A stretch of 64,000 bases of DNA from Stigmatella erecta (GTDB taxonomy: Bacteria > Myxococcota > Myxococcia > Myxococcales > Myxococcaceae). The notes under the pieces are model-generated. The model made no database searches, had not been told where the DNA came from, and worked only from the letters and a program-made list of their open reading frames with translations. The position numbers were made by a program, and so were the translations under genes. Shown piece by piece: positions 1 through 64,000 of this stretch. The stretch spans positions 124,001 through 188,000 of the forward strand of contig NZ_FOIJ01000013.1 in NCBI RefSeq assembly GCF_900111745.1, given 5' to 3'. The number at the start of each line of letters is the position of its first letter. Position 1 is the first letter of the stretch.

Positions 1-756
1 CAGGTGAAGGCGCTCGCGCGGCGCGTGGGCTACCCGCTGGTGCTCAAGCCCGACGTGGGCGTGGGCGCCGCCCACACCTTCAAGGTCAGCAGCGACGCCG
101 AGGTGGACCAGGCGCTCGCGGTGCCGTTGCCCACCCCCTATGTGGCCCAGGCCTTCGTGAAGGGCACCATCGTCACCTATGACGGGCTGGTGGACCACGA
201 GGGCCACATCCTCTTCTCGCTGAGCCACGAGTACAGCGACGGGGTGATGGAGGTGGTGACCGAGAAGCGCGACATCTCCTTCTGGAGCCTCAAGGAGATT
301 CCGCCCGCGCTCGACGTGCTGGGCCGCCAGGCGGTGGCGGCGCTGGGGCTGCGCGCGCGCTGGTTCCACCTGGAGTTCTTCCGGCTGCCGGATGGCCGCT
401 TCGTCGCGCTGGAGGCCAACCTGCGGCCCCCCGGCGGCTTCATGACGGACATGATGAACTACGCGTGTGAAATCGACGTGTACCGGCTCTGGGCGCGCGT
501 GGCAACGGGGGACCCGGTGGGCACCTTCCGCTACACGCCGAAGTTCCACGTGAGCCACATCGCCCGGCGCGCGGGGCGCGCCTACCGCCACTCCCACGAG
601 GAGGTGGTGCGCAAGCTGGGGCCCTCGCTCGTGCTCCACAACCCGGCGCTTCCTTCCGTGTACCACGCGGCCATGGGCAGCGAGATGTACCTCGCGCGCC
701 ACGTGGAGCTGGATGCCCTGCGCGAGGACATCCGCTTCATCCAGACGCCGGCCTGA
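1..756 (+). CDS. ATP-grasp domain protein, C-terminal part (5' end outside window)
   Basis: The reading frame is already open at base 1 (a Gln codon precedes the first possible GTG at 4), and the visible 251 codons begin inside a domain, so the N-terminus lies upstream of the window. The sequence shows ATP-grasp hallmarks: a YPLVLKPDVGVG strand-loop that carries the nucleotide-binding Lys at the start, and HLEFFRLPDGRFVALEANLRPPGG near residues 125-145, matching the metal-binding Glu/Asn of the fold. ATP-grasp enzymes ligate a carboxylate to an amine or thiol through an acyl-phosphate. The substrate cannot be read from the sequence; amino acid or peptide ligase is as far as I would go. It converges on the esterase with 3 bp between the stops. 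Confidence 0.75.
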   Translation, partial: QVKALARRVGYPLVLKPDVGVGAAHTFKVSSDAEVDQALAVPLPTPYVAQAFVKGTIVTYDGLVDHEGHILFSLSHEYSDGVMEVVTEKRDISFWSLKEIPPALDVLGRQAVAALGLRARWFHLEFFRLPDGRFVALEANLRPPGGFMTDMMNYACEIDVYRLWARVATGDPVGTFRYTPKFHVSHIARRAGRAYRHSHEEVVRKLGPSLVLHNPALPSVYHAAMGSEMYLARHVELDALREDIRFIQTPA

Positions 757-759
757 GCC

Positions 760-1533
760 TCAGCCCAGGAGCCAGTGCAGCGCGGCGGGGAGCCGGCGCT
801 GCCAGGCGCTCTCGTGGTGCTCGCCGCCCGGCTCCAGCACGAGCGCCAGCTCGTGGGGGGCATAGCCCAGGTCCTGCAGGTGCCCGTGGAAGTCGCGCGT
901 CGCATCGCCGTAGGCGAGCACCTCGCCGCCCGGGACGATGGTCTCCGTGAGGCCCGCGTCCAGGTAGATGCGCGTCCAGGTGCGCGGGTGGGCCTTCCAC
1001 TGCTGGAAGAGCTTGCCCCGGTTCCACATCACCGATGGGGAGAACCCACCGATGCGGCCGTACACCTCCGGGTACTTCCACCCGAGGTACAGCGAGATGA
1101 GCCCCCCGAGCGATGAGCCCGCCACGCCCGTCCACTCGGCCCCGGGCCGCGTGCGGTAGACGCGGTCCACGTACGGCTTGAGCGTCTCCACCAGGAAGCG
1201 CCCGTACAGCTCGCCCCGGCTCTGCCCGCCCCGGTGCGGCTCGCCCCACGGCGAGTACTCCTGCATCCGGCCCGGCCCGGAGTCCACCGCGACGATGAGC
1301 CACGGCTCCACGTGCCCGCCCTGCACCAGGGCCTCCAGCGTGTGGTTGGCACACCACGTGTCGAACAGCGCCGACTCCGGGTGGGCGAAGACGTTCTGCC
1401 CATCCTGCATGTAGAGCACCGGGTAGCGGTGCGCGTTGTGCGCGTCGTAGCCCTCGGGGGTGTAGATGCGCACCGTGCGGTTGAAGCCCTCCTGGGGGGA
1501 GGCGAACTCACGAAGGATGTGGACGTAGCCCAT
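760..1533 (-). CDS. Putative esterase of the enterochelin-esterase/esterase D superfamily
   Basis: A 257-residue alpha/beta-hydrolase. It contains the YPVLYMQDGQNVF segment typical of the Fes/IroE/antigen-85-like esterase family, the nucleophile elbow GSSLGG (Ser near residue 144), an acidic stretch YLDAGLTE, and a C-terminal EHHESAW segment supplying the catalytic His. The family hydrolyses small esters; the substrate here is unknown. I chose the ATG at 1533 because the reading frame upstream of it (to 1614) is Pro/Gly-rich low-complexity sequence, but no strong ribosome-binding site supports it. No signal peptide is seen from this start, so the enzyme is probably cytoplasmic. It is transcribed divergently from the small gene at 1730, and its upstream region holds a pair of direct repeats. 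Confidence 0.75.
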   Translation of the reverse strand: MGYVHILREFASPQEGFNRTVRIYTPEGYDAHNAHRYPVLYMQDGQNVFAHPESALFDTWCANHTLEALVQGGHVEPWLIVAVDSGPGRMQEYSPWGEPHRGGQSRGELYGRFLVETLKPYVDRVYRTRPGAEWTGVAGSSLGGLISLYLGWKYPEVYGRIGGFSPSVMWNRGKLFQQWKAHPRTWTRIYLDAGLTETIVPGGEVLAYGDATRDFHGHLQDLGYAPHELALVLEPGGEHHESAWQRRLPAALHWLLG

Positions 1534-1633
1534 GGCACCGGCACCGGCGGACCGGGGGAGAGGGCCCGGCCGGGGTGGAAGGGGCAAGATAAATGGCTCC
1601 GCTCCAGCGGCCAATATCCCGTTTGTCTGTTCT

Positions 1634-1662
1634 GTTCTGGCGCGTATTTCCGTTCTGGCGGG
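1634..1662. promoter_or_regulatory. Pair of direct repeats GTTCTGGCGSG in a divergent promoter region
   Basis: Two 11-bp copies (1634-1644 and 1652-1662, one base different) sit 18 bp apart, a little under two helical turns, between the divergent esterase and the small gene at 1730. The arrangement resembles a tandem operator, but the protein that would bind is unknown. Confidence 0.3.
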
Positions 1663-1729
1663 TTTGTCCCTTCCCGAAAGCGGAAGGGGGTGCTAAATCT
1701 GGCCTCTGCACGCTCGAGGGGAGGAGGCG

Positions 1730-1924
1730 ATGCAACTGGAGTCCCTGCAGCTGTCGACCCTGCTGATGATGACGCAGCTGGAGCTGCTCCAAGCCCACCG
1801 GGCGTTGGATGGCACCCAGGAAGCCTGGCAGCGGTGGCTGGCCGTGTCCGCCCGCGCCACGGCGGTGCAGGACATCGCCGGCGAACTCGTGCTCGAAGGG
1901 CAGTGGAAGGCCTCGCACGTTTGA
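1730..1924 (+). CDS. Small hypothetical protein (64 aa)
   Basis: I do not recognise this protein. It is real-looking because a strong ribosome-binding site (GGGGAGGAGG) lies just before the ATG, and because its composition differs from the surrounding shadows: an N-terminal Leu/Met/Gln-rich helix (MQLESLQLSTLLMMTQLELL) followed by a second amphipathic helix with several Trp and Ala. There is no signal peptide, Cys cluster or membrane segment. It stands alone, with about 330 bases of non-coding DNA after it. The predicted all-helical fold suggests a small adaptor or oligomerising protein, but no function can be assigned. Confidence 0.55.
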   Translation: MQLESLQLSTLLMMTQLELLQAHRALDGTQEAWQRWLAVSARATAVQDIAGELVLEGQWKASHV

Positions 1925-2255
1925 TCCGCCGGGCCTGGGGCGCACGAGCCCCGGGCTTCACGCCACACCCTCCCCCTCCGCAACGCCCAGGCTGGCTGCT
2001 TGCCGCGCCGGGGCCCTTTCGCACAGCCGTGCGGGGAAACTTCCACTCCAGGTATGTCTCGATGCTTCATCCGGGAGCTTCGTGCTTCAGGAATGAATGT
2101 TTCAGAAAAAAGTTTTGATTTCCAGGCTTACGCAGGAAAGACAGAGGGCCCTATAGTTCAGTAATGAAACAAGTGATGTCTCGGCTTCTTGCGATTGCAG
2201 CTACTTACTGAATGGCACGCTTTCTGCTGCTGAAGGTGCGGGCGAGGGCTCACGA
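1925..2255. other. Intergenic region upstream of the KAS III-like gene
   Basis: These 331 bases have no convincing gene. The part from about 2090 to 2215 is clearly more AT-rich than the surroundings (runs such as CAGAAAAAAGTTTTGATTTC) and ends in a sigma-54-like promoter, so it probably holds the control region, perhaps including activator sites, of the gene starting at 2256. Confidence 0.5.
2213..2228 (+). promoter_or_regulatory. Candidate sigma-54 (-24/-12) promoter
   Basis: TGGCAC at 2213-2218, five bases, then CTGCT at 2224-2228 match the consensus TGGCAC-N5-TTGCW at all but one position. The invariant GG and GC are exactly ten bases apart. Transcription would start near 2240, leaving a leader of about 16 nt before the ATG at 2256. 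Many developmental genes of myxobacteria use sigma-54, so the synthase operon may be activator-controlled. Confidence 0.5.
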
Positions 2256-3368
2256 ATGAAGCAAGAGACGCCAGGCAGGGCTGTCCGAATCGCTGGAGCA
2301 GGGGCGTTCGTCCCCTCCCGGATCATCAATAACGAGCGCATCGCCCGGGCGTTTCCGGGCTGGTCCGCCGAGCGCATCCTGGAGAAGACGGGCATCGTCG
2401 AGCGGCGCTACCTGTGGGAGCTGGGCGAGGACGGGCGGGCGGTTCCCCCGCCGGACGAGGACATGCCTGGCCGGCCCATCTCCAACACGGACATGTGCGA
2501 GGTGGCACTGCGGCGCGCGCTCGCGCAGGCGGGGCTGGAGGCGCGCGAGCTCGACGCGGTGTTCCTCGTCACCTGCACGCCGGACGAGCTGAACTTCAAC
2601 CACGACGCCATGGGGCTGCACCAGCGCCTGGGGTGCCGCGAGGACGCCTTCGCGCTGGTCATCGACGATGGGTGCGGCGGCACGCCGTACGTCATCGACC
2701 TGGTGCACAAGATGATGGCCGGGGGGCGCTTCCACACGGTGGCGGTGGTGGCCTCCACGCTCCTGTCGCCCCAGCTCCACCCGGAGGTGTACACGGACGA
2801 GGTGGTGCCGGGCCCGGGGCGCAAGCCGCTCAACGCCTACCTGTCCGCGTACGTGTTCGGGGACGGGGCGGGCGCGGTGGTGCTGCGCGCGGATGCCGGG
2901 GAGGACACGGGCATCCTGGCGAGCCTGTCGGGCAATACCCACGAGACGCTGGTGCTGCGCCGGGGGGGCGGGATGATGCGCATGCCCTACCAGGGCCGGG
3001 CGCGCCCCGCGGACATGGCCTTCGTGGTGGATGGGACCACCGTGGCCGACAGCTACCCGCGCTACATGGGCCAGTGCATCGAGCGGGTGCTCGAGGGCAG
3101 GGCCTCGCTGCGCTCCGAGGTGCGGCGCTACTATTTCCACCAGCCCAACAAGCGGCTGATGGACCGGTTCACCCAGGAGGCCGGCTTGCCTGCCGGGGCG
3201 GTGGCCCTCAATGTGGACCGCTACGGCAACACGTCCGCCGCGGGGATGCTCATCTTGCTGGCAGAGGACTTGGAGGCGGGCCGGGTGCGCCTGGGCAGCG
3301 GCGACCTGGTGCTCGTGGCGGCGGTGGGGGCCAACGTGCACTACGGCGCGCAGCTCGTGCGGTTGTAA
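2256..3368 (+). CDS. 3-oxoacyl-ACP synthase III (KAS III)-like protein
   Basis: A 370-residue thiolase-fold condensing enzyme of the FabH family. The catalytic triad is complete: Cys140 (in DDGCGGTPY), His295 (in YYFHQPNKR) and Asn325 (in RYGNTSAAG). YVFGDGAGAVVL (199-210) and the N-terminal IAGAGAFVPSRIINN strand are also typical. FabH enzymes condense acyl-CoA with malonyl-ACP. The Cys environment (GCGG rather than ACAG) suggests a specialised member acting in secondary or lipid metabolism, or as an acyltransferase of the CerJ type, rather than the housekeeping enzyme. It is followed after 35 bp by a DUF2378 gene, probably in one operon, and preceded by a sigma-54 promoter candidate. Confidence 0.85.
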   Translation: MKQETPGRAVRIAGAGAFVPSRIINNERIARAFPGWSAERILEKTGIVERRYLWELGEDGRAVPPPDEDMPGRPISNTDMCEVALRRALAQAGLEARELDAVFLVTCTPDELNFNHDAMGLHQRLGCREDAFALVIDDGCGGTPYVIDLVHKMMAGGRFHTVAVVASTLLSPQLHPEVYTDEVVPGPGRKPLNAYLSAYVFGDGAGAVVLRADAGEDTGILASLSGNTHETLVLRRGGGMMRMPYQGRARPADMAFVVDGTTVADSYPRYMGQCIERVLEGRASLRSEVRRYYFHQPNKRLMDRFTQEAGLPAGAVALNVDRYGNTSAAGMLILLAEDLEAGRVRLGSGDLVLVAAVGANVHYGAQLVRL

Positions 3369-3403
3369 AAGGATCAGCCGGTCTGCGGACCGAGGGAGGC
3401 CTC

Positions 3404-4024
3404 ATGGTGGGGCAGGACCAGCCAGGGCGGGCGGGGATGGTGCTCAACTCGCAGCGGCACCTGGAGTACAACATCTCGCTGGCCACGCCGGAGGACACGG
3501 CGCGGGGCATGTTCTTCAACGGCGCGCTGGGGGCGATCCGGAAGCTGGCGGGCGAGGAGGTGGCGCGCCGGTGCCACGAGGCCACGGGCGAGCGCAAGCA
3601 CGTGGACTTCTTCAGCTACCCGGTGGCCACCTTCCTGCGGCTGTGCCAGGCCACGGTGGAGAACGTGGGGCTCCAGCTGGGCGGGTGCGAGGCCACGCTG
3701 CGGTGGATCGGCGAGCAGTCCTCGCGCGACTTCCTCTCGTCCATGGCCGGCAAGACGATGCTGCTGCTGGCTGGCGGCAGCATGACGCGCATCCTGAGCC
3801 AGCTGCCCTCCAGCTACCGCGCGGCGGTGAGCTATGGCGAGCGCACCCTGCGCTGCACCCCGGAGGGCACGGGCCACTTCGTCATCAAGCACGACTTCCT
3901 GCCCCACGCCTACCACGAGGGCATCCTGCGGGGGCTGCTGCTGGAAGCCGGGGCCAAGACGTTCCAGGTCCAGGGGCGGGCCACGGGCGCGCTCGACAGC
4001 GAGTATGACTTCACCTGGCGCTAG
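3404..4024 (+). CDS. DUF2378 / TIGR02265 family protein (Myxococcales-restricted)
   Basis: A 206-residue soluble protein whose start has a good ribosome-binding site (GAGGGAGG). The pattern MFFNGALGAIRKL near the N-terminus, followed by FFSYPVATFLRL and GKTMLLLAGG, matches the family known as the Myxococcales-restricted TIGR02265/DUF2378 proteins. These occur as many paralogs in myxobacterial genomes and resemble heme-NO-binding-associated (HNOB-like) folds. No biochemical function is established. It sits between the KAS III-like synthase and a small exported protein, all in one direction with short gaps. The family is one of the stronger taxonomic markers in this window. Confidence 0.8.
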   Translation: MVGQDQPGRAGMVLNSQRHLEYNISLATPEDTARGMFFNGALGAIRKLAGEEVARRCHEATGERKHVDFFSYPVATFLRLCQATVENVGLQLGGCEATLRWIGEQSSRDFLSSMAGKTMLLLAGGSMTRILSQLPSSYRAAVSYGERTLRCTPEGTGHFVIKHDFLPHAYHEGILRGLLLEAGAKTFQVQGRATGALDSEYDFTWR

Positions 4025-4046
4025 CCAGGGAGCGAAGGGGTCCGCG

Positions 4047-4604
4047 ATGCGCCACTGGCTGCCGTGTCTCGTGCTGGGGCTCTGGGCCCTGCCCACCCCC
4101 GGGCTCGCCGGGGAGGTGGTGTACCAGTTCCGCTCGCAGGAGGACGCCGGGGCCGCGGACCCGAAGGGCTGTGACCGGGCCCCCTTCGCGGTGAACGTGC
4201 GGCTGCCGGCGGGCCTGTACGCGGTGCGCACCGACGGTGGCACCGCGCGGGTGCTCCCTGGGGAACCGAAGCGGGTGGGCACGGGGCTGGCGTGCGTGCG
4301 CATCCAGGACCGCACCTTCGCCGAGGGCTCCCAGGCGGACATCTACGTGCGCTTCGAGCTGCCCGAGGGGCGCTTCATCGCGCTCGGGCGGTGCTCCATG
4401 GTGAGCAACGCGGTGCCCCGCGCCGGGGTGGTGCTCACCACGTGCGCGCTGAAGCTGACGGAGTTCCCCGCGGCCTACGCGGGCGGCTTCATCTCGAGCG
4501 CGAGCCTGTTCAACCCGCAGAAGCTGCCGGGCTTCGACACCGGCTCGCTCTGGACGGTGCGCGTGTTCGAGGCGCCACCCCCCCTCGGGGACAAGGCCCG
4601 GTAG
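4047..4604 (+). CDS. Exported hypothetical protein
   Basis: A 185-residue protein with a clear Sec signal peptide (MRHWLPCLVLGLWALPTPGLAG, cleavage likely after LAG near residue 21). The mature part is mostly predicted beta-structure with four Cys residues, which could form disulfides in the periplasm. I do not recognise the family. It starts 22 bp after the DUF2378 gene and shares its direction, so it is probably the third gene of the operon beginning with the KAS III-like synthase. A role in the envelope is inference from the signal peptide only. Confidence 0.65.
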   Translation: MRHWLPCLVLGLWALPTPGLAGEVVYQFRSQEDAGAADPKGCDRAPFAVNVRLPAGLYAVRTDGGTARVLPGEPKRVGTGLACVRIQDRTFAEGSQADIYVRFELPEGRFIALGRCSMVSNAVPRAGVVLTTCALKLTEFPAAYAGGFISSASLFNPQKLPGFDTGSLWTVRVFEAPPPLGDKAR

Positions 4605-4709
4605 GCCCGGCCGCCTGGCCGCCGTCAAGCCATGCCAGAGAGGGCTGAACTGGAGGCGTGGAACACACGCTTCTGAGGAGGGTGTTCACTCTGTCAGTCA
4701 AGCACGGCC

Positions 4710-7478
<2,769 letters not shown>

Positions 7479-7524
7479 CCCCGTCCACCTTTCCGGGGGC
7501 CCTTCGCCCCCTGACGGCGCTCCC

Positions 7525-8439
7525 ATGCTGACAGCCTTCCTGGCCCTTCTCCTCACGCAGACACCCCCGGCACAGCCTCGCCAGCAGGGCGTTCCCATCG
7601 GCAAGGGCACGCAGCTCGCCAAGGTGACCCTCACGGCGCCCACGGGCGGCTGGACGGTGGACCGGATGATGCTCGTGGAGGGCTCCCTCAGCGACACCTC
7701 CGTGGACCCGGTGGTGGTCTCCATCAACGGCGACCGCTACCTGATGCGCACCTACAACGGCCGTTTCAGCCGCAAGTTTCCCGCCGCCAGCGGCAAGAAC
7801 ATCGTCACGGTGATGGCGACGAACAAGGCGGGCACGGCGCGCGCCCAGGTGACGGCCTACGCGCAGATTCCCCCCGTGCCCATGAAGGTCATCCTCACGA
7901 GCGACACGGAAGGGGTGTACACGGACCTGCACCTCTACGAGCCCACCCAGGAGAGCCTCAAGGACGGGGTGCTGGAGGGGGCGAAGATGGCGCACGTGTA
8001 CTGGGCGGACACGTCGAGCCCCAGCGGCGGCACGTTCTTCCTCAACGAGCAGGGCGGCGACTTCGACCAGCCGGCCTACGGGCCCTACCTCTATGTCCAC
8101 CGGGCGCCGCCCAAGGGCGTGTACCTGGTGGCCACCAACTACTGGCCCAGCGGCGACAAGGCCCACACGGTGGCCACGCTGAACCTGTCGCTCTTCGAGG
8201 GCACGCCCGGCGAGGTGCGCCGCATGGTGCGCATTCCCCTGGCCACCCCGGGCACCACGCGCGTGCTCGCGTGGGTGAACATCCTCGGGGACAACCAGGC
8301 GGAGGTGTACGTGCCCTCGCAGGACCCGAAGCCCACGCACCCCTCCTGGCCCGGGAACCTGGAGGAGACCGCCAAGGAGATCAGCACCGGCGGCGAGGGC
8401 GGCGGCGACGAGGGCGGCGGGGAGTACGAGGGAGAGTAG
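7525..8439 (+). CDS. yfaP: YfaP-like DUF2135 exported protein
   Basis: A 304-residue protein with a short signal peptide (MLTAFLALLLTQT). Residues about 30-110 look like an Ig-like domain (LTAPTGGWTVDRMMLVEGSL...). Residues about 119-215 fit DUF2135: TDLHLYEP, then a GG-rich turn, YGPYLYVHRAPPKGVYLVATNYW, which is the conserved acidic and GYGPE/GxYxVxxNYW layout. The C-terminus is a Gly/Glu tail (GGEGGGDEGGGEYEGE). E. coli YfaP is the same family and is encoded with the alpha-2-macroglobulin YfaS. The function is unknown; the acidic motifs suggest metal or glycan binding. It is the first gene of a five-gene operon with gaps of 19 bp, overlaps of 4 bp (twice) and a gap of 4 bp. Confidence 0.8.
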   Translation: MLTAFLALLLTQTPPAQPRQQGVPIGKGTQLAKVTLTAPTGGWTVDRMMLVEGSLSDTSVDPVVVSINGDRYLMRTYNGRFSRKFPAASGKNIVTVMATNKAGTARAQVTAYAQIPPVPMKVILTSDTEGVYTDLHLYEPTQESLKDGVLEGAKMAHVYWADTSSPSGGTFFLNEQGGDFDQPAYGPYLYVHRAPPKGVYLVATNYWPSGDKAHTVATLNLSLFEGTPGEVRRMVRIPLATPGTTRVLAWVNILGDNQAEVYVPSQDPKPTHPSWPGNLEETAKEISTGGEGGGDEGGGEYEGE

Positions 8440-8458
8440 CCCCGTTCGCATCCGCTCC

Positions 8459-9076
8459 ATGCCCCTTCTGTCCCTCATGCTCGTGCTCGCGGGCGCCGTG
8501 CCGCAGGCCCCGTCCGCCCCCGGAGCGCCCGCCGTGGCCAGCCCGCGCGAGGCCCGGGATGTGCTCCTGCGCCGGGAGCTGGCCCAGGTGGCGCTCGCGC
8601 AGCTCCAGACGGTGGACCCCGCCTGGCACCCGGCGCAGCGCGACTGCGCGGGGCTGGTGCGCTTTGCCTACCGCGCCGCGCACCGGCGCTTCTTCCCCGA
8701 GCGGCTCGCGCGGCCCCTGTGGGCCGATGGCCGGGGCGCCCCCTCGGAGTTCGCGGACGCGGAGACGCTGCTGACGCGCAGCTTCGTGTCCCTGGGCCGC
8801 GAGGAGGCGGCGCTGGAGGCGGTGCGCACGGGCGATCTGCTCGCCTTCCGCCAGGAGCAGGACGCGGGCCCCGTCTTCCACCTCATGCTGGTGGTGCGCC
8901 CGGAGGACAAGGCGCACGCGCCCGCGCGCGTCGTCTATCACCCGGGCGAGCAGGGCGCCGCGGTGCGCACTGGCGTGCTGCGCACGCTCGCCACCGAGGC
9001 GCCCATCGAGTGGCGCCCCGTGCCCCAGAACACCGCCTTCCTCGGCTTCTTCCGCTTCAAGGAGTGGATGCCATGA
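8459..9076 (+). CDS. yfaT: YfaT-like DUF1175 protein with NlpC/P60-like active-site motifs
   Basis: A 205-residue exported protein (signal peptide about 1-18). It matches DUF1175 by length, by its place between yfaP- and yfaA-like genes, and by RDCAGLVRFAYR near the middle. The segment around Cys63 (DCAGLVRFAY) closely resembles the nucleophile motif of NlpC/P60 peptidoglycan peptidases (DCSGLVxYVY). GDLLAFRQE and then His141 (VFHLMLVVR) follow at the expected spacing for the catalytic His. This suggests a papain-like amidase or peptidase acting on peptidoglycan, although the family has no assigned activity that I know of. Its stop overlaps the next start (ATGA), indicating translational coupling. 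Confidence 0.75.
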   Translation: MPLLSLMLVLAGAVPQAPSAPGAPAVASPREARDVLLRRELAQVALAQLQTVDPAWHPAQRDCAGLVRFAYRAAHRRFFPERLARPLWADGRGAPSEFADAETLLTRSFVSLGREEAALEAVRTGDLLAFRQEQDAGPVFHLMLVVRPEDKAHAPARVVYHPGEQGAAVRTGVLRTLATEAPIEWRPVPQNTAFLGFFRFKEWMP

Positions 9077-10683
9077 CTGCTGCTTCTCCCCCGCCTCCCG
9101 GCGCGCCCCCCCCGCCGCCGCCGAAGCCGGGAATGCTCAAGTGGATCCTCATCGGCGTGGGCACCATCGTGGTGACGGCGCTGGTGGTGGGTGCCTTCAT
9201 CCTCGGCCGCCGGGGCGCGGACTCAGGCCAGGGAGCGCCCGTGGCGGCGCCCTCCAAGCCCTCGGGGCCCCCCAGCGCCGGGGCCACGGTGGAGGGCATG
9301 CCCGAGCCGCCCGCGCCCACGCCCCTGGAGGACATTCCGCTGCAGGGCCTGCCGGCCGTCTGGGTGGACGTGTACGCGCCGGCGCGGGTGCGCCAGGCGC
9401 TCGTGGGCAACGCCTGGCTCCAGGAGCAGATGAAGAAGCCGCTGGGCCAGGGCTTCGCCAGCTCCTGGGCCGCCTTCTTCGGCACCTCGGGCGAGGACCT
9501 GAAGGCCTCCTTCAAGGAGGGCGTGTTCGACGTGGTGGCGGGCCGGCTGCTGGATGTGCCCTTCCGCATGCAGTGGTTCGTGGGCCCCGAGGACGCCACG
9601 GCCCCCGCCTTCATCGTCCCCAAGGCCCCGGCGGGCGCCACGGCGGCCTTCGAGGCCATGGAGCAGGTGGCGCGCCGCGGTGGCTACACCGCGAAGGAGT
9701 GCCCGTCCGGGGCCGAGCCCTCCGTCTCCATGCCGGAAGGGGGCTTCGTGATTTCGCGCTGGCTCGTGGCCGAGCAGTCCCTGTACGCGGGCCGCGTGGG
9801 GGACCGGCTGGTGCTGGCGCGCCAGCCCGCCATGGTGCTGCGCGGCCTGTGCGCGGGGAAGCTGGCGCTGGAGGCGCCCGAGGGCGTGGACCTGGAGCTG
9901 GGCTTCCAGCACGAGCACCTGGGGCGCGAGCTGGCGCTGCTCTCGCACGTGCTGGGCATGAAGGAGGAGACGCGGCTGGGCTTCGCCGCCGAGGGCTCGC
10001 GGCTGGTGGCCCGGGGCATCGCCGGGAAGCTCGCGGACGAGGTGCGCCTGGACACGGCGCCGCTGTCCGACGAGCTGCTGAAGCTCGTGCCGGCGGAGAC
10101 GCCGGTGCTGCTGGCGCTCCAGCTCAAGCTGCCCGACACGCTGGATGCCGCGCGCATCCAGGCGTACTGGCGCGGAGACGACGAGGGCAAGGTGCTCACG
10201 CGCCAGGTGGCGCTGGTGTGGACCCCGCGCGGGGACGCGGCGCTGGAGCACGAGTTCGCCCTGCTCTGGGGCCGGCCGGACGACGCGCCCGCGCTGGAGC
10301 GCATCTTCAACGGCGGCAACAAGCTGTTCCACAGCACGCTGTGTGGCCACCGCGTGCTGTCCTCCTCGCTGGAGGTGCTCCAGCGGGTGCAGAACGCGTG
10401 CGAGGGCCAGAGCCCCAACCTGCTGAACGCCGCGGGGCCGGTGGTGGCGGGCCTGCGGGCGCCGGGCTCGGTGACGCTCGGGGTGAACACCGGGCAGCTG
10501 CTCGGGCAGCTCGCGGCGGATGGGTACTGGTCGGAGCAGCGGCTGGGCCGCAAGGCGCCGGTGCCGAAGTCGGCGCCGCCGGAGATTGAAGCCGCGCGGC
10601 GCGACCTCGAGACGCTGCCGTTCGTGGGATTGCGTGGCACGGTGAAGGGCGATTCGTTGGTTCCAGGAGGGTTCGGTTCATGA
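9073..10683 (+). CDS. yfaA: YfaA-like DUF2138 membrane-anchored protein
   Basis: A 536-residue protein. It begins with a short Pro-rich cytoplasmic segment (PPPPGAPPPPPPKPG), then one membrane helix (about 22-45, WILIGVGTIVVTALVVGAFILG), a Pro/Gly-rich linker, and a large periplasmic domain rich in VDVYAPARVRQALVGNAWLQ and LELGFQHEHLGRELALL patterns. Length (E. coli YfaA is about 560 residues), topology and operon position all agree with DUF2138. The molecular function is unknown. It overlaps both the gene before and the gene after by 4 bp. The topology suggests it is the inner-membrane anchor of the alpha-2-macroglobulin complex; that is inference. Confidence 0.75.
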   Translation: MTAASPPPPGAPPPPPPKPGMLKWILIGVGTIVVTALVVGAFILGRRGADSGQGAPVAAPSKPSGPPSAGATVEGMPEPPAPTPLEDIPLQGLPAVWVDVYAPARVRQALVGNAWLQEQMKKPLGQGFASSWAAFFGTSGEDLKASFKEGVFDVVAGRLLDVPFRMQWFVGPEDATAPAFIVPKAPAGATAAFEAMEQVARRGGYTAKECPSGAEPSVSMPEGGFVISRWLVAEQSLYAGRVGDRLVLARQPAMVLRGLCAGKLALEAPEGVDLELGFQHEHLGRELALLSHVLGMKEETRLGFAAEGSRLVARGIAGKLADEVRLDTAPLSDELLKLVPAETPVLLALQLKLPDTLDAARIQAYWRGDDEGKVLTRQVALVWTPRGDAALEHEFALLWGRPDDAPALERIFNGGNKLFHSTLCGHRVLSSSLEVLQRVQNACEGQSPNLLNAAGPVVAGLRAPGSVTLGVNTGQLLGQLAADGYWSEQRLGRKAPVPKSAPPEIEAARRDLETLPFVGLRGTVKGDSLVPGGFGS

Positions 10684-13600
10684 AGAACTCCATGCGTTGG
10701 GGGCTGCTGGCGGCCATGGCGGTGGCGGGGGTGGCGGCGGCCAAGCCGCTCTACATCACCGTGCCGCGCGCCTACGGTCCGCAGGAGACGGTGGCGGTGG
10801 ACGTGGCGTTCTCCAGCAAGGGCCCGGTGGAGCTGCGGGTGCTCAAGCCGGACAACCTGGAGGCCTTCATCCGCGCGCAGGGCGACCTGCGCCGGGCGTA
10901 CCAGGCCCCGCCGGTGCTGAAGAACCCGGGGCGGGCGCTCAGCCGCGGCCTCAACGCCGTGCGGCTGCCCAGCACCTACCTGCTCTACGCCTTCAGCCCC
11001 GAGTTCCGGGACACCGTCGCCCCGGCGCTGCCGCAGCGTGACGCCGACGACGTGGCGCCCTCGGTCAACCAGATGGTGGAGGGCCCGGACAAGCTCGTGG
11101 GCGTGCCGGCCGGCTTCACCGTGACGCGCAGCCAGTGGCTCAACCTGGACCTGGGCGGCACGGGCTCGGACTTCAGCGTGCCCGGCTTCTCCGCGTGGTC
11201 CGGCGGCGGCTTCCAGGAGCGCCGCGTCATGCTGGCGCCGCTGCCCGCGGGCACCTACATCCTCCAGCTCGTCCAGGGGAAGGTGGAGGGCCAGGTGGTG
11301 CTCGTCGTCACGGACCTGACCGTGCAGCTCAAGCAGACCGATGGGCAGGTGCTGGTGCGCGTGGCGGGCCGGGACCAGAAGCCGCGCGCGGGGGCGCAGG
11401 TGCAGCTCTACCTGCCCGCGGGCCCGGGCGTCTCGGGCAAGACGGACGAGCGGGGCGAGGTGACGCTCGCGGCCAGCGAGCCGCGGCTGCTCGCCACCGC
11501 CACGGTGGGTGGGGACACGGCGCTGGTGGACACGGACTTCTACTCGGCGCTCGCGGTGGCCCCCGACGTCTTCATCTACAGCGACCGGCCCATCTACAAG
11601 CCGGGCGACACGGTGAAGTTCCGGGGGCTGGTGCGCCAGCCGGACACGTTCCTCGCGCGGCTGCTCACCCCCAAGAAGAAGGAGGTGGCGGTGAAGCTCG
11701 TCTCGGCCGAGGGCCGCGAGGTGGCCACGCGCACGGCGGTGGACGAGTTCGGCAGCTTCCACGGCCAGGTGCAGGTGCCGGACGACCTGGGCACGGGCGT
11801 GCTGCGGGTGACGGCCTCGGTGGAGGAGCACACGCACCAGGGCGAGGCGCGCGTGCAGGACTACGTGAAGCCGACCTTCTACCTGGAGGTGACGCCGGAG
11901 CAGGAGAACATCGTCCCGGGCACGGCGCTGAAGGCCACGGTGAAGGCGCGCCGGTACGCGGGCGGGGTGCCCGCCGGCGCGCGCTACGAGGTGTTCCTCT
12001 ACCGCACGCTGGTGGATGCGCCCGCGTGGGTGGATGACGCGGGCAAGGGCGGTCAGGGCAGCGCGGTGACTTACGGCACCGCCTCCAGCACCGAGGGCAA
12101 GCTGAGCGTGCCCGAGCGCCTGTACTCCTCGGTGGCCGCGCGCGAGCAGGGCGAGGACCCCTGGTCGACCGCCGCCGAGTTCGACGCGGAGGGTGAGGCC
12201 GCCATCGAGATCCAGGTGCCCGCGCTGGCGGCGGGCGAGGAGCGGCTGCCCTACAAGTACTCGCTCACGGTGCGGGCGCGGGACGACCAGGCGACGTTCG
12301 CCAACGCCACGGTGCCCTTCTTCCTCTCCGAGGTGGAGGTGCTGGGCGTGGCGAGCTTCTCCTCCAAGCTGGAGAAGAAGGGGGCGGAGGCGCAGCTGTC
12401 CATCCGCGCCACCACGCTGTCGGGCAAGCCCTACGGGGCCACCTCCGGCGAGGTGGAGTTCGTGCTGCGCAAGGCCGACGGGAGCGAGAAGAGCCTGGGC
12501 AAGCGCCCCTTCACCACGGGGGCGGACGGCGTGCACCGGGAGAAGGTCCCCACCTCGGACGTGGGCACGGTGCTGGCGCGGGTGACGGTGCAGGACAAGC
12601 GCGGCAAGACGTGGTCGGGCGAGGAGTCCCTGCTCGTCATCGGCGGCAGCGACGAGCCGGTGACGAAGGTGGCGAACCTGACGCTGGCCTCGCTGTCCGG
12701 GGCCCTGTCTCCGGGGGACTCGGCGCAGCTCGTGGGCCTGCTGCCGGATGGGTGGGGCCCGGGCGGCCGCAACGAGGGCTCCGTGTGGATTACCTACACG
12801 GGGGCGGGGCTGTACGGCACGCAGCTCGTGAGCCAGAAGGGACTCACGCTGCAGCACGCCTTCCCGGTGGAGAAGCGCTTTGGCAGCGCGGTGTACGTCT
12901 CGGTGGCGTACCCGTCGGACGCGGGCCGCTGGGAGGAGCGCACGGTGGCCTACCGCATCGTCCCGGCGGAGCGGACGCTCACGGTGAAGCTGGAGCCCCG
13001 GCGCGCCGAGGCCGCCCCGCTCACCGAGCAGGTCATCGACGTGCGCGTCACGGACCACGAGGGCCAGGGCCTCGCCACGCAGCTCTCGGTGGGCGTGGTG
13101 GACAAGGCGGTGTACGCGATCCAGAACGAGTTCCGCCCCAAGGTGCTGGACTTCTTCTACCCGCCGGCGCGCAACAACGTGACGAACTTCTACTCCGCGG
13201 AGTTCCAGGGCTACGGCTACGGCGAGGCGCTGGCGCGGAAGATGGCGGGGCTGCCGGATCACGCCTTCGCCTCCATCAAGCCGCCGAGCCGCAAGGCGAA
13301 GGACCAGGAGCGCGACACGGCCTTCTGGCAGCCCAACGTGGTGACGGACCGGGAGGGGCGCGCCACGGTGCGCTTCCGGCTGCCCTCCAACCAGACGCTC
13401 TGGGTGGTGACGGCGGTGGCGGCGGATACCTCGGGCCGCTTCGGCGAGGGCACCGCGGAGTTCGCCACGCGCGGCGGGCTGAACCTGTACGCGGCGCTGC
13501 CGCAGTTCCTGCGCGCCGGTGACGAGGCGCTCGCCTCGGTGCGCCTGTCCTCGGGCCAGGAGGCGCAGGGGCCCCAGGCGCTGAAGGTGCGGCTGGCCTC

Positions 13601-15392
13601 CGGCGGGGTGCTCCAGGCGGACGCGCAGGAGCAGCAGGTGGAGCTGCAGAAGGGCGGCGAGCAGGTGCTTCCCCTGCCGCTCAAGGCGGGCAGCGCGGGC
13701 ACGGCCGAGCTGGCGGTGGACGTGACGGGGGGCAAGGAGCCCCTGAGGGACCGGCGCGTGCTGACGGTGCGGCCCGCGGTGCTGGAGGAGCCGGTGAAGG
13801 TGTCCGCGTGGGCGGGCGGCGCGCTGGCGCTGCCGGCGGCGGGCTCGGCCAAGCTGGCGGGCGTGGAGCTGGTGCTCCAGCCCTCGGTGGTGGACGCGGC
13901 GCTCACCAACGTGCGCGAGCTGCTCACCTACCCGTATGGCTGCCTGGAGCAGCTCGTCTCGACGACGGTGCCCAACGTGGCCCTGTTCCAGACGCTCCAG
14001 AAGGTGAACGCGCTGGAGAAGCTGGATCCGGAGAGCCAGTCGCTGCTGGCCGAGGCGCGCAGCCGCTCGGTGCAGGGCACCGCGCGCATCCTCGCGCTGG
14101 CGGTGAAGGGCGGCGGCTTCACCTGGTTCGCGGGCTACAGCGAGCCGAACCTGCCCATGACGCTCATCGCCCTGGATGGGCTCGCCTACGCGGTGGAGGC
14201 GGGGCTGGTGGACGGCAATGACACGCGGCTGACGGAGTCGGCGCGCTGGCTGGAGGCGCAGGAGAACCTGCCCTTCGAGCACGACGCGACGCGGGCCTAC
14301 GTGCTGGCGCGGCTGTACGGCCCCCGGCAGGCGGCGCGGGTGCGCGCGCTGGTGGAGCGGGCGACGGCGGGGGACCTGTACCCGCTGGCGCTCGCGGTGC
14401 TGGCGGCGGAGAAGGCGGAGGTGATGAAGGAGCCGGCGCTCAAGGCCCGCATCGACACGCTGGTGTCGGCGAGCAACGAGGGCTTCGTGCGGCTGGCGAG
14501 CCTGAACCCGGCCGCCGACGCCGAGTCCGAGGCGTTCTTCCGCTACCCGCTGCGCCGGGTGGGCCTCACGGCGCTCTTGGCCCACGCGGCCTCCTTCGGG
14601 GCGCTGGACGTGGACAAGGCGCGCCGGCGGCTGCTGGAGCACCTGAGCCAGCCGGACCTCTCCACCTTCGACCGGAGCACGGCGCTCCTGCACTCGCTGT
14701 GGCTCATCGAGCGCGACGCGAAGAACTTCAAGAAGCTCACGCCCCCGGAGGTGAAGGGCACGCAGAAGCCGGTGAGCTTCGTGCCCCGGGGCATGGGGCT
14801 GGTGGCCACGCTGGAGCCGGGCACGCGCTCGGTCGAGGTGGGCACCTTCGACGGGGTGGCCACGCTGCGCGCCACCTCCCAGACGCCGCTGCCGGACGTG
14901 CAGCCGCTCCAGGAGGGCATGAGCATCGAGCGCCGGTACTGGGTGCTGCGCCCCGAGGGCAAGGTGCCGCTGGCCGCCGGGGAGCCGGTGGCCCAGGGCG
15001 AGGACGTGTTCGTGGAGCTGCTCATCGATGCGCGCGGGGACAACAAGGCCCGCTCGGCGTACTACGTGGTGGAGGACGCGGTGCCGGCCGGCTTCGTCCC
15101 GCTCATCGAGGACAAGGAGTTCCGCGGGGCGCCGCACGCGCTGGGCCTGGCGCCCGAGGCGCTCAAGCGGCGGGTGCTGACGCCGGAGCGGGCGACGTTC
15201 TTCTTCGAGGAGCCGGCGCGGTGGAGCGACAGCCCGCGCACGGTGGGTTACGTGATGCGGGCCCAGTTCGCGGGCTCCTTCACCGCGCCGCCGGCCACCA
15301 TCGAGGACATGTACGCCGCGAGCATTCGCGGCCGCACGAAGTCGGATGTGCTGGCGGTGAAGCCCTCGCAGCAGGCGCGCGGGGACTGGTAG
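10680..15392 (+). CDS. yfaS: Bacterial alpha-2-macroglobulin, YfaS type, with thioester motif
   Basis: A 1570-residue exported protein with a signal peptide (MKNSMRWGLLAAMAVAGVAAA) and the long series of macroglobulin (MG) domains. YSDRPIYKPGDTVKFRGLVR (about 300-320) marks the MG3/MG4 region, a bait-like segment follows the middle, and QPNVVTDREGRATVRFRLPSNQTLW precedes the thioester-containing helical domain. GCLEQ at residues 1087-1091 provides Cys1088 and Gln1091 for the internal thioester. Bacterial A2Ms trap proteases that attack the periplasm. It is encoded with yfaP-, yfaT-, yfaA- and yfaQ-like genes, not with pbpC, so it belongs to the YfaS branch. As I recall, E. coli YfaS lacks the thioester, which makes the intact CLEQ here notable. 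There is no lipobox, so anchoring must come from a partner. Confidence 0.92.
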   Translation: MKNSMRWGLLAAMAVAGVAAAKPLYITVPRAYGPQETVAVDVAFSSKGPVELRVLKPDNLEAFIRAQGDLRRAYQAPPVLKNPGRALSRGLNAVRLPSTYLLYAFSPEFRDTVAPALPQRDADDVAPSVNQMVEGPDKLVGVPAGFTVTRSQWLNLDLGGTGSDFSVPGFSAWSGGGFQERRVMLAPLPAGTYILQLVQGKVEGQVVLVVTDLTVQLKQTDGQVLVRVAGRDQKPRAGAQVQLYLPAGPGVSGKTDERGEVTLAASEPRLLATATVGGDTALVDTDFYSALAVAPDVFIYSDRPIYKPGDTVKFRGLVRQPDTFLARLLTPKKKEVAVKLVSAEGREVATRTAVDEFGSFHGQVQVPDDLGTGVLRVTASVEEHTHQGEARVQDYVKPTFYLEVTPEQENIVPGTALKATVKARRYAGGVPAGARYEVFLYRTLVDAPAWVDDAGKGGQGSAVTYGTASSTEGKLSVPERLYSSVAAREQGEDPWSTAAEFDAEGEAAIEIQVPALAAGEERLPYKYSLTVRARDDQATFANATVPFFLSEVEVLGVASFSSKLEKKGAEAQLSIRATTLSGKPYGATSGEVEFVLRKADGSEKSLGKRPFTTGADGVHREKVPTSDVGTVLARVTVQDKRGKTWSGEESLLVIGGSDEPVTKVANLTLASLSGALSPGDSAQLVGLLPDGWGPGGRNEGSVWITYTGAGLYGTQLVSQKGLTLQHAFPVEKRFGSAVYVSVAYPSDAGRWEERTVAYRIVPAERTLTVKLEPRRAEAAPLTEQVIDVRVTDHEGQGLATQLSVGVVDKAVYAIQNEFRPKVLDFFYPPARNNVTNFYSAEFQGYGYGEALARKMAGLPDHAFASIKPPSRKAKDQERDTAFWQPNVVTDREGRATVRFRLPSNQTLWVVTAVAADTSGRFGEGTAEFATRGGLNLYAALPQFLRAGDEALASVRLSSGQEAQGPQALKVRLASGGVLQADAQEQQVELQKGGEQVLPLPLKAGSAGTAELAVDVTGGKEPLRDRRVLTVRPAVLEEPVKVSAWAGGALALPAAGSAKLAGVELVLQPSVVDAALTNVRELLTYPYGCLEQLVSTTVPNVALFQTLQKVNALEKLDPESQSLLAEARSRSVQGTARILALAVKGGGFTWFAGYSEPNLPMTLIALDGLAYAVEAGLVDGNDTRLTESARWLEAQENLPFEHDATRAYVLARLYGPRQAARVRALVERATAGDLYPLALAVLAAEKAEVMKEPALKARIDTLVSASNEGFVRLASLNPAADAESEAFFRYPLRRVGLTALLAHAASFGALDVDKARRRLLEHLSQPDLSTFDRSTALLHSLWLIERDAKNFKKLTPPEVKGTQKPVSFVPRGMGLVATLEPGTRSVEVGTFDGVATLRATSQTPLPDVQPLQEGMSIERRYWVLRPEGKVPLAAGEPVAQGEDVFVELLIDARGDNKARSAYYVVEDAVPAGFVPLIEDKEFRGAPHALGLAPEALKRRVLTPERATFFFEEPARWSDSPRTVGYVMRAQFAGSFTAPPATIEDMYAASIRGRTKSDVLAVKPSQQARGDW

Positions 15393-15396
15393 CACC

Positions 15397-17616
15397 ATGG
15401 GGTGGGCCGCCGTCACGGTTGCCCTCTTGGCGGCCACCCCGCGCTTTCTCACCCAGGGAGACGTGACGCCCGAGGACGCGCTGCGCGCCGAGGCGGAAGC
15501 GGCCTGGAAGGCGCTGGAGGCGCGGTATGTGGCCGAGGCGGGGGGCCGTCCCCCGCGGGAGCCGCCGCCCATCCGCCTCCAGCGCGGCGCGGCCCTGCCG
15601 CCGGAGCGCAACGCGCAGGGCACCCCGGGCCTCGTGGAGCTGCGGCAGAACACGCCGGGCGTGCTGGAGGCGCGGCTGCGCGTGGCGCTGCGGCACGAGC
15701 TGGCGCACCAGCTCCTGTGGTGGGCCTGCCCCGCGGCCTCCGAGGACCGGCTCTTCCACGAGGCCTTCGCGGTGGGGACGAGCGGCGAGCTGGCCGAGTG
15801 GCGCGAGGGGCCCTACCAATCCCTGACCCGGGCCGCCGCGGCGCTGGCGCAAGCGCCCCAGGTGGACACGCCCTCGGCGCGCAAGGCCCTGGCGCGCCTG
15901 CTCGGCGAGAGCCAGGGCTTTCCCCGGGCGCTCTCCACCCGGCTGCGCCAGTGCCAGGATGGGGCGCGCTGGGCCCTGCCCCTGTCCATCGACGAGCTCG
16001 CGGGCGTGGAGGCGCGGGCCGCGGAGCCGGCCACGGTGGTGGTGAGCCGGCACTCCGGTGAAGTGCTCCTCGCGGAGGGAGACGTCCGGCGCGCGCTGCC
16101 CTACGGCTCCACGCTCAAGCCCTTCCTGCTCGCCGGGAGCGCGGGGCCGCCCCCGCTGCTGCCGCCGCGCTCCGGCGTGCAGGAGTGGGCGTGCGGCAGC
16201 GCCCTGCCCGCCCGGGTCGACGGGCGCACGGCGCTGCTGCGCTCCTGCAACGGCTACTTCCTGGACTGGGCGGCGAAGGGGGGCGCGGCCGTGGACTTCG
16301 GGCCCTGGGGCGCGGTGCTCCAGGCGGTGGGGCTGACGGGCACGCCCACGGACATGGCGGATGCCATCGGCTTGCGCTCGACGTTGGCGCTGTCGCCGTG
16401 GGGGCTGGCCCAGGCCTACCGGCTGCTCGCCGAGGCCCGCCCCGAGCTGCTCGACACCCTGAAGGACAACGCGGCGCGCGGCACGCTCTCGGAGCTGCCC
16501 GCCTCGGCGGCCTACGCGGGCATCGCCACCAAGACGGGCACGGTGAGGGACGCGGCCAGCCGCCCCCAGTACGGCTGGATTGTCGCGGTGGACGCGGACA
16601 CCGTGGCGGTGGTGATGCGGCCGGGCCAGATGCCCCGGAGCTTCGCGGACGAGGTGCCGCGGGTGCTCGCCCAGGCGCGGCGGAAGCGCGGCCTGGAGGC
16701 GGCCCAGGTGCAGGTGCTGGGGCTGGTGCCGGTGCACGAGGTGGAGGCCGGGTGCCCGGGCGCGGGGTTCTCGGTGGCGGCGGGCGTTCCCCACGCCCTT
16801 CCTCCCGGGTTCTCGCGGCTGGACGGCCGGGTGGCGGGAGGGCCCGCGGTGTGCCTGGGCAGCCCCTGGCGGGTGCGGGCGCCCGGTTTACCTCCGGAGG
16901 GCCGCGACTACGCGGGCATCTTCACCGGCTCCCCGCCGCCGCCCTACCGTCCGCCGCCGGGCGTGCCCACCACCGAGCGGGAGCGCCGGGCGCGCCGGGG
17001 CTCGGACTTCGTCTTCCGCACCACGCGCCTCCAGTACACGGCGGGGGTGGTGGCGGCGGAGGATGCGTCGCTCCAGGGCGAGCCCCGGGTGGCGCTCGCG
17101 CGGGTGGCGGCGCACAACGAGCGGCACGCGCAGGGCCGGCACGGGGGGAGGCCCCTCTGTGACACCACGCACTGCCAGGCGTTCCTCGGCACGGTGCGGA
17201 TCAAACCCGAGGAGGAGCAGGCCCTGGGCCTGCCCGCGCTGCGCTGGAAGCAGTGGCTGCCCTTCTCGCAGGGAGGACAGGAGCCCTGGACGGAGCGCCG
17301 GGCCCGCGTGCGGGTGGAGGCGCTGCTCGGCCCCCGGCTGGCCTCGCTGCGCTTCAAGGACGGGCGGGTGCTCTTCGTCCAGGCCACCCAGGAGGCCGGG
17401 GAGACCTTCGACACGGCCGAGTCGAGGCCGTGCGAGGTGCTCCGCTCGGCGTTGAAGCTCCCGTCCTGCCCTCACAGGGCCGCGTTCGACGGCGCGGAGG
17501 TGGTCTTCGAGGGCAAGGGGCGGGGCCACGGCGAGGGGCTGGACGTGGAGGAGGCCAAGGCAAGCCCCCTCCGCAGCGGCGAGCTCCTGGAGCGCGCCTA
17601 CCGCACGCTGCCGTGA
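15397..17616 (+). CDS. yfaQ: YfaQ-like DUF2300 protein: HExxH, penicillin-binding and SpoIID-like modules
   Basis: A 739-residue exported protein, starting 4 bp after yfaS. Three modules can be seen. First, residues about 90-130 have HELAH (100-104) and a downstream Glu122 in FHEAFAVG, a gluzincin-like zinc-peptidase pattern. Second, residues about 230-420 carry S238TLK241, S283CN285 and K379TGT382, the SxxK/SxN/KTG triad of penicillin-binding transpeptidases in the right order and with plausible spacing. Third, residues about 500-735 look like SpoIID: YTAGVVAAED with the likely catalytic Glu555, CDTTHCQAF (588-596) and a terminal GRGHGEGL. SpoIID is a peptidoglycan lytic transglycosylase. 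E. coli YfaQ is assigned only to DUF2300. The protein may process peptidoglycan next to the trapped protease complex. Confidence 0.8.
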   Translation: MGWAAVTVALLAATPRFLTQGDVTPEDALRAEAEAAWKALEARYVAEAGGRPPREPPPIRLQRGAALPPERNAQGTPGLVELRQNTPGVLEARLRVALRHELAHQLLWWACPAASEDRLFHEAFAVGTSGELAEWREGPYQSLTRAAAALAQAPQVDTPSARKALARLLGESQGFPRALSTRLRQCQDGARWALPLSIDELAGVEARAAEPATVVVSRHSGEVLLAEGDVRRALPYGSTLKPFLLAGSAGPPPLLPPRSGVQEWACGSALPARVDGRTALLRSCNGYFLDWAAKGGAAVDFGPWGAVLQAVGLTGTPTDMADAIGLRSTLALSPWGLAQAYRLLAEARPELLDTLKDNAARGTLSELPASAAYAGIATKTGTVRDAASRPQYGWIVAVDADTVAVVMRPGQMPRSFADEVPRVLAQARRKRGLEAAQVQVLGLVPVHEVEAGCPGAGFSVAAGVPHALPPGFSRLDGRVAGGPAVCLGSPWRVRAPGLPPEGRDYAGIFTGSPPPPYRPPPGVPTTERERRARRGSDFVFRTTRLQYTAGVVAAEDASLQGEPRVALARVAAHNERHAQGRHGGRPLCDTTHCQAFLGTVRIKPEEEQALGLPALRWKQWLPFSQGGQEPWTERRARVRVEALLGPRLASLRFKDGRVLFVQATQEAGETFDTAESRPCEVLRSALKLPSCPHRAAFDGAEVVFEGKGRGHGEGLDVEEAKASPLRSGELLERAYRTLP

Positions 17617-17623
17617 GCGGGTC

Positions 17624-20425
17624 TCAAGGGCAGCTGAGCGGGTTGGCGGGGTTGCTGCCTGCGGCCCGCTCGTCCCCGTCGAGGTGCCCGTCGAGGTCCC
17701 GGTCGAGGCCGATGCGCTGGCCCGCGCCCAGAGGCACGCAGGTATAGGTCAGCGCCCCGGAGCCGGTGGCGACGAGCTGCCGGAGCACCAGGTCGGAGAC
17801 GGGCAGGTGGGCCTGCTTGTCGCGCTTGAACAGGCCGCTGCCCACGGAGAGGTAGCCCACGTCGGCCTGGGAGATGCGCCCCTTGGCCACGAGCTCACAC
17901 TCGCCCGCGTTGGCCCGCGCGATGAGCAGGTCCACGCGGGGGCCCGCCACGGCCGAGTTGGAGGCCGTGAGCGTCACCTGCTGGCCGACGATGGGGGCCA
18001 GGTTGCTGTCGAAGGCCAGCAGGAACTCGCCCATGTCCAGCTTGGCCTGGTGGCCCGCGGGCGTGTTGGGGATGCCCACCGAGTTGAAGGTGGGGTGGAA
18101 GTCGAAGCCGCTGTTGAAGCGCAGCATGGTGTCGAGCGAGCCATCGCTGTTGAAGCCGAAGCCGCGCACCTGGTCGCCGAGGAACGGATCCGGGGGCAGG
18201 AAGCCGAAGGGGTAGTTCACCCCGAACATGCCGACCTTCTGGTACAGGTTCCGCAGGTGGGGCGTCTTGGGGAAGATGGCCGTGCCGACGAACGCCGAGC
18301 GGCCGTCCGTGCCGAAGAAGCCCTTGAAGGGGCCCGCGCTGGGGTTGGCGTTGGGATCGATGCGGTGGCAGGACTCGCACGAGCCGTGGAAGAAGCTCTG
18401 GGTGTTGACGAAGAAGTCCTTGCCCGCCTGCTGCCGCGCCGTGAGGGAGTTGTCCAGCTTCCGGACCGGGTTGGGCGGGTAGACGATCTGCAGGATGAAG
18501 GCGGAGAACTGCTGCATCTCCGCGGCGGAGAGCTGCGCGTTGCGGCCGAGCAGATCCATGAAGGCCGGGTTGAACTTCGCGAACGCCGCGGCCTCGTTGT
18601 AGGCGCCGCTGTCCGGCTGGGCGCTCTCGGCGTCATTGCCGCCCGTGCGGTCCCCGCGCCAGTGCATGGGGCCGTGGTTGGCCATGCCGCGCAAGCTCTG
18701 GGTGGCCAGGGGGCCCTTCACCGGGTGGAAGTTCGGATCCTGGCCGAAGGTGGGGTCCGGTCCGAACTCGGGGGGCGCGGTGGCGATGGGGTTCAGGTTG
18801 TACGTGTAGGGGGCATCCGGGTTGCCCAGGTTCCAGTCCAGGCTGTCGAAGTCGCCGAAGATGTGACAGCTCGCGCAGGACGAGTCCCCGTGGCTGGAGC
18901 TCTTGCGCGCGTCATAGAGGAGCGGCCGGCCCGCCACCACGCTGGGGGGCTCGGGGTTGTACATTGGCAGGTGGGAGATCTCCTGCTTCGTGGTGGTGTT
19001 GATGACGGAGATGGCGTTGTCGAAGCGCGTCAGCACGTACATGCGCCCGCGCGCCTCATCCAGCACCAGGCCCGTGGGCCCGCCGCCGCTCACCGGAATC
19101 TGGTTCGCCGTGCTGGGCACGAAGGTGTCGGCCTCGAGCGCGGCGGTGGAATAGACGCCAATCTTCGAGGAGCCGAAGGCGGCCACGTACAGGGTGGCGC
19201 CGTCGGAGGTGACGGCCATGCCGAGCGGCTGCGCGAGGCTCTTGTCGTTCTCCGCGTTGGGCAGGGCGGCACAGCACGCGCCGTAGTTGATGTGCTTGTT
19301 GAGGTGCCGGGGCGCGACGCCCGAGGTGCCCAGCACGCTGATGCGGCTCTCGTGCAGGTGCCCGCGCAGGCTGGTGCCGGCGAGCGTGCCGGGGCCCTCG
19401 AAGCGCAGGTCGTTCCGGGCCTCGGTGTTGCTCACGTACACCTTACCGCTCACCGGGTTGACGGCCATGTTGAACAGGATGGTGCCCACGCCGGCGTAGA
19501 ACCCCGACGTTCCCCCGAGCTGCGCGGGCGGGGTGGCGGTGGCGTCGATGACGAACACGTCCTTGTCTGGCAGGGAGAACTTCACGTCGTTCGTCCAGGA
19601 GCGGCCCAGCGAGTCGAGCCAGTCCTGGCCGTTGAACTTCACCAGGACGCCGGTCTCCGGCGCGGCCATGCCCTGGAAGTTGACGTTGGGGCCCGGCACG
19701 CCGCCGGCCGCCTCGCCCCCGTTGGGCACCAGCGTCTCGTGAATGATGGTGGTGCGGTTGCCCGAGTGGAACGCGGCGGCATAGACGCGCGAGCCATCGG
19801 GCGTGACGGCCAGGGCGCGCGGGGTGTCGCTGAACAGGGTGAGGATGGTGAGCGGGGTGCCCCCCAGCGAGCTGCCCAGGGCGTTGGCATTGAAGACCCA
19901 GACGTCGGCGCGGCCAATGCCCGGCGTGGTGAACTGCGGATCATAGGGGACGTTCTGGCCCCGGTGGGCGGTGGTGATGAAGGCGCGGCCCTGGCTGGGC
20001 CCGGCGAAGACGATGTCGCGCGGCTCGTCGCCCACGAGCAGCGTCCGCACCACCGCGCCCCCCAGCCCCCCGGAGGCCACCTCCACCACGCTCACGCTGT
20101 CGGACAGGTGGTTGACGACCCAGACCTCGGTGTCACTGCGCGCCGCGACGGCAACGGGCTCCAGCCCCACAGGAATGGAGCCGAGCTGGGTGAGGCCACT
20201 GGCGGCTACCTTGAAGACTTCGAGCCGGTTGTCCGGGGTGTTGACGGCGAAGAGGTAGTTGCCGCTCGGTGCGAGGGCGAGGGGCCGGACCTGGCCACTC
20301 TCGAAGAGGGTGAACGATGCCGCGCTCGTGCGGGGGGCTGCATCCCCCACCAGGCTCACGAGCAAACACACGGCGAGGGCAATACATGACACATCACGGC
20401 AAGACGCCGCGCTCCTGGCTTTCAT
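17624..20425 (-). CDS. Exported beta-propeller / diheme cytochrome c fusion protein
   Basis: A 933-residue protein with a signal peptide (about 1-35). I chose the ATG at 20425 because GGAGG lies 5 bases before it. The N-terminal half is a seven-bladed YVTN/YncE-like propeller (repeats such as PLALAPSGNYLFAVNTPDNRL and GMAVTSDGATLYVAAFGSS). The C-terminal half has two CxxCH heme sites, CASCH and CESCH, in the arrangement of cytochrome c peroxidase/MauG-like diheme proteins, including GPLATQSLRGMANHGPMHWRGDR. It ends in a DRDLDGHLDGDERAAGSNP calcium-binding type segment. It probably carries out periplasmic electron transfer or peroxidation, or senses redox state; the substrate is unknown. It is a separate transcription unit convergent with the yfa-type operon. 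Confidence 0.85.
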   Translation of the reverse strand: MKARSAASCRDVSCIALAVCLLVSLVGDAAPRTSAASFTLFESGQVRPLALAPSGNYLFAVNTPDNRLEVFKVAASGLTQLGSIPVGLEPVAVAARSDTEVWVVNHLSDSVSVVEVASGGLGGAVVRTLLVGDEPRDIVFAGPSQGRAFITTAHRGQNVPYDPQFTTPGIGRADVWVFNANALGSSLGGTPLTILTLFSDTPRALAVTPDGSRVYAAAFHSGNRTTIIHETLVPNGGEAAGGVPGPNVNFQGMAAPETGVLVKFNGQDWLDSLGRSWTNDVKFSLPDKDVFVIDATATPPAQLGGTSGFYAGVGTILFNMAVNPVSGKVYVSNTEARNDLRFEGPGTLAGTSLRGHLHESRISVLGTSGVAPRHLNKHINYGACCAALPNAENDKSLAQPLGMAVTSDGATLYVAAFGSSKIGVYSTAALEADTFVPSTANQIPVSGGGPTGLVLDEARGRMYVLTRFDNAISVINTTTKQEISHLPMYNPEPPSVVAGRPLLYDARKSSSHGDSSCASCHIFGDFDSLDWNLGNPDAPYTYNLNPIATAPPEFGPDPTFGQDPNFHPVKGPLATQSLRGMANHGPMHWRGDRTGGNDAESAQPDSGAYNEAAAFAKFNPAFMDLLGRNAQLSAAEMQQFSAFILQIVYPPNPVRKLDNSLTARQQAGKDFFVNTQSFFHGSCESCHRIDPNANPSAGPFKGFFGTDGRSAFVGTAIFPKTPHLRNLYQKVGMFGVNYPFGFLPPDPFLGDQVRGFGFNSDGSLDTMLRFNSGFDFHPTFNSVGIPNTPAGHQAKLDMGEFLLAFDSNLAPIVGQQVTLTASNSAVAGPRVDLLIARANAGECELVAKGRISQADVGYLSVGSGLFKRDKQAHLPVSDLVLRQLVATGSGALTYTCVPLGAGQRIGLDRDLDGHLDGDERAAGSNPANPLSCP

Positions 20426-20681
20426 ACGGCCTCCACGCCCGGGCACGGCCCCCCCTTCACGGCCACAGCGAAGAAAAAAGAAATTTGAGAGGGCTGTAGA
20501 TATCCTGCGCTACTGTAACATGTTTTGTAAAGGGCCTCGTTTGATCCGAGAGCACGCTGGGCCGTCCGCCCACGCTTCAAGTGGAATCCGCCTCACGGCC
20601 GGGCCGGTTGGAGCCCATGTGAGCCTTTGAGGGCCGCGGTGAAACCTGTTGCATCCGCCGCTTTAATCCGCAAGCCGCACG

Positions 20682-23600
20682 TTATCTTGAAAACGTGAAA
20701 TGGCCCTCACTCCGGCTCAGGCTGTCCGGGGGAACCTCCGTGGCGTAGCGGATCATCCGGCCCCAATAGACATCCTCGGCATAGACATAATGGGTGTGGG
20801 TGCCGGGCTCTCTGCGGGCCGTCAGGGACGAGGCGTGGTCCATCCACCCGGCGCCCCAGCGGCTGGGTGCCCCGGGCCGCATCGTCGCGATGAGCAGCCC
20901 GTCCTCGTCATACATGCGGACCCAATGCTGGTCGTCGCGCGAGTGGCCCGTGTACCAGTACTCGTCATCCGCGGCGAGGGTGAAGGCTTTCCACTCGTCG
21001 GGGAGATGGACGCGCACCTTCTCCGAGCCATCCGGGTGGTGAAGCGTGACGACGCGGCCACTGCCGAAGCCCGCGGTGCCCCGGGCCGCGTCACTCTGAG
21101 CCGTCGTGCCGAGCGTCAGGAACCGCGGGCTGCCAGGAATCGAGCGGATCACCGCCGCGCGGTAATTCGTGGGCGAGGGGTCCGGGGGCAGCACGGTGTA
21201 CCGGGCATCGAAGCGATAGAGGGGGTTGTGGTTCGCGTCGAAGCCCTGGAGCGGGATGACCACCGCGCCTTCGGCGGGTGACGTCTGAGACAGCCAGAGG
21301 TCCCCCGTCTCGCTGACCCAGACATGCATGTCTCCGGCAATGCACTTCTCCGGGAACGACACCTCGGAGGGGGAATCCACCACGCCGTCCGCGGAGGAGT
21401 CGATCCACTGGAAGCACCGGTTGCCGGGGAGTGTGTTGTCATCAGCGCCGGTCCAGCCGAAGCCCAGGCTCGCGGCCCGGCGCATCCCGGTGTCCCCGGG
21501 TTCGAGCAGGTAAACGGTGACGCCTCCCCGGAACCCATCGGCGGTATAGAAAAGGAAGTCGCGGTAAAGGGGCGGGCCCTGGTGAGGATTCACCCGGAGC
21601 CGGCGCCGCTTGGAGACCTCATCGACGAAGGCGCTGTCGCTGGGCGTCCAGTTGTGTGTGTATTGCCAGGTGCCGGTGGTGGGGTCGACGGTGTACTGGC
21701 GCGGCCCACTGAGCACGGTGTGGGGCAGGGTCCCGGTCTCATCGACGAACGGGGCGGAGATGAACTCACTGCTCATGGAGCGCCGGAGGCGTCCATCGGC
21801 GTAGAACCATTGCAAGCGGTGGTTGCCGGTGTCCGCGACGGTGTAGCGGCCCTCGGCGTCCGCGGCGATTCCCGCCCGGTGGCCCAGCCGGAAATGATCC
21901 GCTTGAAGGGGGCCCGGCCGTGCCTGCTGGCCATGGGTGGCGAGCAGCCCGCCCTGGGCGGTGCCATACACCCTCACGCTTCCGGTGCCGTGCTCGGTCA
22001 GGAACAGCTGCGTCCCGCCCACCCCCAGGGCCACGGCATACGGGTCCGCCAGGCCGGAGAGGCTGCCCACGGGGACGCCCCAGGCGGAGGTGGGGGGCAG
22101 GGCGGTGCGGTACTGGGTGACGCGGTGGCCCTCCTGGGCCACCCACACGAAGCCGTGGCCATCAGCGGCGATGCCGAGGGGCCGGGTCACGGCGAACGAG
22201 CCCTGGAGCGTGCCCGAGCCCTTGGCGTAACACTCGACCCGGTTCCGCCGGTAGTTGCTCACCCAGAGGCACGTGGTGTCCACGGCCAGGCCATTGACGC
22301 CCACGAACCACCGGCTCTGGTCCGCGGTGGCCCGGCGCTGGCTGGAGGGTTTGGGATTGGCCGCGAAGGGATTGATGGGCAGGGCGCCATCGGCCGTGCC
22401 AGGGAAGGGCACGCGGGTGCCATCCCCGGCGCGGTGGCGGTTCACCACGTTGGCCATGAGGCCGTCCTGCTCCTTCCACTGGGCCACATAGACAAACTCG
22501 CCGTCGGCGGCCACGGCGAGGCTGAGCTTGGCGGGCACGGCCCAGTCCGGCGTGCCATTGGGCTTGTAGCGGCGCAAGTCCATGGCGGGCTCCTCCCAGG
22601 AGCTGGCCGTGTAAAGGTAGCCATCCGGGTCATATGCCAGGGCGGCGGCCTGGTGCGGCGCATGGGCCAGCCCATGAGAGGGATTGCCCGTGTTTCCCAC
22701 GCTGCCATCGTCCCGGGAGGCCACCCGGCTGACGACGGCCTTCCATTGATACGGCCCCTCGGGCAGCGCCTGGCCCAGGTCGTCCTGGCCGTCCCAGTAG
22801 AGCGGGCGGCCCGCGCCCTGGGCCACGGGCTCGCGGCTCTTGAGCGTCCGGACGAGCCGGCCGCGGGAGTCATAGATGGCGGCGCTGAGGTAGCCATCGT
22901 AGGGCACATCGAGGCGGCCGGCCTGCACGGAGCCCTCGGGGGGCTCGTCCGGGAGGATTGTCCGGGAGGTGACGGGCAAACCATACAGCTCCAGGCGCGA
23001 CAATCCCCTCACCTGGGGAGAGGCCCCCGTCCGGGGCAGCGTGACGCGGACATACTTCGCATCCCCGTGGCCCTCGGCCGTGGACCACGTGAGCACCGGC
23101 GCATGGCCCGGGGGCGCGGGGCCGTCGAAGACCGTGTGGTAGTGGAGGTCATCCACGGACAGCTCGACCTTGAGCGCCACGGGGGCGGCGGGCGCGCGGC
23201 CCCACCCGAGGATCATCTTCTCCAGGGCATAGGTGTCATCGAGCTGGACGCGGAACGCCGCGCCCTCGTGGGCGAGGTCGAGCTGCTGGTTGCTGTCGCT
23301 CCGGTCGTCGGGGCCGGTGGCCACCGGGTCCTCGGACAGGAGGTTGCTCGCCTTTCGAGAGGCGTGGTACCAGCCCCAGCCCCGCAGGGGCTCGAGCTTC
23401 GCCTTGCCGGAGCCTCGCCCGTTGACCGGATAGTGCCGCGTCACCTGCTTCGGGTCGGTCGAGTGGACCGACAGCCCGTCCACCCGGATGGGCTGGACGC
23501 CCGAGGGGGGGCTGAACACCTGCACGCGCACGAAGCGCCCGGGAATCGCCGGGAACTCGGCCGTCACGATGGGCTTCGTGTTGCCCCGCACGTCGGCGGC

Positions 23601-24449
23601 CAGCGTGTTGTTCCCGGGGTTGGTGGGATCGTTGCCGACCCAGATCTTGTAGCCCGTGGCGCTCAGGCTGGCCTCGCCGAAGCGCAGGCGCACCTTGTGG
23701 ATGTGCTGCACGTTGCCGGGGCCCAGGTCGAGCTGGAGCCACGAGGCGCTGGGAAAGTCATGGTAGTTGTTCGCGTCCTCGCCGAACTTCGTGGCCAGCT
23801 GCCGCACCCCCACGTTGGAGGGCGTGCTGGCCGTCAGCCGGACGCCGGGCCAGAAGACCAGGTTGACGGCCTCGCTGCGGGCGTAGCTCCGGGTGACGGG
23901 CCGCACCTCCCCGGCGGCGATCTCCGACAGGCCGTTGAGGTTGCCCGTGCCCCCCGTGGCCTCGAACTTCATCCACGTCACCGTCCTGGGCGCGAACGTG
24001 ATGGCCTTGAGGGCCCCGTCCGGGGGAATGCCGGTGACGTTCACCACCGTGTTGTCGCTGAAGCTCAAGCGGCCCGTGTTCACGTTGGGCCACGTGTTCG
24101 CCCGGTCGTACAGGTCCACGGCCTGGAGGGTCCGGGGCGTGTCCCACGCCAGCTGAATCCACGGGTTCAGCTCCCAGGCGGACACCCACTCGCCGCCCTC
24201 GGCCCCGATGCGCCCATCGACCGCCCGGCAGCCGTCCTGGACGACGCCCTGCTCGTCGGTATACGCCGACGAGGTGGTGATGTGTGCCTCGGGCGCGATG
24301 TTGGTCCCGCCGGGGAAGGGCGGGGGACAGGGCCCGGGGCCCGCCAGGCCCGTGGCGGGGGTGCTCCCCGCCCAGAGCGCCCAGAGGAGAACATTTCTCC
24401 GGAGCGCGCCTGGCTGCCGGGTCCTGGGGCGAACGCGAGCAACGGTCAC
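20682..24449 (-). CDS. Large secreted protein with discoidin-like domains and NHL-type propeller
   Basis: A 1255-residue exported protein. Signal sequence: RRNVLLWALWAGSTPATGLAG, about residues 17-37. Residues about 50-185 and 190-330 look like F5/8 type C (discoidin) carbohydrate-binding domains (NIAPEAHITTSSAYTDEQG; WIQLAWDTPRTLQAVDLYDR; FVRVQVFSPPSG), and a third related module follows. Residues about 520-590 form a FlgD-like Ig segment (YDSRGRLVRTL...LYWDGQDDLGQALPEGPYQW), and the rest is a long six- or seven-bladed NHL-like propeller. Such proteins bind extracellular polysaccharide or the cell surface. The start is a GTG with only a weak ribosome-binding site, so it is approximate. About 256 bp of non-coding DNA separate it from the cytochrome-propeller gene. 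Confidence 0.8.
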   Translation of the reverse strand: MTVARVRPRTRQPGALRRNVLLWALWAGSTPATGLAGPGPCPPPFPGGTNIAPEAHITTSSAYTDEQGVVQDGCRAVDGRIGAEGGEWVSAWELNPWIQLAWDTPRTLQAVDLYDRANTWPNVNTGRLSFSDNTVVNVTGIPPDGALKAITFAPRTVTWMKFEATGGTGNLNGLSEIAAGEVRPVTRSYARSEAVNLVFWPGVRLTASTPSNVGVRQLATKFGEDANNYHDFPSASWLQLDLGPGNVQHIHKVRLRFGEASLSATGYKIWVGNDPTNPGNNTLAADVRGNTKPIVTAEFPAIPGRFVRVQVFSPPSGVQPIRVDGLSVHSTDPKQVTRHYPVNGRGSGKAKLEPLRGWGWYHASRKASNLLSEDPVATGPDDRSDSNQQLDLAHEGAAFRVQLDDTYALEKMILGWGRAPAAPVALKVELSVDDLHYHTVFDGPAPPGHAPVLTWSTAEGHGDAKYVRVTLPRTGASPQVRGLSRLELYGLPVTSRTILPDEPPEGSVQAGRLDVPYDGYLSAAIYDSRGRLVRTLKSREPVAQGAGRPLYWDGQDDLGQALPEGPYQWKAVVSRVASRDDGSVGNTGNPSHGLAHAPHQAAALAYDPDGYLYTASSWEEPAMDLRRYKPNGTPDWAVPAKLSLAVAADGEFVYVAQWKEQDGLMANVVNRHRAGDGTRVPFPGTADGALPINPFAANPKPSSQRRATADQSRWFVGVNGLAVDTTCLWVSNYRRNRVECYAKGSGTLQGSFAVTRPLGIAADGHGFVWVAQEGHRVTQYRTALPPTSAWGVPVGSLSGLADPYAVALGVGGTQLFLTEHGTGSVRVYGTAQGGLLATHGQQARPGPLQADHFRLGHRAGIAADAEGRYTVADTGNHRLQWFYADGRLRRSMSSEFISAPFVDETGTLPHTVLSGPRQYTVDPTTGTWQYTHNWTPSDSAFVDEVSKRRRLRVNPHQGPPLYRDFLFYTADGFRGGVTVYLLEPGDTGMRRAASLGFGWTGADDNTLPGNRCFQWIDSSADGVVDSPSEVSFPEKCIAGDMHVWVSETGDLWLSQTSPAEGAVVIPLQGFDANHNPLYRFDARYTVLPPDPSPTNYRAAVIRSIPGSPRFLTLGTTAQSDAARGTAGFGSGRVVTLHHPDGSEKVRVHLPDEWKAFTLAADDEYWYTGHSRDDQHWVRMYDEDGLLIATMRPGAPSRWGAGWMDHASSLTARREPGTHTHYVYAEDVYWGRMIRYATEVPPDSLSRSEGHFTFSR

Positions 24450-24685
24450 ACCTTGAAATCTTTGGGGGATGTGACAGGAGTGCTACCGGCGCGCCGGTCC
24501 TGAGGAATATTCCTTCCAGGACGGAGAGAAGTACCCCCGGGGAGGCTCCAGATGGCGGGCGCTTGGGGCCAGAGCGAGGGAGGGACGTGTGATACCAAGC
24601 TCCCTGGCAGCCATCCGGTGCGGTCATTACGTTGAAAGTGCCGTATCCTAGAGCCGTATCCTTACAGACAGGACAGGAGCCTCAC

Positions 24686-25378
24686 ATCATTCGCGAACAG
24701 AGAAGCAGCCGCAGTGGAAGCCGTGACCAGCGCACCAACCGACGCATCCGCGCCCGGGAGGTTCGCGTGGTGAGCGCGGACGGTGAGCAGCTCGGCGTCA
24801 TGCCCCTGGAGGCCGCCCTCGCGCGCGCCCGCGACGAGGGGCTCGACCTGGTCGAGATCAGCCCCATGGCCAGCCCGCCCGTCTGCAAGCTCATGGACTA
24901 CGGCAAGTTCAAGTACGAGGAGAAGAAGAAGGCCTCGGAAGCCAAGCGGGCGCAGGTCGTCATCCAGCTGAAGGAAGTGAAGCTGCGCCCCAAGACGGAG
25001 GACCACGACTACGACTTCAAGGTGCGCAACATGCGCCGGTTCGTGGAGGAGGGGAACAAGGCGAAGGTCGTCGTCCAGTTCCGCGGCCGCGAAATCACCC
25101 ACCGCGAGCAGGGCACCGCCCTCCTCAACGACGTGGCCCAGGACCTGAAGGACGTGGCCATCGTGGAGCAGCCGCCCCGCATGGAAGGGCGCCTGATGTT
25201 CATGATTCTCGCGCCCACGCCCAAGGTGGCCCAGAAGGCCCGCGAGGCCGTGAAGCAGGCCGCCCAGGCCGCCAAGCGGACGCCGCCCCCGGGCAGCACG
25301 CCGCCCTCGAGCAACAAGCCCGCGGCGGAGAGCGCCGAGCGGGCCCCGGCACCGGACGAGCAGCCCGTGGCTCCCTGA
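24686..25378 (+). CDS. infC: Translation initiation factor IF-3 with AUC start (Dsg type)
   Basis: A 230-residue IF-3. The family core is unmistakable: RTNRRIRAREVRVVSADGEQLGVMPLEAAL, KLMDYGKFKYEEKKK, ITHREQGTALL and the C-terminal MEGRLMFMILAPTP. I place the start at the ATC codon at 24686 because AGGAG (24676-24680) is 5 bases upstream, the sequence from there (I-I-R-E-Q-R-S) is IF-3-like, and no ATG, GTG or TTG is well placed. The rare start lets IF-3 repress its own mRNA. The tail from about residue 190 to 230 is Pro/Ala/Glu-rich and longer than in most bacteria. Myxococcus xanthus Dsg (IF-3) is known to have both the AUC start and such a tail and to be needed for development. No rpmI or rplT follows. 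Confidence 0.93.
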   Translation: MIREQRSSRSGSRDQRTNRRIRAREVRVVSADGEQLGVMPLEAALARARDEGLDLVEISPMASPPVCKLMDYGKFKYEEKKKASEAKRAQVVIQLKEVKLRPKTEDHDYDFKVRNMRRFVEEGNKAKVVVQFRGREITHREQGTALLNDVAQDLKDVAIVEQPPRMEGRLMFMILAPTPKVAQKAREAVKQAAQAAKRTPPPGSTPPSSNKPAAESAERAPAPDEQPVAP

Positions 25379-25500
25379 GCGGGGGGCCCCGCGCCCCTCA
25401 CGGGGGAAGGGCGCTTCAAGTGCGGCCCCAAGGGGGGCAAGGACCTTGGTAGCATGGGCAGTGCGCCGTGGGCGCACGCGTCCCCTCTCCCGAGTCCGTA

Positions 25501-26643
25501 ATGACGAGCACGCCTTCCCAGCCCTCCCAGGATCTGCGCCTGGTTCCCATCGAGATTGCCCCCGAGACCTTCTGGGTCGGCAAGCGGGAGCCGGGCAGTA
25601 TCTTCCACGCCAATCCGTTCTTGCGGCGTTTCCGGGGCGTGGACGCCAAGACGCAGAAGCAGAACGAGTTCAACCTGCTGATCGACCCGGGCTCCAGCAG
25701 CGACTTCTCCACCATCCACACCAAGGTGTCCTCGCTCATCGGGGGGATGGAGCGCCTGTCGGCGATGTTCATCAACCACCAGGATCCGGACGTCGGCTCC
25801 TCGGCGGCCATCATCTCGGCGCGCTACTCGCCCCGGGCGGGCATCATCTGCTCGGAGGACACCTGGCGGCTCATCGTCCACTTCAACCTGCCGCGCGGCC
25901 GCTTCATCGCCACCGAGAAGTTCTCGCAAGGGCTCAACATCCCCACCGGCCACCGGCTCATCCCGGTGCCCTCGCCCTTCTGCCACTTCCGGGGCGCGGT
26001 GATGCTCTATGATCCGCAGACCCGGGTGCTCTTCTCCGGGGACCTGTTCGGCGGCCTCACCGAGGCGAAGGTGCAGGACCTGTGGGCCCAGGAGGCGGAC
26101 TGGACGGGCGTGCGCGCCTTCCACCAAATCTACATGCCGGTGAACTCCGCCCTGCTGCGCGCCGTGGCGGCCATCCGCAAGCTCCAGCCCGCGGTGGAGA
26201 TCATCGCCCCGCAGCACGGGCGCCTGGTGCGCGGGCCGCTCGTGGCGCAGTTCCTGGACCGCATGGAGCGGCTGCGCGTGGGGCTGGACATCATGGACGA
26301 GGCGCAGGACCGCACCCACCTGCAGGCCTGGAACTCCGTGGTGGACCGGGTGGTGTCGCTGGCGCGCGGCTACCTGGGCGCCTCCGTGGAGGCGAAGCTC
26401 AAGGGCAGCCAGGAGCTGGCGGACACGGCGGTGTTCGACGGCCAGCGCCTGAAGGTGAACCGCCTGGGCAAGTGGACGCTGGAGCACGTGGTGGAGCTGC
26501 TCTGCCAGGGCGAGCCACAGGAGATCGCCGGCCCCATCATCGTGGAGGCCACGAGCGCCGCGGCCGAGTACAACCTGCCCACGCCCCACCTCGACATCGA
26601 GGGCAACGGCGTGCCCGGCAGCGTGTCCTTGATCGGCAACTGA
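25501..26643 (+). CDS. Metallo-beta-lactamase-fold diiron protein (FprA/ODP-like)
   Basis: A 380-residue cytoplasmic protein of the flavo-diiron beta-lactamase family but without the flavodoxin domain, like the oxygen-binding diiron proteins (ODP). Ligand-type motifs are visible: NHQDPDVGSSAA (the HxExDH position, here HQDPD), a following His near SPFCHFRG, SGDLFGG with the bridging Asp, and APQHGRLVRG with the last His. ODPs bind or reduce dioxygen; in Treponema an ODP works with a CheX phosphatase to signal oxygen. The C-terminal 120 residues are a family-unlike extension. It is followed 16 bp later by a Ser/Thr kinase, suggesting an oxygen- or redox-linked signalling pair; that is inference. 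Confidence 0.75.
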   Translation: MTSTPSQPSQDLRLVPIEIAPETFWVGKREPGSIFHANPFLRRFRGVDAKTQKQNEFNLLIDPGSSSDFSTIHTKVSSLIGGMERLSAMFINHQDPDVGSSAAIISARYSPRAGIICSEDTWRLIVHFNLPRGRFIATEKFSQGLNIPTGHRLIPVPSPFCHFRGAVMLYDPQTRVLFSGDLFGGLTEAKVQDLWAQEADWTGVRAFHQIYMPVNSALLRAVAAIRKLQPAVEIIAPQHGRLVRGPLVAQFLDRMERLRVGLDIMDEAQDRTHLQAWNSVVDRVVSLARGYLGASVEAKLKGSQELADTAVFDGQRLKVNRLGKWTLEHVVELLCQGEPQEIAGPIIVEATSAAAEYNLPTPHLDIEGNGVPGSVSLIGN

Positions 26644-26659
26644 CCCAGCGGAGGCGCGA

Positions 26660-27655
26660 GTGCGGCAGGGTGATGATGACTCGGGAGGACTGAGCTACCT
26701 GGGAGACCTCGACGCCCAGACCCAGCCGGCGTCCGTCCGCGCGCCCACGGGCACGCTCATCCAGGGGCAGGTGACGCCCCATCCTCCCGTCCCCCCCGCG
26801 ATGCGCGGGCCGGTGCCCGGGCAGGTGCTCGCGGGCCGCTACCGCGTGGAGCGGTGGCTGGGGGCCGGGGGCACCTCCACGGTGCACGCGGCCACGGACC
26901 TCCAGACCGGACAGCCCGTGGCGCTCAAGCTGCTGATGGCCTCCGTGGACGACACGGAGCGGGTGGCCCGCTTCCGCAAGGAGCTGGAGCACGTGCGCGT
27001 CCTGGAGCATCCGAACATCGCCCGGGTGCTCGACGTGGGGCTCGATGGCCCGCGGCACTTCCTGGTGATGGAGCTGCTGGAGGGCATGGACCTGAAGCGG
27101 CTGGTGGCCCAGCGGCGCCCCAGCCTCGCCGAGGCCCTGCGCTGGCTCACCCACGCCACGTGCGCCCTGGAGCATGCGCATGCGCACGGGGTGCTGCACC
27201 GGGACGTGAAGTCGCCCAACCTCTTCATCACCCCCACGGGCATCCTCAAGCTGATGGACTTCGGGCTCGCCAAGAGCGCCCACGTGGACAGCAGCACGGC
27301 GCACGGCACCGTCATGGGCACCCCCGAGTACATGGCCCCCGAGCAGGTGATGGGCACGCCCCCGGCCTCCGCGGCCACGGACCTGTACTCCCTGGGGGTG
27401 GTGGCCTACGAGCTCGTGACGGGCCAGCTTCCTTTCCGCCATTCCCAGCCCGTGCCGCTCATGTTCCTCCAGGTGCAGCAGGCCCCCGCGCCGCCGCGCA
27501 CCCTGTGCCCCGAGCTGCCCGGGCCGTTCGAGCACGTCATCCTCACGCTCATGGCCAAGCAGCCCCAGGCGCGTTACCCGAACGCCTCGGCCCTGCGCGG
27601 GGCACTCAAGGCGCTGTGGCCGCTGGTGCTGCCCGGCGCCGCCGCGAGTCTGTGA
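26660..27655 (+). CDS. Hanks-type serine/threonine protein kinase
   Basis: A 331-residue soluble kinase starting at GTG with GGAGG 7 bases upstream. The kinase domain (about 58-325) has the Gly loop LGAGGTSTV, the VALKLL lysine, HRDVKSPN in the catalytic loop, DFGLAKS, an MGTPEYMAPEQ activation segment, and DLYSLGVVAYEL. The first 55 residues are a Pro-rich linker without a recognised domain. There is no transmembrane helix, PASTA or other sensor, so regulation must come through partners. Myxobacteria carry large numbers of such kinases. It sits between an ODP-like protein and a small Cys protein that begins 1 bp after its stop, consistent with a three-gene operon. Confidence 0.9.
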   Translation: MRQGDDDSGGLSYLGDLDAQTQPASVRAPTGTLIQGQVTPHPPVPPAMRGPVPGQVLAGRYRVERWLGAGGTSTVHAATDLQTGQPVALKLLMASVDDTERVARFRKELEHVRVLEHPNIARVLDVGLDGPRHFLVMELLEGMDLKRLVAQRRPSLAEALRWLTHATCALEHAHAHGVLHRDVKSPNLFITPTGILKLMDFGLAKSAHVDSSTAHGTVMGTPEYMAPEQVMGTPPASAATDLYSLGVVAYELVTGQLPFRHSQPVPLMFLQVQQAPAPPRTLCPELPGPFEHVILTLMAKQPQARYPNASALRGALKALWPLVLPGAAASL

Positions 27656-27656
27656 C

Positions 27657-27839
27657 ATGGAGGCCCCGCTGCCGTTTCCCACCAGCCTCTGCCACCGCTG
27701 CGCCGCGCCGCCGCGCTACATCCAGACCAAGACGTCCACGTTCATCCTCTGCCCGCTGTTGCCGCAGAAGTATCCGCCGCAGCCGGTCCACGCGTGCGCG
27801 CTCTTCCGGCCGAAGGCGCCGGAGCCCCGCGAGCCGTAA
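27657..27839 (+). CDS. Small Cys-containing hypothetical protein (60 aa)
   Basis: It begins one base after the kinase stop and shares its direction, so it is probably translationally coupled to it. The sequence contains CHRC near the N-terminus (a C-x2-C knuckle) followed by a CPLLPQKYPPQPVHAC segment, an arrangement compatible with a four-Cys zinc ribbon. It is too short for domain assignment and I do not recognise it. The strongest support is its position and its Cys spacing, which shadow frames rarely give. Confidence 0.45.
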   Translation: MEAPLPFPTSLCHRCAAPPRYIQTKTSTFILCPLLPQKYPPQPVHACALFRPKAPEPREP

Positions 27840-27842
27840 GCG

Positions 27843-29666
27843 CTACCGGGCGGCCGCGGCGGGCAGGGAGCCGTCGAAGGGCCACACGGCGGGGACGGCG
27901 AAGACGAGGAACACCACGAGGAGCACCGTGAGCGGCGTGCCCAGCCGGAAGAAGTCCGTGAAGCGGTAGTGGCCGGGGCCGTACACGAGCACGCAGCTGG
28001 GCTCCAGCGGGGTGATGAACGAGCAGCTCGCCGCCAAGGTCACCCCGATGGCAAAGGGGCGCACGTCCACGCCGAGCTGCGAGGCGGCGCTCACCGCCAC
28101 GGGGAGCACCACCAGCGCCGCGGCCTGGTTGCTCATGGGGGCCGACAGCAGGATGGTCAGCACCATCAGCAGGGTGAGCACCAGCCGGGGGCCGCCATAG
28201 GTGGCCATCTCGGCCACGCGGCTGCCGAGGAACATCCCCGCGCCGCTCTTCTCCATGGCCACGCCCAGCGCCATCATCGAGCCGATGAGCAGCACCACGC
28301 GCCAGTCCACCCGGAAGGCGGTGCGCGCATCCACGCACCCGGTGGCAATCATGCCCAGCATCCCCGCCAGGCCCGCGACCGAGAGGGGCACCACGCCCAG
28401 CGAGCCCGCCGCCAGCGCGCCCAGGAAGAGGAACACCGCCAGCAGGGCCTTGCCGTAGCGGGGCGGCTGGTAGTCGTAGTCGGAGAGCACGAGCAGCGCG
28501 GCGCCATCGGCCAGCTCCGCCACGCGGGCGCGGGAGCCCCGCAGGAGCAGCACGTCGCCCACGGACAGCGGAATGGAGGCGAGGGATTGCTGGCCGAAGA
28601 GGCGCCCCAGCATCCGCAGCTTGGTGATGCGCTGGAAGGCAGGCTTGCGGTGCAGCGCCAGCGCGACCAGGCCGAAGCGCTCCGCGAAGAGGGCGTCCTT
28701 CAGGCTCCGGCCCACCAGGGGGCTGCCCGCGGGCACGCTGGCCTCCACCAGCACCGAGTCCCGGGACGCCTCTTCCGCCTCGCCCAGCTTCATGTCCGGG
28801 CGGATTTCGATGCCCCGCAGGTCCTTCACCCGGAGGATGTCCTCGCGCCGGCCCTCGATGATGAGCCGCTCGGTGCCGTCGAGCCGGTACGAGGGCACCG
28901 CCGCCACGGGTTGCCCATCCCGGAGGATGCCGATGACGCGCAGCCCCAGGCCCTTGGAGATCTCGCTCAGCTCCTTGCCCCGGTAGCCCGAGCCCTCGGG
29001 CAGCACGGCCTCCGTGAGGTAGTCGCGAAGGGACCAGCCCGCTTCCCCGGCCTGGCCCTCGCGGGCGGGCAGCAGCAGGGGGCCGAGCAGCACCACCACG
29101 AGCATGCCGAGCACCGCCACGGGCAGCCCCACGGGCGCCAGCTCCGCCACGCCAATGCCCTTCATGCCCATCTTCTGCATCGCCGCGGACATCACCAGGT
29201 TGGTGGAGGTGCCATAGAGGAACACCATGCCGCCCAGCATCGATGCGTAGGCGAGGGGCATGAGCACCTTGCTCTTGGGCACTTTGGCGCGGTGCGCGGC
29301 GCCGATGGCCACGGGGAGGAAGGCGGCGGTCGTCACCGTATTGGAGATGACGGAGGAGAAGACGGCCACAGTGCCCATCATCGCGAACACGAAGACCTGG
29401 TGGCCGTAGCGGGCGAAGAAGGAGAGCCGCTGCCCGATGAGCTGGACCACGCCGGTGGTGGCGAGCCCTTGCGTCATCGCCAGCAGGCAGAAGATGAAGA
29501 TGACGGTGTCGTTGCTGAAGCCCTCGAAGGCCTGCTCCGGGGTGAGCACGCGGGTGAGCGCCAGGAGACAGACGATGGTGAGGGAGCTGACCTCGATGGG
29601 GATGGTTTCGAGCGAGAAGAGCACCAGGGCGATGACGACGATGCCCAGAACGATGGCGATGGTCAT
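27843..29666 (-). CDS. SLC13-family permease with RCK-C domains
   Basis: A 607-residue membrane protein of the DASS/ArsB-NhaD superfamily. Two blocks of hydrophobic segments flank a central cytoplasmic region (about 215-375) with two TrkA-C/RCK-C modules (GYRGKELSEISKGLGLRVIGIL...; SPLVGRSLKDALFAERFGLVALAL). Typical motifs include SNTVTTAAFLPVAIG, YGTSTNLVMSAA in the first half, and PMSNQAAALVVLPVAVSAA in the second. Such carriers move dicarboxylates, sulfate or related anions with sodium. The RCK modules may gate by nucleotide or cation binding. I chose the ATG at 29666 because the residues upstream of it are polar and not hydrophobic. It converges on the small Cys protein. Confidence 0.85.
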   Translation of the reverse strand: MTIAIVLGIVVIALVLFSLETIPIEVSSLTIVCLLALTRVLTPEQAFEGFSNDTVIFIFCLLAMTQGLATTGVVQLIGQRLSFFARYGHQVFVFAMMGTVAVFSSVISNTVTTAAFLPVAIGAAHRAKVPKSKVLMPLAYASMLGGMVFLYGTSTNLVMSAAMQKMGMKGIGVAELAPVGLPVAVLGMLVVVLLGPLLLPAREGQAGEAGWSLRDYLTEAVLPEGSGYRGKELSEISKGLGLRVIGILRDGQPVAAVPSYRLDGTERLIIEGRREDILRVKDLRGIEIRPDMKLGEAEEASRDSVLVEASVPAGSPLVGRSLKDALFAERFGLVALALHRKPAFQRITKLRMLGRLFGQQSLASIPLSVGDVLLLRGSRARVAELADGAALLVLSDYDYQPPRYGKALLAVFLFLGALAAGSLGVVPLSVAGLAGMLGMIATGCVDARTAFRVDWRVVLLIGSMMALGVAMEKSGAGMFLGSRVAEMATYGGPRLVLTLLMVLTILLSAPMSNQAAALVVLPVAVSAASQLGVDVRPFAIGVTLAASCSFITPLEPSCVLVYGPGHYRFTDFFRLGTPLTVLLVVFLVFAVPAVWPFDGSLPAAAAR

Positions 29667-29812
29667 GGTTGCGGCCCCCACGTTGGGGCCTGACGGGTGC
29701 GAGCGCTCCCTACAAAATGCGGCTTCGTCCATTACATGGCGCTTCGCGCCGTGAACGGATGCCGTCGAGGGTCTTGCGCTGAACGAAGCGGCCGTCCTTC
29801 ATCTGGCTCCCA

Positions 29813-30316
29813 ATGAGGACAACAGCCCCGGCGAAATGGATGATTCTTTTAACAGCAATAGCGCTGGCCAGCGCGGGCTGTGCGCACAGTCAGCAGCCGG
29901 AGCGGAGAATCTATGTCATTTCTGAGACTGCGGAAGGGGTTGGCACTGCGCTCGCAACGGGAGGCGCGGGCGGTCATGACTGCCAAAAAGAGCACGAGGA
30001 GTGCATGGAGCGATGCTGGGATCAGCGCTATCCGTGGCCTCACAACAAGGAGCAGAGCGGTTGGTACTACGAAACCTGCATGACGAGATGCCGCGCGCAG
30101 TTTGTCGACTGTGAGGAGGAGCATGAACAGCGGCCAGGGGAGCGGGACAGAAAATTGAGTTTCCCACGCATGGAGCAGGCGATTGACTGGATTCGAGAGC
30201 ACAAGGAAGAAGTCATGATTGGGACCTTGGTGATCGCCGGTGGAGCTGCGTTTGTTCTGGCAATCAGTCCTCTTGGGTGGCTGGTGCTGGTTCCCATGGG
30301 TATTGCTGCCACCTAG
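29813..30316 (+). CDS. Small Cys-rich lipoprotein, SitA-like toxin candidate
   Basis: A 167-residue protein. It has a signal peptide ending at Cys23 (ALASAGC; the residue at -3 is Ser, a loose lipobox), then a Cys-rich stretch (HDCQKEHEECMERCW, CMTRCRAQFVDCEEEHE) and a C-terminal hydrophobic stretch of about 33 residues (EVMIGTLVIAGGAAFVL...). It is followed 13 bp later by a small soluble protein. This layout, a short variable lipoprotein plus a small downstream partner, is the pattern of the SitA/SitI kin-recognition toxins of M. xanthus, which spread by TraA/B-dependent outer-membrane exchange. Base composition falls to about 50-60% GC here against about 70% in the flanks, suggesting acquisition. 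Toxicity is inference; the family match would need a search. Confidence 0.6.
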   Translation: MRTTAPAKWMILLTAIALASAGCAHSQQPERRIYVISETAEGVGTALATGGAGGHDCQKEHEECMERCWDQRYPWPHNKEQSGWYYETCMTRCRAQFVDCEEEHEQRPGERDRKLSFPRMEQAIDWIREHKEEVMIGTLVIAGGAAFVLAISPLGWLVLVPMGIAAT

Positions 30317-30329
30317 TCCGGAGAGGGCA

Positions 30330-30731
30330 ATGAGATACAATGTTGATTTCGACGTTGATTCCGTTTTGAAGGTCCTGAGCGGAATCAATGAGAAATACCA
30401 GGAAGGCTCTTCGGAAGATGAAGCGCTCCGGATTGCTGCGGTGGCGCTGTTGTATGTCCGGACGGCGCAGCAGCTCGATGACTACCGTGAGTTTTTTCGC
30501 AAGTTCTACACTCCTGCGATTGACGCCGTGCGCGTGGTTCAAACGTTTGTGACGCGAGAGGCGGCGGACGAGTGGCTGTCCGAAGGAACTCCCCGCGATG
30601 GGGACCTGGTCAGGATCGCCAATCAGGGGTTTCAGGTCATCCCCAATCGGGATGGGCAAGGTTTCAGATTTCTTCGGACCCCTCTTCCGGAAGAACTCAT
30701 GAAGAGGAAGCTTGAGAAGCCTGAAGGATAG
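30330..30731 (+). CDS. Small soluble protein, SitI-like immunity candidate
   Basis: A 133-residue protein starting 13 bp after the lipoprotein gene, with GAGAGGG before the ATG. It has no signal peptide. It carries a mixed alpha/beta fold with a VQTFVTREAADEWLSEG segment that resembles a recurrent element of small partner proteins encoded beside myxobacterial lipoproteins (TREEADAWL type), and ends in a basic tail. Its DNA is also low in GC (one 60-base stretch is 48%). As the downstream partner of a toxin-like lipoprotein it would serve as the cytoplasmic immunity protein; this role is inferred from arrangement, not from a recognised immunity family. Confidence 0.55.
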   Translation: MRYNVDFDVDSVLKVLSGINEKYQEGSSEDEALRIAAVALLYVRTAQQLDDYREFFRKFYTPAIDAVRVVQTFVTREAADEWLSEGTPRDGDLVRIANQGFQVIPNRDGQGFRFLRTPLPEELMKRKLEKPEG

Positions 30732-30739
30732 GCCACACG

Positions 30740-33334
30740 TCACCCCGGGCTGGGCGTGCCTGCGGGGGGCTGCCGGGGCAACTCCACGGTGAAGGCCGCG
30801 CCCTGGCCGGGCTGGCTCTGCACGCGGATGGTGCCACCCAACAGCTCCACGATGGTGCGGGTAATGTAGAGCCCCAGCCCCAGGCCCCCGTAGTTGCGAT
30901 CCGACACCGCGCGCTCGAACCGCTCGAAGATGCGCGCTTGGTGTTCGGGCGCGATGCCGATGCCCTGGTCCTCCACCCGGAGCACCACCCCGGCCGCCTC
31001 CTCCGTCAGGAAGATGCGGATGGGTTTGCCCGCCCCATACTTGATGGCGTTCGTCAGCAGGTTCTCCACCACCTGCTCGAACCGCAGCCGGTCCGAGTGG
31101 CCCAGCACGCTGCCAGGCGCCTCCACGCTCAGCGGCGACTCCACCCGCTGGGCCTCGGGCTCCAGCCGCGCCACCACGTCCCGGATCAACGCCACGAAGT
31201 CCACCGGCTCCCAGCGCAGCCGCATCTGGCCCGAGCCGATCCGCGACACGTCCAGCAAGTCCCCGATGAGCACCGACAGGCGGTTGAGCTGCTTGCGCCC
31301 TGCCTCCACGTGCGAGCGGACCTTCTGGGTGAACGGCGTCTCCGGCTGCCCCTCCACCGCCCGCGCGAGCGCCTGGAGCTTCAGGCTCAACGGGGTGAGC
31401 GGCGTCTTCAGCTCGTGGCTCGCCACCGACAGGAACTCGTCGCGCAGGCGCACCGCGTTGCGGACAATCTCCTCTTCCTTCCTCCGCTCGGTGAGGTCAT
31501 GCGCCAGCACCACGATGCCCCGCACGTGGCCCTGCGCGTCCCGGTCCGGCAGGTAGTTGGACTGCATGTAGATCTTCCGCCCGTTGCGGATCGTCAGCTC
31601 GACTTCATACTGGACGGTCTCGCCCGCGAGCGCCCGGTGGAGCCGGTCCTTCACGGCCGCATAGCCCGCGGGCCCGACGAACTCCTCCGCCGTCTTGCCC
31701 AGGACCAGCTCGGGCTTCATCCCGAACCACGTCTCGTAGGCCTGGTTGGCGAAGCGGTAGCGCTCCCTCACATCGAGGTAGGCCACCAGCGCCGGCAGCG
31801 TGTCGGTGATGGCCTGGAGCTGGGCGGCGCTGCGCCGGGCCTCCTCCCGGCTCAGCTCCACCTCCTGGCGCGCCTGGAGCTGGCCCGTCACCTCGAAGGC
31901 GAACACCATCATCCCATCCACCCCGCCCTCCGGCGTGCGGCGGGGCTGGAAGAAGAAGTCCCAGTACCGCTCCTCGATGGGCCCCCCGGCCGTGTAGCGC
32001 AGCGGCAGGCACACCTCCCGGCCCGACAGGGCCCGTCCCGTCCGGTACGCCTCGTCCAGCAGCGCCTGGCCCTGCTGCCTCAGGTCGGGCACCGCCTCGT
32101 GCAGGGGCCTGCCCAGCAGCTCCCGGTGGCCCAGCACCTTCTGGCACTCGGTGTTGGCGAACTCGAAGACCTGCTGGGGGCCCGCCAGGATGGCGATGAC
32201 CGCCGGGGCCTGCATGAAGATCTGCTGCAGGTGCATGCGCTGGGCTTCCGTCTCGGCCCGCGCCCCCCGCTCCCGCGCGAGCAGCCAGGCGCGCTCCGCC
32301 TCGTTGGCCTCCGCGCGCCTGCGGGCATTCTGCTGGGAGCGCGCGAAGGCGAACACCAGCAGGCTCATCAGCGTTCCAATCGCTCCCACCGTCGGCGCCC
32401 AGGAGGCCATCAGCGTCCGCTCGAACTCCGGCTGCGAGGAGAACACCAGCGTCCACGGGCGGCCCGCCACCTCGAGCTGCGCCGTGGTGGTGAGCCGGGG
32501 CGTGGCCGACGCCGTCTTCAGCGAGGCGCCCGAGTCATACAGCAGGGCCTCGGGCGCCGGCGTCCGCCCGTCATAGAGGCGGAAGGTGACGCGCGTCTGA
32601 AAGGGGGCGGGGAACATCTCCGAGAACAGCGCCTCGGCCGCCATGGGGCCGTAGACGAAGCCATCCAGCGTCCGCCAGCGCTCCGGCTCGCTCGGGGGAA
32701 TGGCGTGCCCCTGGTACACCGGAATGTACAGCACGAAGCCTGCCTGGCCGGTGGCCCCCGACTCCAGGCCCAGGGTGAGCTTGCCGGAGAGCGCGGGCAT
32801 CCCGGTGCGCCAGGCCCGCTCCATCGCCTCCCGGTGGAGCGGCCCGGAGAACATGTCGAAGCCCAGCGCCTCCGGCTGGCGTGGCGAGGCCGGCTCCAGG
32901 TAGGTGATGGCGTGGGCCTCGTGCTGGCCCGGCTGCGCGGGCAGGCGCCGGCTGTAGCCCATCTCGCGAATGCCCAGCCCGTAGCGCTGCAACGCCAGGC
33001 GCTCGACGTAGAGCCGGAACTCCTCGGGCGTGACGTGGTCGCTGGCGGTGAAGAAGCCGGCCGTGCCCAGCAGCAAGGCCGTGTCCGCCCCCAGGTGGGC
33101 CAGGATGCGATCCTGGCTCAGCCGGGCGAGGTTCTCGAACCGGGTGTCATCCCATCCCCGCGTGGTCAGCAGGAAAACTCCCGTGGAGAGGGCCGTGATC
33201 ACCAGGCAGATGCTCAGCACCGTGACCGGCGTCAGCCCCCCGCGCCGCCGGGACGCGGGCGGGGCCCCGCCCACGAATGCCGCACCAAGGCGGGAGTCGC
33301 CCGGGGCCGGACGCGGCGTGGGCAATGGGGGCAT
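30740..33334 (-). CDS. CHASE-type membrane sensor histidine kinase
   Basis: An 864-residue kinase (counting from the ATG at 33334; the open frame extends further but is low-complexity, and no ribosome-binding site decides the start). Membrane helices at about 34-57 and 306-330 enclose a CHASE domain (ERLALQRYGLGIREMGYSRRLP; SGKLTLGLESG). Two PAS domains (about 370-480, 500-620) follow, then HisKA with His640 (ASHELKTPLTPL) and an HATPase_c domain with intact N (VENLLTNAIKYG), G1 (DQGIGI) and G2 (GGLGLGL) boxes. CHASE domains sense small extracellular ligands such as adenine derivatives or peptides. No response regulator is adjacent. It converges on the SitI-like gene and is divergent from the MscS channel. 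Confidence 0.88.
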   Translation of the reverse strand: MPPLPTPRPAPGDSRLGAAFVGGAPPASRRRGGLTPVTVLSICLVITALSTGVFLLTTRGWDDTRFENLARLSQDRILAHLGADTALLLGTAGFFTASDHVTPEEFRLYVERLALQRYGLGIREMGYSRRLPAQPGQHEAHAITYLEPASPRQPEALGFDMFSGPLHREAMERAWRTGMPALSGKLTLGLESGATGQAGFVLYIPVYQGHAIPPSEPERWRTLDGFVYGPMAAEALFSEMFPAPFQTRVTFRLYDGRTPAPEALLYDSGASLKTASATPRLTTTAQLEVAGRPWTLVFSSQPEFERTLMASWAPTVGAIGTLMSLLVFAFARSQQNARRRAEANEAERAWLLARERGARAETEAQRMHLQQIFMQAPAVIAILAGPQQVFEFANTECQKVLGHRELLGRPLHEAVPDLRQQGQALLDEAYRTGRALSGREVCLPLRYTAGGPIEERYWDFFFQPRRTPEGGVDGMMVFAFEVTGQLQARQEVELSREEARRSAAQLQAITDTLPALVAYLDVRERYRFANQAYETWFGMKPELVLGKTAEEFVGPAGYAAVKDRLHRALAGETVQYEVELTIRNGRKIYMQSNYLPDRDAQGHVRGIVVLAHDLTERRKEEEIVRNAVRLRDEFLSVASHELKTPLTPLSLKLQALARAVEGQPETPFTQKVRSHVEAGRKQLNRLSVLIGDLLDVSRIGSGQMRLRWEPVDFVALIRDVVARLEPEAQRVESPLSVEAPGSVLGHSDRLRFEQVVENLLTNAIKYGAGKPIRIFLTEEAAGVVLRVEDQGIGIAPEHQARIFERFERAVSDRNYGGLGLGLYITRTIVELLGGTIRVQSQPGQGAAFTVELPRQPPAGTPSPG

Positions 33335-33548
33335 GGGCAGGGACACGCGGAGGCTCGCGGCAAGCAGATACCATTGAACGCGGGCGTGCCCGGGATGCGT
33401 CCAGCAACTCCCGGATTTAAGACACCTGGGCTGTCGCGCGCCTGCCCGAGGGCCTGGTCCCGTATCCATGGACAGGCCACGGCCACCGTTTGGTATCTTT
33501 GAGGTCAAAATATCTGGGCCATCGGCCCCGAGTTCAGGAGTTCCCGCC

Positions 33549-34817
33549 ATGCTGCGCCGCTTCGCCCTGCTCTTGACGCTGCTGCCGTCCACGCCCGTGC
33601 TGGCGCAGGAGGAGGGCGGCTCCGCCCTGCGGGGGCAACTGCCCGCGTTTCTCCTGCACCGGCCGCTCTGGGAGGTGGAGCTCTGGCAGGCGCTGGGGCT
33701 GGGGTTGGTGCTGGCGGGCAGCGTGCTCGTGGGGCGGCTGATGGAGGGGCTGTTGCTGCGGCTGGGCGTGCGCGCCGCGGGGCTGACGCAGTCGGGGTGG
33801 GATGACCAGCTGGTGACGGCGGGGCGAGGCCCGCTGCGCTATCCCATCTTCGCGGTGCTGGTGGCCTCGGGCTCGCGCCTGCTGGGCCTGCCCGCGCAGG
33901 TGCAGCACGTGGTGGATGTGATGGCGCGCTCCATCGTCATCATCTCCCTGGCGTGGTTCCTGATGAGCTTCCTGCGGCTGGCCGCGCGCTTCGTGGAGCA
34001 GAAGGTGAACCGCACCACGGCGACCGGCGCGGAGGTGGGGCGCATCCGGGGGCTGCGCACGCAGCTGGTGGTGATGCGCCACATCATCGAGGTGGCGGTG
34101 GTGCTGGTGGCCGCCTCCCTGCTGCTGCTCCAGTTCGAGGCGGTGCGCAACGTGGGCGTGTCGCTGCTGGCCTCCGCGGGCATCGCCGGCCTGGTGCTCG
34201 GCCTGGCGGCGCAGAAGTCCATCTCCACGCTGCTGGCGGGCATCCAGCTGTCCATCACCCAGCCCATCCGCATCGGGGACACCGTCATCGTGGAGGGCGA
34301 GTGGGGGTGGGTGGAGGAAATCACCCTCACCTATGTGGTGGTGAAGGTGTGGGACTTGCGGCGGCTGGTGGTGCCCATGACGCACTTCCTGGAGAAGCCC
34401 TTCCAGAACTGGAGCAAGGTGTCGCCGGACATCCTGGGCACGGCGGAGGTGTTCGTGGACTTCCGCACGAACGTGGCCGCGGTGCGCGCGGAGCTGCACC
34501 GCATCCTGCAGCAGGAGTCCCAGGGGCTCTGGGACGGCAAGGTGCACGGCCTGCAGGTGACGGAGTGCACCGAGCGCACCATGAAGCTGCGCGCGCTGGT
34601 GAGCGCCTCGGACGCGGGCAAGGCGTTCGACCTGCGGTGCCTGGTGCGCGAGAAGCTGATGCTGTTCCTCCAGGGGCAGCCGCACGGCCTTCCGCTGCTG
34701 CGCGCCGAGGCGAGCCACCTGGCGCCGGCGGCGGAGCCGGTGCTCCCGCTGGGCCTGAACGCGGTGGCGCCCGGGCGGATGGCGGCCCCGGCCCGGCCGG
34801 CGGGCTCCAGCGACTAG
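33549..34817 (+). CDS. Small-conductance mechanosensitive channel (MscS family)
   Basis: A 422-residue protein with AGGAG upstream of the ATG. A signal-like first helix (MLRRFALLLTLLPSTPVLAQ) is followed by about four membrane segments. The pore helix SLLASAGIAGLVLGLAAQKSISTLLAG is the MscS hallmark (Gly/Ala-rich TM3), with the IRIGDTVIVEG beta domain behind it. The extra N-terminal helices place it with MscS-like channels such as YnaI or MSL1 rather than the shortest form. These channels open under membrane tension and protect against osmotic downshift. The gene is monocistronic; a hairpin lies just after its stop. Confidence 0.88.
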   Translation: MLRRFALLLTLLPSTPVLAQEEGGSALRGQLPAFLLHRPLWEVELWQALGLGLVLAGSVLVGRLMEGLLLRLGVRAAGLTQSGWDDQLVTAGRGPLRYPIFAVLVASGSRLLGLPAQVQHVVDVMARSIVIISLAWFLMSFLRLAARFVEQKVNRTTATGAEVGRIRGLRTQLVVMRHIIEVAVVLVAASLLLLQFEAVRNVGVSLLASAGIAGLVLGLAAQKSISTLLAGIQLSITQPIRIGDTVIVEGEWGWVEEITLTYVVVKVWDLRRLVVPMTHFLEKPFQNWSKVSPDILGTAEVFVDFRTNVAAVRAELHRILQQESQGLWDGKVHGLQVTECTERTMKLRALVSASDAGKAFDLRCLVREKLMLFLQGQPHGLPLLRAEASHLAPAAEPVLPLGLNAVAPGRMAAPARPAGSSD

Positions 34818-35187
34818 GAAACACCCACAGCGGGCCCCCCTCTGCACCATCCCCCGAGAGTGCAGAGAGGCAGGCCCGCTGCCCGCTACCCACCCACCCG
34901 GAAGCGCCAGGTGTCCAGCTTCGCCGTCCACCCTCGCTTCGCGAGACGTTTTCCACGCTGCGGGGCCGCAGGGCGGACCCCACCTGTCGGATTGCGTCTC
35001 ATTTCTCAGACTAATACCGGTCGTTAGACACCTGCAACCAACAGCACGCCCCCGCGCCCTTTCTGTTGCAACGCTTTGCTCCCCAGTAGGAAGCCAGACG
35101 GAAAGTTTTAGGTCTACTGCCTGAAGGGGCCAGGCGGGGCGCTTCTTTTAAACGTATTCGCGGAATCCCCTCTTCGGCTCCGGGGGC
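34818..35187. other. Intergenic region between MscS and MATE genes
   Basis: A 370-base non-coding stretch between two convergent genes. Apart from the hairpin next to the MscS stop and an AT-richer segment around 35010-35170 (TTTAGGTCTACTGCC, TTCTTTTAAACG), I see no gene, RNA or repeat in it. Confidence 0.4.
34829..34880. terminator. Long imperfect hairpin after the MscS stop
   Basis: AGCGGGCC plus CTCTGCAC on the left pairs with GTGCAGAG plus GGCCCGCT on the right, giving a stem of about 18 bp with a small internal mismatch and a 12-base loop. It lies 12 bp after the MscS stop between two convergent genes. There is no U-run, so it may act as a bidirectional or Rho-assisted terminator. Confidence 0.5.
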
Positions 35188-36612
35188 TCAGGCCCGGGTG
35201 GTGCCGTGGGTGAGGGTCTCATCGGGGGTGGAGGGGGGCGGGCCCGCGGGGGGCTTCTTGCCGAGCGGACGCTTCCACCGGCCCGAGAAGTAGTAGGCCA
35301 TGCTGGCGGCGAGCGACACGGCGAAGCTCAGCGCAATGGCATACCAGACGCCCTGCACGCTGCCCAGGCGCCGCGACAGCCAGTAGGCGACCGGCACGCG
35401 GATGACCCACAGGCTGATCAACGAGATGACGGTGGTGGTCAGCGTGTGGCCCGCGCCATTGATGATGCCGTTGGCGACGAAGACGAGGGCGAAGAAGAGG
35501 TAGCAGGCGCCCACGGTGTGCAGGTAGGCGATGCCCGGCTGGAGCACGGCGTCCTCCGTGACGAAGATGCTCAGGAGCGCGCGGGGCACCGACACGGCCA
35601 CCCCGGTGATGACGAGGGTGATGCCCCCGCTGAACACACAGCCCCAGCGGAAGATCTCCCGGATCCGGTCCTCGCGCCCCGCGCCGAGGTTCTGCCCGGC
35701 GAGGGTGGAGATGGCCATGCCGAAGGTCATCGCGGGCAGGAAGGCGATTTGATCAATGCGGGAGGCAGCGCCGAAGGCGGCCGTGGCGGTCTCTCCGAAG
35801 CCGTTGACGATGCCGGTGACGAACACCATGCCGATGGAGACGAGCGACTGCTGGACGGCGGACGGCAGGCCGATGCGCAGCGTCTTCCAGGTGGTGGGCC
35901 CCAGGTGGCTGAAGCGCGGCCAGGAGGGGGCGACGGGGACCTTCTTCACGTGCAGGTAGGTGATGAGCGCCGTGAGCGACAGCACCTGGGAGACGACGGT
36001 GGCCCACGCGGTGCCGTTGAGCCCCAGCTTGGGAAACCCCAGCCAGCCGAACATCAGCACCGGGTCCAGCGCCGTGGTGAAGAGCACCGAGCCGGACTGG
36101 AAGTAGAGCGGCGTCTTCGAGTCGCCCACGCCCTGAAGCAGGCTGCGCGTGAGGAACAGGCCGAAGCCCAGGGGCAGCGAGAGCAGGAAGATGCGCAGGT
36201 AGGCGGTGGACGCGGCGAGGATGTCCGGGGGCGTGTCCATGGCGCGCAGCATGGCGGGGGCGAACAGCTCGCCCAGCACGGTGAACACGATGCCCAGCGA
36301 GCCGATGAGCACCGTGGAGCTGTCCACGGTCCGCCGCAGCTCGTCCATGCGCCGGGCACCGAAGCTCTGGGACACCAGGATGTTGGTGGCCAGCGTGAGC
36401 CCCATGCCGATGGCGAACAGCACGAAGATGATGGGGAAGCTCACCGTCACCGCGGCGAGCGCGGCGGTGCCCAGGTACTGCCCCACCCAGATGGCGTTGA
36501 TGAAGCTGTAGGCCGTCTGGAGGAAGCTGCCGAGGAGCATCGGCAGCGAGAAGGCCACCATGTGCCGGGGGATGCTGCCGGTGGTCAGGTCACGTCCGAA
36601 GCCCTGTGGCAT
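35188..36612 (-). CDS. MATE family efflux transporter
   Basis: A 474-residue, 12-helix membrane protein. The N-terminal repeat (SIPRHMVAFSLPMLLGSFLQTAYSFINAIWVGQYLG) and the second-half repeat (LRIGLPSAVQQSLVSIGMVFVTGIVNGFG) are typical of the MATE/DinF family, as are QSFGARR and GAASRIDQIAFLPAMTFG. Such proteins export cationic drugs or secondary metabolites using a sodium or proton gradient. The ATG at 36612 puts the first conserved residues at the right distance. There is no adjacent regulator, and the substrate is unknown. Confidence 0.9.
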   Translation of the reverse strand: MPQGFGRDLTTGSIPRHMVAFSLPMLLGSFLQTAYSFINAIWVGQYLGTAALAAVTVSFPIIFVLFAIGMGLTLATNILVSQSFGARRMDELRRTVDSSTVLIGSLGIVFTVLGELFAPAMLRAMDTPPDILAASTAYLRIFLLSLPLGFGLFLTRSLLQGVGDSKTPLYFQSGSVLFTTALDPVLMFGWLGFPKLGLNGTAWATVVSQVLSLTALITYLHVKKVPVAPSWPRFSHLGPTTWKTLRIGLPSAVQQSLVSIGMVFVTGIVNGFGETATAAFGAASRIDQIAFLPAMTFGMAISTLAGQNLGAGREDRIREIFRWGCVFSGGITLVITGVAVSVPRALLSIFVTEDAVLQPGIAYLHTVGACYLFFALVFVANGIINGAGHTLTTTVISLISLWVIRVPVAYWLSRRLGSVQGVWYAIALSFAVSLAASMAYYFSGRWKRPLGKKPPAGPPPSTPDETLTHGTTRA

Positions 36613-36675
36613 GCGCGGCAGCCTGTACCCGGGCCCGTGCGCGCGCACCGGTTTTCGGGCCTGGGTGTCCGGAAG

Positions 36676-37638
36676 TCACTGCGCTGCCAGGGCGTCCGGG
36701 CGCAGGGCGGCGCGGGGCGCGTCCTCCGCGAGCGCCGCCACGCACAGCCGCAGCAGGGCAATCCACACCAGGTCCGCCAGCAGCAGGTGGACGAGCTGCA
36801 TCCACACCGGGGCGAGCAGCACCAGGTTGGTGAGCCCCGCGCCCAGCTGCACCGCGTACAGCACGGTGAGCTGCGTGGCCGAGCGCCGCACGTCCGCCGA
36901 GGGCCGCAGCCGGGCCAGCACGTTGCCCACCGCCACCAGCAGCGCGCCCAGCCCCACCGCCAGCAGCGGGTGCAGCACGCGCAGCCTCAGCAGGATGTGC
37001 GCCGTCTCGGACATGTCCTGCCGCAAGCCCTCCGTGAAGCTCGTGGCCGGAAAGAGCGTGTCCCCCAGCGCGGCGATGGCCCCCGTCACCCCCAGCAGCA
37101 GCAGCCCGGCCAGGGCCCCGCCCGCGAGCGCGCCGGCGAGCCCCTGGCCGCGCAGCACCCAGCGCGAGCGCCCGCCGGCCCACCACGCGGTGAGCGCCTG
37201 GGCACCCACGAGCAGGAACGTGTTGATGAGGTGAATGGCCATCCAGTACGCGCGCGCGATGGACGGGTTGTCCGCCACGTACTTCAAGAGGACGATGCCC
37301 GCGCCGACGGCCGCCTCCGTCAGCATGAAGACGAGCGAGAGCACCGAGGCCAGGCGCACCGGGTGCCCCTTGGCGTGGGCGCGCAGGCCCCAGACGCACA
37401 TCACCAAGGCCAGCACCAGCGCCAGCCCGCTCGTCACCCGGTGCGTGTACTCGATGAGCGTGGCCACGGTGGGCGCGCGCGGCACCACCACCCCGTTGCA
37501 CTGGGGCCAGTGGTCCCCGCAGCCCGCCCCCGAGCCCGTGGCGCGCACGAAGGCGCCCCACAGCACCACGGCCAGTGTGTAGGCGAGGACGGCGTAGCTG
37601 AAGACCTGGAAGCGGCGGGACGAAGCGGGGACGTTCAT
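36676..37638 (-). CDS. ctaA: Heme A synthase (CtaA/COX15)
   Basis: A 320-residue protein with about eight membrane helices. It contains the Cys pair of the first loop (CGDHWPQC), EYTHR in the next helix, and further His residues in AIHLIN, RVLHPLL and QLVHLLLAD, which act as heme ligands. The enzyme oxidises the methyl group of heme O to give heme A for aa3-type cytochrome oxidase. The neighbours (MATE transporter, aldehyde dehydrogenase) are unrelated; ctaB, which often sits next door, is not in this window. Confidence 0.92.
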   Translation of the reverse strand: MNVPASSRRFQVFSYAVLAYTLAVVLWGAFVRATGSGAGCGDHWPQCNGVVVPRAPTVATLIEYTHRVTSGLALVLALVMCVWGLRAHAKGHPVRLASVLSLVFMLTEAAVGAGIVLLKYVADNPSIARAYWMAIHLINTFLLVGAQALTAWWAGGRSRWVLRGQGLAGALAGGALAGLLLLGVTGAIAALGDTLFPATSFTEGLRQDMSETAHILLRLRVLHPLLAVGLGALLVAVGNVLARLRPSADVRRSATQLTVLYAVQLGAGLTNLVLLAPVWMQLVHLLLADLVWIALLRLCVAALAEDAPRAALRPDALAAQ

Positions 37639-37797
37639 CGGAGGACCGGCTCGGAAAGGCGAAGGGCTTCTGCCTAGCGCACTTCGCGCCCGGATGCCTC
37701 CTGGCCCCCGCCGGGGCCCCGCGCCGGGGCCATCACCGCCATCAGTTGGCGTCGTCGCGGGCTCCCCTGCCGGGAGGACAGGCGAGCCCGGAGGGGC

Positions 37798-39204
37798 CTA
37801 TTCGTTGGCGGAGGCCTGGGTGGGGGGCGGGACGGAGCCCGCGCTGACGCGGACCGTCTTCGCGTTGAGGAACTCGCGCAGGCCGTGCAGCGCCATCTCG
37901 CGCCCGTGGCCCGAGTGCTTCACCCCGCCAAAGGGCAGCCGAGGATCCGAGGCCACCATGGCGTTGATGAACACCATGCCCGTCTCGATGCCCTCGATGA
38001 ACCGCTGGGCCTCCGCCTCCTCCTTCGTCCAGACGCTCGCGCCCAGGCCATACGGGGTGTCGTTGGCCAGCGCGAGGGCGTGCTCCACGTCCTTCGCCCG
38101 GAAGAGCACCGCCACGGGGCCGAACAGCTCCTCGCGCGCGGCGGGGGATTCATCGGGCACGTCCGTGAGCACCGTGGGCGGGTAGTAGTACCCCGCGCCC
38201 GGGGGGAGCTTGCCGCCCACCGGGGCCTTCGCGCCCGCGGCGAGGCTCTTCTCCACCTGGGCGTGCAGGCCCTGGCGGATGCCCTCCGTGGCCAGCGGGC
38301 CCACCTCGGTCTGGGGGTCCATCGGGTCGCCCACCTTCACGCGGGCCATGCGCTCCACGAAGCGCCGCTCGAACTCCGGGTAGATGGCGTCGTGGACGAT
38401 GAAGCGCTTGGCGGCGATGCAGGACTGGCCGTTGTTGATGAGCCGCGCCTTCACGGCTGTCTCCACCGCCTCGTCCAGCTTCGCGCTGGGCATGACGATG
38501 AAGGGGTCGCTCCCGCCCAGCTCCAGCACCACCTTCTTCAGCGCCTTGCCTGCCTGGGCACCGACCGCCCGGCCGGCCCCTTCGCTGCCCGTCAGGGTGA
38601 CCGCCTTCACCCGGCGGTCCGAGATGACGCCTTCAATCTCCCGCGTCTCGATGAACAGGTTCTGGAACGCGCCTTTCGGGAAGCCCGCGCGCAGGAAGAG
38701 GTCCTCCAGCGCCAGCGCGCACTGCGGCACGTTGTGCGCGTGCTTGAGCAGGCCCACGTTGCCGGCGATGAGCGCCGGGGCCGCGAAGCGGACGACCTGC
38801 CAGAAGGGGAAGTTCCACGGCATGATGGCCAGCACGGGCCCCAGCGGCTCGTAGCGCACGTAGCTGCGGTCCTTGCCCGTGTCGATGGGCTCGTCGCGCA
38901 GGTACGCCTCGCCGTGCTCCACGTAGTAGCGGCACGCCTGGGCGCACTTCTGGGCTTCGGCCTTGGCGGCCTCGAAGGGCTTGCCCATCTCCTGGGTCAT
39001 GGTGCGCCCGAAGGTGGCGGCCTCCGCCTCCAGCAGCTCCGCGGCCCGGGCCAGCCAGCGCTTGCGGTCGGCCAAGGGGGTGTGGCGGTAGGTGCGGAAG
39101 GTCTCCTCGGCCAGGCGCAGCCGGGCCTCGAGCTCCCCGGGGGTGAGGGCGGTGAAGGTCCGCAAGGTGGTGCCGGTGGTCGGCTCGGTGGTGGCGATGG
39201 CCAA
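37798..39204 (-). CDS. NAD(P)-dependent aldehyde dehydrogenase (succinate-semialdehyde type)
   Basis: A 468-residue enzyme with the catalytic Cys in NNGQSCIAAKRF and the general-base Glu in VLELGGSDP, plus the Rossmann segment MPWNFPFWQVVRFAAPALIAGN. I place the start at the TTG at 39204, because AGGAGGA lies at the right distance (39211-39217) and no ATG or GTG is as well placed. The family oxidises semialdehydes such as succinate semialdehyde to the acid. It is divergent from the small membrane protein at 39421 across a region with a perfect dyad. Confidence 0.85.
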   Translation of the reverse strand: MAIATTEPTTGTTLRTFTALTPGELEARLRLAEETFRTYRHTPLADRKRWLARAAELLEAEAATFGRTMTQEMGKPFEAAKAEAQKCAQACRYYVEHGEAYLRDEPIDTGKDRSYVRYEPLGPVLAIMPWNFPFWQVVRFAAPALIAGNVGLLKHAHNVPQCALALEDLFLRAGFPKGAFQNLFIETREIEGVISDRRVKAVTLTGSEGAGRAVGAQAGKALKKVVLELGGSDPFIVMPSAKLDEAVETAVKARLINNGQSCIAAKRFIVHDAIYPEFERRFVERMARVKVGDPMDPQTEVGPLATEGIRQGLHAQVEKSLAAGAKAPVGGKLPPGAGYYYPPTVLTDVPDESPAAREELFGPVAVLFRAKDVEHALALANDTPYGLGASVWTKEEAEAQRFIEGIETGMVFINAMVASDPRLPFGGVKHSGHGREMALHGLREFLNAKTVRVSAGSVPPPTQASANE

Positions 39205-39299
39205 GTGTCTTCCTCCTGTAGGCAGTGATAGCAGCCTGTTGCGCCAGGACAACCTTTGCCTGCTTCAAGGGTTCAGCCCCGCACGGCGCGCCCCGGTGT

Positions 39300-39313
39300 C
39301 TACAGTCCTGTAG
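39300..39313. promoter_or_regulatory. Perfect dyad CTACAG-TC-CTGTAG between divergent genes
   Basis: A 6-bp perfect inverted repeat with a 2-base centre, located 96 bp upstream of the aldehyde dehydrogenase start and 107 bp upstream of the small membrane protein. A further CTGTAG half-site lies near 39214. It looks like a repressor operator, but the binding protein is unknown. Confidence 0.35.
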
Positions 39314-39420
39314 CGGAATGGAAGGCATTGCCGCGAGGGGGGGCCGAATTCCCTAACGGTGGCTGGGCGGACTACGCTGGGGCCCGTAGGCGCTGCGCGG
39401 TGTGTGGTCTGGAGGCTCCA

Positions 39421-39657
39421 ATGAACTATGAATTGGTCCAAGAGCGCCGTTTCAATCCTGTCTTCGCGGGGGTGTTGTCGTTTTTCTGTCCGGGGCTGGG
39501 ACAGCTCTACAAGGGACAATTCTGGGGCGCGCTGCTCTGGTTTGTCGTCACCGGCATGGGCTACCTGGCGCTGGTGTTTCCCGGAATCATCATCCACTTC
39601 TTCTGCGTGACGGGCGCGGTGCTCGGCAGCGCCGGGCGGGACCGGATCCGCATCTAG
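39421..39657 (+). CDS. Small TM2-like membrane protein
   Basis: A 78-residue protein with GGAGG before the ATG. Two hydrophobic helices (GVLSFFCPGLGQLYKGQFWGALLWF; GYLALVFPGIIIHFFCVTGAVLG) and the PGLGQLYKGQ turn are typical of the TM2/DUF5683 type of small membrane proteins. Their function is generally unknown. It stands divergent to the aldehyde dehydrogenase gene and precedes the PAP2 phosphatase by about 110 bp. Confidence 0.7.
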   Translation: MNYELVQERRFNPVFAGVLSFFCPGLGQLYKGQFWGALLWFVVTGMGYLALVFPGIIIHFFCVTGAVLGSAGRDRIRI

Positions 39658-39770
39658 CGGTGCCGCCAGGCGGATGCGGGGGGGCTTTCCGCGGCGGCTT
39701 TGTGCACTTCCTGGCGGCGGCGTGGGTCTGTCCGCCGCCCCGCCAGGGAAATGCATAGGGTGGGGGCTCC

Positions 39771-40547
39771 ATGCGGCATCGACTGGGAAAGTGGATTGCC
39801 CCGCTGACGGGGCCGGAGCGGCTGCGCCTGCTGGGCGTATTGGCCGCGGTGTTGGCCTGTTGCCTGGGCTTCGCGATGCTGGCCGACGAAGTCGTGGAGC
39901 GCGAGACGCAGGGCTTCGACGAGACCGTGGTGCTCGCGCTGCGGCGGGCGGACGACCCCCAGGTGCCCATCGGCCCGAAGTGGCTGCTGGCCTCCGCGCG
40001 GGACATCACCTCGCTGGGCAGCGGCACGGTGCTCGCGCTCATCACGCTGGCGGTGTGTGGCTTCCTCGCGCTCATCCGCCGCTACCGCTCGCTGCTGCTG
40101 GTGGCCTGCTCCACCGCGGGTGGCGCGCTGGTGAACTCCCTGCTCAAGCACTTCTTCGCCCGGCCGCGGCCCTCGGTGGTGCCCCACCTGGCCGAGGCCT
40201 TCGCGCCGAGCTTCCCCAGCGGCCACGCCATGCTGTCGGCCATCGTGTACCTCACGCTGGGCGCCCTGGTGTCGCAGCTCACCGAGCGCCGCCGGCTCAA
40301 GGCGTATGTGCTGGGCATGGCGGTGCTGCTGAGCTTCGTGGTCGGGCTGACGCGGGTGTACCTGGGGGTGCACTACCTCACCGACATCATCGGCGGGTGG
40401 ATGGTGGGGCTGGCCTGGGCGCTGCTGGCCGCGCTGCTGGTGCGCGGGGCGAAGCGCCAGAGCCCCGCCCTGCGGGACGAGGTGCGCAAGGGCGCCAGCG
40501 GGCCCGGCGAGCCTCCGCCCGAGCCTCCCTCGCCCGCCGCCCCCTGA
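39771..40547 (+). CDS. PAP2-family membrane phosphatase
   Basis: A 258-residue integral membrane protein with the three PAP2 motifs in order: KHFFARPRP (KxxxxxxRP), PSGHA with the catalytic His, and RVYLGVHYLTD (RxxxxxH). It has about six membrane helices. Members dephosphorylate undecaprenyl pyrophosphate, phosphatidic acid or related lipid phosphates; the exact substrate cannot be told here. The C-terminal tail (about 30 residues, Pro/Glu-rich) is outside the fold. Its stop lies 12 bp from the stop of the convergent quinone oxidoreductase. Confidence 0.88.
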   Translation: MRHRLGKWIAPLTGPERLRLLGVLAAVLACCLGFAMLADEVVERETQGFDETVVLALRRADDPQVPIGPKWLLASARDITSLGSGTVLALITLAVCGFLALIRRYRSLLLVACSTAGGALVNSLLKHFFARPRPSVVPHLAEAFAPSFPSGHAMLSAIVYLTLGALVSQLTERRRLKAYVLGMAVLLSFVVGLTRVYLGVHYLTDIIGGWMVGLAWALLAALLVRGAKRQSPALRDEVRKGASGPGEPPPEPPSPAAP

Positions 40548-40559
40548 CGGGGGCCTGCC

Positions 40560-41534
40560 TCAGCCGGGGCGCACGCGCAGGAGCACCTTGCCGGTGGCGC
40601 GCCGCTCCTCCAGGTCGCGGAGCGCCTGCGCGCCCTGCTCCAGCGGGTAGGTGGGGCCGGCGACGGGCGCGAGCAGCCCCTGCTCCGCCAGCGCCGCCAG
40701 GTCCTTCGCGATGGCGGGCGTGAGGGCCGGGTCCGTCATCAGGAAGGCGCCCCAGGCCACGCCCACCACGTCGATGTTCCGCAGCAGCAGCCGGTTCACC
40801 GCCACCTCGGGAATGCGCCCCCCCGCGAAGCCCACCACCAGCACCCGGCCCTCCGGGGCCAGGCACTTGAGGCTCCGGTCGAAGATGTCGCCGCCCACCG
40901 GGTCCATCACCACGTCCACGCCGCGGCCGTCCGTCTTCTCGCGGGCCTGCTTCACCCAGTCCTCCGTGGACAGCAGCACCTCGTGCGCGCCCGCCTTCCG
41001 GGCCACCTCCGCCTTCTGGGGACTGCTGGCCACGGCGAGCACGCGCGCCCCGGCCCCCCGCGCCACCTGAATCGTCGCGGTGCCCACGCCCCCCGCGGCC
41101 CCATGCACGAGCACGGCCTCGCCCGCCTTCAGCCGGCCGCGCCGGTGCAGCGCGAAGTGGGCCGTGTGGTAGTTCATCACCCCCCCTGCGGCGGCCTCGA
41201 AGCTCCACACGTCCGGGATGCGGAAGGTCATCTCCGGTGGCGCCTTGGCCACCTCCGCGAAGCCGCCGAACATGGTGAAGGCCATCACCCGGTCGCCCTC
41301 CCGCACGGCCGCGCCCGCGGGGGCCCGGCGCACCACCCCCGCCACCTCCACGCCCGGGATGAAGGGCAGCGGGGGCTTCACCTGGTACTGCCCCCGGGTG
41401 AGCAGCAGATCCGGAAAGCTCACCCCCGCGGCCACCACGTCGATGAGCACCTCGCCGTCCGCCTCGGGCTCCGGCACCTCGAGCAGGTGAAGCCCCGCGG
41501 GCCCGTCCAGCGTTTGAAGTTGCAGCGCGCGCAT
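40560..41534 (-). CDS. Zinc-independent quinone oxidoreductase (MDR superfamily)
   Basis: A 324-residue medium-chain dehydrogenase/reductase of the quinone oxidoreductase type. It has the N-terminal GroES-like fold (VLIDVVAAGVSFPDLLLTRGQY), the dinucleotide motif AAGGVGTATIQVA, and MDPVGGDIFDRSLKCLAPEGRVLVVG. The zinc-ligand Cys cluster of alcohol dehydrogenases is missing. It likely reduces quinones or enones with NADPH. The ATG at 41534 gives the typical start MRALQL, although an upstream in-frame ATG (41558) is possible. It is divergent from the H1-like gene at 41652. Confidence 0.85.
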   Translation of the reverse strand: MRALQLQTLDGPAGLHLLEVPEPEADGEVLIDVVAAGVSFPDLLLTRGQYQVKPPLPFIPGVEVAGVVRRAPAGAAVREGDRVMAFTMFGGFAEVAKAPPEMTFRIPDVWSFEAAAGGVMNYHTAHFALHRRGRLKAGEAVLVHGAAGGVGTATIQVARGAGARVLAVASSPQKAEVARKAGAHEVLLSTEDWVKQAREKTDGRGVDVVMDPVGGDIFDRSLKCLAPEGRVLVVGFAGGRIPEVAVNRLLLRNIDVVGVAWGAFLMTDPALTPAIAKDLAALAEQGLLAPVAGPTYPLEQGAQALRDLEERRATGKVLLRVRPG

Positions 41535-41651
41535 GGTGTTGCCTTTCTCTTTCTTCATGGAACCTGGGGACAAGGGGAGCCCCCCCCTGTTCATCCGGCG
41601 CCCGAATGCAAACCTTGGAAGGTGTTTGGGTGCAGTGGCAAGGAGGACACA

Positions 41652-42056
41652 ATGCCTCGTGGGGATAAGAGCAAATACACCGACAAGCAAAAGCGGCGCG
41701 CGGAGCACATCGCCGACAGCTACGTGGAGCACGGCACCAAGGCGAAGGAGGCCAAGCGCCGGGCGTGGGCCACCGTGAACGCCGAGTCACACGGGGGCGA
41801 GAAGCCCGGCGGCTCCGGTTACGGGCAGCCCGAGACGCACCAGGCCTCGAGCCGCGGAGGCACGCGGAGCCAGGCGGGCCGTACCCAGGCCCAGCGCTCG
41901 GCCGCGGCGAAGAAGGCGGCGGCGACGCGTAAGCGCAAGACGCTCCAGCGGGCCACGGCCGCCAAGCGCGGCGCCGCCAAGCGCACCACCGCCAAGAAGA
42001 CCACCACCGCCCAGCGGAGCACCGCCAAGCGTGGCACCTCCAAGGGCAAGCGCTGA
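41652..42056 (+). CDS. Lysine/alanine-rich histone-H1-like protein
   Basis: A 134-residue basic protein with an excellent ribosome-binding site (AAGGAGGACAC before ATG). The N-terminal 55 residues (DKSKYTDKQKRRAEHIADSYVEHG...KEAKRRAWATVNAESHGG) form a small helical domain seen in bacterial plasmid-stabilisation/stress proteins. The rest is a Lys/Ala/Thr/Arg-rich tail (SAAAKKAAATRKRKTLQ; RTTAKKTT) like eukaryotic H1 tails and other bacterial nucleoid proteins. It probably binds DNA non-specifically and compacts it. A +1 frame after its stop continues with similar residues (see next entry). The next gene downstream is a histone-deacetylase-superfamily enzyme. Confidence 0.7.
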   Translation: MPRGDKSKYTDKQKRRAEHIADSYVEHGTKAKEAKRRAWATVNAESHGGEKPGGSGYGQPETHQASSRGGTRSQAGRTQAQRSAAAKKAAATRKRKTLQRATAAKRGAAKRTTAKKTTTAQRSTAKRGTSKGKR

Positions 42057-42060
42057 GCGA

Positions 42061-42195
42061 AGGCCCCCCAGGGCGGCCGCGAAACAGCGCGCCGCCGCGC
42101 GCAAGCGCACCCTGGCGGAGTTGCCCAAGTCCACCTGCCTCGCGCTTGGTCAGCAGGCGAACAAGGTCAAACGGCGGAAGGCCCAGCGCCCTTGA
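42061..42195 (+). pseudogene. Out-of-frame basic tail downstream of the H1-like gene
   Basis: Directly after the TGA at 42054-42056, the +1 frame runs open to a TGA at 42193-42195 and encodes a basic Lys/Arg/Ala/Gln sequence (AAAKQRAAARKRTLAELPK and more) that matches the style of the H1-like protein's tail. It has no start codon and no ribosome-binding site. It looks like the former C-terminus of the neighbouring gene, cut off by a single-base frameshift, although a chance match in basic low-complexity DNA is possible. Confidence 0.35.
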
Positions 42196-42280
42196 CGCGG
42201 CGCGGCGCGGGCGGCCTTGAGCGGGGGGGCGCGGAAAGTCCTCCCGCCCTCCGTATTCCAGGCGTAGGGTTTCACCGCTG

Positions 42281-43762
42281 ATGAGAGCCTGGCTGCGGCA
42301 GTGGAAGAGGCGGCTGCGTCCGGATCGGGCGCGGGTGCCGGTCTTCTATGATGAGCCCTACCGGCTGCCGCTCTCCCGCCTCGGCGCCACCCACGGCCTG
42401 GAGCCGTGCCAGGTGGACTTCACCACCGGGTACCTGCTGGAGGCCGGCGTCATCCGCGCCGCCGAGGTCCACCGCCCCCGGCCCGTCTCCTATGCGCAGC
42501 TGGCCCGGGTGCACGCGGCCTCCTACCTGGAGTCGCTGGGCGCGCCCGAGACGCTCGCGCGCATCTTCACCGTGGAGCCCGCGGACGTGCCGGTGGACAC
42601 CGTGCTGGACGCGGTGCGGCGCATCTGCGGCGGCACGCTGGAGGCGGCCCGCCTGGCGCTGGCCACCGGGCGCCCCGCGGTCAACATGGCCGGCGGCTTC
42701 CACCACGCCGCGCCGGACCATGGCGGCGGCTTCTGCGTGCTCAATGACATCGCCGTGGCGCTCGCCGCCCTGCGCGAGGAGGGCTTCGCGGGCTCCGTGG
42801 CGGTCATCGATTTGGATGCCCACCCCTCGGATGGCACCGCCGCGTGTCTCACGGGAGATCCGCGCGTCTGGGTGGGCTCGCTGTCCGGCAGCGACTGGGG
42901 CCAGGTGCCCGGCGCGCAGGAGGTGCTGCTCGCCCACGGCTGTGGCGATGCCGAGTACCTCGCGGCGCTGGAGGCCCTGCTCTCGCGCATGCCCCCGGCA
43001 CAGCTCGCCTTCGTCATCGCCGGGGGCGATGTGCTGCGCGGAGACCGCTTCGGCCGCCTGGGCCTGTCGCTGAAGGGGGCACGCCGGCGGGACATGGCCG
43101 TGGCGCGCGCGCTGCGCGGCGTGGCCTCGGTGTGGCTGCCCGGGGGCGGCTACCACGCGGAGGCCTGGAAGGTGTTCGCAGGCTCGGTGCTGGTCCTGAG
43201 CGGCTGGGGCCACGAGCCCATCGATGAGCGGTTTGATCCGCGCGGCATGCTCGCGCGGCACCGCTCGCCGCTGGGGGCCCATGCGCCGCCGCAGCCCTGG
43301 GAGGCCATCACCCTGGAGGACCTGGAGGGCGCGCTGGGCTTCGCGCACCGGGAGCGCCCCCGGTTGCTGGGCCACTACACCGAGCAGTCCCTGGAGTACG
43401 TCCTGTTCCGCTCCGGCGTGGGGCCCGCCCTGGAGCGCCAGGGCTACGGCTCGCCGCGGGTGTCCGTGGCCGTCACCGAGGCCGGCGAGCGCCTCCAGCT
43501 CCTGGGGCAGGCGCACGGGCAGGAGCAGGTGCTGGTGGACTGTGTCCTGCGGCGCGAGCGCGTGGCGGACGCGGACGTCCTGTTCGTCGACACGCTGCGC
43601 GGGCCGCCCCCGCGCGGCCCCGCCAGCGCCCCGGTGGGCGATGCGCCGCGCGAGGTGCAGGAGATGCTGCGCTTCATGGCCCGGCAGCTCGGGCTGCGGG
43701 GCGTGGCCCTTGCCGCCGGGGGGGCGCTGGGGGCCGAGGGGCTCCCGGCCCGCGGAGGCTAG
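42281..43762 (+). CDS. Histone-deacetylase-superfamily (acetylpolyamine/acetyl-lysine amidohydrolase) protein
   Basis: A 493-residue enzyme of the zinc HDAC fold. The active-site set is present: GGFHHAAPDHGGGF (His pair), DLDAHPSDGTA (zinc ligands Asp and His; the usual second His is Pro), AGGDVLRGD (third ligand Asp) and PGGGYHAE with the catalytic Tyr. The fold occupies about 1-320; the C-terminal 170 residues (REVQEMLRFMARQLGLRGVALAAGG) are an extra module. Bacterial members deacetylate polyamines or lysines of proteins. Placement beside an H1-like Lys-rich protein may be functional. It overlaps the convergent kinase gene by 4 bp. Confidence 0.85.
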   Translation: MRAWLRQWKRRLRPDRARVPVFYDEPYRLPLSRLGATHGLEPCQVDFTTGYLLEAGVIRAAEVHRPRPVSYAQLARVHAASYLESLGAPETLARIFTVEPADVPVDTVLDAVRRICGGTLEAARLALATGRPAVNMAGGFHHAAPDHGGGFCVLNDIAVALAALREEGFAGSVAVIDLDAHPSDGTAACLTGDPRVWVGSLSGSDWGQVPGAQEVLLAHGCGDAEYLAALEALLSRMPPAQLAFVIAGGDVLRGDRFGRLGLSLKGARRRDMAVARALRGVASVWLPGGGYHAEAWKVFAGSVLVLSGWGHEPIDERFDPRGMLARHRSPLGAHAPPQPWEAITLEDLEGALGFAHRERPRLLGHYTEQSLEYVLFRSGVGPALERQGYGSPRVSVAVTEAGERLQLLGQAHGQEQVLVDCVLRRERVADADVLFVDTLRGPPPRGPASAPVGDAPREVQEMLRFMARQLGLRGVALAAGGALGAEGLPARGG

Positions 43763-45024
43763 GAGGCCAGGGCCTGGGCGGTGGCCGGGCGCACCGGGAT
43801 GCGCAGGCAGAACAGGGAGCCCTTGGGCTGGTTGTCCTCCACCCAGATCCACCCGCCGTGCGCCTCGATGACGCGCCGGCTGAAGGCCAGCCCCAGGCTG
43901 TTGCTGGCCCGGGCGCGCGCGGCGCTGGGCACGCCCTCGGGCAGCTGCGTCTCGAAGACGTAGGGCCGGGTGTTGGAGGGAATGCCGGGGCCCTCGTCGC
44001 GGATGCGCACCTCCAGCAGCCCCGGCTCGGGCTGAGAGACTTCCAGCGCCACCTTGCCGCTGCCCAGCGCCGTGAAGCGGAACGAGTTGTCCAGCAGGTT
44101 CTCCACCGCGCGCCGCAGCAGGTTCCGGTCCGCGGTGACGAGCCGCTCCGTCACCCGGATGCCGTGGGTGAACTGGCGGTGCGTGCCGTGGGTGCGCATG
44201 GAGAAGTCCCGCACCACCTCGGCCATGAGCGCGGTGAAGTCGAACTCGGCCAGCCGGGGCACCAGGGGCGAGTCCTCGCGGCTGGCCTCCAGCAGGTTGT
44301 TCACCAGCCGCTGCACGCCCTCGGCCGTCTCGCGGATGTCCCGCGCCGCCCCCCGCGCGTCGTCGGGAATCTGGGGCCGCACCTGCATGAGCGCCGCGTG
44401 GGTCTGGATGGTGCTCAGCGGCGTCTGCAAGTCCCTGGCGACGAGCTGCAACAGCTCGTCCTTGTGGCGCTGCATCCGCGAGAGCGCGTCGCGCTGGGAG
44501 CGGCTCTCGGCCTCGCGGCGCGCCAGCTCCAGCGCGTGCAGGCGAAGCTGGAGCTGGGACTCCACCTGCCGGCCCAGCAGCCGCAGCGCCTCGGCCTGCT
44601 CGGGCTTCAGCTCGCGCGGCTCGCTGTCGATGACGCACAGGGTGCCCAGGTTGTGCCCGCCCTGGCTCTTGAGGGGCGTGCCCGCGTAGAAGCGGACGTG
44701 CGGGGCTCCCGTCACCAGCGGGTTGTCGTGGAAGCGCTCGTCCTTGCGGGTATCCGGCACCACGAAGAGCCCGTCCTGAAGGATGGCGTGGGCGCAGAAG
44801 GCGAGGTCCCGCGGCGTCTCGGTGGCCTCCGTGCCCACGCGCGCCTTGAACCACTGGCGGCCCTGGTCGATGAGCGACACCAGCGCCACCGGCGTCCCAC
44901 AGAACAGGGAGGCCAGCCGCACCAGCTCATCGAATCCCTGCTCTGGCAGGGTATCGAGGATCCCATGAGAGGCCAGATTCTCCAGGCGGGCTTCCTCGTT
45001 CCTGGGCAGCGGGGCGCTCTTCAT
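43759..45024 (-). CDS. GAF-HisKA-HATPase sensor protein lacking the phospho-accepting His
   Basis: A 421-residue soluble protein (ATG at 45024). A GAF domain (about 15-160, AFCAHAILQDGLFVVPDTRKDERF, typical of phytochrome-like or generic GAF) is followed by a coiled linker, a HisKA-like region (about 185-245) and an HATPase_c-like domain (about 290-415). The HisKA core reads LVARDLQTPLSTIQT: the residue that should be His is Arg197, and the DNA codon is a clear AGG. The G2 box (SNSLGLAF) is also weak, although N (VENLLDNSFRF) and G1 (DEGPGIP) remain. It is probably a pseudokinase that binds nucleotide and modulates another kinase, perhaps the divergent hybrid kinase at 45420. Confidence 0.8.
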   Translation of the reverse strand: MKSAPLPRNEEARLENLASHGILDTLPEQGFDELVRLASLFCGTPVALVSLIDQGRQWFKARVGTEATETPRDLAFCAHAILQDGLFVVPDTRKDERFHDNPLVTGAPHVRFYAGTPLKSQGGHNLGTLCVIDSEPRELKPEQAEALRLLGRQVESQLQLRLHALELARREAESRSQRDALSRMQRHKDELLQLVARDLQTPLSTIQTHAALMQVRPQIPDDARGAARDIRETAEGVQRLVNNLLEASREDSPLVPRLAEFDFTALMAEVVRDFSMRTHGTHRQFTHGIRVTERLVTADRNLLRRAVENLLDNSFRFTALGSGKVALEVSQPEPGLLEVRIRDEGPGIPSNTRPYVFETQLPEGVPSAARARASNSLGLAFSRRVIEAHGGWIWVEDNQPKGSLFCLRIPVRPATAQALAS

Positions 45025-45074
45025 GCGGGGAACTCCGGGCAAACGGTGAGGGAGCAGAAAGGTAAGGAGGCGAA

Positions 45075-45317
45075 GTGGGGAGAACAGTCCCCAGCTCCTG
45101 CGGTCTGGAAGGGGGTGTATGGGGATGTCCGCGTGGCGACAGTCCCTCCGAAGGGAGTCTCCCTTTCTCCACCCGATTCAGTAGTCAGGAGGAGGTGCAG
45201 GCGCCTGACAACCCGCACGCAGGGCAAGGAAGCGAACGTTCGGAGGGCTGCCAGAAGGCTGGGCAAGTTGAACTTCCAGCATCGGTTGACTTTTACACAC
45301 CTTGGGCTCTTATCTAG
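45075..45317 (+). CDS. Possible small protein (80 aa)
   Basis: A GTG with an exact copy of the ribosome-binding region used by the kinase at 45420 starts an 80-codon frame. The protein is Ser/Gly/Pro-rich without recognisable domain or signal. It may be a short leader, or an accident created by a duplicated leader sequence. Protein-coding support is weak. Confidence 0.25.
   Translation: MGRTVPSSCGLEGGVWGCPRGDSPSEGSLPFSTRFSSQEEVQAPDNPHAGQGSERSEGCQKAGQVELPASVDFYTPWALI
45286..45315 (+). promoter_or_regulatory. Weak candidate sigma-70-like promoter for the hybrid kinase
   Basis: TTGACT at 45286-45291 and TTATCT at 45310-45315, 18 bases apart, lie about 105 bp upstream of the kinase start at 45420. 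The -10 match is poor (3 of 6), so this is only a suggestion. Confidence 0.25.
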
Positions 45318-45419
45318 CCTTGAGTCAGGCCTCCAGCGGGTGACAGGGCAGTAGGAACTCAGTGGCCCGGAAGGCTCCTGGCCATACCGTCCTTGGACCA
45401 CAGGACGTGAGGAGGCGAA

Positions 45420-47933
45420 GTGGCAGAGGAGTGGGTGCCAGGACCGGGGCAGGGGCCCCGGGCGGGTCCGAAGGGGACGGCCCCGGGCCTGAAGCCACTG
45501 AGCTTGGTGAGCACGGACATGGAAGCGGACGCACTGCGCTATCGCATGCTGGCCCAGCACCTGCGTGCGGTCATCTTCCAGTTGGACGCGCGCGGCCACT
45601 TCACCCTCCTGGGCGCCTCGTGGGAGGAGCTGACGGACCTCAAGGTGGCCTCGACCCTGGGCACCTCGCTCGTGGATGCGCTGCACCCGGTGGACCGCGA
45701 GCCGGTGCGCGGCTGGCTGCGCGCGCTGGCGGCGCGGGAGCAGGACGGCTTCCGGCACGAGGTGCGCATCCTCACCCGTACGGGCACCTGCTGGGTGGAG
45801 CTGTTCGCCCAGGCCTCGCCGTCCCTGGCCGGAGAGGTGGTGGGCATCCTCACGGACATCTCCGAGCGCCGCCGGGCGCAGGATGCCGTCACCACCCGGG
45901 AGCGCTGCCTGGCCGCCGTGGTGGAGGTGCAGCGCCGGCTGCTGATGCACGAGCCCGAGGGCCACCTCTACCAGGACATCCTCGCCCCGCTGGGGCGGGC
46001 CTCGGGCGCCAGCCGCGCCTATGTCTTCGAGGCCCACCGGGACGTGATGGGGCGCCTGCGGGTGATTCAGCGCGCCGAGTGGTGCATGGCGGGCATCTCC
46101 CCGCGCAGCCAGAGCCCCAGCGAGATCGCCCTCGAGGAGGAGCTCTTTCCAGAGCAGGCGGCCCTGCTGTCCGCGGGCCAGCCGCTGCAGTTCCTGGCGT
46201 CGGAGACGCCCCCGCGGTTCCGGGCGGGCCTGGCCCGCCAGGGCATCCTGTCGGCGCTGCTCTTGCCGGTGCGGGTGAACGGGGAGGTGTTCGGCTTCAT
46301 CGGCTTCGACAACTGCGTGGAGGCGCACCGCTGGGAGGCGGTGGCGGTGAGCCTGCTGGCGGGCGCGGCGGGCGCGCTGTCGCTGGCGCTGGAGCAGCGC
46401 TCCACGGATGCGCTCCGGGCCCGCGCGGAGGCCACGCTGCGGCGGACCGAGGCGGGGTTCCACCTGCTCATCGAGGGGTTCCCGGATCCGGTGATGGTGC
46501 ACGCCAACCTGCACGTGCTCTACGCGAACCCGGCCGCGGTGCGCTACCTGGGGTACGAGGGCCAGGCGGGGCTCGTGGGGCTGCCCCTGCAGCGGCTGTT
46601 GCCCCTGAAGGACCAGGACTCGCTGATGCGGCACGTGGCCGAGGCCCGCAGCGGGCTGACGTCCGTGCGCTCCTCGGACGTGACGCTGGTGCGCGTGGAT
46701 GGGCAGGAGGTGGTGGCGGACATCGTCACCCTGGGGATGACCTTCGAGGGCTGGCCCGCGCTGGTCACCATCGCCAGGGACTTCACCGAGCGCAAGCAGA
46801 TGCAGGCGCGGCTGATGCTCAGCGACCGCATGGCCTCCATGGGGACGCTGTCGGCCGGCATCGCGCACGAGCTGAACAACCCGCTCTCCTACGTCATCGC
46901 CAACCTGGAGTTCGTCCACGCCACGCTGCAGCCGGAGGAGTTCGACCTGGCGCGCGTGCCGGACTGGCGCCAGGCGCTCGAGGAGGCCCGGCAGGGCGCG
47001 GAGCGGGTGCGCCAGATTGTCCGCCAGCTCAAGACGTTCTCCCGCGTGGAGGAGGAGCGCCAGGAGCAGGTGGACCTGCACCGGGTGCTGGACTCGGTGG
47101 CGCAGATGGCCACCAGCGAGGTGAAGCACCGGGCCCGGCTGGTGAAGGAGTACGGCCCGCTGCCGTCCATCACCGGCAACGACGGCAAGCTCTTCCAGGT
47201 CTTCCTCAACCTCGTCATCAACGCCGCGCACGCCATCCCCGAGGGCAGCGTGGACGAGAACGAGATCCGCCTGGTGACGGTGGAGGACGCGCGCGGGTGG
47301 GCGGTGGTGGAGGTGCGGGACACGGGCGGGGGCATTCCCCCGGACAACCTCAGCCGCATCTTCGAGCCCTTCTTCACCACCAAGCCGCAAGGGGTGGGCA
47401 CCGGGCTGGGGCTGTCCATCTGCCTCACGCTGGTGCGCGCGCACGGCGGCGACATCACCGTGGAGTCCACGGTGGGCAAGGGCACGGTGTTCCGCGTGTC
47501 CCTGCCCCCGTCCCAGCACGAGGAGGGCACCCGCCCCGCGCCCGCCGTGGCGCCCGTGCCCACGCGCATGCGCGTGCTCATCGTGGACGACGAGCCCCAG
47601 GTGGCCGCCGCGCTGGGCCGGCTGCTGGAGGACCACGTGGTGGACATCGCCCACGGGGGGGCCCAGGGGCTGGACTTGCTGCTGCTCGGGGAGCAGTACG
47701 ACGTCATCTTCTGTGACTTGCTGATGCCGGAGCTGACGGGAATGGACTTCCACGCGGAGGTGTCCGCCCGGCTGCCCGCGCTGGCCCACCGGTTCATCTT
47801 CATGACGGGCGGGGGCTTCACCCCGCGCGCGCGGGAGTTCCTCGCCAACGGGGCTCACCGCGTGCTGGACAAGCCCTTCGACAAGGCGGACGTGCAGCGG
47901 CTGATGATCGAAGTGCTCTCGCGCTGCCAGTAG
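45420..47933 (+). CDS. Hybrid sensor histidine kinase (PAS-GAF-PAS-HisKA-HATPase-REC)
   Basis: An 837-residue soluble kinase starting at GTG with GGAGG upstream. Domains in order: PAS (about 40-150), GAF (about 165-330), PAS (about 340-460), HisKA with His483 (IAHELNNPLSYV, the nitrogen-kinase-like H box), HATPase_c (about 590-700, with LVINAAHAI and GTGLGLSI) and a C-terminal receiver (about 716-835) with Asp766 (CDLLMPELTG) and a conserved Lys near 820 (VLDKPFD). The receiver may be phosphorylated in cis. It is divergent from the His-less kinase-like protein, which would make a natural partner; no separate response regulator is nearby. Confidence 0.92.
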   Translation: MAEEWVPGPGQGPRAGPKGTAPGLKPLSLVSTDMEADALRYRMLAQHLRAVIFQLDARGHFTLLGASWEELTDLKVASTLGTSLVDALHPVDREPVRGWLRALAAREQDGFRHEVRILTRTGTCWVELFAQASPSLAGEVVGILTDISERRRAQDAVTTRERCLAAVVEVQRRLLMHEPEGHLYQDILAPLGRASGASRAYVFEAHRDVMGRLRVIQRAEWCMAGISPRSQSPSEIALEEELFPEQAALLSAGQPLQFLASETPPRFRAGLARQGILSALLLPVRVNGEVFGFIGFDNCVEAHRWEAVAVSLLAGAAGALSLALEQRSTDALRARAEATLRRTEAGFHLLIEGFPDPVMVHANLHVLYANPAAVRYLGYEGQAGLVGLPLQRLLPLKDQDSLMRHVAEARSGLTSVRSSDVTLVRVDGQEVVADIVTLGMTFEGWPALVTIARDFTERKQMQARLMLSDRMASMGTLSAGIAHELNNPLSYVIANLEFVHATLQPEEFDLARVPDWRQALEEARQGAERVRQIVRQLKTFSRVEEERQEQVDLHRVLDSVAQMATSEVKHRARLVKEYGPLPSITGNDGKLFQVFLNLVINAAHAIPEGSVDENEIRLVTVEDARGWAVVEVRDTGGGIPPDNLSRIFEPFFTTKPQGVGTGLGLSICLTLVRAHGGDITVESTVGKGTVFRVSLPPSQHEEGTRPAPAVAPVPTRMRVLIVDDEPQVAAALGRLLEDHVVDIAHGGAQGLDLLLLGEQYDVIFCDLLMPELTGMDFHAEVSARLPALAHRFIFMTGGGFTPRAREFLANGAHRVLDKPFDKADVQRLMIEVLSRCQ

Positions 47934-47940
47934 GGGGCGA

Positions 47941-48774
47941 TCAGCCGCAGACCCCGCCGGCCCTGCACTGGAGGAAGCCGCAGTTCCTGCACCCCTGGCC
48001 GCCCGTGCCACACCGGTCCCGCTGGTTGCCCGGCACGCAGGTGTTCCCATCGCAGCACCCGCTGCACGAGCTGGGGGTGCACTGGCACTGGCCCCCCACG
48101 CACTGCAGGCCCGAGGGACACGCGTCCTTGGTGCCGCACCGGCACCGGCCCTTGTCGCACCGGTCCGAGGCGATGGGGTCGCACGCCGGGTTCGGGCCAC
48201 AGGCGCAGAAGCCACCCTGCGAGCAGGCGTCCGCGGTGGCCGGGTTGCACGAGGTGCAGCTGATACCGCCCGTGCCACACGTCTGGAAGGTGGACGTGGT
48301 GCAGTAGCCGTTCATGCAGCAGCCCGACGGACAGTCGACGCAGAAGTTGGGATCCACGGGCGGGGCGGACTCCATCCGCACGGTGAGCTCCACCTCGTAG
48401 CCCTTCCGGACCTGCACCGAGCTGCTGCCCTGCGCCACCCGCGTGCCCTCGTGCAAGCCCTCGATGCTCACCTCCGCCGGCGTCTCGTTCTCCACGGGGG
48501 GGAGCAGGATGCGGAACGTCTCGCCGTTGGTCAGCAGCCGCCCGGGCTCCCCGGGGAGCACGTAGGGGCCAATGCCGCTCTCGCCCACGCTGCCCGAGAC
48601 GACGAGCTGGTCGATGAACAGCGTGGTGGGAAAATCGATGGTGACGAACAGCGCCGTGCCCGAGGCCTTGTCCGCGTCGCGGCAGGCCCCCAGCAGCAGG
48701 CCCAGCAACACGACGCTCCACAGCCGCTGGGCCCGCCAGCCATTCCCTCGCGCTTTCAGGAGCCTCCCGCTCAT
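47941..48774 (-). CDS. Cys-rich secreted lipoprotein
   Basis: A 277-residue protein with a lipobox at Cys31 (LGAC) after a hydrophobic signal. The N-terminal half (to about 140) is predicted beta-structure. The C-terminal half is a run of Cys-rich repeats with spacing like CVDCPSGCCMNGYC, CGTGGISCTSCNP and CRCGTKDACPSGLQCVGGQCQC. Such repeats resemble the disulfide-rich modules of myxobacterial extracellular proteins. I do not know a function; adhesion or surface sensing is a guess. The gene is divergent from gluconokinase. Confidence 0.75.
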   Translation of the reverse strand: MSGRLLKARGNGWRAQRLWSVVLLGLLLGACRDADKASGTALFVTIDFPTTLFIDQLVVSGSVGESGIGPYVLPGEPGRLLTNGETFRILLPPVENETPAEVSIEGLHEGTRVAQGSSSVQVRKGYEVELTVRMESAPPVDPNFCVDCPSGCCMNGYCTTSTFQTCGTGGISCTSCNPATADACSQGGFCACGPNPACDPIASDRCDKGRCRCGTKDACPSGLQCVGGQCQCTPSSCSGCCDGNTCVPGNQRDRCGTGGQGCRNCGFLQCRAGGVCG

Positions 48775-48906
48775 GGTGCCCGCACGCTACCGCGTGCCCC
48801 CGCGTGGCTGGAGCCTCGCCCGGAATGACCCCCGGCGGCCGTTGGAAAGGGAACGCTTCCTGGGGCACCATGGCAGGTGGGGAGCGGGAAGCGAGGAGCG
48901 TGGCGA

Positions 48907-49392
48907 ATGGTGGTCATTCTCATGGGCGTATCAGGGGCAGGGAAGACGACCATTGGCCGCCTGTTGGCCCATACCCTCGGGTGGCGCTTCCTGGAAGGGG
49001 ATGATTTTCATCCTCCCGCGAACGTGGCGAAGATGCACGCGGGAGTGCCGCTCTCCGACGCGGATCGCGAGCCGTGGCTGGAGACGCTGCGCGGCGTGCT
49101 CGCCGAGGCGGTGGCGCGGGGCGAGAACGTGGTGCTGGCCTGCTCGGCGCTGCGCGCGCGCTACCGGCAGGTGCTCTCGGTGGATCCGGCGCAGGTGCGG
49201 TGGGTGTACCTCCAGGGCTCCCCCGCGTTGATTGCCCAGCGGCTGGCGGCCCGCAAGGGCCACTTCATGCCGCCGAGCCTCCTGGACAGCCAGTTCAACG
49301 TGCTGGAGGAGCCCGAGGGGGCGCTGGGGGTGGATGTCTCCCAGGGCCAACGGGCCGTCATCGACACCATCCGCGCGGGGCTGCGCCTCTAG
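48907..49392 (+). CDS. gntK: Gluconokinase
   Basis: A 161-residue kinase of the shikimate/gluconate kinase group: GVSGAGKTT P-loop at residues 7-15, EGDDFHPPANVAKMHAGVPLSDADREPWL (the gluconate-kinase signature), CSALRARYR and the C-terminal LEEPEGALGVDV. It phosphorylates gluconate to 6-phosphogluconate for the pentose phosphate or Entner-Doudoroff route. A GAGGAG site precedes the ATG. Its 3' end overlaps the B3/B4 gene by 4 bp in a convergent orientation. No gluconate transporter is adjacent. Confidence 0.92.
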   Translation: MVVILMGVSGAGKTTIGRLLAHTLGWRFLEGDDFHPPANVAKMHAGVPLSDADREPWLETLRGVLAEAVARGENVVLACSALRARYRQVLSVDPAQVRWVYLQGSPALIAQRLAARKGHFMPPSLLDSQFNVLEEPEGALGVDVSQGQRAVIDTIRAGLRL

Positions 49393-50021
49393 GCGCCGGG
49401 GAGCTGTTCCACCGTGGCGCCCAGGCGCTCGAGCAGCTCGCGGTACCAGGCGAACGCGCGCGCGGTGCGGTCCCCCAGCGCCTGGGCCCCCCAGAGCACG
49501 GTGAGGGTGCGGCGGGTGTCCGGGGACGTCTTGGTGCGCTGGGCGTCCTTCACCGCGTTGGCGCAAGGGCCCTCCGCGTCGAAGAGGCACAGGAGCCCTG
49601 AGAGGCCGATGGTCTGCCCGGAGGCGTTGAAGACGTACTGCGCGCCCTCCGGGGCGATGCCCACGCGGAAGGGGGCGCGGGCCCGGTCCAGGTCCACCAC
49701 GCTGATGGGCAGGCCGCTGTGCAGGGAGACGGCGTTGCAGGCGTCCACCGCGGCGTTGATGGTACCCAGCGACCCGTCCCCCGCGGCGCGCACGAGGTAC
49801 TCCGAGGCGGGCTTGCCGCGGCCGGTGGGCTTGTAGCCCCCGTGGCGGAGCATGTCGCGCACGGCGCCCCGCACCGCGTCGTCGCTGGACAGGGGGGCCT
49901 GCGCCTGCGCCTGCAACAGGGCCGTCAGCCAGTCCGGCGAGGGCAGCGCGGAGAGCGGCGCGGGCAGGGTGGTGGTGAAGGCCAGCGGAGCCAACAGGGG
50001 GTGGGGCTCGAAGGTCAGCAC
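49389..50021 (-). CDS. B3/B4 tRNA-binding-domain protein
   Basis: A 210-residue soluble protein. The segment GYKPTGRGKPASEYLVRAA...LGTINAAVDACNAVSLHSGLPISVVDLD matches the B3/B4 domain of the phenylalanyl-tRNA synthetase beta subunit, here free-standing. B3/B4 domains can edit misacylated tRNA; free-standing copies have been proposed to hydrolyse mischarged or D-aminoacyl substrates, but the function of these is not certain. It ends 4 bp before the aldehyde dehydrogenase stop region and is in the same direction as both dehydrogenases, so it is likely the last gene of that operon. Confidence 0.75.
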   Translation of the reverse strand: MLTFEPHPLLAPLAFTTTLPAPLSALPSPDWLTALLQAQAQAPLSSDDAVRGAVRDMLRHGGYKPTGRGKPASEYLVRAAGDGSLGTINAAVDACNAVSLHSGLPISVVDLDRARAPFRVGIAPEGAQYVFNASGQTIGLSGLLCLFDAEGPCANAVKDAQRTKTSPDTRRTLTVLWGAQALGDRTARAFAWYRELLERLGATVEQLPGA

Positions 50022-50024
50022 GGG

Positions 50025-51467
50025 TTACTCGAACATGCGGCTGGCGAGGCGCGCGAGCTGCTGGGCCTTGCCGGTGTACGGGGGAAAGAAGAAGTGCGCG
50101 AGCGAGGCGCGCCCCTGCCAGAGCACGGCGCGCGCGTGGCTCAGCTCCCGGAAGCCCTCCTCGCCGTGGTAGGCGCCCAGGCCGCTGGGGCCCACGCCGC
50201 CGAAGGGCAGGTGCGGGTTGGTCACCTGCAAGAGGACGTTGTTCACCACCGTCCCCCCCGCGCTCGTGCGCTTGAGCAGCGACTCCACCGCGGCCTCGTC
50301 CTGGCTGAAGACGTAGAGGGCCAGGGGCTTGCCGTCCGCGCGCAGGCTCTCCACGAGCGCGTCCGTCTGCTCGTAGCGCAGCACCGGCAGCAGCGGCCCG
50401 AAGATTTCCTCCTCCATCACCGGCGAGCGCGCCGTCACGTCCGCGAGCACCGTGGGGGCGATGTAGCGGCTCGCCGCGTCCACGCCCCCGCCGGCCACGA
50501 GCCGCGCGCCGGCCTGCACCGTCCGGTCCAGCAGGCCCCGCACCCGGGTGAAGGCCGCGCCATCCACCATGCGGCACAGGTCGGGGCTGGCCCGCCGGGC
50601 CTCCTCCGTCTTGCCGTAGAAGCGCTCCAGCGCCTCCTTCATCCCCGCGAGCAGCGCCTCCTCGCGCGAGGCGTGCACGTACACGTGGTCCGGGGCGATG
50701 CACGTCTGCCCCGCGTTGACGAACTTGCCCCAGATGATGCGCTCGGCCGCGGCCTTCACGTCCGCGGTGGCATCCACGATGACCGGGGACTTGCCGCCCA
50801 GCTCCAGCGTCACGCCGGCCAGGTGCCGCGCCGCCGCGGCCATCACCTTCTGGCCCACGCGGCCGCCGCCCGTGAAGAAGAAGTGGTCGAAGGGCAGCTG
50901 CAGCAGCGCATCGCCCACCTCCGGGCCGCCCTGCACCACCGTCACCTCGGGGGGCTCGAAGGTGTCGCGCACCAGCGTCTCCAGGAAGGCGGCCGTGTGC
51001 GGCGTGCGCTCGCTGGGCTTGAGCATCACGCAGTTGCCCGCGGCCACCGCGGCGATGAGCGGGTTGATGGCCAGGCAGAACGGGTAGTTCCACGGCGAGA
51101 GGATGAGCACCACGCCCTTGGCCTCGGCGTGCACCTCGCTGCGCGTGCCCGCCAGCAGCACGGGGGCTCCCACCCGGCGCGGCTTCATCCACGTCTTCAG
51201 GTGGCGGGCGGTGTGCGCCAGCTCCAGCAGCACCGGCAGCACCTCGGTGCTCTCCACCTCCGCGCGCGGCTTGCGGAAGTCCGCGAACAGGGCCTCGGCG
51301 AGCGCCTCGCGCCGGGCCAGCAGGTTCGTCTTCAGCCGCGCGAGCCGGGAGAGCCGCTCCGCCGCGGCCGTCTGGGCCATGTCCCAGCGGCGCGCCCGGA
51401 GCCGCTCGAAGGAGTCCCGCAGGGGCTGGTGGGTGTCCTCGGCTGCTTCCGGTACCACGAGGCGCAT
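50025..51467 (-). CDS. Class 3-like aldehyde dehydrogenase (copy A)
   Basis: A 480-residue enzyme. It has the nucleotide-binding SPWNYPFCLAINPLIAAVAAGN, the Glu of VTLELGGKSP and the catalytic Cys of NAGQTCIAPD. The sequence resembles coniferyl-aldehyde or fatty-aldehyde dehydrogenases. The start ATG at 51467 has AGGAG upstream. It lies 76 bp from a paralog (51544-53055) in the same direction, and 93 bp near residue 215-245 are identical in DNA between the two, pointing to recent duplication or gene conversion. Substrate: probably long-chain or aromatic aldehydes, not fixed by sequence. Confidence 0.88.
   Translation of the reverse strand: MRLVVPEAAEDTHQPLRDSFERLRARRWDMAQTAAAERLSRLARLKTNLLARREALAEALFADFRKPRAEVESTEVLPVLLELAHTARHLKTWMKPRRVGAPVLLAGTRSEVHAEAKGVVLILSPWNYPFCLAINPLIAAVAAGNCVMLKPSERTPHTAAFLETLVRDTFEPPEVTVVQGGPEVGDALLQLPFDHFFFTGGGRVGQKVMAAAARHLAGVTLELGGKSPVIVDATADVKAAAERIIWGKFVNAGQTCIAPDHVYVHASREEALLAGMKEALERFYGKTEEARRASPDLCRMVDGAAFTRVRGLLDRTVQAGARLVAGGGVDAASRYIAPTVLADVTARSPVMEEEIFGPLLPVLRYEQTDALVESLRADGKPLALYVFSQDEAAVESLLKRTSAGGTVVNNVLLQVTNPHLPFGGVGPSGLGAYHGEEGFRELSHARAVLWQGRASLAHFFFPPYTGKAQQLARLASRMFE
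50734..50826. repeat. 93-bp DNA segment identical to 52256-52348 (copy 1)
   Basis: The 93 bases from 50734 to 50826 match those from 52256 to 52348 base for base, on the same strand. Both lie in the same part of the two aldehyde dehydrogenases (encoding VTLELGGKSPVIVDATADVK and neighbours). The flanking DNA differs at many third positions, so the identity is higher than expected from protein conservation alone. Confidence 0.85.
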
Positions 51468-51543
51468 GGCTTGCTCTCCTGCTCCTGTTCGCGAACCCCC
51501 CAACGCCGGGGGGCCCGCGCCTCTTCCCGAGGCGGCGAAGGGG

Positions 51544-53055
51544 CTACTCCAGCCAACGTGCCAGCCGCGCCGCAAGCCCCTTCATGCCCTTTCCCGTGTA
51601 GGGGGGGTAGAAGACCGAGGCGGCCGAGGGCAGCGCCTGCGTCATCACCGCGCGCTCGTGGCTGAAGGTCCGGAAGCCGTGGTGGCCGTGGTAGTTGCCC
51701 AGGCCACTCATGCCCACGCCGCCAAAGGGCAGGTTCGGGTTGACGAACTGCAGGAGCACGTTGTTCACCACCGCCCCGCCCGAGGTGGTGCGCTGGAGGA
51801 TCTCCTCCACGCGCCGGCCATCCTGGCTGAAGATGTAGAGGGCCAGGGGCTTTCCGCCCGCGTTGATGTGGCCATACACCTCGTCCAGCTCGCGGAACGT
51901 CAGGATGGGCAGCACGGGGCCGAAGATTTCCGCCTCCATGACGGCCATGTCCGGCCGCACGCCCGACAGCAGCGTGGGGGCCACATACCGCGCCGCGGCA
52001 TCCTCCTGGCCGCCCACCTCCAGCTTCGCCCCCGAGGCCACCGAGCGGGCAATCACGTCCCGGATGCGCTGGAATGCCCCGTCGTCCACCAGCCGGGCGA
52101 AGTCCGGGCTGTCCTGGCGCGCCTTCTCCCCGGCGCCATAGAAGGCCGTCAGGGTCTGCTTGGCGTGCTCCAGGAACTCCCGCTCCCGCGAGGCGTGGAC
52201 GAAGATGTAGTCCGGCGCGATGCACGTCTGCCCGGCGTTGAGGCACTTGCCCCACATGATGCGCTCGGCCGCGGCCTTCACGTCCGCGGTGGCATCCACG
52301 ATGACCGGGGACTTGCCGCCCAGCTCCAGCGTCACGCCGGCCAGGTGCTTCGCCGCGGCCATCATCACCCGCTGGCCGATGCGCGGGTTGCCCGTGAAGA
52401 AGAAGTGGTCGAAGGGCTGCTCCAGCAGCGCATCGCCCAGGGCCGCGCCGCCGCGCAGCAGCGCCACCTCGCGCTCCTCGAACACGTCCCGCACGAGCGT
52501 CTCCAGGAAGGCGGCGGTGTGGGGCGTCTTCTCGCTGGGCTTGAGCACCACGCAGTTGCCCGCGGCCACCGCAGCGATGAGCGGGTTGATGGCCAGCGCG
52601 AACGGGTAGTTCCACGGGGAGATGATGAGCACCACGCCCTTGGCCTCGGGGCGGATGTGGCTCGTGGTGCCCGCCAGCAGCGGCGGGGTGCCCACGCGCT
52701 GGGGCTTCATCCACGCCTTGAGGTGCTTCACCGTGTGGTTCAGCTCGCCCATCACCGCCTGCACCTCCGACAGGTCCACCTCCATGCCCGGCTTGCGGAA
52801 GTCCGCGTGGATGGCGGCCGCCAGCGCCTCGCGCCGCTCCAGGATGGCCGTCTTGAGCTTGCGCAGCCGCGCGATGCGCTCCGCGGCCGGGGTGCGCGAC
52901 ATCGTCCAGCGGTGGGCCCGCTGGGCCTCGAACACCTCACGCACGCGCTTCGGGTCCACGAAGTCCTCGGGCACCGGCGCCACCTTCGGGAAGGGCGGTG
53001 CGGTGGGAAAGGGCACGGACTGGGAGGAAGAGGCCGTCTTCGCGTTTTCCATCAT
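51544..53055 (-). CDS. Class 3-like aldehyde dehydrogenase (copy B)
   Basis: A 503-residue enzyme, sister to the gene at 50025. All catalytic landmarks are kept: SPWNYPFALAINPLIAAVAAGN, VTLELGGKSP and the Cys in NAGQTCIAPDY. It carries a longer N-terminus than copy A, with a Ser/Pro-rich stretch (about 1-30). I place the start at the second in-frame ATG (53055), 7 bases after AGGAG, because the first ATG (53061) is too close to that site. The two genes form a tandem operon. The divergent gene at 53149 is PLD-like. Confidence 0.85.
   Translation of the reverse strand: MMENAKTASSSQSVPFPTAPPFPKVAPVPEDFVDPKRVREVFEAQRAHRWTMSRTPAAERIARLRKLKTAILERREALAAAIHADFRKPGMEVDLSEVQAVMGELNHTVKHLKAWMKPQRVGTPPLLAGTTSHIRPEAKGVVLIISPWNYPFALAINPLIAAVAAGNCVVLKPSEKTPHTAAFLETLVRDVFEEREVALLRGGAALGDALLEQPFDHFFFTGNPRIGQRVMMAAAKHLAGVTLELGGKSPVIVDATADVKAAAERIMWGKCLNAGQTCIAPDYIFVHASREREFLEHAKQTLTAFYGAGEKARQDSPDFARLVDDGAFQRIRDVIARSVASGAKLEVGGQEDAAARYVAPTLLSGVRPDMAVMEAEIFGPVLPILTFRELDEVYGHINAGGKPLALYIFSQDGRRVEEILQRTTSGGAVVNNVLLQFVNPNLPFGGVGMSGLGNYHGHHGFRTFSHERAVMTQALPSAASVFYPPYTGKGMKGLAARLARWLE
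52256..52348. repeat. 93-bp DNA segment identical to 50734-50826 (copy 2)
   Basis: Second copy of the identical segment, in aldehyde dehydrogenase copy B. The distance between copies is about 1.5 kb, so recombination between them would fuse the two genes into a chimera. Confidence 0.85.
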
Positions 53056-53148
53056 GGGCATGCTCCTGGGCAGCAGGGTCCGTAGAGCCTGGAGGGGGCC
53101 CCGTCAATCGCTTGGCGGTCCGGTCAGGCTGTGCGATAATGTAGGATA

Positions 53149-53757
53149 ATGATGCGGCCTCTTCAGGCAGAACTCCTCCAGGGCCGGGCGCTCTACCGGG
53201 AAGTGGTGCTGGGCAAGCTGGCGCACGCCCGGGAGTCCGTGTGGGTGGCCACCGCGAACGTGAAGGCGATGTTCGTGGAGCAGGGGGGCCAGTTCGCCCC
53301 GGTGCTGGAGCTGTTCGACCGGCTGGCGGCGCGCGGGGTGGCGCTGCGGCTCCTGCACGCGGAGCTGCCCAGCCGGCCCTTCCGCGAGGCGTTCGACGCG
53401 CGCGCCCGGCTGGTGCGCGGGGGGCTGGAGCTGAAGGTGTGCCCGCGCGTGCACTTCAAGGCGGTGGTGGTGGATGGGGCGTGGGCCTACGTGGGCAGCG
53501 CCAACCTCACCGGCGCGGGGCTGGGCGCCAAGGGGGAGGATGTCCGCAACTTCGAGCTGGGCTTCGTCACCGAGGACTTCGACGTCATCGACCGCGTCAC
53601 GGCGCTCTATGCGGCGGTGTGGGATGGGGCGGAGTGCCGGGGCTGCCGGTTGAAGGCGGTCTGTCCGGACCCGATCTTGTCCTCTGTCGGGAAGCCGGCA
53701 AAAACGCGGGAGCCCGGCGCCATCCGCCTGGGCCAGTCCCGGCGCCTCCGGCGCTGA
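53149..53757 (+). CDS. Phospholipase-D-like protein with one HKD motif
   Basis: A 202-residue protein with one HxKxxxxD motif (HFKAVVVDGAWAYVGSANLTGAG, His near residue 103). The enzymes of this superfamily need two HKD motifs, so this one must dimerise, as Nuc-type endonucleases do. After the fold there is a C-terminal cluster, CRGCRLKAVCPDP, with three Cys and unknown role. It is divergent from the aldehyde dehydrogenases and 16 bp upstream of a GST gene in the same direction, so the two may be cotranscribed. Confidence 0.75.
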   Translation: MMRPLQAELLQGRALYREVVLGKLAHARESVWVATANVKAMFVEQGGQFAPVLELFDRLAARGVALRLLHAELPSRPFREAFDARARLVRGGLELKVCPRVHFKAVVVDGAWAYVGSANLTGAGLGAKGEDVRNFELGFVTEDFDVIDRVTALYAAVWDGAECRGCRLKAVCPDPILSSVGKPAKTREPGAIRLGQSRRLRR

Positions 53758-53773
53758 CAAGGGGAGTTCCACG

Positions 53774-54376
53774 ATGAAGCTCTATTTCTGCCCGCAGACC
53801 CGCGCCACCCGTCCCCGCTGGATGCTCGAGGAGCTGGGCGTGCCCTACGAGCTGGCGCTCATCGACGTCATGAAGGGTGAGCAGAAGCAGGAGTCGTACA
53901 TGAAGGTCCACCCGCTGGGGTATGTGCCCGCGCTGGATGACGGTGGGCACATCTTCTTCGAGTCCGCGGCCATCGTGCAGTACCTGGCCGACAAGTACGC
54001 GGACCAGGGCTTTGCCCCGGCGCTGGGCTCGAAGGAGCGCGGCGAATACTACCAGTGGATCTCCTTCGCCATGACGGAGCTGGAGCCGAGCCTCGTCACC
54101 ATCCTCATGCAGACCCGGTTCCTCCCCGAGGACCAGCGCAGCCCCGAGGCCATGGCCAAGGCGGTGGCGCGCTACAAGGTCGTGTGTGCCGTCTTGGAGG
54201 AGCGGATGAAGAACCGCGAGTACATCGTCGGGGCCCGCTTCTCCGCCGCGGACATCGTCGTGGGCGCGGTGCTGTTCTTCGGCACCATGCTCGGCCAGGG
54301 CAAGGAGTTCCCGGCCCTGCAGGCCTACCTCGGGCGCGTCACCGCGCGCCCCGCGGCGAAGAAGGCCTTCGCCTAG
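53774..54376 (+). CDS. Glutathione S-transferase family protein
   Basis: A 200-residue cytosolic protein with the thioredoxin-like N-terminus (LYFCPQTRATRPRWMLEELGVPYEL), the cis-Pro/ESAAIVQYL site near residues 50-70, and the helical C-terminal domain ending in FSAADIVVG. The Ser/Thr-type N-terminal active site resembles theta/zeta or beta-class members. It would conjugate glutathione or related thiols to electrophiles; co-localisation with aldehyde dehydrogenases is suggestive of detoxification. The end overlaps the convergent AraC gene by 4 bp. Confidence 0.85.
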   Translation: MKLYFCPQTRATRPRWMLEELGVPYELALIDVMKGEQKQESYMKVHPLGYVPALDDGGHIFFESAAIVQYLADKYADQGFAPALGSKERGEYYQWISFAMTELEPSLVTILMQTRFLPEDQRSPEAMAKAVARYKVVCAVLEERMKNREYIVGARFSAADIVVGAVLFFGTMLGQGKEFPALQAYLGRVTARPAAKKAFA

Positions 54377-55233
54377 GAGCTGCCCGTCTCCTCGCGCCCC
54401 TGCTTCGCCTCTTCCGGGGCGGGGGCGTGGCGGTGCTGGTCCCTCCAGGTGCTGGGGGACTCGCCCACCAGCTTGCGGAACAGGCTGCTGAAGTGCTGCA
54501 GCGAGGCGCAGCCGACATCCACCGCCACCGCGGTGAGCTTCATGTCCGTCTCCAGGAGCAGCGCCTGCGCGGTGCGCACCTGCACCGCGTTGAGCTCCGC
54601 CTGGAAGGACGTGCCCGCCTCCTTCAACCGGCGCTGGAGCGTGCGCTCGGACATGCCCATCTCGCGCGCCGTGTCCGCCAGGTTGGCGTTCACCAGCCGG
54701 GGCCGCAGCACCCGGTGCAGCTCCTGCAGCACGGGCGCCTGGCCCGTGGCCACGTCGATGAGCTGCTGAATCTCCGCGAGCAGCGGCGCCGAGCGCGTCT
54801 CCGGCAGGCCCAGCCACGCCATGGCCTCCGCCGTGCTGGTGAACACCTTGCTGGGGTAGGAGGGGCTCAGCAGGCTGTAGAAGCCGCCCACGGTGGCGCC
54901 CACCAGCCCCTCGGGCCGCACCAGCGCCTGGCGCACCACGGACGAGGCGAACTCGCGCTCGCGCTGCTGCATGTACTTCACGAACAGGGTGAAGGCCGAC
55001 GGGTCCGGCGCCTCCAGCCACCGCGCATCCACCAGCGAGGCGTGCGGCGCGCGCGGCGTCTTCTCCACATCCAGCACCTCGATGAGCCGCCGGACCTGGG
55101 ACTCCGCCGGGCGGCCCCAGAGGCTGAACCCGCACAGGTCCTCCTCGGCGTACCAGTGGAGAAAGCCATCGCCCATCAGGTACCGGCCGATGGGGTCCCG
55201 GAGGTAATCGTCGACTCCGTCTGCCGAGCGCAC
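54373..55233 (-). CDS. AraC-family transcriptional regulator
   Basis: A 286-residue protein with a C-terminal double helix-turn-helix: MSERTLQRRLKEAGTSFQAELNAVQVRTA followed by MKLTAVAVDVGCASLQHFSSLFRKLVGESPSTWR. The N-terminal part (about 1-190) is an Arabinose_bd-like domain typical of OruR/AraC proteins with motifs DPIGRYLMGDGFLHW and LCGFSLWGRP. I prefer the GTG at 55233, because the conserved RDPIGRYL lies before the alternative ATG at 55176, which overlaps the stop of the desaturase gene (TGATG). The ligand is unknown; the upstream desaturase is a likely target. Confidence 0.8.
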   Translation of the reverse strand: MRSADGVDDYLRDPIGRYLMGDGFLHWYAEEDLCGFSLWGRPAESQVRRLIEVLDVEKTPRAPHASLVDARWLEAPDPSAFTLFVKYMQQREREFASSVVRQALVRPEGLVGATVGGFYSLLSPSYPSKVFTSTAEAMAWLGLPETRSAPLLAEIQQLIDVATGQAPVLQELHRVLRPRLVNANLADTAREMGMSERTLQRRLKEAGTSFQAELNAVQVRTAQALLLETDMKLTAVAVDVGCASLQHFSSLFRKLVGESPSTWRDQHRHAPAPEEAKQGREETGSS

Positions 55234-56075
55234 GGTGCCGCACCATAGCTCCGGACCACGTGCGTCACCCACCGGGGATTGATGGGGGCCTGGGAGGTTT
55301 GCAGTGCTGGACGAATGCGCCCCGCCTCCGCCAGCTTCTGCGTGGCGGCCGACAGTTCCCGCCACGGCGCCTGCGGCCACAGGTGGTGCGCCTGGTGGTA
55401 CCCCGCATTGAAGAAGAAAAAGTTATAAAACGGGGAAGTCGAGGTGGTGGCGAGCGCATCCCGCTGGCGCGCGTCCGTGTCGAAGTGGGCCGCGAGGTTG
55501 AGCCAGTGAATGGAGACCTGGCCTGCGAGCCACAGGCCCAGCAGGGCGAGCCCCTGGGCGGGCCGCCAGCAGAGCAGCGCCAGGAGGGTGCCATCCACCA
55601 CCGCGAAGTCCAGCAGCAGCTCCAGCCGGCGGCGGCGCGTCTTCGCGGCGCGCCACACCTGGCTCAGCATGCCGAAGGGCCACACCCAGGGCGTCAGCGT
55701 GGAGCGCACCAGGTAGCGCGGCACGCTCTCGCCGGGGCGGCGCTGGCCCCAGTCCCCGGGCCCGTCGTTGAACCGGTGGTGGTTGAAGTGGTGCAGCGAG
55801 TAGCCCCGGAAGGGGAACCCACACGCGAGCCCGAGCGTTCGGGAGACCACGGCCCGGAGGAGGGCGGGCTTCGCGATGGGCAGGTGCATGTGGTTGTGCA
55901 GCACGGCGTAGTTCCAGAACAACACCGCCCACCCCAGCACGAGCAGGCCCAGCCGCCCTCCCCACGGCAGCGCTTCCCAGGTGACGAGAAAGGCGGGGAA
56001 CCAGCCCCACCAGAGCGCGTGAACAGCAAGGCTGGGCCAGTCCAACGAGGGAGACGCCGAGGAAGGAGGAGTCAC
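55176..56075 (-). CDS. Membrane fatty-acid desaturase
   Basis: A 299-residue membrane protein with the three diiron His boxes: HNHMH, HHFNHH and HQAHH, in the right order with hydrophobic helices between. This is the acyl-lipid desaturase/hydroxylase fold. The substrate is probably an acyl chain; carotenoid or sphingolipid variants cannot be excluded. The start is a GTG with a weak ribosome-binding site, so it is approximate. The gene ends inside, or just at, the start of the AraC gene, making translational coupling likely. Confidence 0.85.
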   Translation of the reverse strand: MTPPSSASPSLDWPSLAVHALWWGWFPAFLVTWEALPWGGRLGLLVLGWAVLFWNYAVLHNHMHLPIAKPALLRAVVSRTLGLACGFPFRGYSLHHFNHHRFNDGPGDWGQRRPGESVPRYLVRSTLTPWVWPFGMLSQVWRAAKTRRRRLELLLDFAVVDGTLLALLCWRPAQGLALLGLWLAGQVSIHWLNLAAHFDTDARQRDALATTSTSPFYNFFFFNAGYHQAHHLWPQAPWRELSAATQKLAEAGRIRPALQTSQAPINPRWVTHVVRSYGAAPCARQTESTITSGTPSAGT

Positions 56076-56155
56076 ACCGCTGATGTACGTCTCGCGGTAC
56101 CTCCCGGCTTCTTTTCAGGCGCCAAGAAGTTGCGAAAAAGCGATCCCTGGCCGTT

Positions 56156-56512
56156 TTAGCGGATGGCCCCCGCCACCTGGCTGATGAGCTTGAGCTGCGC
56201 GGGCTCCAGGCGCCGCAGGGTGCGCAGCACCCGGCGGACCTCGGGCCGCTCCCCGTACTCATGGGGGTCCTCGGCCACCTCCACGGGCTTGTCCGGAGAG
56301 GAGACCCCGAGCAGCACGTCCGAGGAGCAGCTGAGCACCAGGCACAGGCGCCGCAGCGTCTTCACGCTGGGCAGCATGTGGCCGCGCTCGAGCCTTCCGT
56401 ACACCTCCGTGGCGATGCCCACCCGCTCCGCCACATCCGCCTGGGTCAGGTCCAACCGCTGCCGGGCCGCGCGCACGGCCGCTCCGATGATGGTCGCCAG
56501 TCGCTGTTCCAT
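56156..56512 (-). CDS. XRE-family helix-turn-helix regulator
   Basis: A 118-residue protein. Residues about 10-65 form an HTH_3 domain (LTQADVAERVGIATEVYGRLERGHMLPSVKTLRRL), and the C-terminal 50 residues are helical without a known fold. An upstream GTG (56524) is an alternative start. It lies about 80 bp upstream of the desaturase in the same direction and could regulate it or be in the same unit. The ligand is unknown. Confidence 0.8.
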   Translation of the reverse strand: MEQRLATIIGAAVRAARQRLDLTQADVAERVGIATEVYGRLERGHMLPSVKTLRRLCLVLSCSSDVLLGVSSPDKPVEVAEDPHEYGERPEVRRVLRTLRRLEPAQLKLISQVAGAIR

Positions 56513-56709
56513 GGCTGCAGACACCTATGAAAAGGGCGTGGACCCCCATGGACGCGGCACGCGCCCATCGAGGGAGAAGCCGCTGTTTTCAAGCGGCGAC
56601 GTGGGAATCACAGTACGCGAGGCATCTGACATCCCAGGACTCCCGGAGGCGTCCTGGGACGGTCTTCCGACACGGTTTGGCAACCCCTCCCGCGGCGTTC
56701 CCTGGCGCC

Positions 56710-57678
56710 CTAAATCCTGTCCAGCACGCCCCGCTGGTAGTCGGCGATGGCCTGGCGGATTTCCGCCTCCGTGTTCATGACAAAGGGGCCGTGCTGGACG
56801 ATGGGCTCGTGGAGAGGCTTTGCCGCCGCCACCAGCACCGCGCTGCGCCGGTCCCGGGCCTGGAGGCGCAGGCGCTTGCCTGGCCCGAGCAGGGCCAGCT
56901 GCCCCTCGCGCACCGCCGAGGCCTTGTCGCCAGGGCCCACGTGCACCTGGCCGCCATGGACGAAGGCGAAGGCCACGTGGGCCTCGGGCAGCTCCAGCTC
57001 GAAGGGCTGATCATCCTCCAGCGCGAGCGTGAGCAGGGTGGGCTGGGTGGGCCGGTCCCGCACGGGGCCTGAGAGGCCCTGGGGGCTGCCGGCGATGACG
57101 CGCAGCTGGCTGCCCGCGGAGGAGAGCTTCGCCTCGGCGAGCCTGCCGGGCTGCAAGTCCTGGTAGTACGGCGGGCACATCTTCTCTTGGGCCGGCAGGT
57201 TGATCCACAGCTGGAAGCCCGACATCAGCCCCGCCTCCTGCTCGGGCATCTCGGAGTGGATGATGCCGCGGCCGGCGGTCATCCACTGAGCGCCCCGGCC
57301 CTGGATGAGCCCCGAGTTGCCCCGGCTGTCGCGGTGGCGCATGCGCCCGTCCATCATCACCGTCACCGTCTCGAAGCCACGGTGCGGGTGGTCCGGAAAG
57401 CCGGCGATGTACGCGTTGGCGTCGTTGGAGTGGAACCGGTCGAGCATCAGGAACGGATCCAGGTGGCGCAGCGCGGGCTGGTGGATGACGCGCGTGAGCT
57501 TCACCCCCGCGCCGTCCGTGGCGGGCACCCCCGCGAGCGTGCGCACCACGGTCCGGTCCGAGGTGGGGACGAAGAGGGGCGCCTGGGTGCCAGGCTCCGT
57601 GCTCGCACGGCATCCCATCGCCAGGGACATTCCTGTCAGGACCGAGTCGCGGAGAAACCGCCGGCGCGTCACGTTCAT
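56710..57678 (-). CDS. Tat-exported pirin family protein
   Basis: A 322-residue bicupin. The start at 57678 has GGAGGT upstream and begins with a twin-arginine signal (MNVTRRRFLRDSVLTGMSLAMGC) that also carries a Cys, so it may be a lipoprotein. The pirin core follows: HPHRGFETVTVMMDG, GIIHSEMPE and a second cupin. The iron ligands HxH, His and Glu are in place. Most pirins are cytosolic or nuclear; some oxidise quercetin. A signal peptide on this one is unusual and places it in the periplasm. The neighbours (XRE regulator, amidohydrolase) give no clear pathway. Confidence 0.8.
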   Translation of the reverse strand: MNVTRRRFLRDSVLTGMSLAMGCRASTEPGTQAPLFVPTSDRTVVRTLAGVPATDGAGVKLTRVIHQPALRHLDPFLMLDRFHSNDANAYIAGFPDHPHRGFETVTVMMDGRMRHRDSRGNSGLIQGRGAQWMTAGRGIIHSEMPEQEAGLMSGFQLWINLPAQEKMCPPYYQDLQPGRLAEAKLSSAGSQLRVIAGSPQGLSGPVRDRPTQPTLLTLALEDDQPFELELPEAHVAFAFVHGGQVHVGPGDKASAVREGQLALLGPGKRLRLQARDRRSAVLVAAAKPLHEPIVQHGPFVMNTEAEIRQAIADYQRGVLDRI

Positions 57679-57859
57679 GGGCACAGCATACCTCCGGGAC
57701 GGTGCCAGGGCAGGGGGAAGCATGGCCTTCGATGGACGCTAAAACCTGGGCTACACGCCCGGGTGTGGCCCAGGGCACGGAAGGGCGGGGCGCTGTCGCC
57801 AGCCGGGGGGCTGTTCCGGTAGGGCGGGGGGGAACGTCCGTCTGCCGGAAGGGGTGAGC

Positions 57860-59212
57860 ATGGGGTCGATCGTGTTGAAGGGAGGGTGTGTCCTGTCGCT
57901 CGATTCATCCGTGGGGGATTTCGAGCGGGCGGATGTCTTGGTTGAGGGGGAGCGCATCGCGGCGATCCAGCCCACGGTGAATGTCCCGGGCGCGGAGGTC
58001 ATCGACGCCTCGAACCGGCTCGTCCTGCCAGGCTTCGTGGACACCCACCGGCACCTGTGGGAGGGCATCCTGCGCAACATCTTGCCGGATGGGACGCTGG
58101 AGGATTACTTCCGGGACATCATGGGCGTCCTGGGCCCCGTCTACCGTCCCGAGGATGTCTACGTGGGCACGCTCGTGAGCGCGCTGGGCGCCCTCAACGC
58201 GGGGGTGACGACGGTGCTCGACTGGGCGCACATCCAGAACTCTCCGGAGCACACCGACGCCTCGCTTCAGGCGCTGCGGGACTCCGGAATGCGGGCCGTG
58301 TTTGCCTATGGCGCGCCGTCCCGGGAAGGGCTCAATCCCCGCTACCCCGAGGACCTGCGCCGCATCAGCGCGCAATCCTTCGCGTCGAAGGAGCAATTGC
58401 TGACGCTGGCGTGGGCCGGGATGAGCCCGGAGCAGGGGGCGCTGGAGGACACCGCCCGGACGTGGCGCTTGGCCCGGGAGGTGGGCGCGCGGATCAGCGT
58501 GCACGCGGGCTTCCCGGGCATTCCCCCCGGACGGTTCGCGGAGGCCGCCCGCACCGGGGTGCTGGGGCCGGATGTCACCTATATCCACTGCGGCATGTTC
58601 TCCCCGGAGGAGTGGAAGGCCATCGCGGACACCGGGGGCACGGTGTCGCTCTCCGCGCCGGTGGAGCTGCAGATGGGGCATGGCATGCCGCCCCTTCAGG
58701 CCTCGCTGGACGCGGGCCTCCGGCCCAGCCTGAGCGTGGATGTGGAGACCTCGGTGCCCGGGGACTTCTTCACCCAGATGCGCGCGGTGTTCGCGTTGCA
58801 GCGCGGGCTGGCGCACGCCCGGGGCCACGCGGGAGGCGTGGCGCCGCGGTTGCTCACCGCGCGGGAGGTGCTGGAGTTCGCGACGGTCGAAGGCGCACGG
58901 GCCAACGGGCTGGGGCACAAGGTGGGAACACTCACGCCGGGCAAGCAGGCGGACATTGTGCTGCTGCGCACGGACCTCATCAACGTGATGCCGGTGAACA
59001 GCGCCGTGGGCGCCGCCGTGCTGGGCATGGACACCAGCAACGTGGACACCGTGCTGGTGGCGGGGAGGGTGCTCAAGCGGGACGGCCAGCTGACCGGCGT
59101 GGACCTGTCCGCCCTGCGGGAGCGGGTGTACCGCTCCCGGGACTTCGTGGTGGCCCGGTCCGGCTACCGCGCGCCCTTCGGGGGCGGGGGCGGGAAGACC
59201 GTCCAGCCATAG
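57860..59212 (+). CDS. Amidohydrolase of the Trz/Atz/chlorohydrolase group
   Basis: A 450-residue metal-dependent hydrolase. It has the HxH metal site (DTHRHLWEGILR), later His in SVHAGF and YIHCGMF, and the Asp in SVDVETSVPGDFF. The small N-terminal composite domain (1-60) and the C-terminal GKQADIVLLRTD (composite domain return) are typical of the cytosine-deaminase-like, atrazine chlorohydrolase/SsnA group. It would deaminate or dechlorinate a cyclic nitrogen compound; the exact substrate is open. It overlaps the convergent sigma-54 activator gene by 49 bp. I use the ATG at 57860, which has GGAAGGGG upstream. Confidence 0.85.
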   Translation: MGSIVLKGGCVLSLDSSVGDFERADVLVEGERIAAIQPTVNVPGAEVIDASNRLVLPGFVDTHRHLWEGILRNILPDGTLEDYFRDIMGVLGPVYRPEDVYVGTLVSALGALNAGVTTVLDWAHIQNSPEHTDASLQALRDSGMRAVFAYGAPSREGLNPRYPEDLRRISAQSFASKEQLLTLAWAGMSPEQGALEDTARTWRLAREVGARISVHAGFPGIPPGRFAEAARTGVLGPDVTYIHCGMFSPEEWKAIADTGGTVSLSAPVELQMGHGMPPLQASLDAGLRPSLSVDVETSVPGDFFTQMRAVFALQRGLAHARGHAGGVAPRLLTAREVLEFATVEGARANGLGHKVGTLTPGKQADIVLLRTDLINVMPVNSAVGAAVLGMDTSNVDTVLVAGRVLKRDGQLTGVDLSALRERVYRSRDFVVARSGYRAPFGGGGGKTVQP

Positions 59213-62175
59213 TCCGGCGCCAGCGCGGCGTTCTTCCGGACGGTCCGGTGGGGCGCCGCGAAGGGGGCGCGTCCGGGTTCCGGCTCCTGCACCAGGCCGT
59301 AGCGCCGGATCTTGCTGTAGAAGGTGGCCTTGGCCACCCCCAGGGCCTTGGCGGCCCGGGCCACGTTGCCGCCACAGTGCCGCAGGGCCTGCTCGAAGGC
59401 GCGGCGCTCGACTTCCGCGAAGGGGAGCACGGGCGCCTCCGCGGAGGGGCAGCCCGGTAGCCAGGCGGCGGGTGAGGGGGTGTGCTGCTGGAGCGCGCGC
59501 GCGATGGCGGGGGGCGTGCGCACCAGCACGTCCTGGTCGTCCAGGAGCAGGCTCGCCGCCCCTTCGAGGAGGTTCGCCAGCTCCCGCACATTGCCCGGCC
59601 AGTCGTAGGCCATCAGGTCCGCCATCACGTGGGGCGCGACCTGGAGGGGACGGCGGTGGAGCCGGGAGGTGTAGCGCCGCAGGTGGTAGTCCACCAGCCG
59701 GGGAATGTCCCCGCGCCGCTCCCGGAGGGGCGGCAGGCGCAGGTGCACGGCCCGCAGGCGGTGGAAGAGATCCAGACGGAAGTTCCCCTCGTCGATGGCC
59801 CGCTCGAGGTCCCGGTGCGTGGTGGCCACCACGCGGGCCTGGAGGGAAAGGTCCCGCGTGCCGCCCAGGCGCTGGAACGTCCGCTCCTGCAGGACGCGCA
59901 GCAGCTTCACCTGCATCTCCAGGGGCATGTCGCCAATCTCATCGAGCAGCAGCGTGCCCCGGTCCGCCAGCTCGAACTTGCCCGGGTTGCCGCCGGCCCG
60001 GGCGCCGGTGAAGGCCCCCCGCTCGTAGCCGAACAGCTCGCTCTCCAGCAGCTCCCGGGGGAAGGCCGCCATGTTGATGCCGACGAAGGGAGACGCCGCG
60101 CTGGGGGACGCCCGGTGGATGGCCTGCGCGAGCAGCTCCTTGCCCGTGCCGCTCTCGCCCGTGATGAGGATGGGCACGTCCGAGCGGGCCGCCTGCCGCG
60201 CATCCTTCAAGCACGCCAGGAAGGCGGGGTCCTCGCCGAGGAGGTCCTCGAAGGTGAAGCGGGCCTGGGCGCCCGTGAGCTTGTGCGCGAGCCGCTGCGC
60301 GCTGGCGAGCTCCTGGAGGGTGGCCACCACGCCGCCCTCGTACATCTGCGTGCAGACGAGCAGCTCGCCGTGGGGCAGGGCGATGACTTCATTCAGCAGG
60401 GGCCTGCCCGCCTTCAGCGCCTCTCCCAGGGGCTCGAGCGCCGCGAGGCTCCGCAGGGACCGGCCGACGAGCTGCGCGGGCTGGACCCGGAGCAGGCGCG
60501 CGGCGGAATGGTTGAGGGCGCAGACGAGCCCCGCATGGTCCAACGTGAGGACCCCGTCCCGGATGGCGGCGAGCGTCGCCGCATCCCGCGCGGCGGCCTG
60601 CTCCAACGCGATCCGGTCACGGATGCGCATGAGCGCGGCGCCGCACAGCGAGCCGAAGACGGAGAGCTGCTCGAAGTCCCTCTCGGAGAGCCCCGTCCGG
60701 GCGCTGGACAACCCCAGCACCAGCCCCAGCCGTTTCCGGCTCTGGCCGTGCAGGGGAATCAGGGCGCGCTGGCCCTGGGGCGCGCCGCGTCCGGGCTGCG
60801 AGGGCCGGACCTTGTCGAGGATGAGCTGGGGGGCGCGCTGCTGAAAGGCGGAGTGCACCGCGTCCCGGAAGCACTCGGTGGGGAGTTCCGGCGGGAGGAG
60901 GCCCTCTTGGAATTCCTGCAGGGTCCCGTTGTCGTCGAGCTCCACGAGCCCCGCCACCGCCGCGGGGATGAGCCCGAGGGCCAGCCGGGGAATCGCCGTG
61001 AGCAGCTCCTCCAGCTCCTCGATGCCAGCCAGGTGCTGGCTGACGACCACCAGCAGGCCCAGGCGCTCCCGTTCGAGAAGGGTATGCTCCAGGGCCCGGA
61101 TGAGGGCCTCCTCCGTGAGGTGGACCGACTCCAGGGCGCCATCGGCGAGCTTGGCCAGGGGGCTCGGGAGGGCGGCCAGGTGGGGGTGCTCGGACGAGCG
61201 GGCGTCGCGCTGGGCGGAGAGGATGTCCTTGAGCCGGGCGTGGCGCTCGCGCAGCTCCTCCATCACCGAGAAGAGATCCGTGTCGATGAGCGCATTGGCC
61301 TTGTGCGGGCTGAAGGTCCGGAAGGCCTGCCGCAGCAGGCGGAGATCCTTCGCGGTGCCCACCTTGACCAGCAGCGGGTGGGCCCGGGCGAGCCAGTTCC
61401 CGGGCGAGCCCGAGGCGTCCTTCGCCACGAGCGAGGCCTGGAGCATGTGGGCGAGGGCGAGATCCCGGGAGGCCTCCAGCAGCTCGAACCGTCCGGTGGC
61501 CCGGTCCAGCGTGGCGCGGAGCTCCTCCAGACGCGGCGCACCCTGTGCCAGCCCCCACCGGACCCGCAGCACCTCCGTGCGGGCCGCGAGCAAGCCCGTA
61601 CACGAGGCCATCCGTGCGGCCTTCTCCAGCAGGGGCATCGTCTCGGGGAGGTTTCCCGCCTCCAGCAGGGCTTCCGCCGCGACGAGGTGCGCATGGACCG
61701 CGAGCGGCGACTCCTCCTCGCCGGGGGGAAGCTGATCCAGCCCTTCCAGGGAGGCGCGCACCGCGGCCGTACTCATGCCATCCAGCAACAGCACCTGGGC
61801 ATAGAGGACGAGGCAGAGCGCCCGCAGGGCGGGCTCCTCCTGCGTGCCCGGGAGGGACTCGGCGCGCTCCAGGGCCCCCGCGACGCGGGCGGAGTAACCG
61901 GCCTCCAGCAAGACCAGGGCAGAGGCCAGCTCCACCGGGCCTTCCAGCTCCCGGGTGGCCACGGACCTGCCCCGCAGGAGAAAGGATTCCGCCTCGGGGC
62001 GCCTTCCCACGAGTGCGGCGAGCACCGCGCATTCCAGCGCGGCCAGAACCTGACGCGGCCCCCGGCCCCGCTCGAACCGCATGCGGGCCTCTTCCAGACG
62101 CGAGCCCAGGGGACGCTCTCCCGTGAAGGGCTCCAGAGGGTGAAAGCCATCGGTGCTGGAAGGTTTGCGTGACAT
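59164..62175 (-). CDS. Sigma-54-dependent Fis-family activator with TPR-like and GAF/PAS sensing regions
   Basis: A 1003-residue regulator. Residues about 1-360 are helical repeats resembling TPR; about 365-520 look like a GAF domain; about 525-620 like PAS. The AAA+ domain follows with Walker A (GESGTGKE near 673), the sigma-54-contact loop GAFTGA (near 721) and GTLLLDEIGDMP (Walker B). A Fis-type HTH ends the protein (FEQALRHCGGNVARAAKALGVAKATFYSKIRRYGL). There is no receiver domain, so it is controlled by ligands or protein partners rather than phosphorylation. It is divergent from the RCC1 gene, whose upstream DNA has a good sigma-54 promoter and dyad elements. Its 3' end overlaps the amidohydrolase by 49 bp. 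Confidence 0.9.
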   Translation of the reverse strand: MSRKPSSTDGFHPLEPFTGERPLGSRLEEARMRFERGRGPRQVLAALECAVLAALVGRRPEAESFLLRGRSVATRELEGPVELASALVLLEAGYSARVAGALERAESLPGTQEEPALRALCLVLYAQVLLLDGMSTAAVRASLEGLDQLPPGEEESPLAVHAHLVAAEALLEAGNLPETMPLLEKAARMASCTGLLAARTEVLRVRWGLAQGAPRLEELRATLDRATGRFELLEASRDLALAHMLQASLVAKDASGSPGNWLARAHPLLVKVGTAKDLRLLRQAFRTFSPHKANALIDTDLFSVMEELRERHARLKDILSAQRDARSSEHPHLAALPSPLAKLADGALESVHLTEEALIRALEHTLLERERLGLLVVVSQHLAGIEELEELLTAIPRLALGLIPAAVAGLVELDDNGTLQEFQEGLLPPELPTECFRDAVHSAFQQRAPQLILDKVRPSQPGRGAPQGQRALIPLHGQSRKRLGLVLGLSSARTGLSERDFEQLSVFGSLCGAALMRIRDRIALEQAAARDAATLAAIRDGVLTLDHAGLVCALNHSAARLLRVQPAQLVGRSLRSLAALEPLGEALKAGRPLLNEVIALPHGELLVCTQMYEGGVVATLQELASAQRLAHKLTGAQARFTFEDLLGEDPAFLACLKDARQAARSDVPILITGESGTGKELLAQAIHRASPSAASPFVGINMAAFPRELLESELFGYERGAFTGARAGGNPGKFELADRGTLLLDEIGDMPLEMQVKLLRVLQERTFQRLGGTRDLSLQARVVATTHRDLERAIDEGNFRLDLFHRLRAVHLRLPPLRERRGDIPRLVDYHLRRYTSRLHRRPLQVAPHVMADLMAYDWPGNVRELANLLEGAASLLLDDQDVLVRTPPAIARALQQHTPSPAAWLPGCPSAEAPVLPFAEVERRAFEQALRHCGGNVARAAKALGVAKATFYSKIRRYGLVQEPEPGRAPFAAPHRTVRKNAALAPDYGWTVFPPPPPKGAR

Positions 62176-62246
62176 GAAAATCCAAGAACAGACAAAGCCT
62201 GTGCCCCGCACGAGCGGGGCAAGACAGGAATTCAGGACCGCAGCCA

Positions 62247-62282
62247 GTTCAGATTCTGAGACTGATAGTTTAATTTCTGAAC
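62247..62282. promoter_or_regulatory. Candidate enhancer: GTTCAGA ... TCTGAAC dyad plus TCAGATTCTGA palindrome
   Basis: GTTCAGA (62247-62253) and TCTGAAC (62276-62282) form a perfect 7-bp inverted repeat with a 22-base spacer, and TCAGATTCTGA (62249-62259) is a palindrome with a one-base centre. The site lies about 115-150 bp upstream of the sigma-54 promoter, the usual distance for an activator site. It is in the AT-rich part of the divergent region. Confidence 0.45.
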
Positions 62283-62397
62283 ATTTGCAAAAAAAACCTG
62301 TGGATCCAGGGGGTTGCAGGCGACCCGCCCCGGTCCTCGCGGGGAGGCAGGACAGAAATTGAACGCGGGGGGCCGAGGCCTCCCGAGCGGCACGGCG

Positions 62398-62413
62398 TGG
62401 CGTGGTTGTTGCT
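62398..62413 (+). promoter_or_regulatory. Strong candidate sigma-54 promoter for the RCC1 gene
   Basis: TGGCGT (62398-62403), five bases, TTGCT (62409-62413): the -12 element is perfect, the -24 element has the invariant TGGC, and GG and GC are ten bases apart. The RCC1 start is 66 bp downstream of the promoter. A gene for a sigma-54 activator lies divergently on the other side. Confidence 0.6.
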
Positions 62414-62478
62414 CAAGGCCTGCGCGGCGGCGCCCGGCACACCGGGCTTCGCTTTCCACCCGAGGAATGGAGCGTGGC

Positions 62479-64000
62479 ATGCGCAACCCCTATTTCCAGA
62501 GCACGCGGCGGATGCTGAGGAAGACCGTTCTTCTTCTGTCCGCCTTCACGGTTGTCCCCGTGGGCTGCAATTCCCAGTCGTCTGAGACGCCGGGCCAGGA
62601 GGAAGAGGCGTCCATCAGCGCCACCTTCGCCATCCAGGCCGCAGACTTCTACACCTCCAGTGGTGCGTCCAAGACGCGCGCCTATTCGGCCTCCTCGCTG
62701 CACTCGGCCCAGGCGTTTGCCTTCACGGACGTGGCCTCCATCCGCATTGACGTGAAGCCGAAGGACTCCAGCACGCCGTTGTATGTGAATTTTGATTTGT
62801 TCAAGTCAGCCGACCAGTGGACGGGCACCATTCCCTTCCTGCCCAAGGGCAAGGCGTTGGTGTTCTCCGCCAAAGCCTCTGACGCCACGGGCAAGCTGCT
62901 GTTTCAGGGCACCACGGAGCAGACGCTCTCCATCGCCAACGACAAGGTGGTCATCACCCTGGCGGCGGCCAACGACGGGCAGTCCATCACCATCCCGAGG
63001 GTGAAGAAGATCTCGGTGCCCTCGGCATTCGGCTCGGACCAGAGCGGCAACGTGTCGTTCTCGGTGGAGGCGAACACGGGCGAGGCGCTGACGTACGAGC
63101 TGACGCCTGCGGAGGGCGGAGGCACGTTCTATCCGCTGACGGGCAGCATCACGCTGGCGGCGACGGCGGGCACGTTCGTGAGCCAGTACGTGCCGCCGTC
63201 GGTGGGGACAGCGGCGGAGTACACGCACACGGTGAAGGTGACGAACGAGGCGGGGCACTCGGTGGTGACGACGTTCCAGACGAAGGTGAAGCCGGCGGGA
63301 ACGACGGACGGGGTGAGGGACAGCCTCCTGCAGGTGCAATTCAGCCCGGTCATCAACAGCATCACCACGCACCGGATTGCCGGGACGGGCAACGTGCTGT
63401 TCAAAGCGGCGGTGGCGGACGACGACGCGGAGGCGGTGCTGGGCTACACGTGGAGCTTCACGCCCGGGGCGGGGACGGCGTTTGACCCGATGCCAGCTTT
63501 CAGCGGGGAGACGAACCCGGTGACGCTGGAGCACTACACGACCCAGGTGCAGGGGACGGTGAAGCTGGAGGTGAAGGACAGCAAGGGGGCGAAGACGACG
63601 CTGCTCTATCCGCTGACGCCGGACCAGTTCCCGGACAATCCGGTAGCGGAGGGGCCGGTGACGGGCTTCAACTCCATCCGGGCGGGCGATGCCCACACGT
63701 GCGTGTTGCTCAACAACGGGACGATGCGCTGCTGGGGCTACAACAACGTCGGTCAGCTGGGCTACGGGAACACGTTCAACATCGGCGACAACGAGAAGCC
63801 GTACGTGGCGGGAGACGTGGCGCTGGTGGGCACCGGGGCGAAGATTGCCGTGGGCGGCAGCCACACGTGCGCGCTGTTCGACACAGGGCTGGTGCGCTGC
63901 TGGGGGCATAACGGCTCTGGTCAATTGGGCTACAACACCACGCAGCACGTGGGAGATGGGGAGGCCATCGCCAGCTACGGCTATGTGAACGTGGGCGGCA
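62479..64000 (+). CDS. RCC1-repeat secreted protein, 3' end outside window
   Basis: The frame runs to the end of the window without a stop (507 codons seen). Signal sequence and a possible lipobox (MLRKTVLLLSAFTVVPVGC, Cys30; the -3 residue is Pro, so lipidation is uncertain) are followed by Ig/PKD-like modules (about 180-395) and then by the first blades of a bacterial RCC1/alpha-tubulin-suppressor propeller: AGDAHTCVLLNNGTMRCWGYNNVGQLGYG and GGSHTCALFDTGLVRCWGHNGSGQLGYN. I place the start at the ATG at 62479 with GGAG 6 bases upstream; ATG 62467 is an alternative. Such proteins are abundant on myxobacterial surfaces; function is unknown. Likely controlled by the divergent activator. Confidence 0.8.
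   Translation, partial: MRNPYFQSTRRMLRKTVLLLSAFTVVPVGCNSQSSETPGQEEEASISATFAIQAADFYTSSGASKTRAYSASSLHSAQAFAFTDVASIRIDVKPKDSSTPLYVNFDLFKSADQWTGTIPFLPKGKALVFSAKASDATGKLLFQGTTEQTLSIANDKVVITLAAANDGQSITIPRVKKISVPSAFGSDQSGNVSFSVEANTGEALTYELTPAEGGGTFYPLTGSITLAATAGTFVSQYVPPSVGTAAEYTHTVKVTNEAGHSVVTTFQTKVKPAGTTDGVRDSLLQVQFSPVINSITTHRIAGTGNVLFKAAVADDDAEAVLGYTWSFTPGAGTAFDPMPAFSGETNPVTLEHYTTQVQGTVKLEVKDSKGAKTTLLYPLTPDQFPDNPVAEGPVTGFNSIRAGDAHTCVLLNNGTMRCWGYNNVGQLGYGNTFNIGDNEKPYVAGDVALVGTGAKIAVGGSHTCALFDTGLVRCWGHNGSGQLGYNTTQHVGDGEAIASYGYVNVGG

Follow-up and report, generated by a model that had tools for sequence, protein, structure and literature searches.

A YfaQ-like protein with gluzincin-like, penicillin-binding-like and SpoIID-like modules in an alpha-2-macroglobulin operon of Stigmatella erecta

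Introduction

Bacterial alpha-2-macroglobulins (A2Ms) have been divided by the company that they keep: those with a thioester pair with PBP1c, and those without it are found in a six-gene operon (PMC5764988). E. coli YfaQ is already published as a transpeptidase-like plus SpoIID-like protein (PMC12282094; mSystems 2025), and deletion of yfaQ makes the cells wide and has a profile that groups it with wall genes (PMC12282094). The statement in a sequence-only reading of the locus studied here, that DUF2300 has no assigned activity, has to be qualified by this description of YfaQ.

In P. aeruginosa, it is already published that magD, which encodes the A2M in the mag operon, gives protection from VgrG3 and Tae1, two T6SS effectors that attack peptidoglycan, by a mechanism that was unknown there (PMC12663445). 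Deletion of magE alters both the processing and the amount of MagD; the authors ascribed the change to a signal-peptide or chaperone effect, taking the additional MagD form to have kept its signal peptide, and reported MagE to be cytoplasmic and possibly a chaperone (PMC5764988). The third relevant system is the SpoIID protein of C. difficile, where E101, C140 and H145 are required for activity on purified peptidoglycan in vitro. The enzyme needs denuded glycan, and the SpoIIP amidase must act beforehand (PMC6221140).

Here we describe an A2M operon in a window of 64,000 nucleotides from Stigmatella erecta, and in particular the 739-residue protein encoded directly after the A2M gene.

Results

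The operon and its A2M

The operon lies on the forward strand and starts with a YfaP/DUF2135 protein (7525..8439; PF09906 3.7e-6, and hhalign 6.5e-11 to E. coli YfaP). It is followed by YfaT/DUF1175 (8459..9076; PF06672 1.9e-28), which is NlpC/P60-like with conserved DCAGL and FHLM, by a gene in the YfaA position with one N-terminal transmembrane segment (9073..10683), and by a YfaS-type A2M of 1570 residues (10680..15392; Pfam MG2, A2M, A2M_BRD, TED and bMG10). The YfaQ-like protein, a fusion of HExxH, PBP and SpoIID modules, comes last (15397..17616). DUF2138 was tried as an identity for the gene in the YfaA position and rejected, as no similarity was detectable.

The order DUF2135, DUF1175, membrane-anchored YfaA-position protein, A2M and YfaQ was seen in all 31 loci that were long enough, including one from a Bdellovibrionales. 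A multi-module YfaQ was found in 80 Myxococcota genomes, all of which had DUF1175; it was absent from the two that had only a stand-alone SpoIID relative. These two relatives (L070:7896-8783 and L071:7890-8882) belong to Myxococcaceae MAGs and have no A2M operon nearby. DCAGL and FHLM are retained in nearly every DUF1175 member, and the members from Deinococcota match NlpC/P60 over the cut-off. In one survey DUF1175 was called inactive and peptidoglycan-binding (PMC10318531).

The A2M of the window has the thioester motif YPYGCLEQ (Cys1088; 13929..13952, +). An intact thioester was found in 37 loci, again including the Bdellovibrionales, and it is also present in the separate-gene operons described below and in Deinococcota; it is absent from the A2M of Citrobacter. 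At one locus with an A2M (L064) the search for the motif gave none. The thioester A2M of myxobacteria in this operon type contradicts the published split, and the lack of a thioester thus seems to belong to the proteobacterial operons and not to mark the operon type. Of the features of type I bacterial A2Ms, the window A2M has the CxEQ thioester and lacks the adjacent PBP1c gene. The same genome also carries a classical pair of thioester A2M and PBP1c on another contig (C7), and a third A2M with a CFEQ motif in a frame of 1381 aa (G000:C3; L130:9499-13641).

Two further observations concern the surroundings. A convergent gene on the reverse strand (17624-20446) ends 8 bases past the yfaQ stop and encodes a lactonase-type beta-propeller that weakly resembles MauG-type di-haem peroxidases. 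A record titled Comamonas sp. KCTC 72670 (L033) holds a clearly myxobacterial five-gene operon, and is likely mislabelled or contaminated.

The 739-residue protein

All the motifs claimed in the sequence-only reading were found in the open reading frame: HELAH at 100-104, E122, S238TLK, S283CN, K379TGT, E555 and C588DTTHCQ594. In composition-preserving shuffles of the protein, an HExxH occurred by chance in 1.3% and the ordered SxxK/SxN/KTG set in 0.02%, and C[DN]xxHCQ in none of 20,000. The conservation check that had been proposed was also borne out. In a 32-sequence family alignment (28-32 relatives, with identity down to 28%), H100, E101, H104, E122, S238, K241, S283, N285, K379, G381, E555, H582, C588, H592 and C593 were 100% conserved where the region was present, and dN/dS against close relatives was 0.08-0.33 in every part of the protein. 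Among 59 near genomes, 22 contained a relative. Further relatives came from across Myxococcota and from named genomes, a Bacteriovoracaceae (L069) and a Bdellovibrionales (L072) among them.

With the window protein alone, a search of Pfam and NCBIfam gave a sub-threshold SpoIID match only, the protein being below the Pfam cut-offs for both PF00905 and PF08486, and phmmer with the single sequence gave no relevant match in the PDB. These weak direct scores were rescued by family profiles and by the separate-gene homologues. The AlphaFold2 model of the whole protein, made with the family alignment as input, had a pLDDT of 89.9 and a pTM of 0.83. Residues 1-15 (15397..15441, +) are a putative export signal, a short hydrophobic N-terminus with an n-region lacking Lys and Arg; the pLDDT was <50 for residues 1-11 within it. 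There are eight conserved cysteines outside the zinc site, which fit an oxidising compartment. Judged from the hydrophobic N-terminus and these cysteines, the protein is probably exported.

Some relatives deviate from the common form. In Corallococcus and a related MAG (L038, L040 and L048) the PBP module has an Ala/Ser-rich insertion of ~30-55 residues, which follows the SxxK helix and precedes the SxN loop. In one genome the C-terminal half is partly duplicated, with two apparently decayed pieces of it lying ~7 kb downstream of the full-length gene (G034:C1:4686974-4687674; L024 and L026). In two others the gene is split over two frames (L063, G009) or the match has one in-frame TGA (L015, G014), in both cases due to a sequencing error or a pseudogene.

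The three modules

The N-terminal module, residues 18-204 (15448..16008, +), is a gluzincin-like domain. Modelled alone (pLDDT 91.6, pTM 0.90), its top Foldseek and VIA matches were gluzincins of the M1, M9, M61 and M4 types; the statistics are weak (Foldseek E 0.07, VIA Z 9.7), and the listed rows are overwhelmingly clan MA zincins. HELAH (15694..15708, +) is inside helix 92-110, and the putative third zinc ligand E122 (15760..15762, +) is on the next helix, 118-129. HExxH and the downstream Glu are invariant in all 28 sequences. The module has the HExxH helix, the downstream Glu helix and three preceding strands in common with the clan MA gluzincins (M1, M61 and Peptidase_MA-type), and its spacing, HExxH-x17-E, is close to that of M1 (x18). 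Unlike M1 enzymes it is small, has no accessory domains and reaches no Pfam family. The similarity to gluzincins is at the level of the clan. For M48, which the sequence-only reading had named for comparison, there was no profile support: none of the 32 family members matched M48 in Pfam, and only weak SprT/M78 matches appeared.

The middle module, residues 205-434 (16009..16698, +), has the fold of the penicillin-binding proteins, as had been suggested, and is a predicted PBP-fold serine acyltransferase. Residues 206-434 could be superposed on class B PBPs with VIA Z about 20, rmsd about 3 and about 219 aligned residues (20.4, 3.0 and 219 for H. pylori PBP2), and the best Foldseek matches were PBPs, with 9.8e-8 for PBP1b. 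SxxK (S238-K241; 16108..16119, +), SxN (S283-N285; 16243..16251, +) and KTGT (K379-T382; 16531..16542, +) are in order and invariant, as in serine acyltransferases of this fold. In the AlphaFold2 model they are placed as in a PBP: S238 is at the start of a helix, K379 belongs to a strand, and S283 is part of a loop between helices. Profile alignments to solved PBPs paired SCN with SCN and KTGT with KTGT, with weak scores. When the genome's own PBPs were compared with the module all profile scores were near noise, and a derivation from its PBP1c is not claimed.

The C-terminal module, residues 538-739 (17008..17613, +), is a SpoIID-type domain, predicted to be a lytic transglycosylase. It matched SpoIID crystal structures in hmmsearch on the PDB (4rwr 5.1e-6, 5i1t 1.1e-5), and 4rwr is also listed by Foldseek (8.5e-6). 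The alignment to 5i1t pairs E555 (17059..17061, +) with the catalytic Glu, and H582, C588, H592 and C593 with the zinc quartet, and it includes the GHG motif at 710-712 (17524..17532, +), which is conserved at the C-terminal end of SpoIID; all of these are invariant. H582 (17140..17142, +) is the equivalent of the C. difficile zinc ligand H134, and C588, H592 and C593 in CDTTHCQ (17158..17178, +) are the equivalents of C140, H145 and C146. PF08486 was matched by 27 of the 32 family members (best 1.6e-5). The catalytic Glu and the GHG are common with the SpoIID proteins of both C. difficile and B. anthracis, and the H/C/H/C quartet is of the C. difficile type. The module is one residue shorter than SpoIID between the middle zinc ligands and, unlike these two SpoIID proteins, is not linked to sporulation and is fused to PBP and peptidase modules. 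The sequence-only reading had proposed a SpoIID-like region here, and the profile matches, zinc quartet included, agree with it.

Split, fused and reordered versions

A second set of Myxococcota A2M operons was reached through DUF1175 searches. Three of them (L139, L140 and L142) have, in this order, DUF1175, A2M, DUF2135 and a Ser/Thr-kinase-like gene, followed by adjacent genes with one module each. The first encodes a PBP transpeptidase (PF00905 4e-32, 3.6e-42 and 9.5e-48, respectively), the gene beside it a SpoIID protein (PF08486 1.5e-17 in L140 and 4.4e-16 in L142), and the third a small HExxH protein in L139 and L140; the contig of L142 ends before that place. A possible NIF3-like gene was seen by eye in L140, also between DUF2135 and the PBP, SpoIID and HExxH genes. 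In three other operons (L136-L138) PBP and SpoIID are fused and the HExxH gene is separate (PF00905 3.8e-24 and PF08486 1.9e-23 in L136). On Deinococcota plasmids the A2M gene is followed only by a gene for a secreted HExxH protein, with DUF1175 upstream in three of five cases.

In profile-profile comparisons the modules of the window protein matched their separate-gene homologues with 5e-8 (PBP), 4e-12 (SpoIID) and 5.8e-7 (HExxH). Against three Deinococcota proteins alone the N-terminus gave a modest hhalign p of 0.0022, with a score of 26.9 as compared to at best 19.2 in 60 column shuffles; it was the addition of the myxobacterial separate-gene proteins to the Deinococcota set that made the HExxH link firm. 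YfaQ of E. coli and Citrobacter is colinear with the separate genes, PBP, SpoIID and HExxH, and matched them with 2.8e-5, 1.3e-5 and 0.009. These comparisons imply that the modules form one protein both here (HExxH-PBP-SpoIID) and in enterobacteria (PBP-SpoIID-HExxH). Archangium-type genomes have a half-split version and other genomes a completely split one, and in Deinococcota HExxH is all that is left. On sequence grounds, the separate-gene operons are the decisive evidence for the three modules predicted in the window protein.

Comparison with E. coli YfaQ

The DUF2300 label of the sequence-only reading could not be kept, as PF10062 was matched neither by the window protein (E up to 1) nor in any of 195 Myxococcota genomes. 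We use the name YfaQ-like on the grounds of operon position and profile similarity, and not of the PF10062 model: the gene is directly after the A2M gene in a DUF1175/DUF2135 operon, and direct hhalign to E. coli YfaQ gave p 7.5e-6 for the PBP part but no more than 0.004 for the SpoIID part and 0.03 for the HExxH part, the similarity being firmer by way of the separate genes. Pfam DUF2300 has two matches in E. coli YfaQ (L028:6149-7798), one within the PBP-like part (84-205) and one over the SpoIID tail and HExxH (412-532). The two regions look unrelated, and the model may join non-homologous segments.

The two proteins have in common a PBP-like module followed by a SpoIID-like one, an HExxH segment, and the location directly downstream of an A2M gene in an operon with DUF1175 and DUF2135. 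They differ in that HExxH is C-terminal in E. coli (520-524) and N-terminal in the window protein, and in that E. coli YfaQ has lost the PBP triad and the zinc quartet while the window protein keeps both. The triad is broken in Citrobacter YfaQ as well (SCG and KTW in the two species), which means that there are branches in which catalysis cannot be essential. In K-12 the A2M gene next to yfaQ is a pseudogene.

Discussion

Computation established the folds, the motifs and their invariance, the linkage in an operon and the existence of versions with separate genes. It is probable that the 739-residue protein is an exported three-module envelope enzyme and the peptidoglycan arm of the A2M operon, and the enzymatic activities, export, repair role and gluzincin substrate that we infer for it would be connected as follows. 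The thioester A2M (YfaS) would trap invading proteases. The SpoIID domain, stabilised by zinc and working by lytic transglycosylation, would cut glycan strands that are damaged or stripped of peptides, the PBP domain would trim or re-link stem peptides as a serine DD-acyltransferase, and the NlpC/P60-like YfaT would bind or cut the stems. The gluzincin domain would have a protein substrate, most economically the A2M itself, which it would process or activate, or else it would clear damaged envelope proteins. Counting against this reading, C. difficile SpoIID needs denuded glycan while the operon has no recognised amidase gene, and DUF1175 was called inactive in a survey (PMC10318531). The broken triad of the enterobacterial YfaQ, the sub-threshold Pfam scores of the window protein and the reported cytoplasmic location of MagE (PMC5764988) weigh on the same side.

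Like the A2M-PBP1c pair of type I, the operon links a thioester A2M to a PBP-fold enzyme. PBP1c, unlike the window protein, belongs to the class A synthases and has a glycosyltransferase domain, and the PBP domain here is instead joined to a lytic transglycosylase-type and a peptidase-type domain. The idea that the protein could provide the counterpart of this pair in the YfaS branch was put forward in the sequence-only reading, and it is strengthened by the bona fide PBP transpeptidase and SpoIID genes that other operons have downstream of the A2M gene.

The mag operon is likewise a multi-gene A2M operon, where processing of the A2M is affected by the gene that follows it (PMC5764988) and the A2M protects against peptidoglycan-targeting effectors (PMC12663445); MagD has no thioester while the window A2M does, and MagE is compared by its published description only. 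It is conceivable by analogy that a peptidase domain in the magE product explains the MagD processing defect, which would be an alternative to the published reading and is meant as a lead only. The YfaQ-like protein could be mainly an A2M maturation factor, the gluzincin cleaving or activating YfaS and the wall domains only positioning it at the peptidoglycan. The Deinococcota operons, which retain only the A2M and the secreted HExxH gene, point in the same direction as the altered processing and amount of MagD (PMC5764988). We nevertheless find this rather unlikely as the main role, since it explains neither why the catalytic residues of the PBP and SpoIID modules are so strictly conserved nor why separate PBP and SpoIID genes exist, and the authors took the extra MagD form as having an unprocessed signal peptide (PMC5764988).

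The loss of SxN and KTG residues in E. coli and Citrobacter YfaQ, which keep the domain, suggests another role for the wall modules: PBP and SpoIID domains could be scaffolds without catalytic activity, which bind peptidoglycan and serve to localise or sense damage to the wall, with only the gluzincin or the A2M active. The description of DUF1175 as inactive and peptidoglycan-binding (PMC10318531) would suit this. For the protein studied here it is unlikely, because the catalytic residues of all three modules are invariant in Myxococcota and Bdellovibrionota down to 28% identity, which a scaffold would not need, and the low dN/dS extends over every part of the sequence. OXA-type class D beta-lactamases were among the best Foldseek matches of the PBP-fold domain, which raises the question of whether it is a class D-like beta-lactamase or beta-lactam sensor and no wall enzyme. 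This is very improbable: VIA ranked class B PBPs first, the SxN motif resembles that of PBPs, the genes homologous to the domain encode PF00905 transpeptidases, and neither the SpoIID fusion nor the A2M linkage suggests resistance. That the motifs arose by chance in a GC-rich frame, as the weak direct Pfam scores could be taken to mean, is refuted by the shuffles, the invariance, the confident fold matches and the separate-gene homologues.

More widely, A2M operons of this type could tentatively be seen as a general envelope-defence cassette. It would consist of a protease trap and a secreted gluzincin, the latter being the A2M's own processing or activating protease, with a PBP/SpoIID pair for peptidoglycan editing added where the envelope needs one, and with the modules fused, split and reordered in at least four ways.

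In openly licensed papers we did not find the complete myxobacterial catalytic set as compared to the degenerate one of E. coli, nor the peptidase module of YfaQ and its permutation, the separate-gene versions, or a thioester A2M in this operon type. That the modules occur fused, split and in different orders is genomic evidence, of an independent kind, for a joint function of the three activities. The residue-level assignment of PBP, SpoIID and gluzincin modules bears on why A2M operons carry several uncharacterised genes (PMC5764988, PMC12663445), and on how a gene of such an operon protects from toxins that cut peptidoglycan (PMC12663445). The host of the window operon is a predatory soil bacterium, and its A2M resembles an animal immune factor. 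Our findings point to a widespread A2M operon that would tend the cell wall as well as trap proteases.
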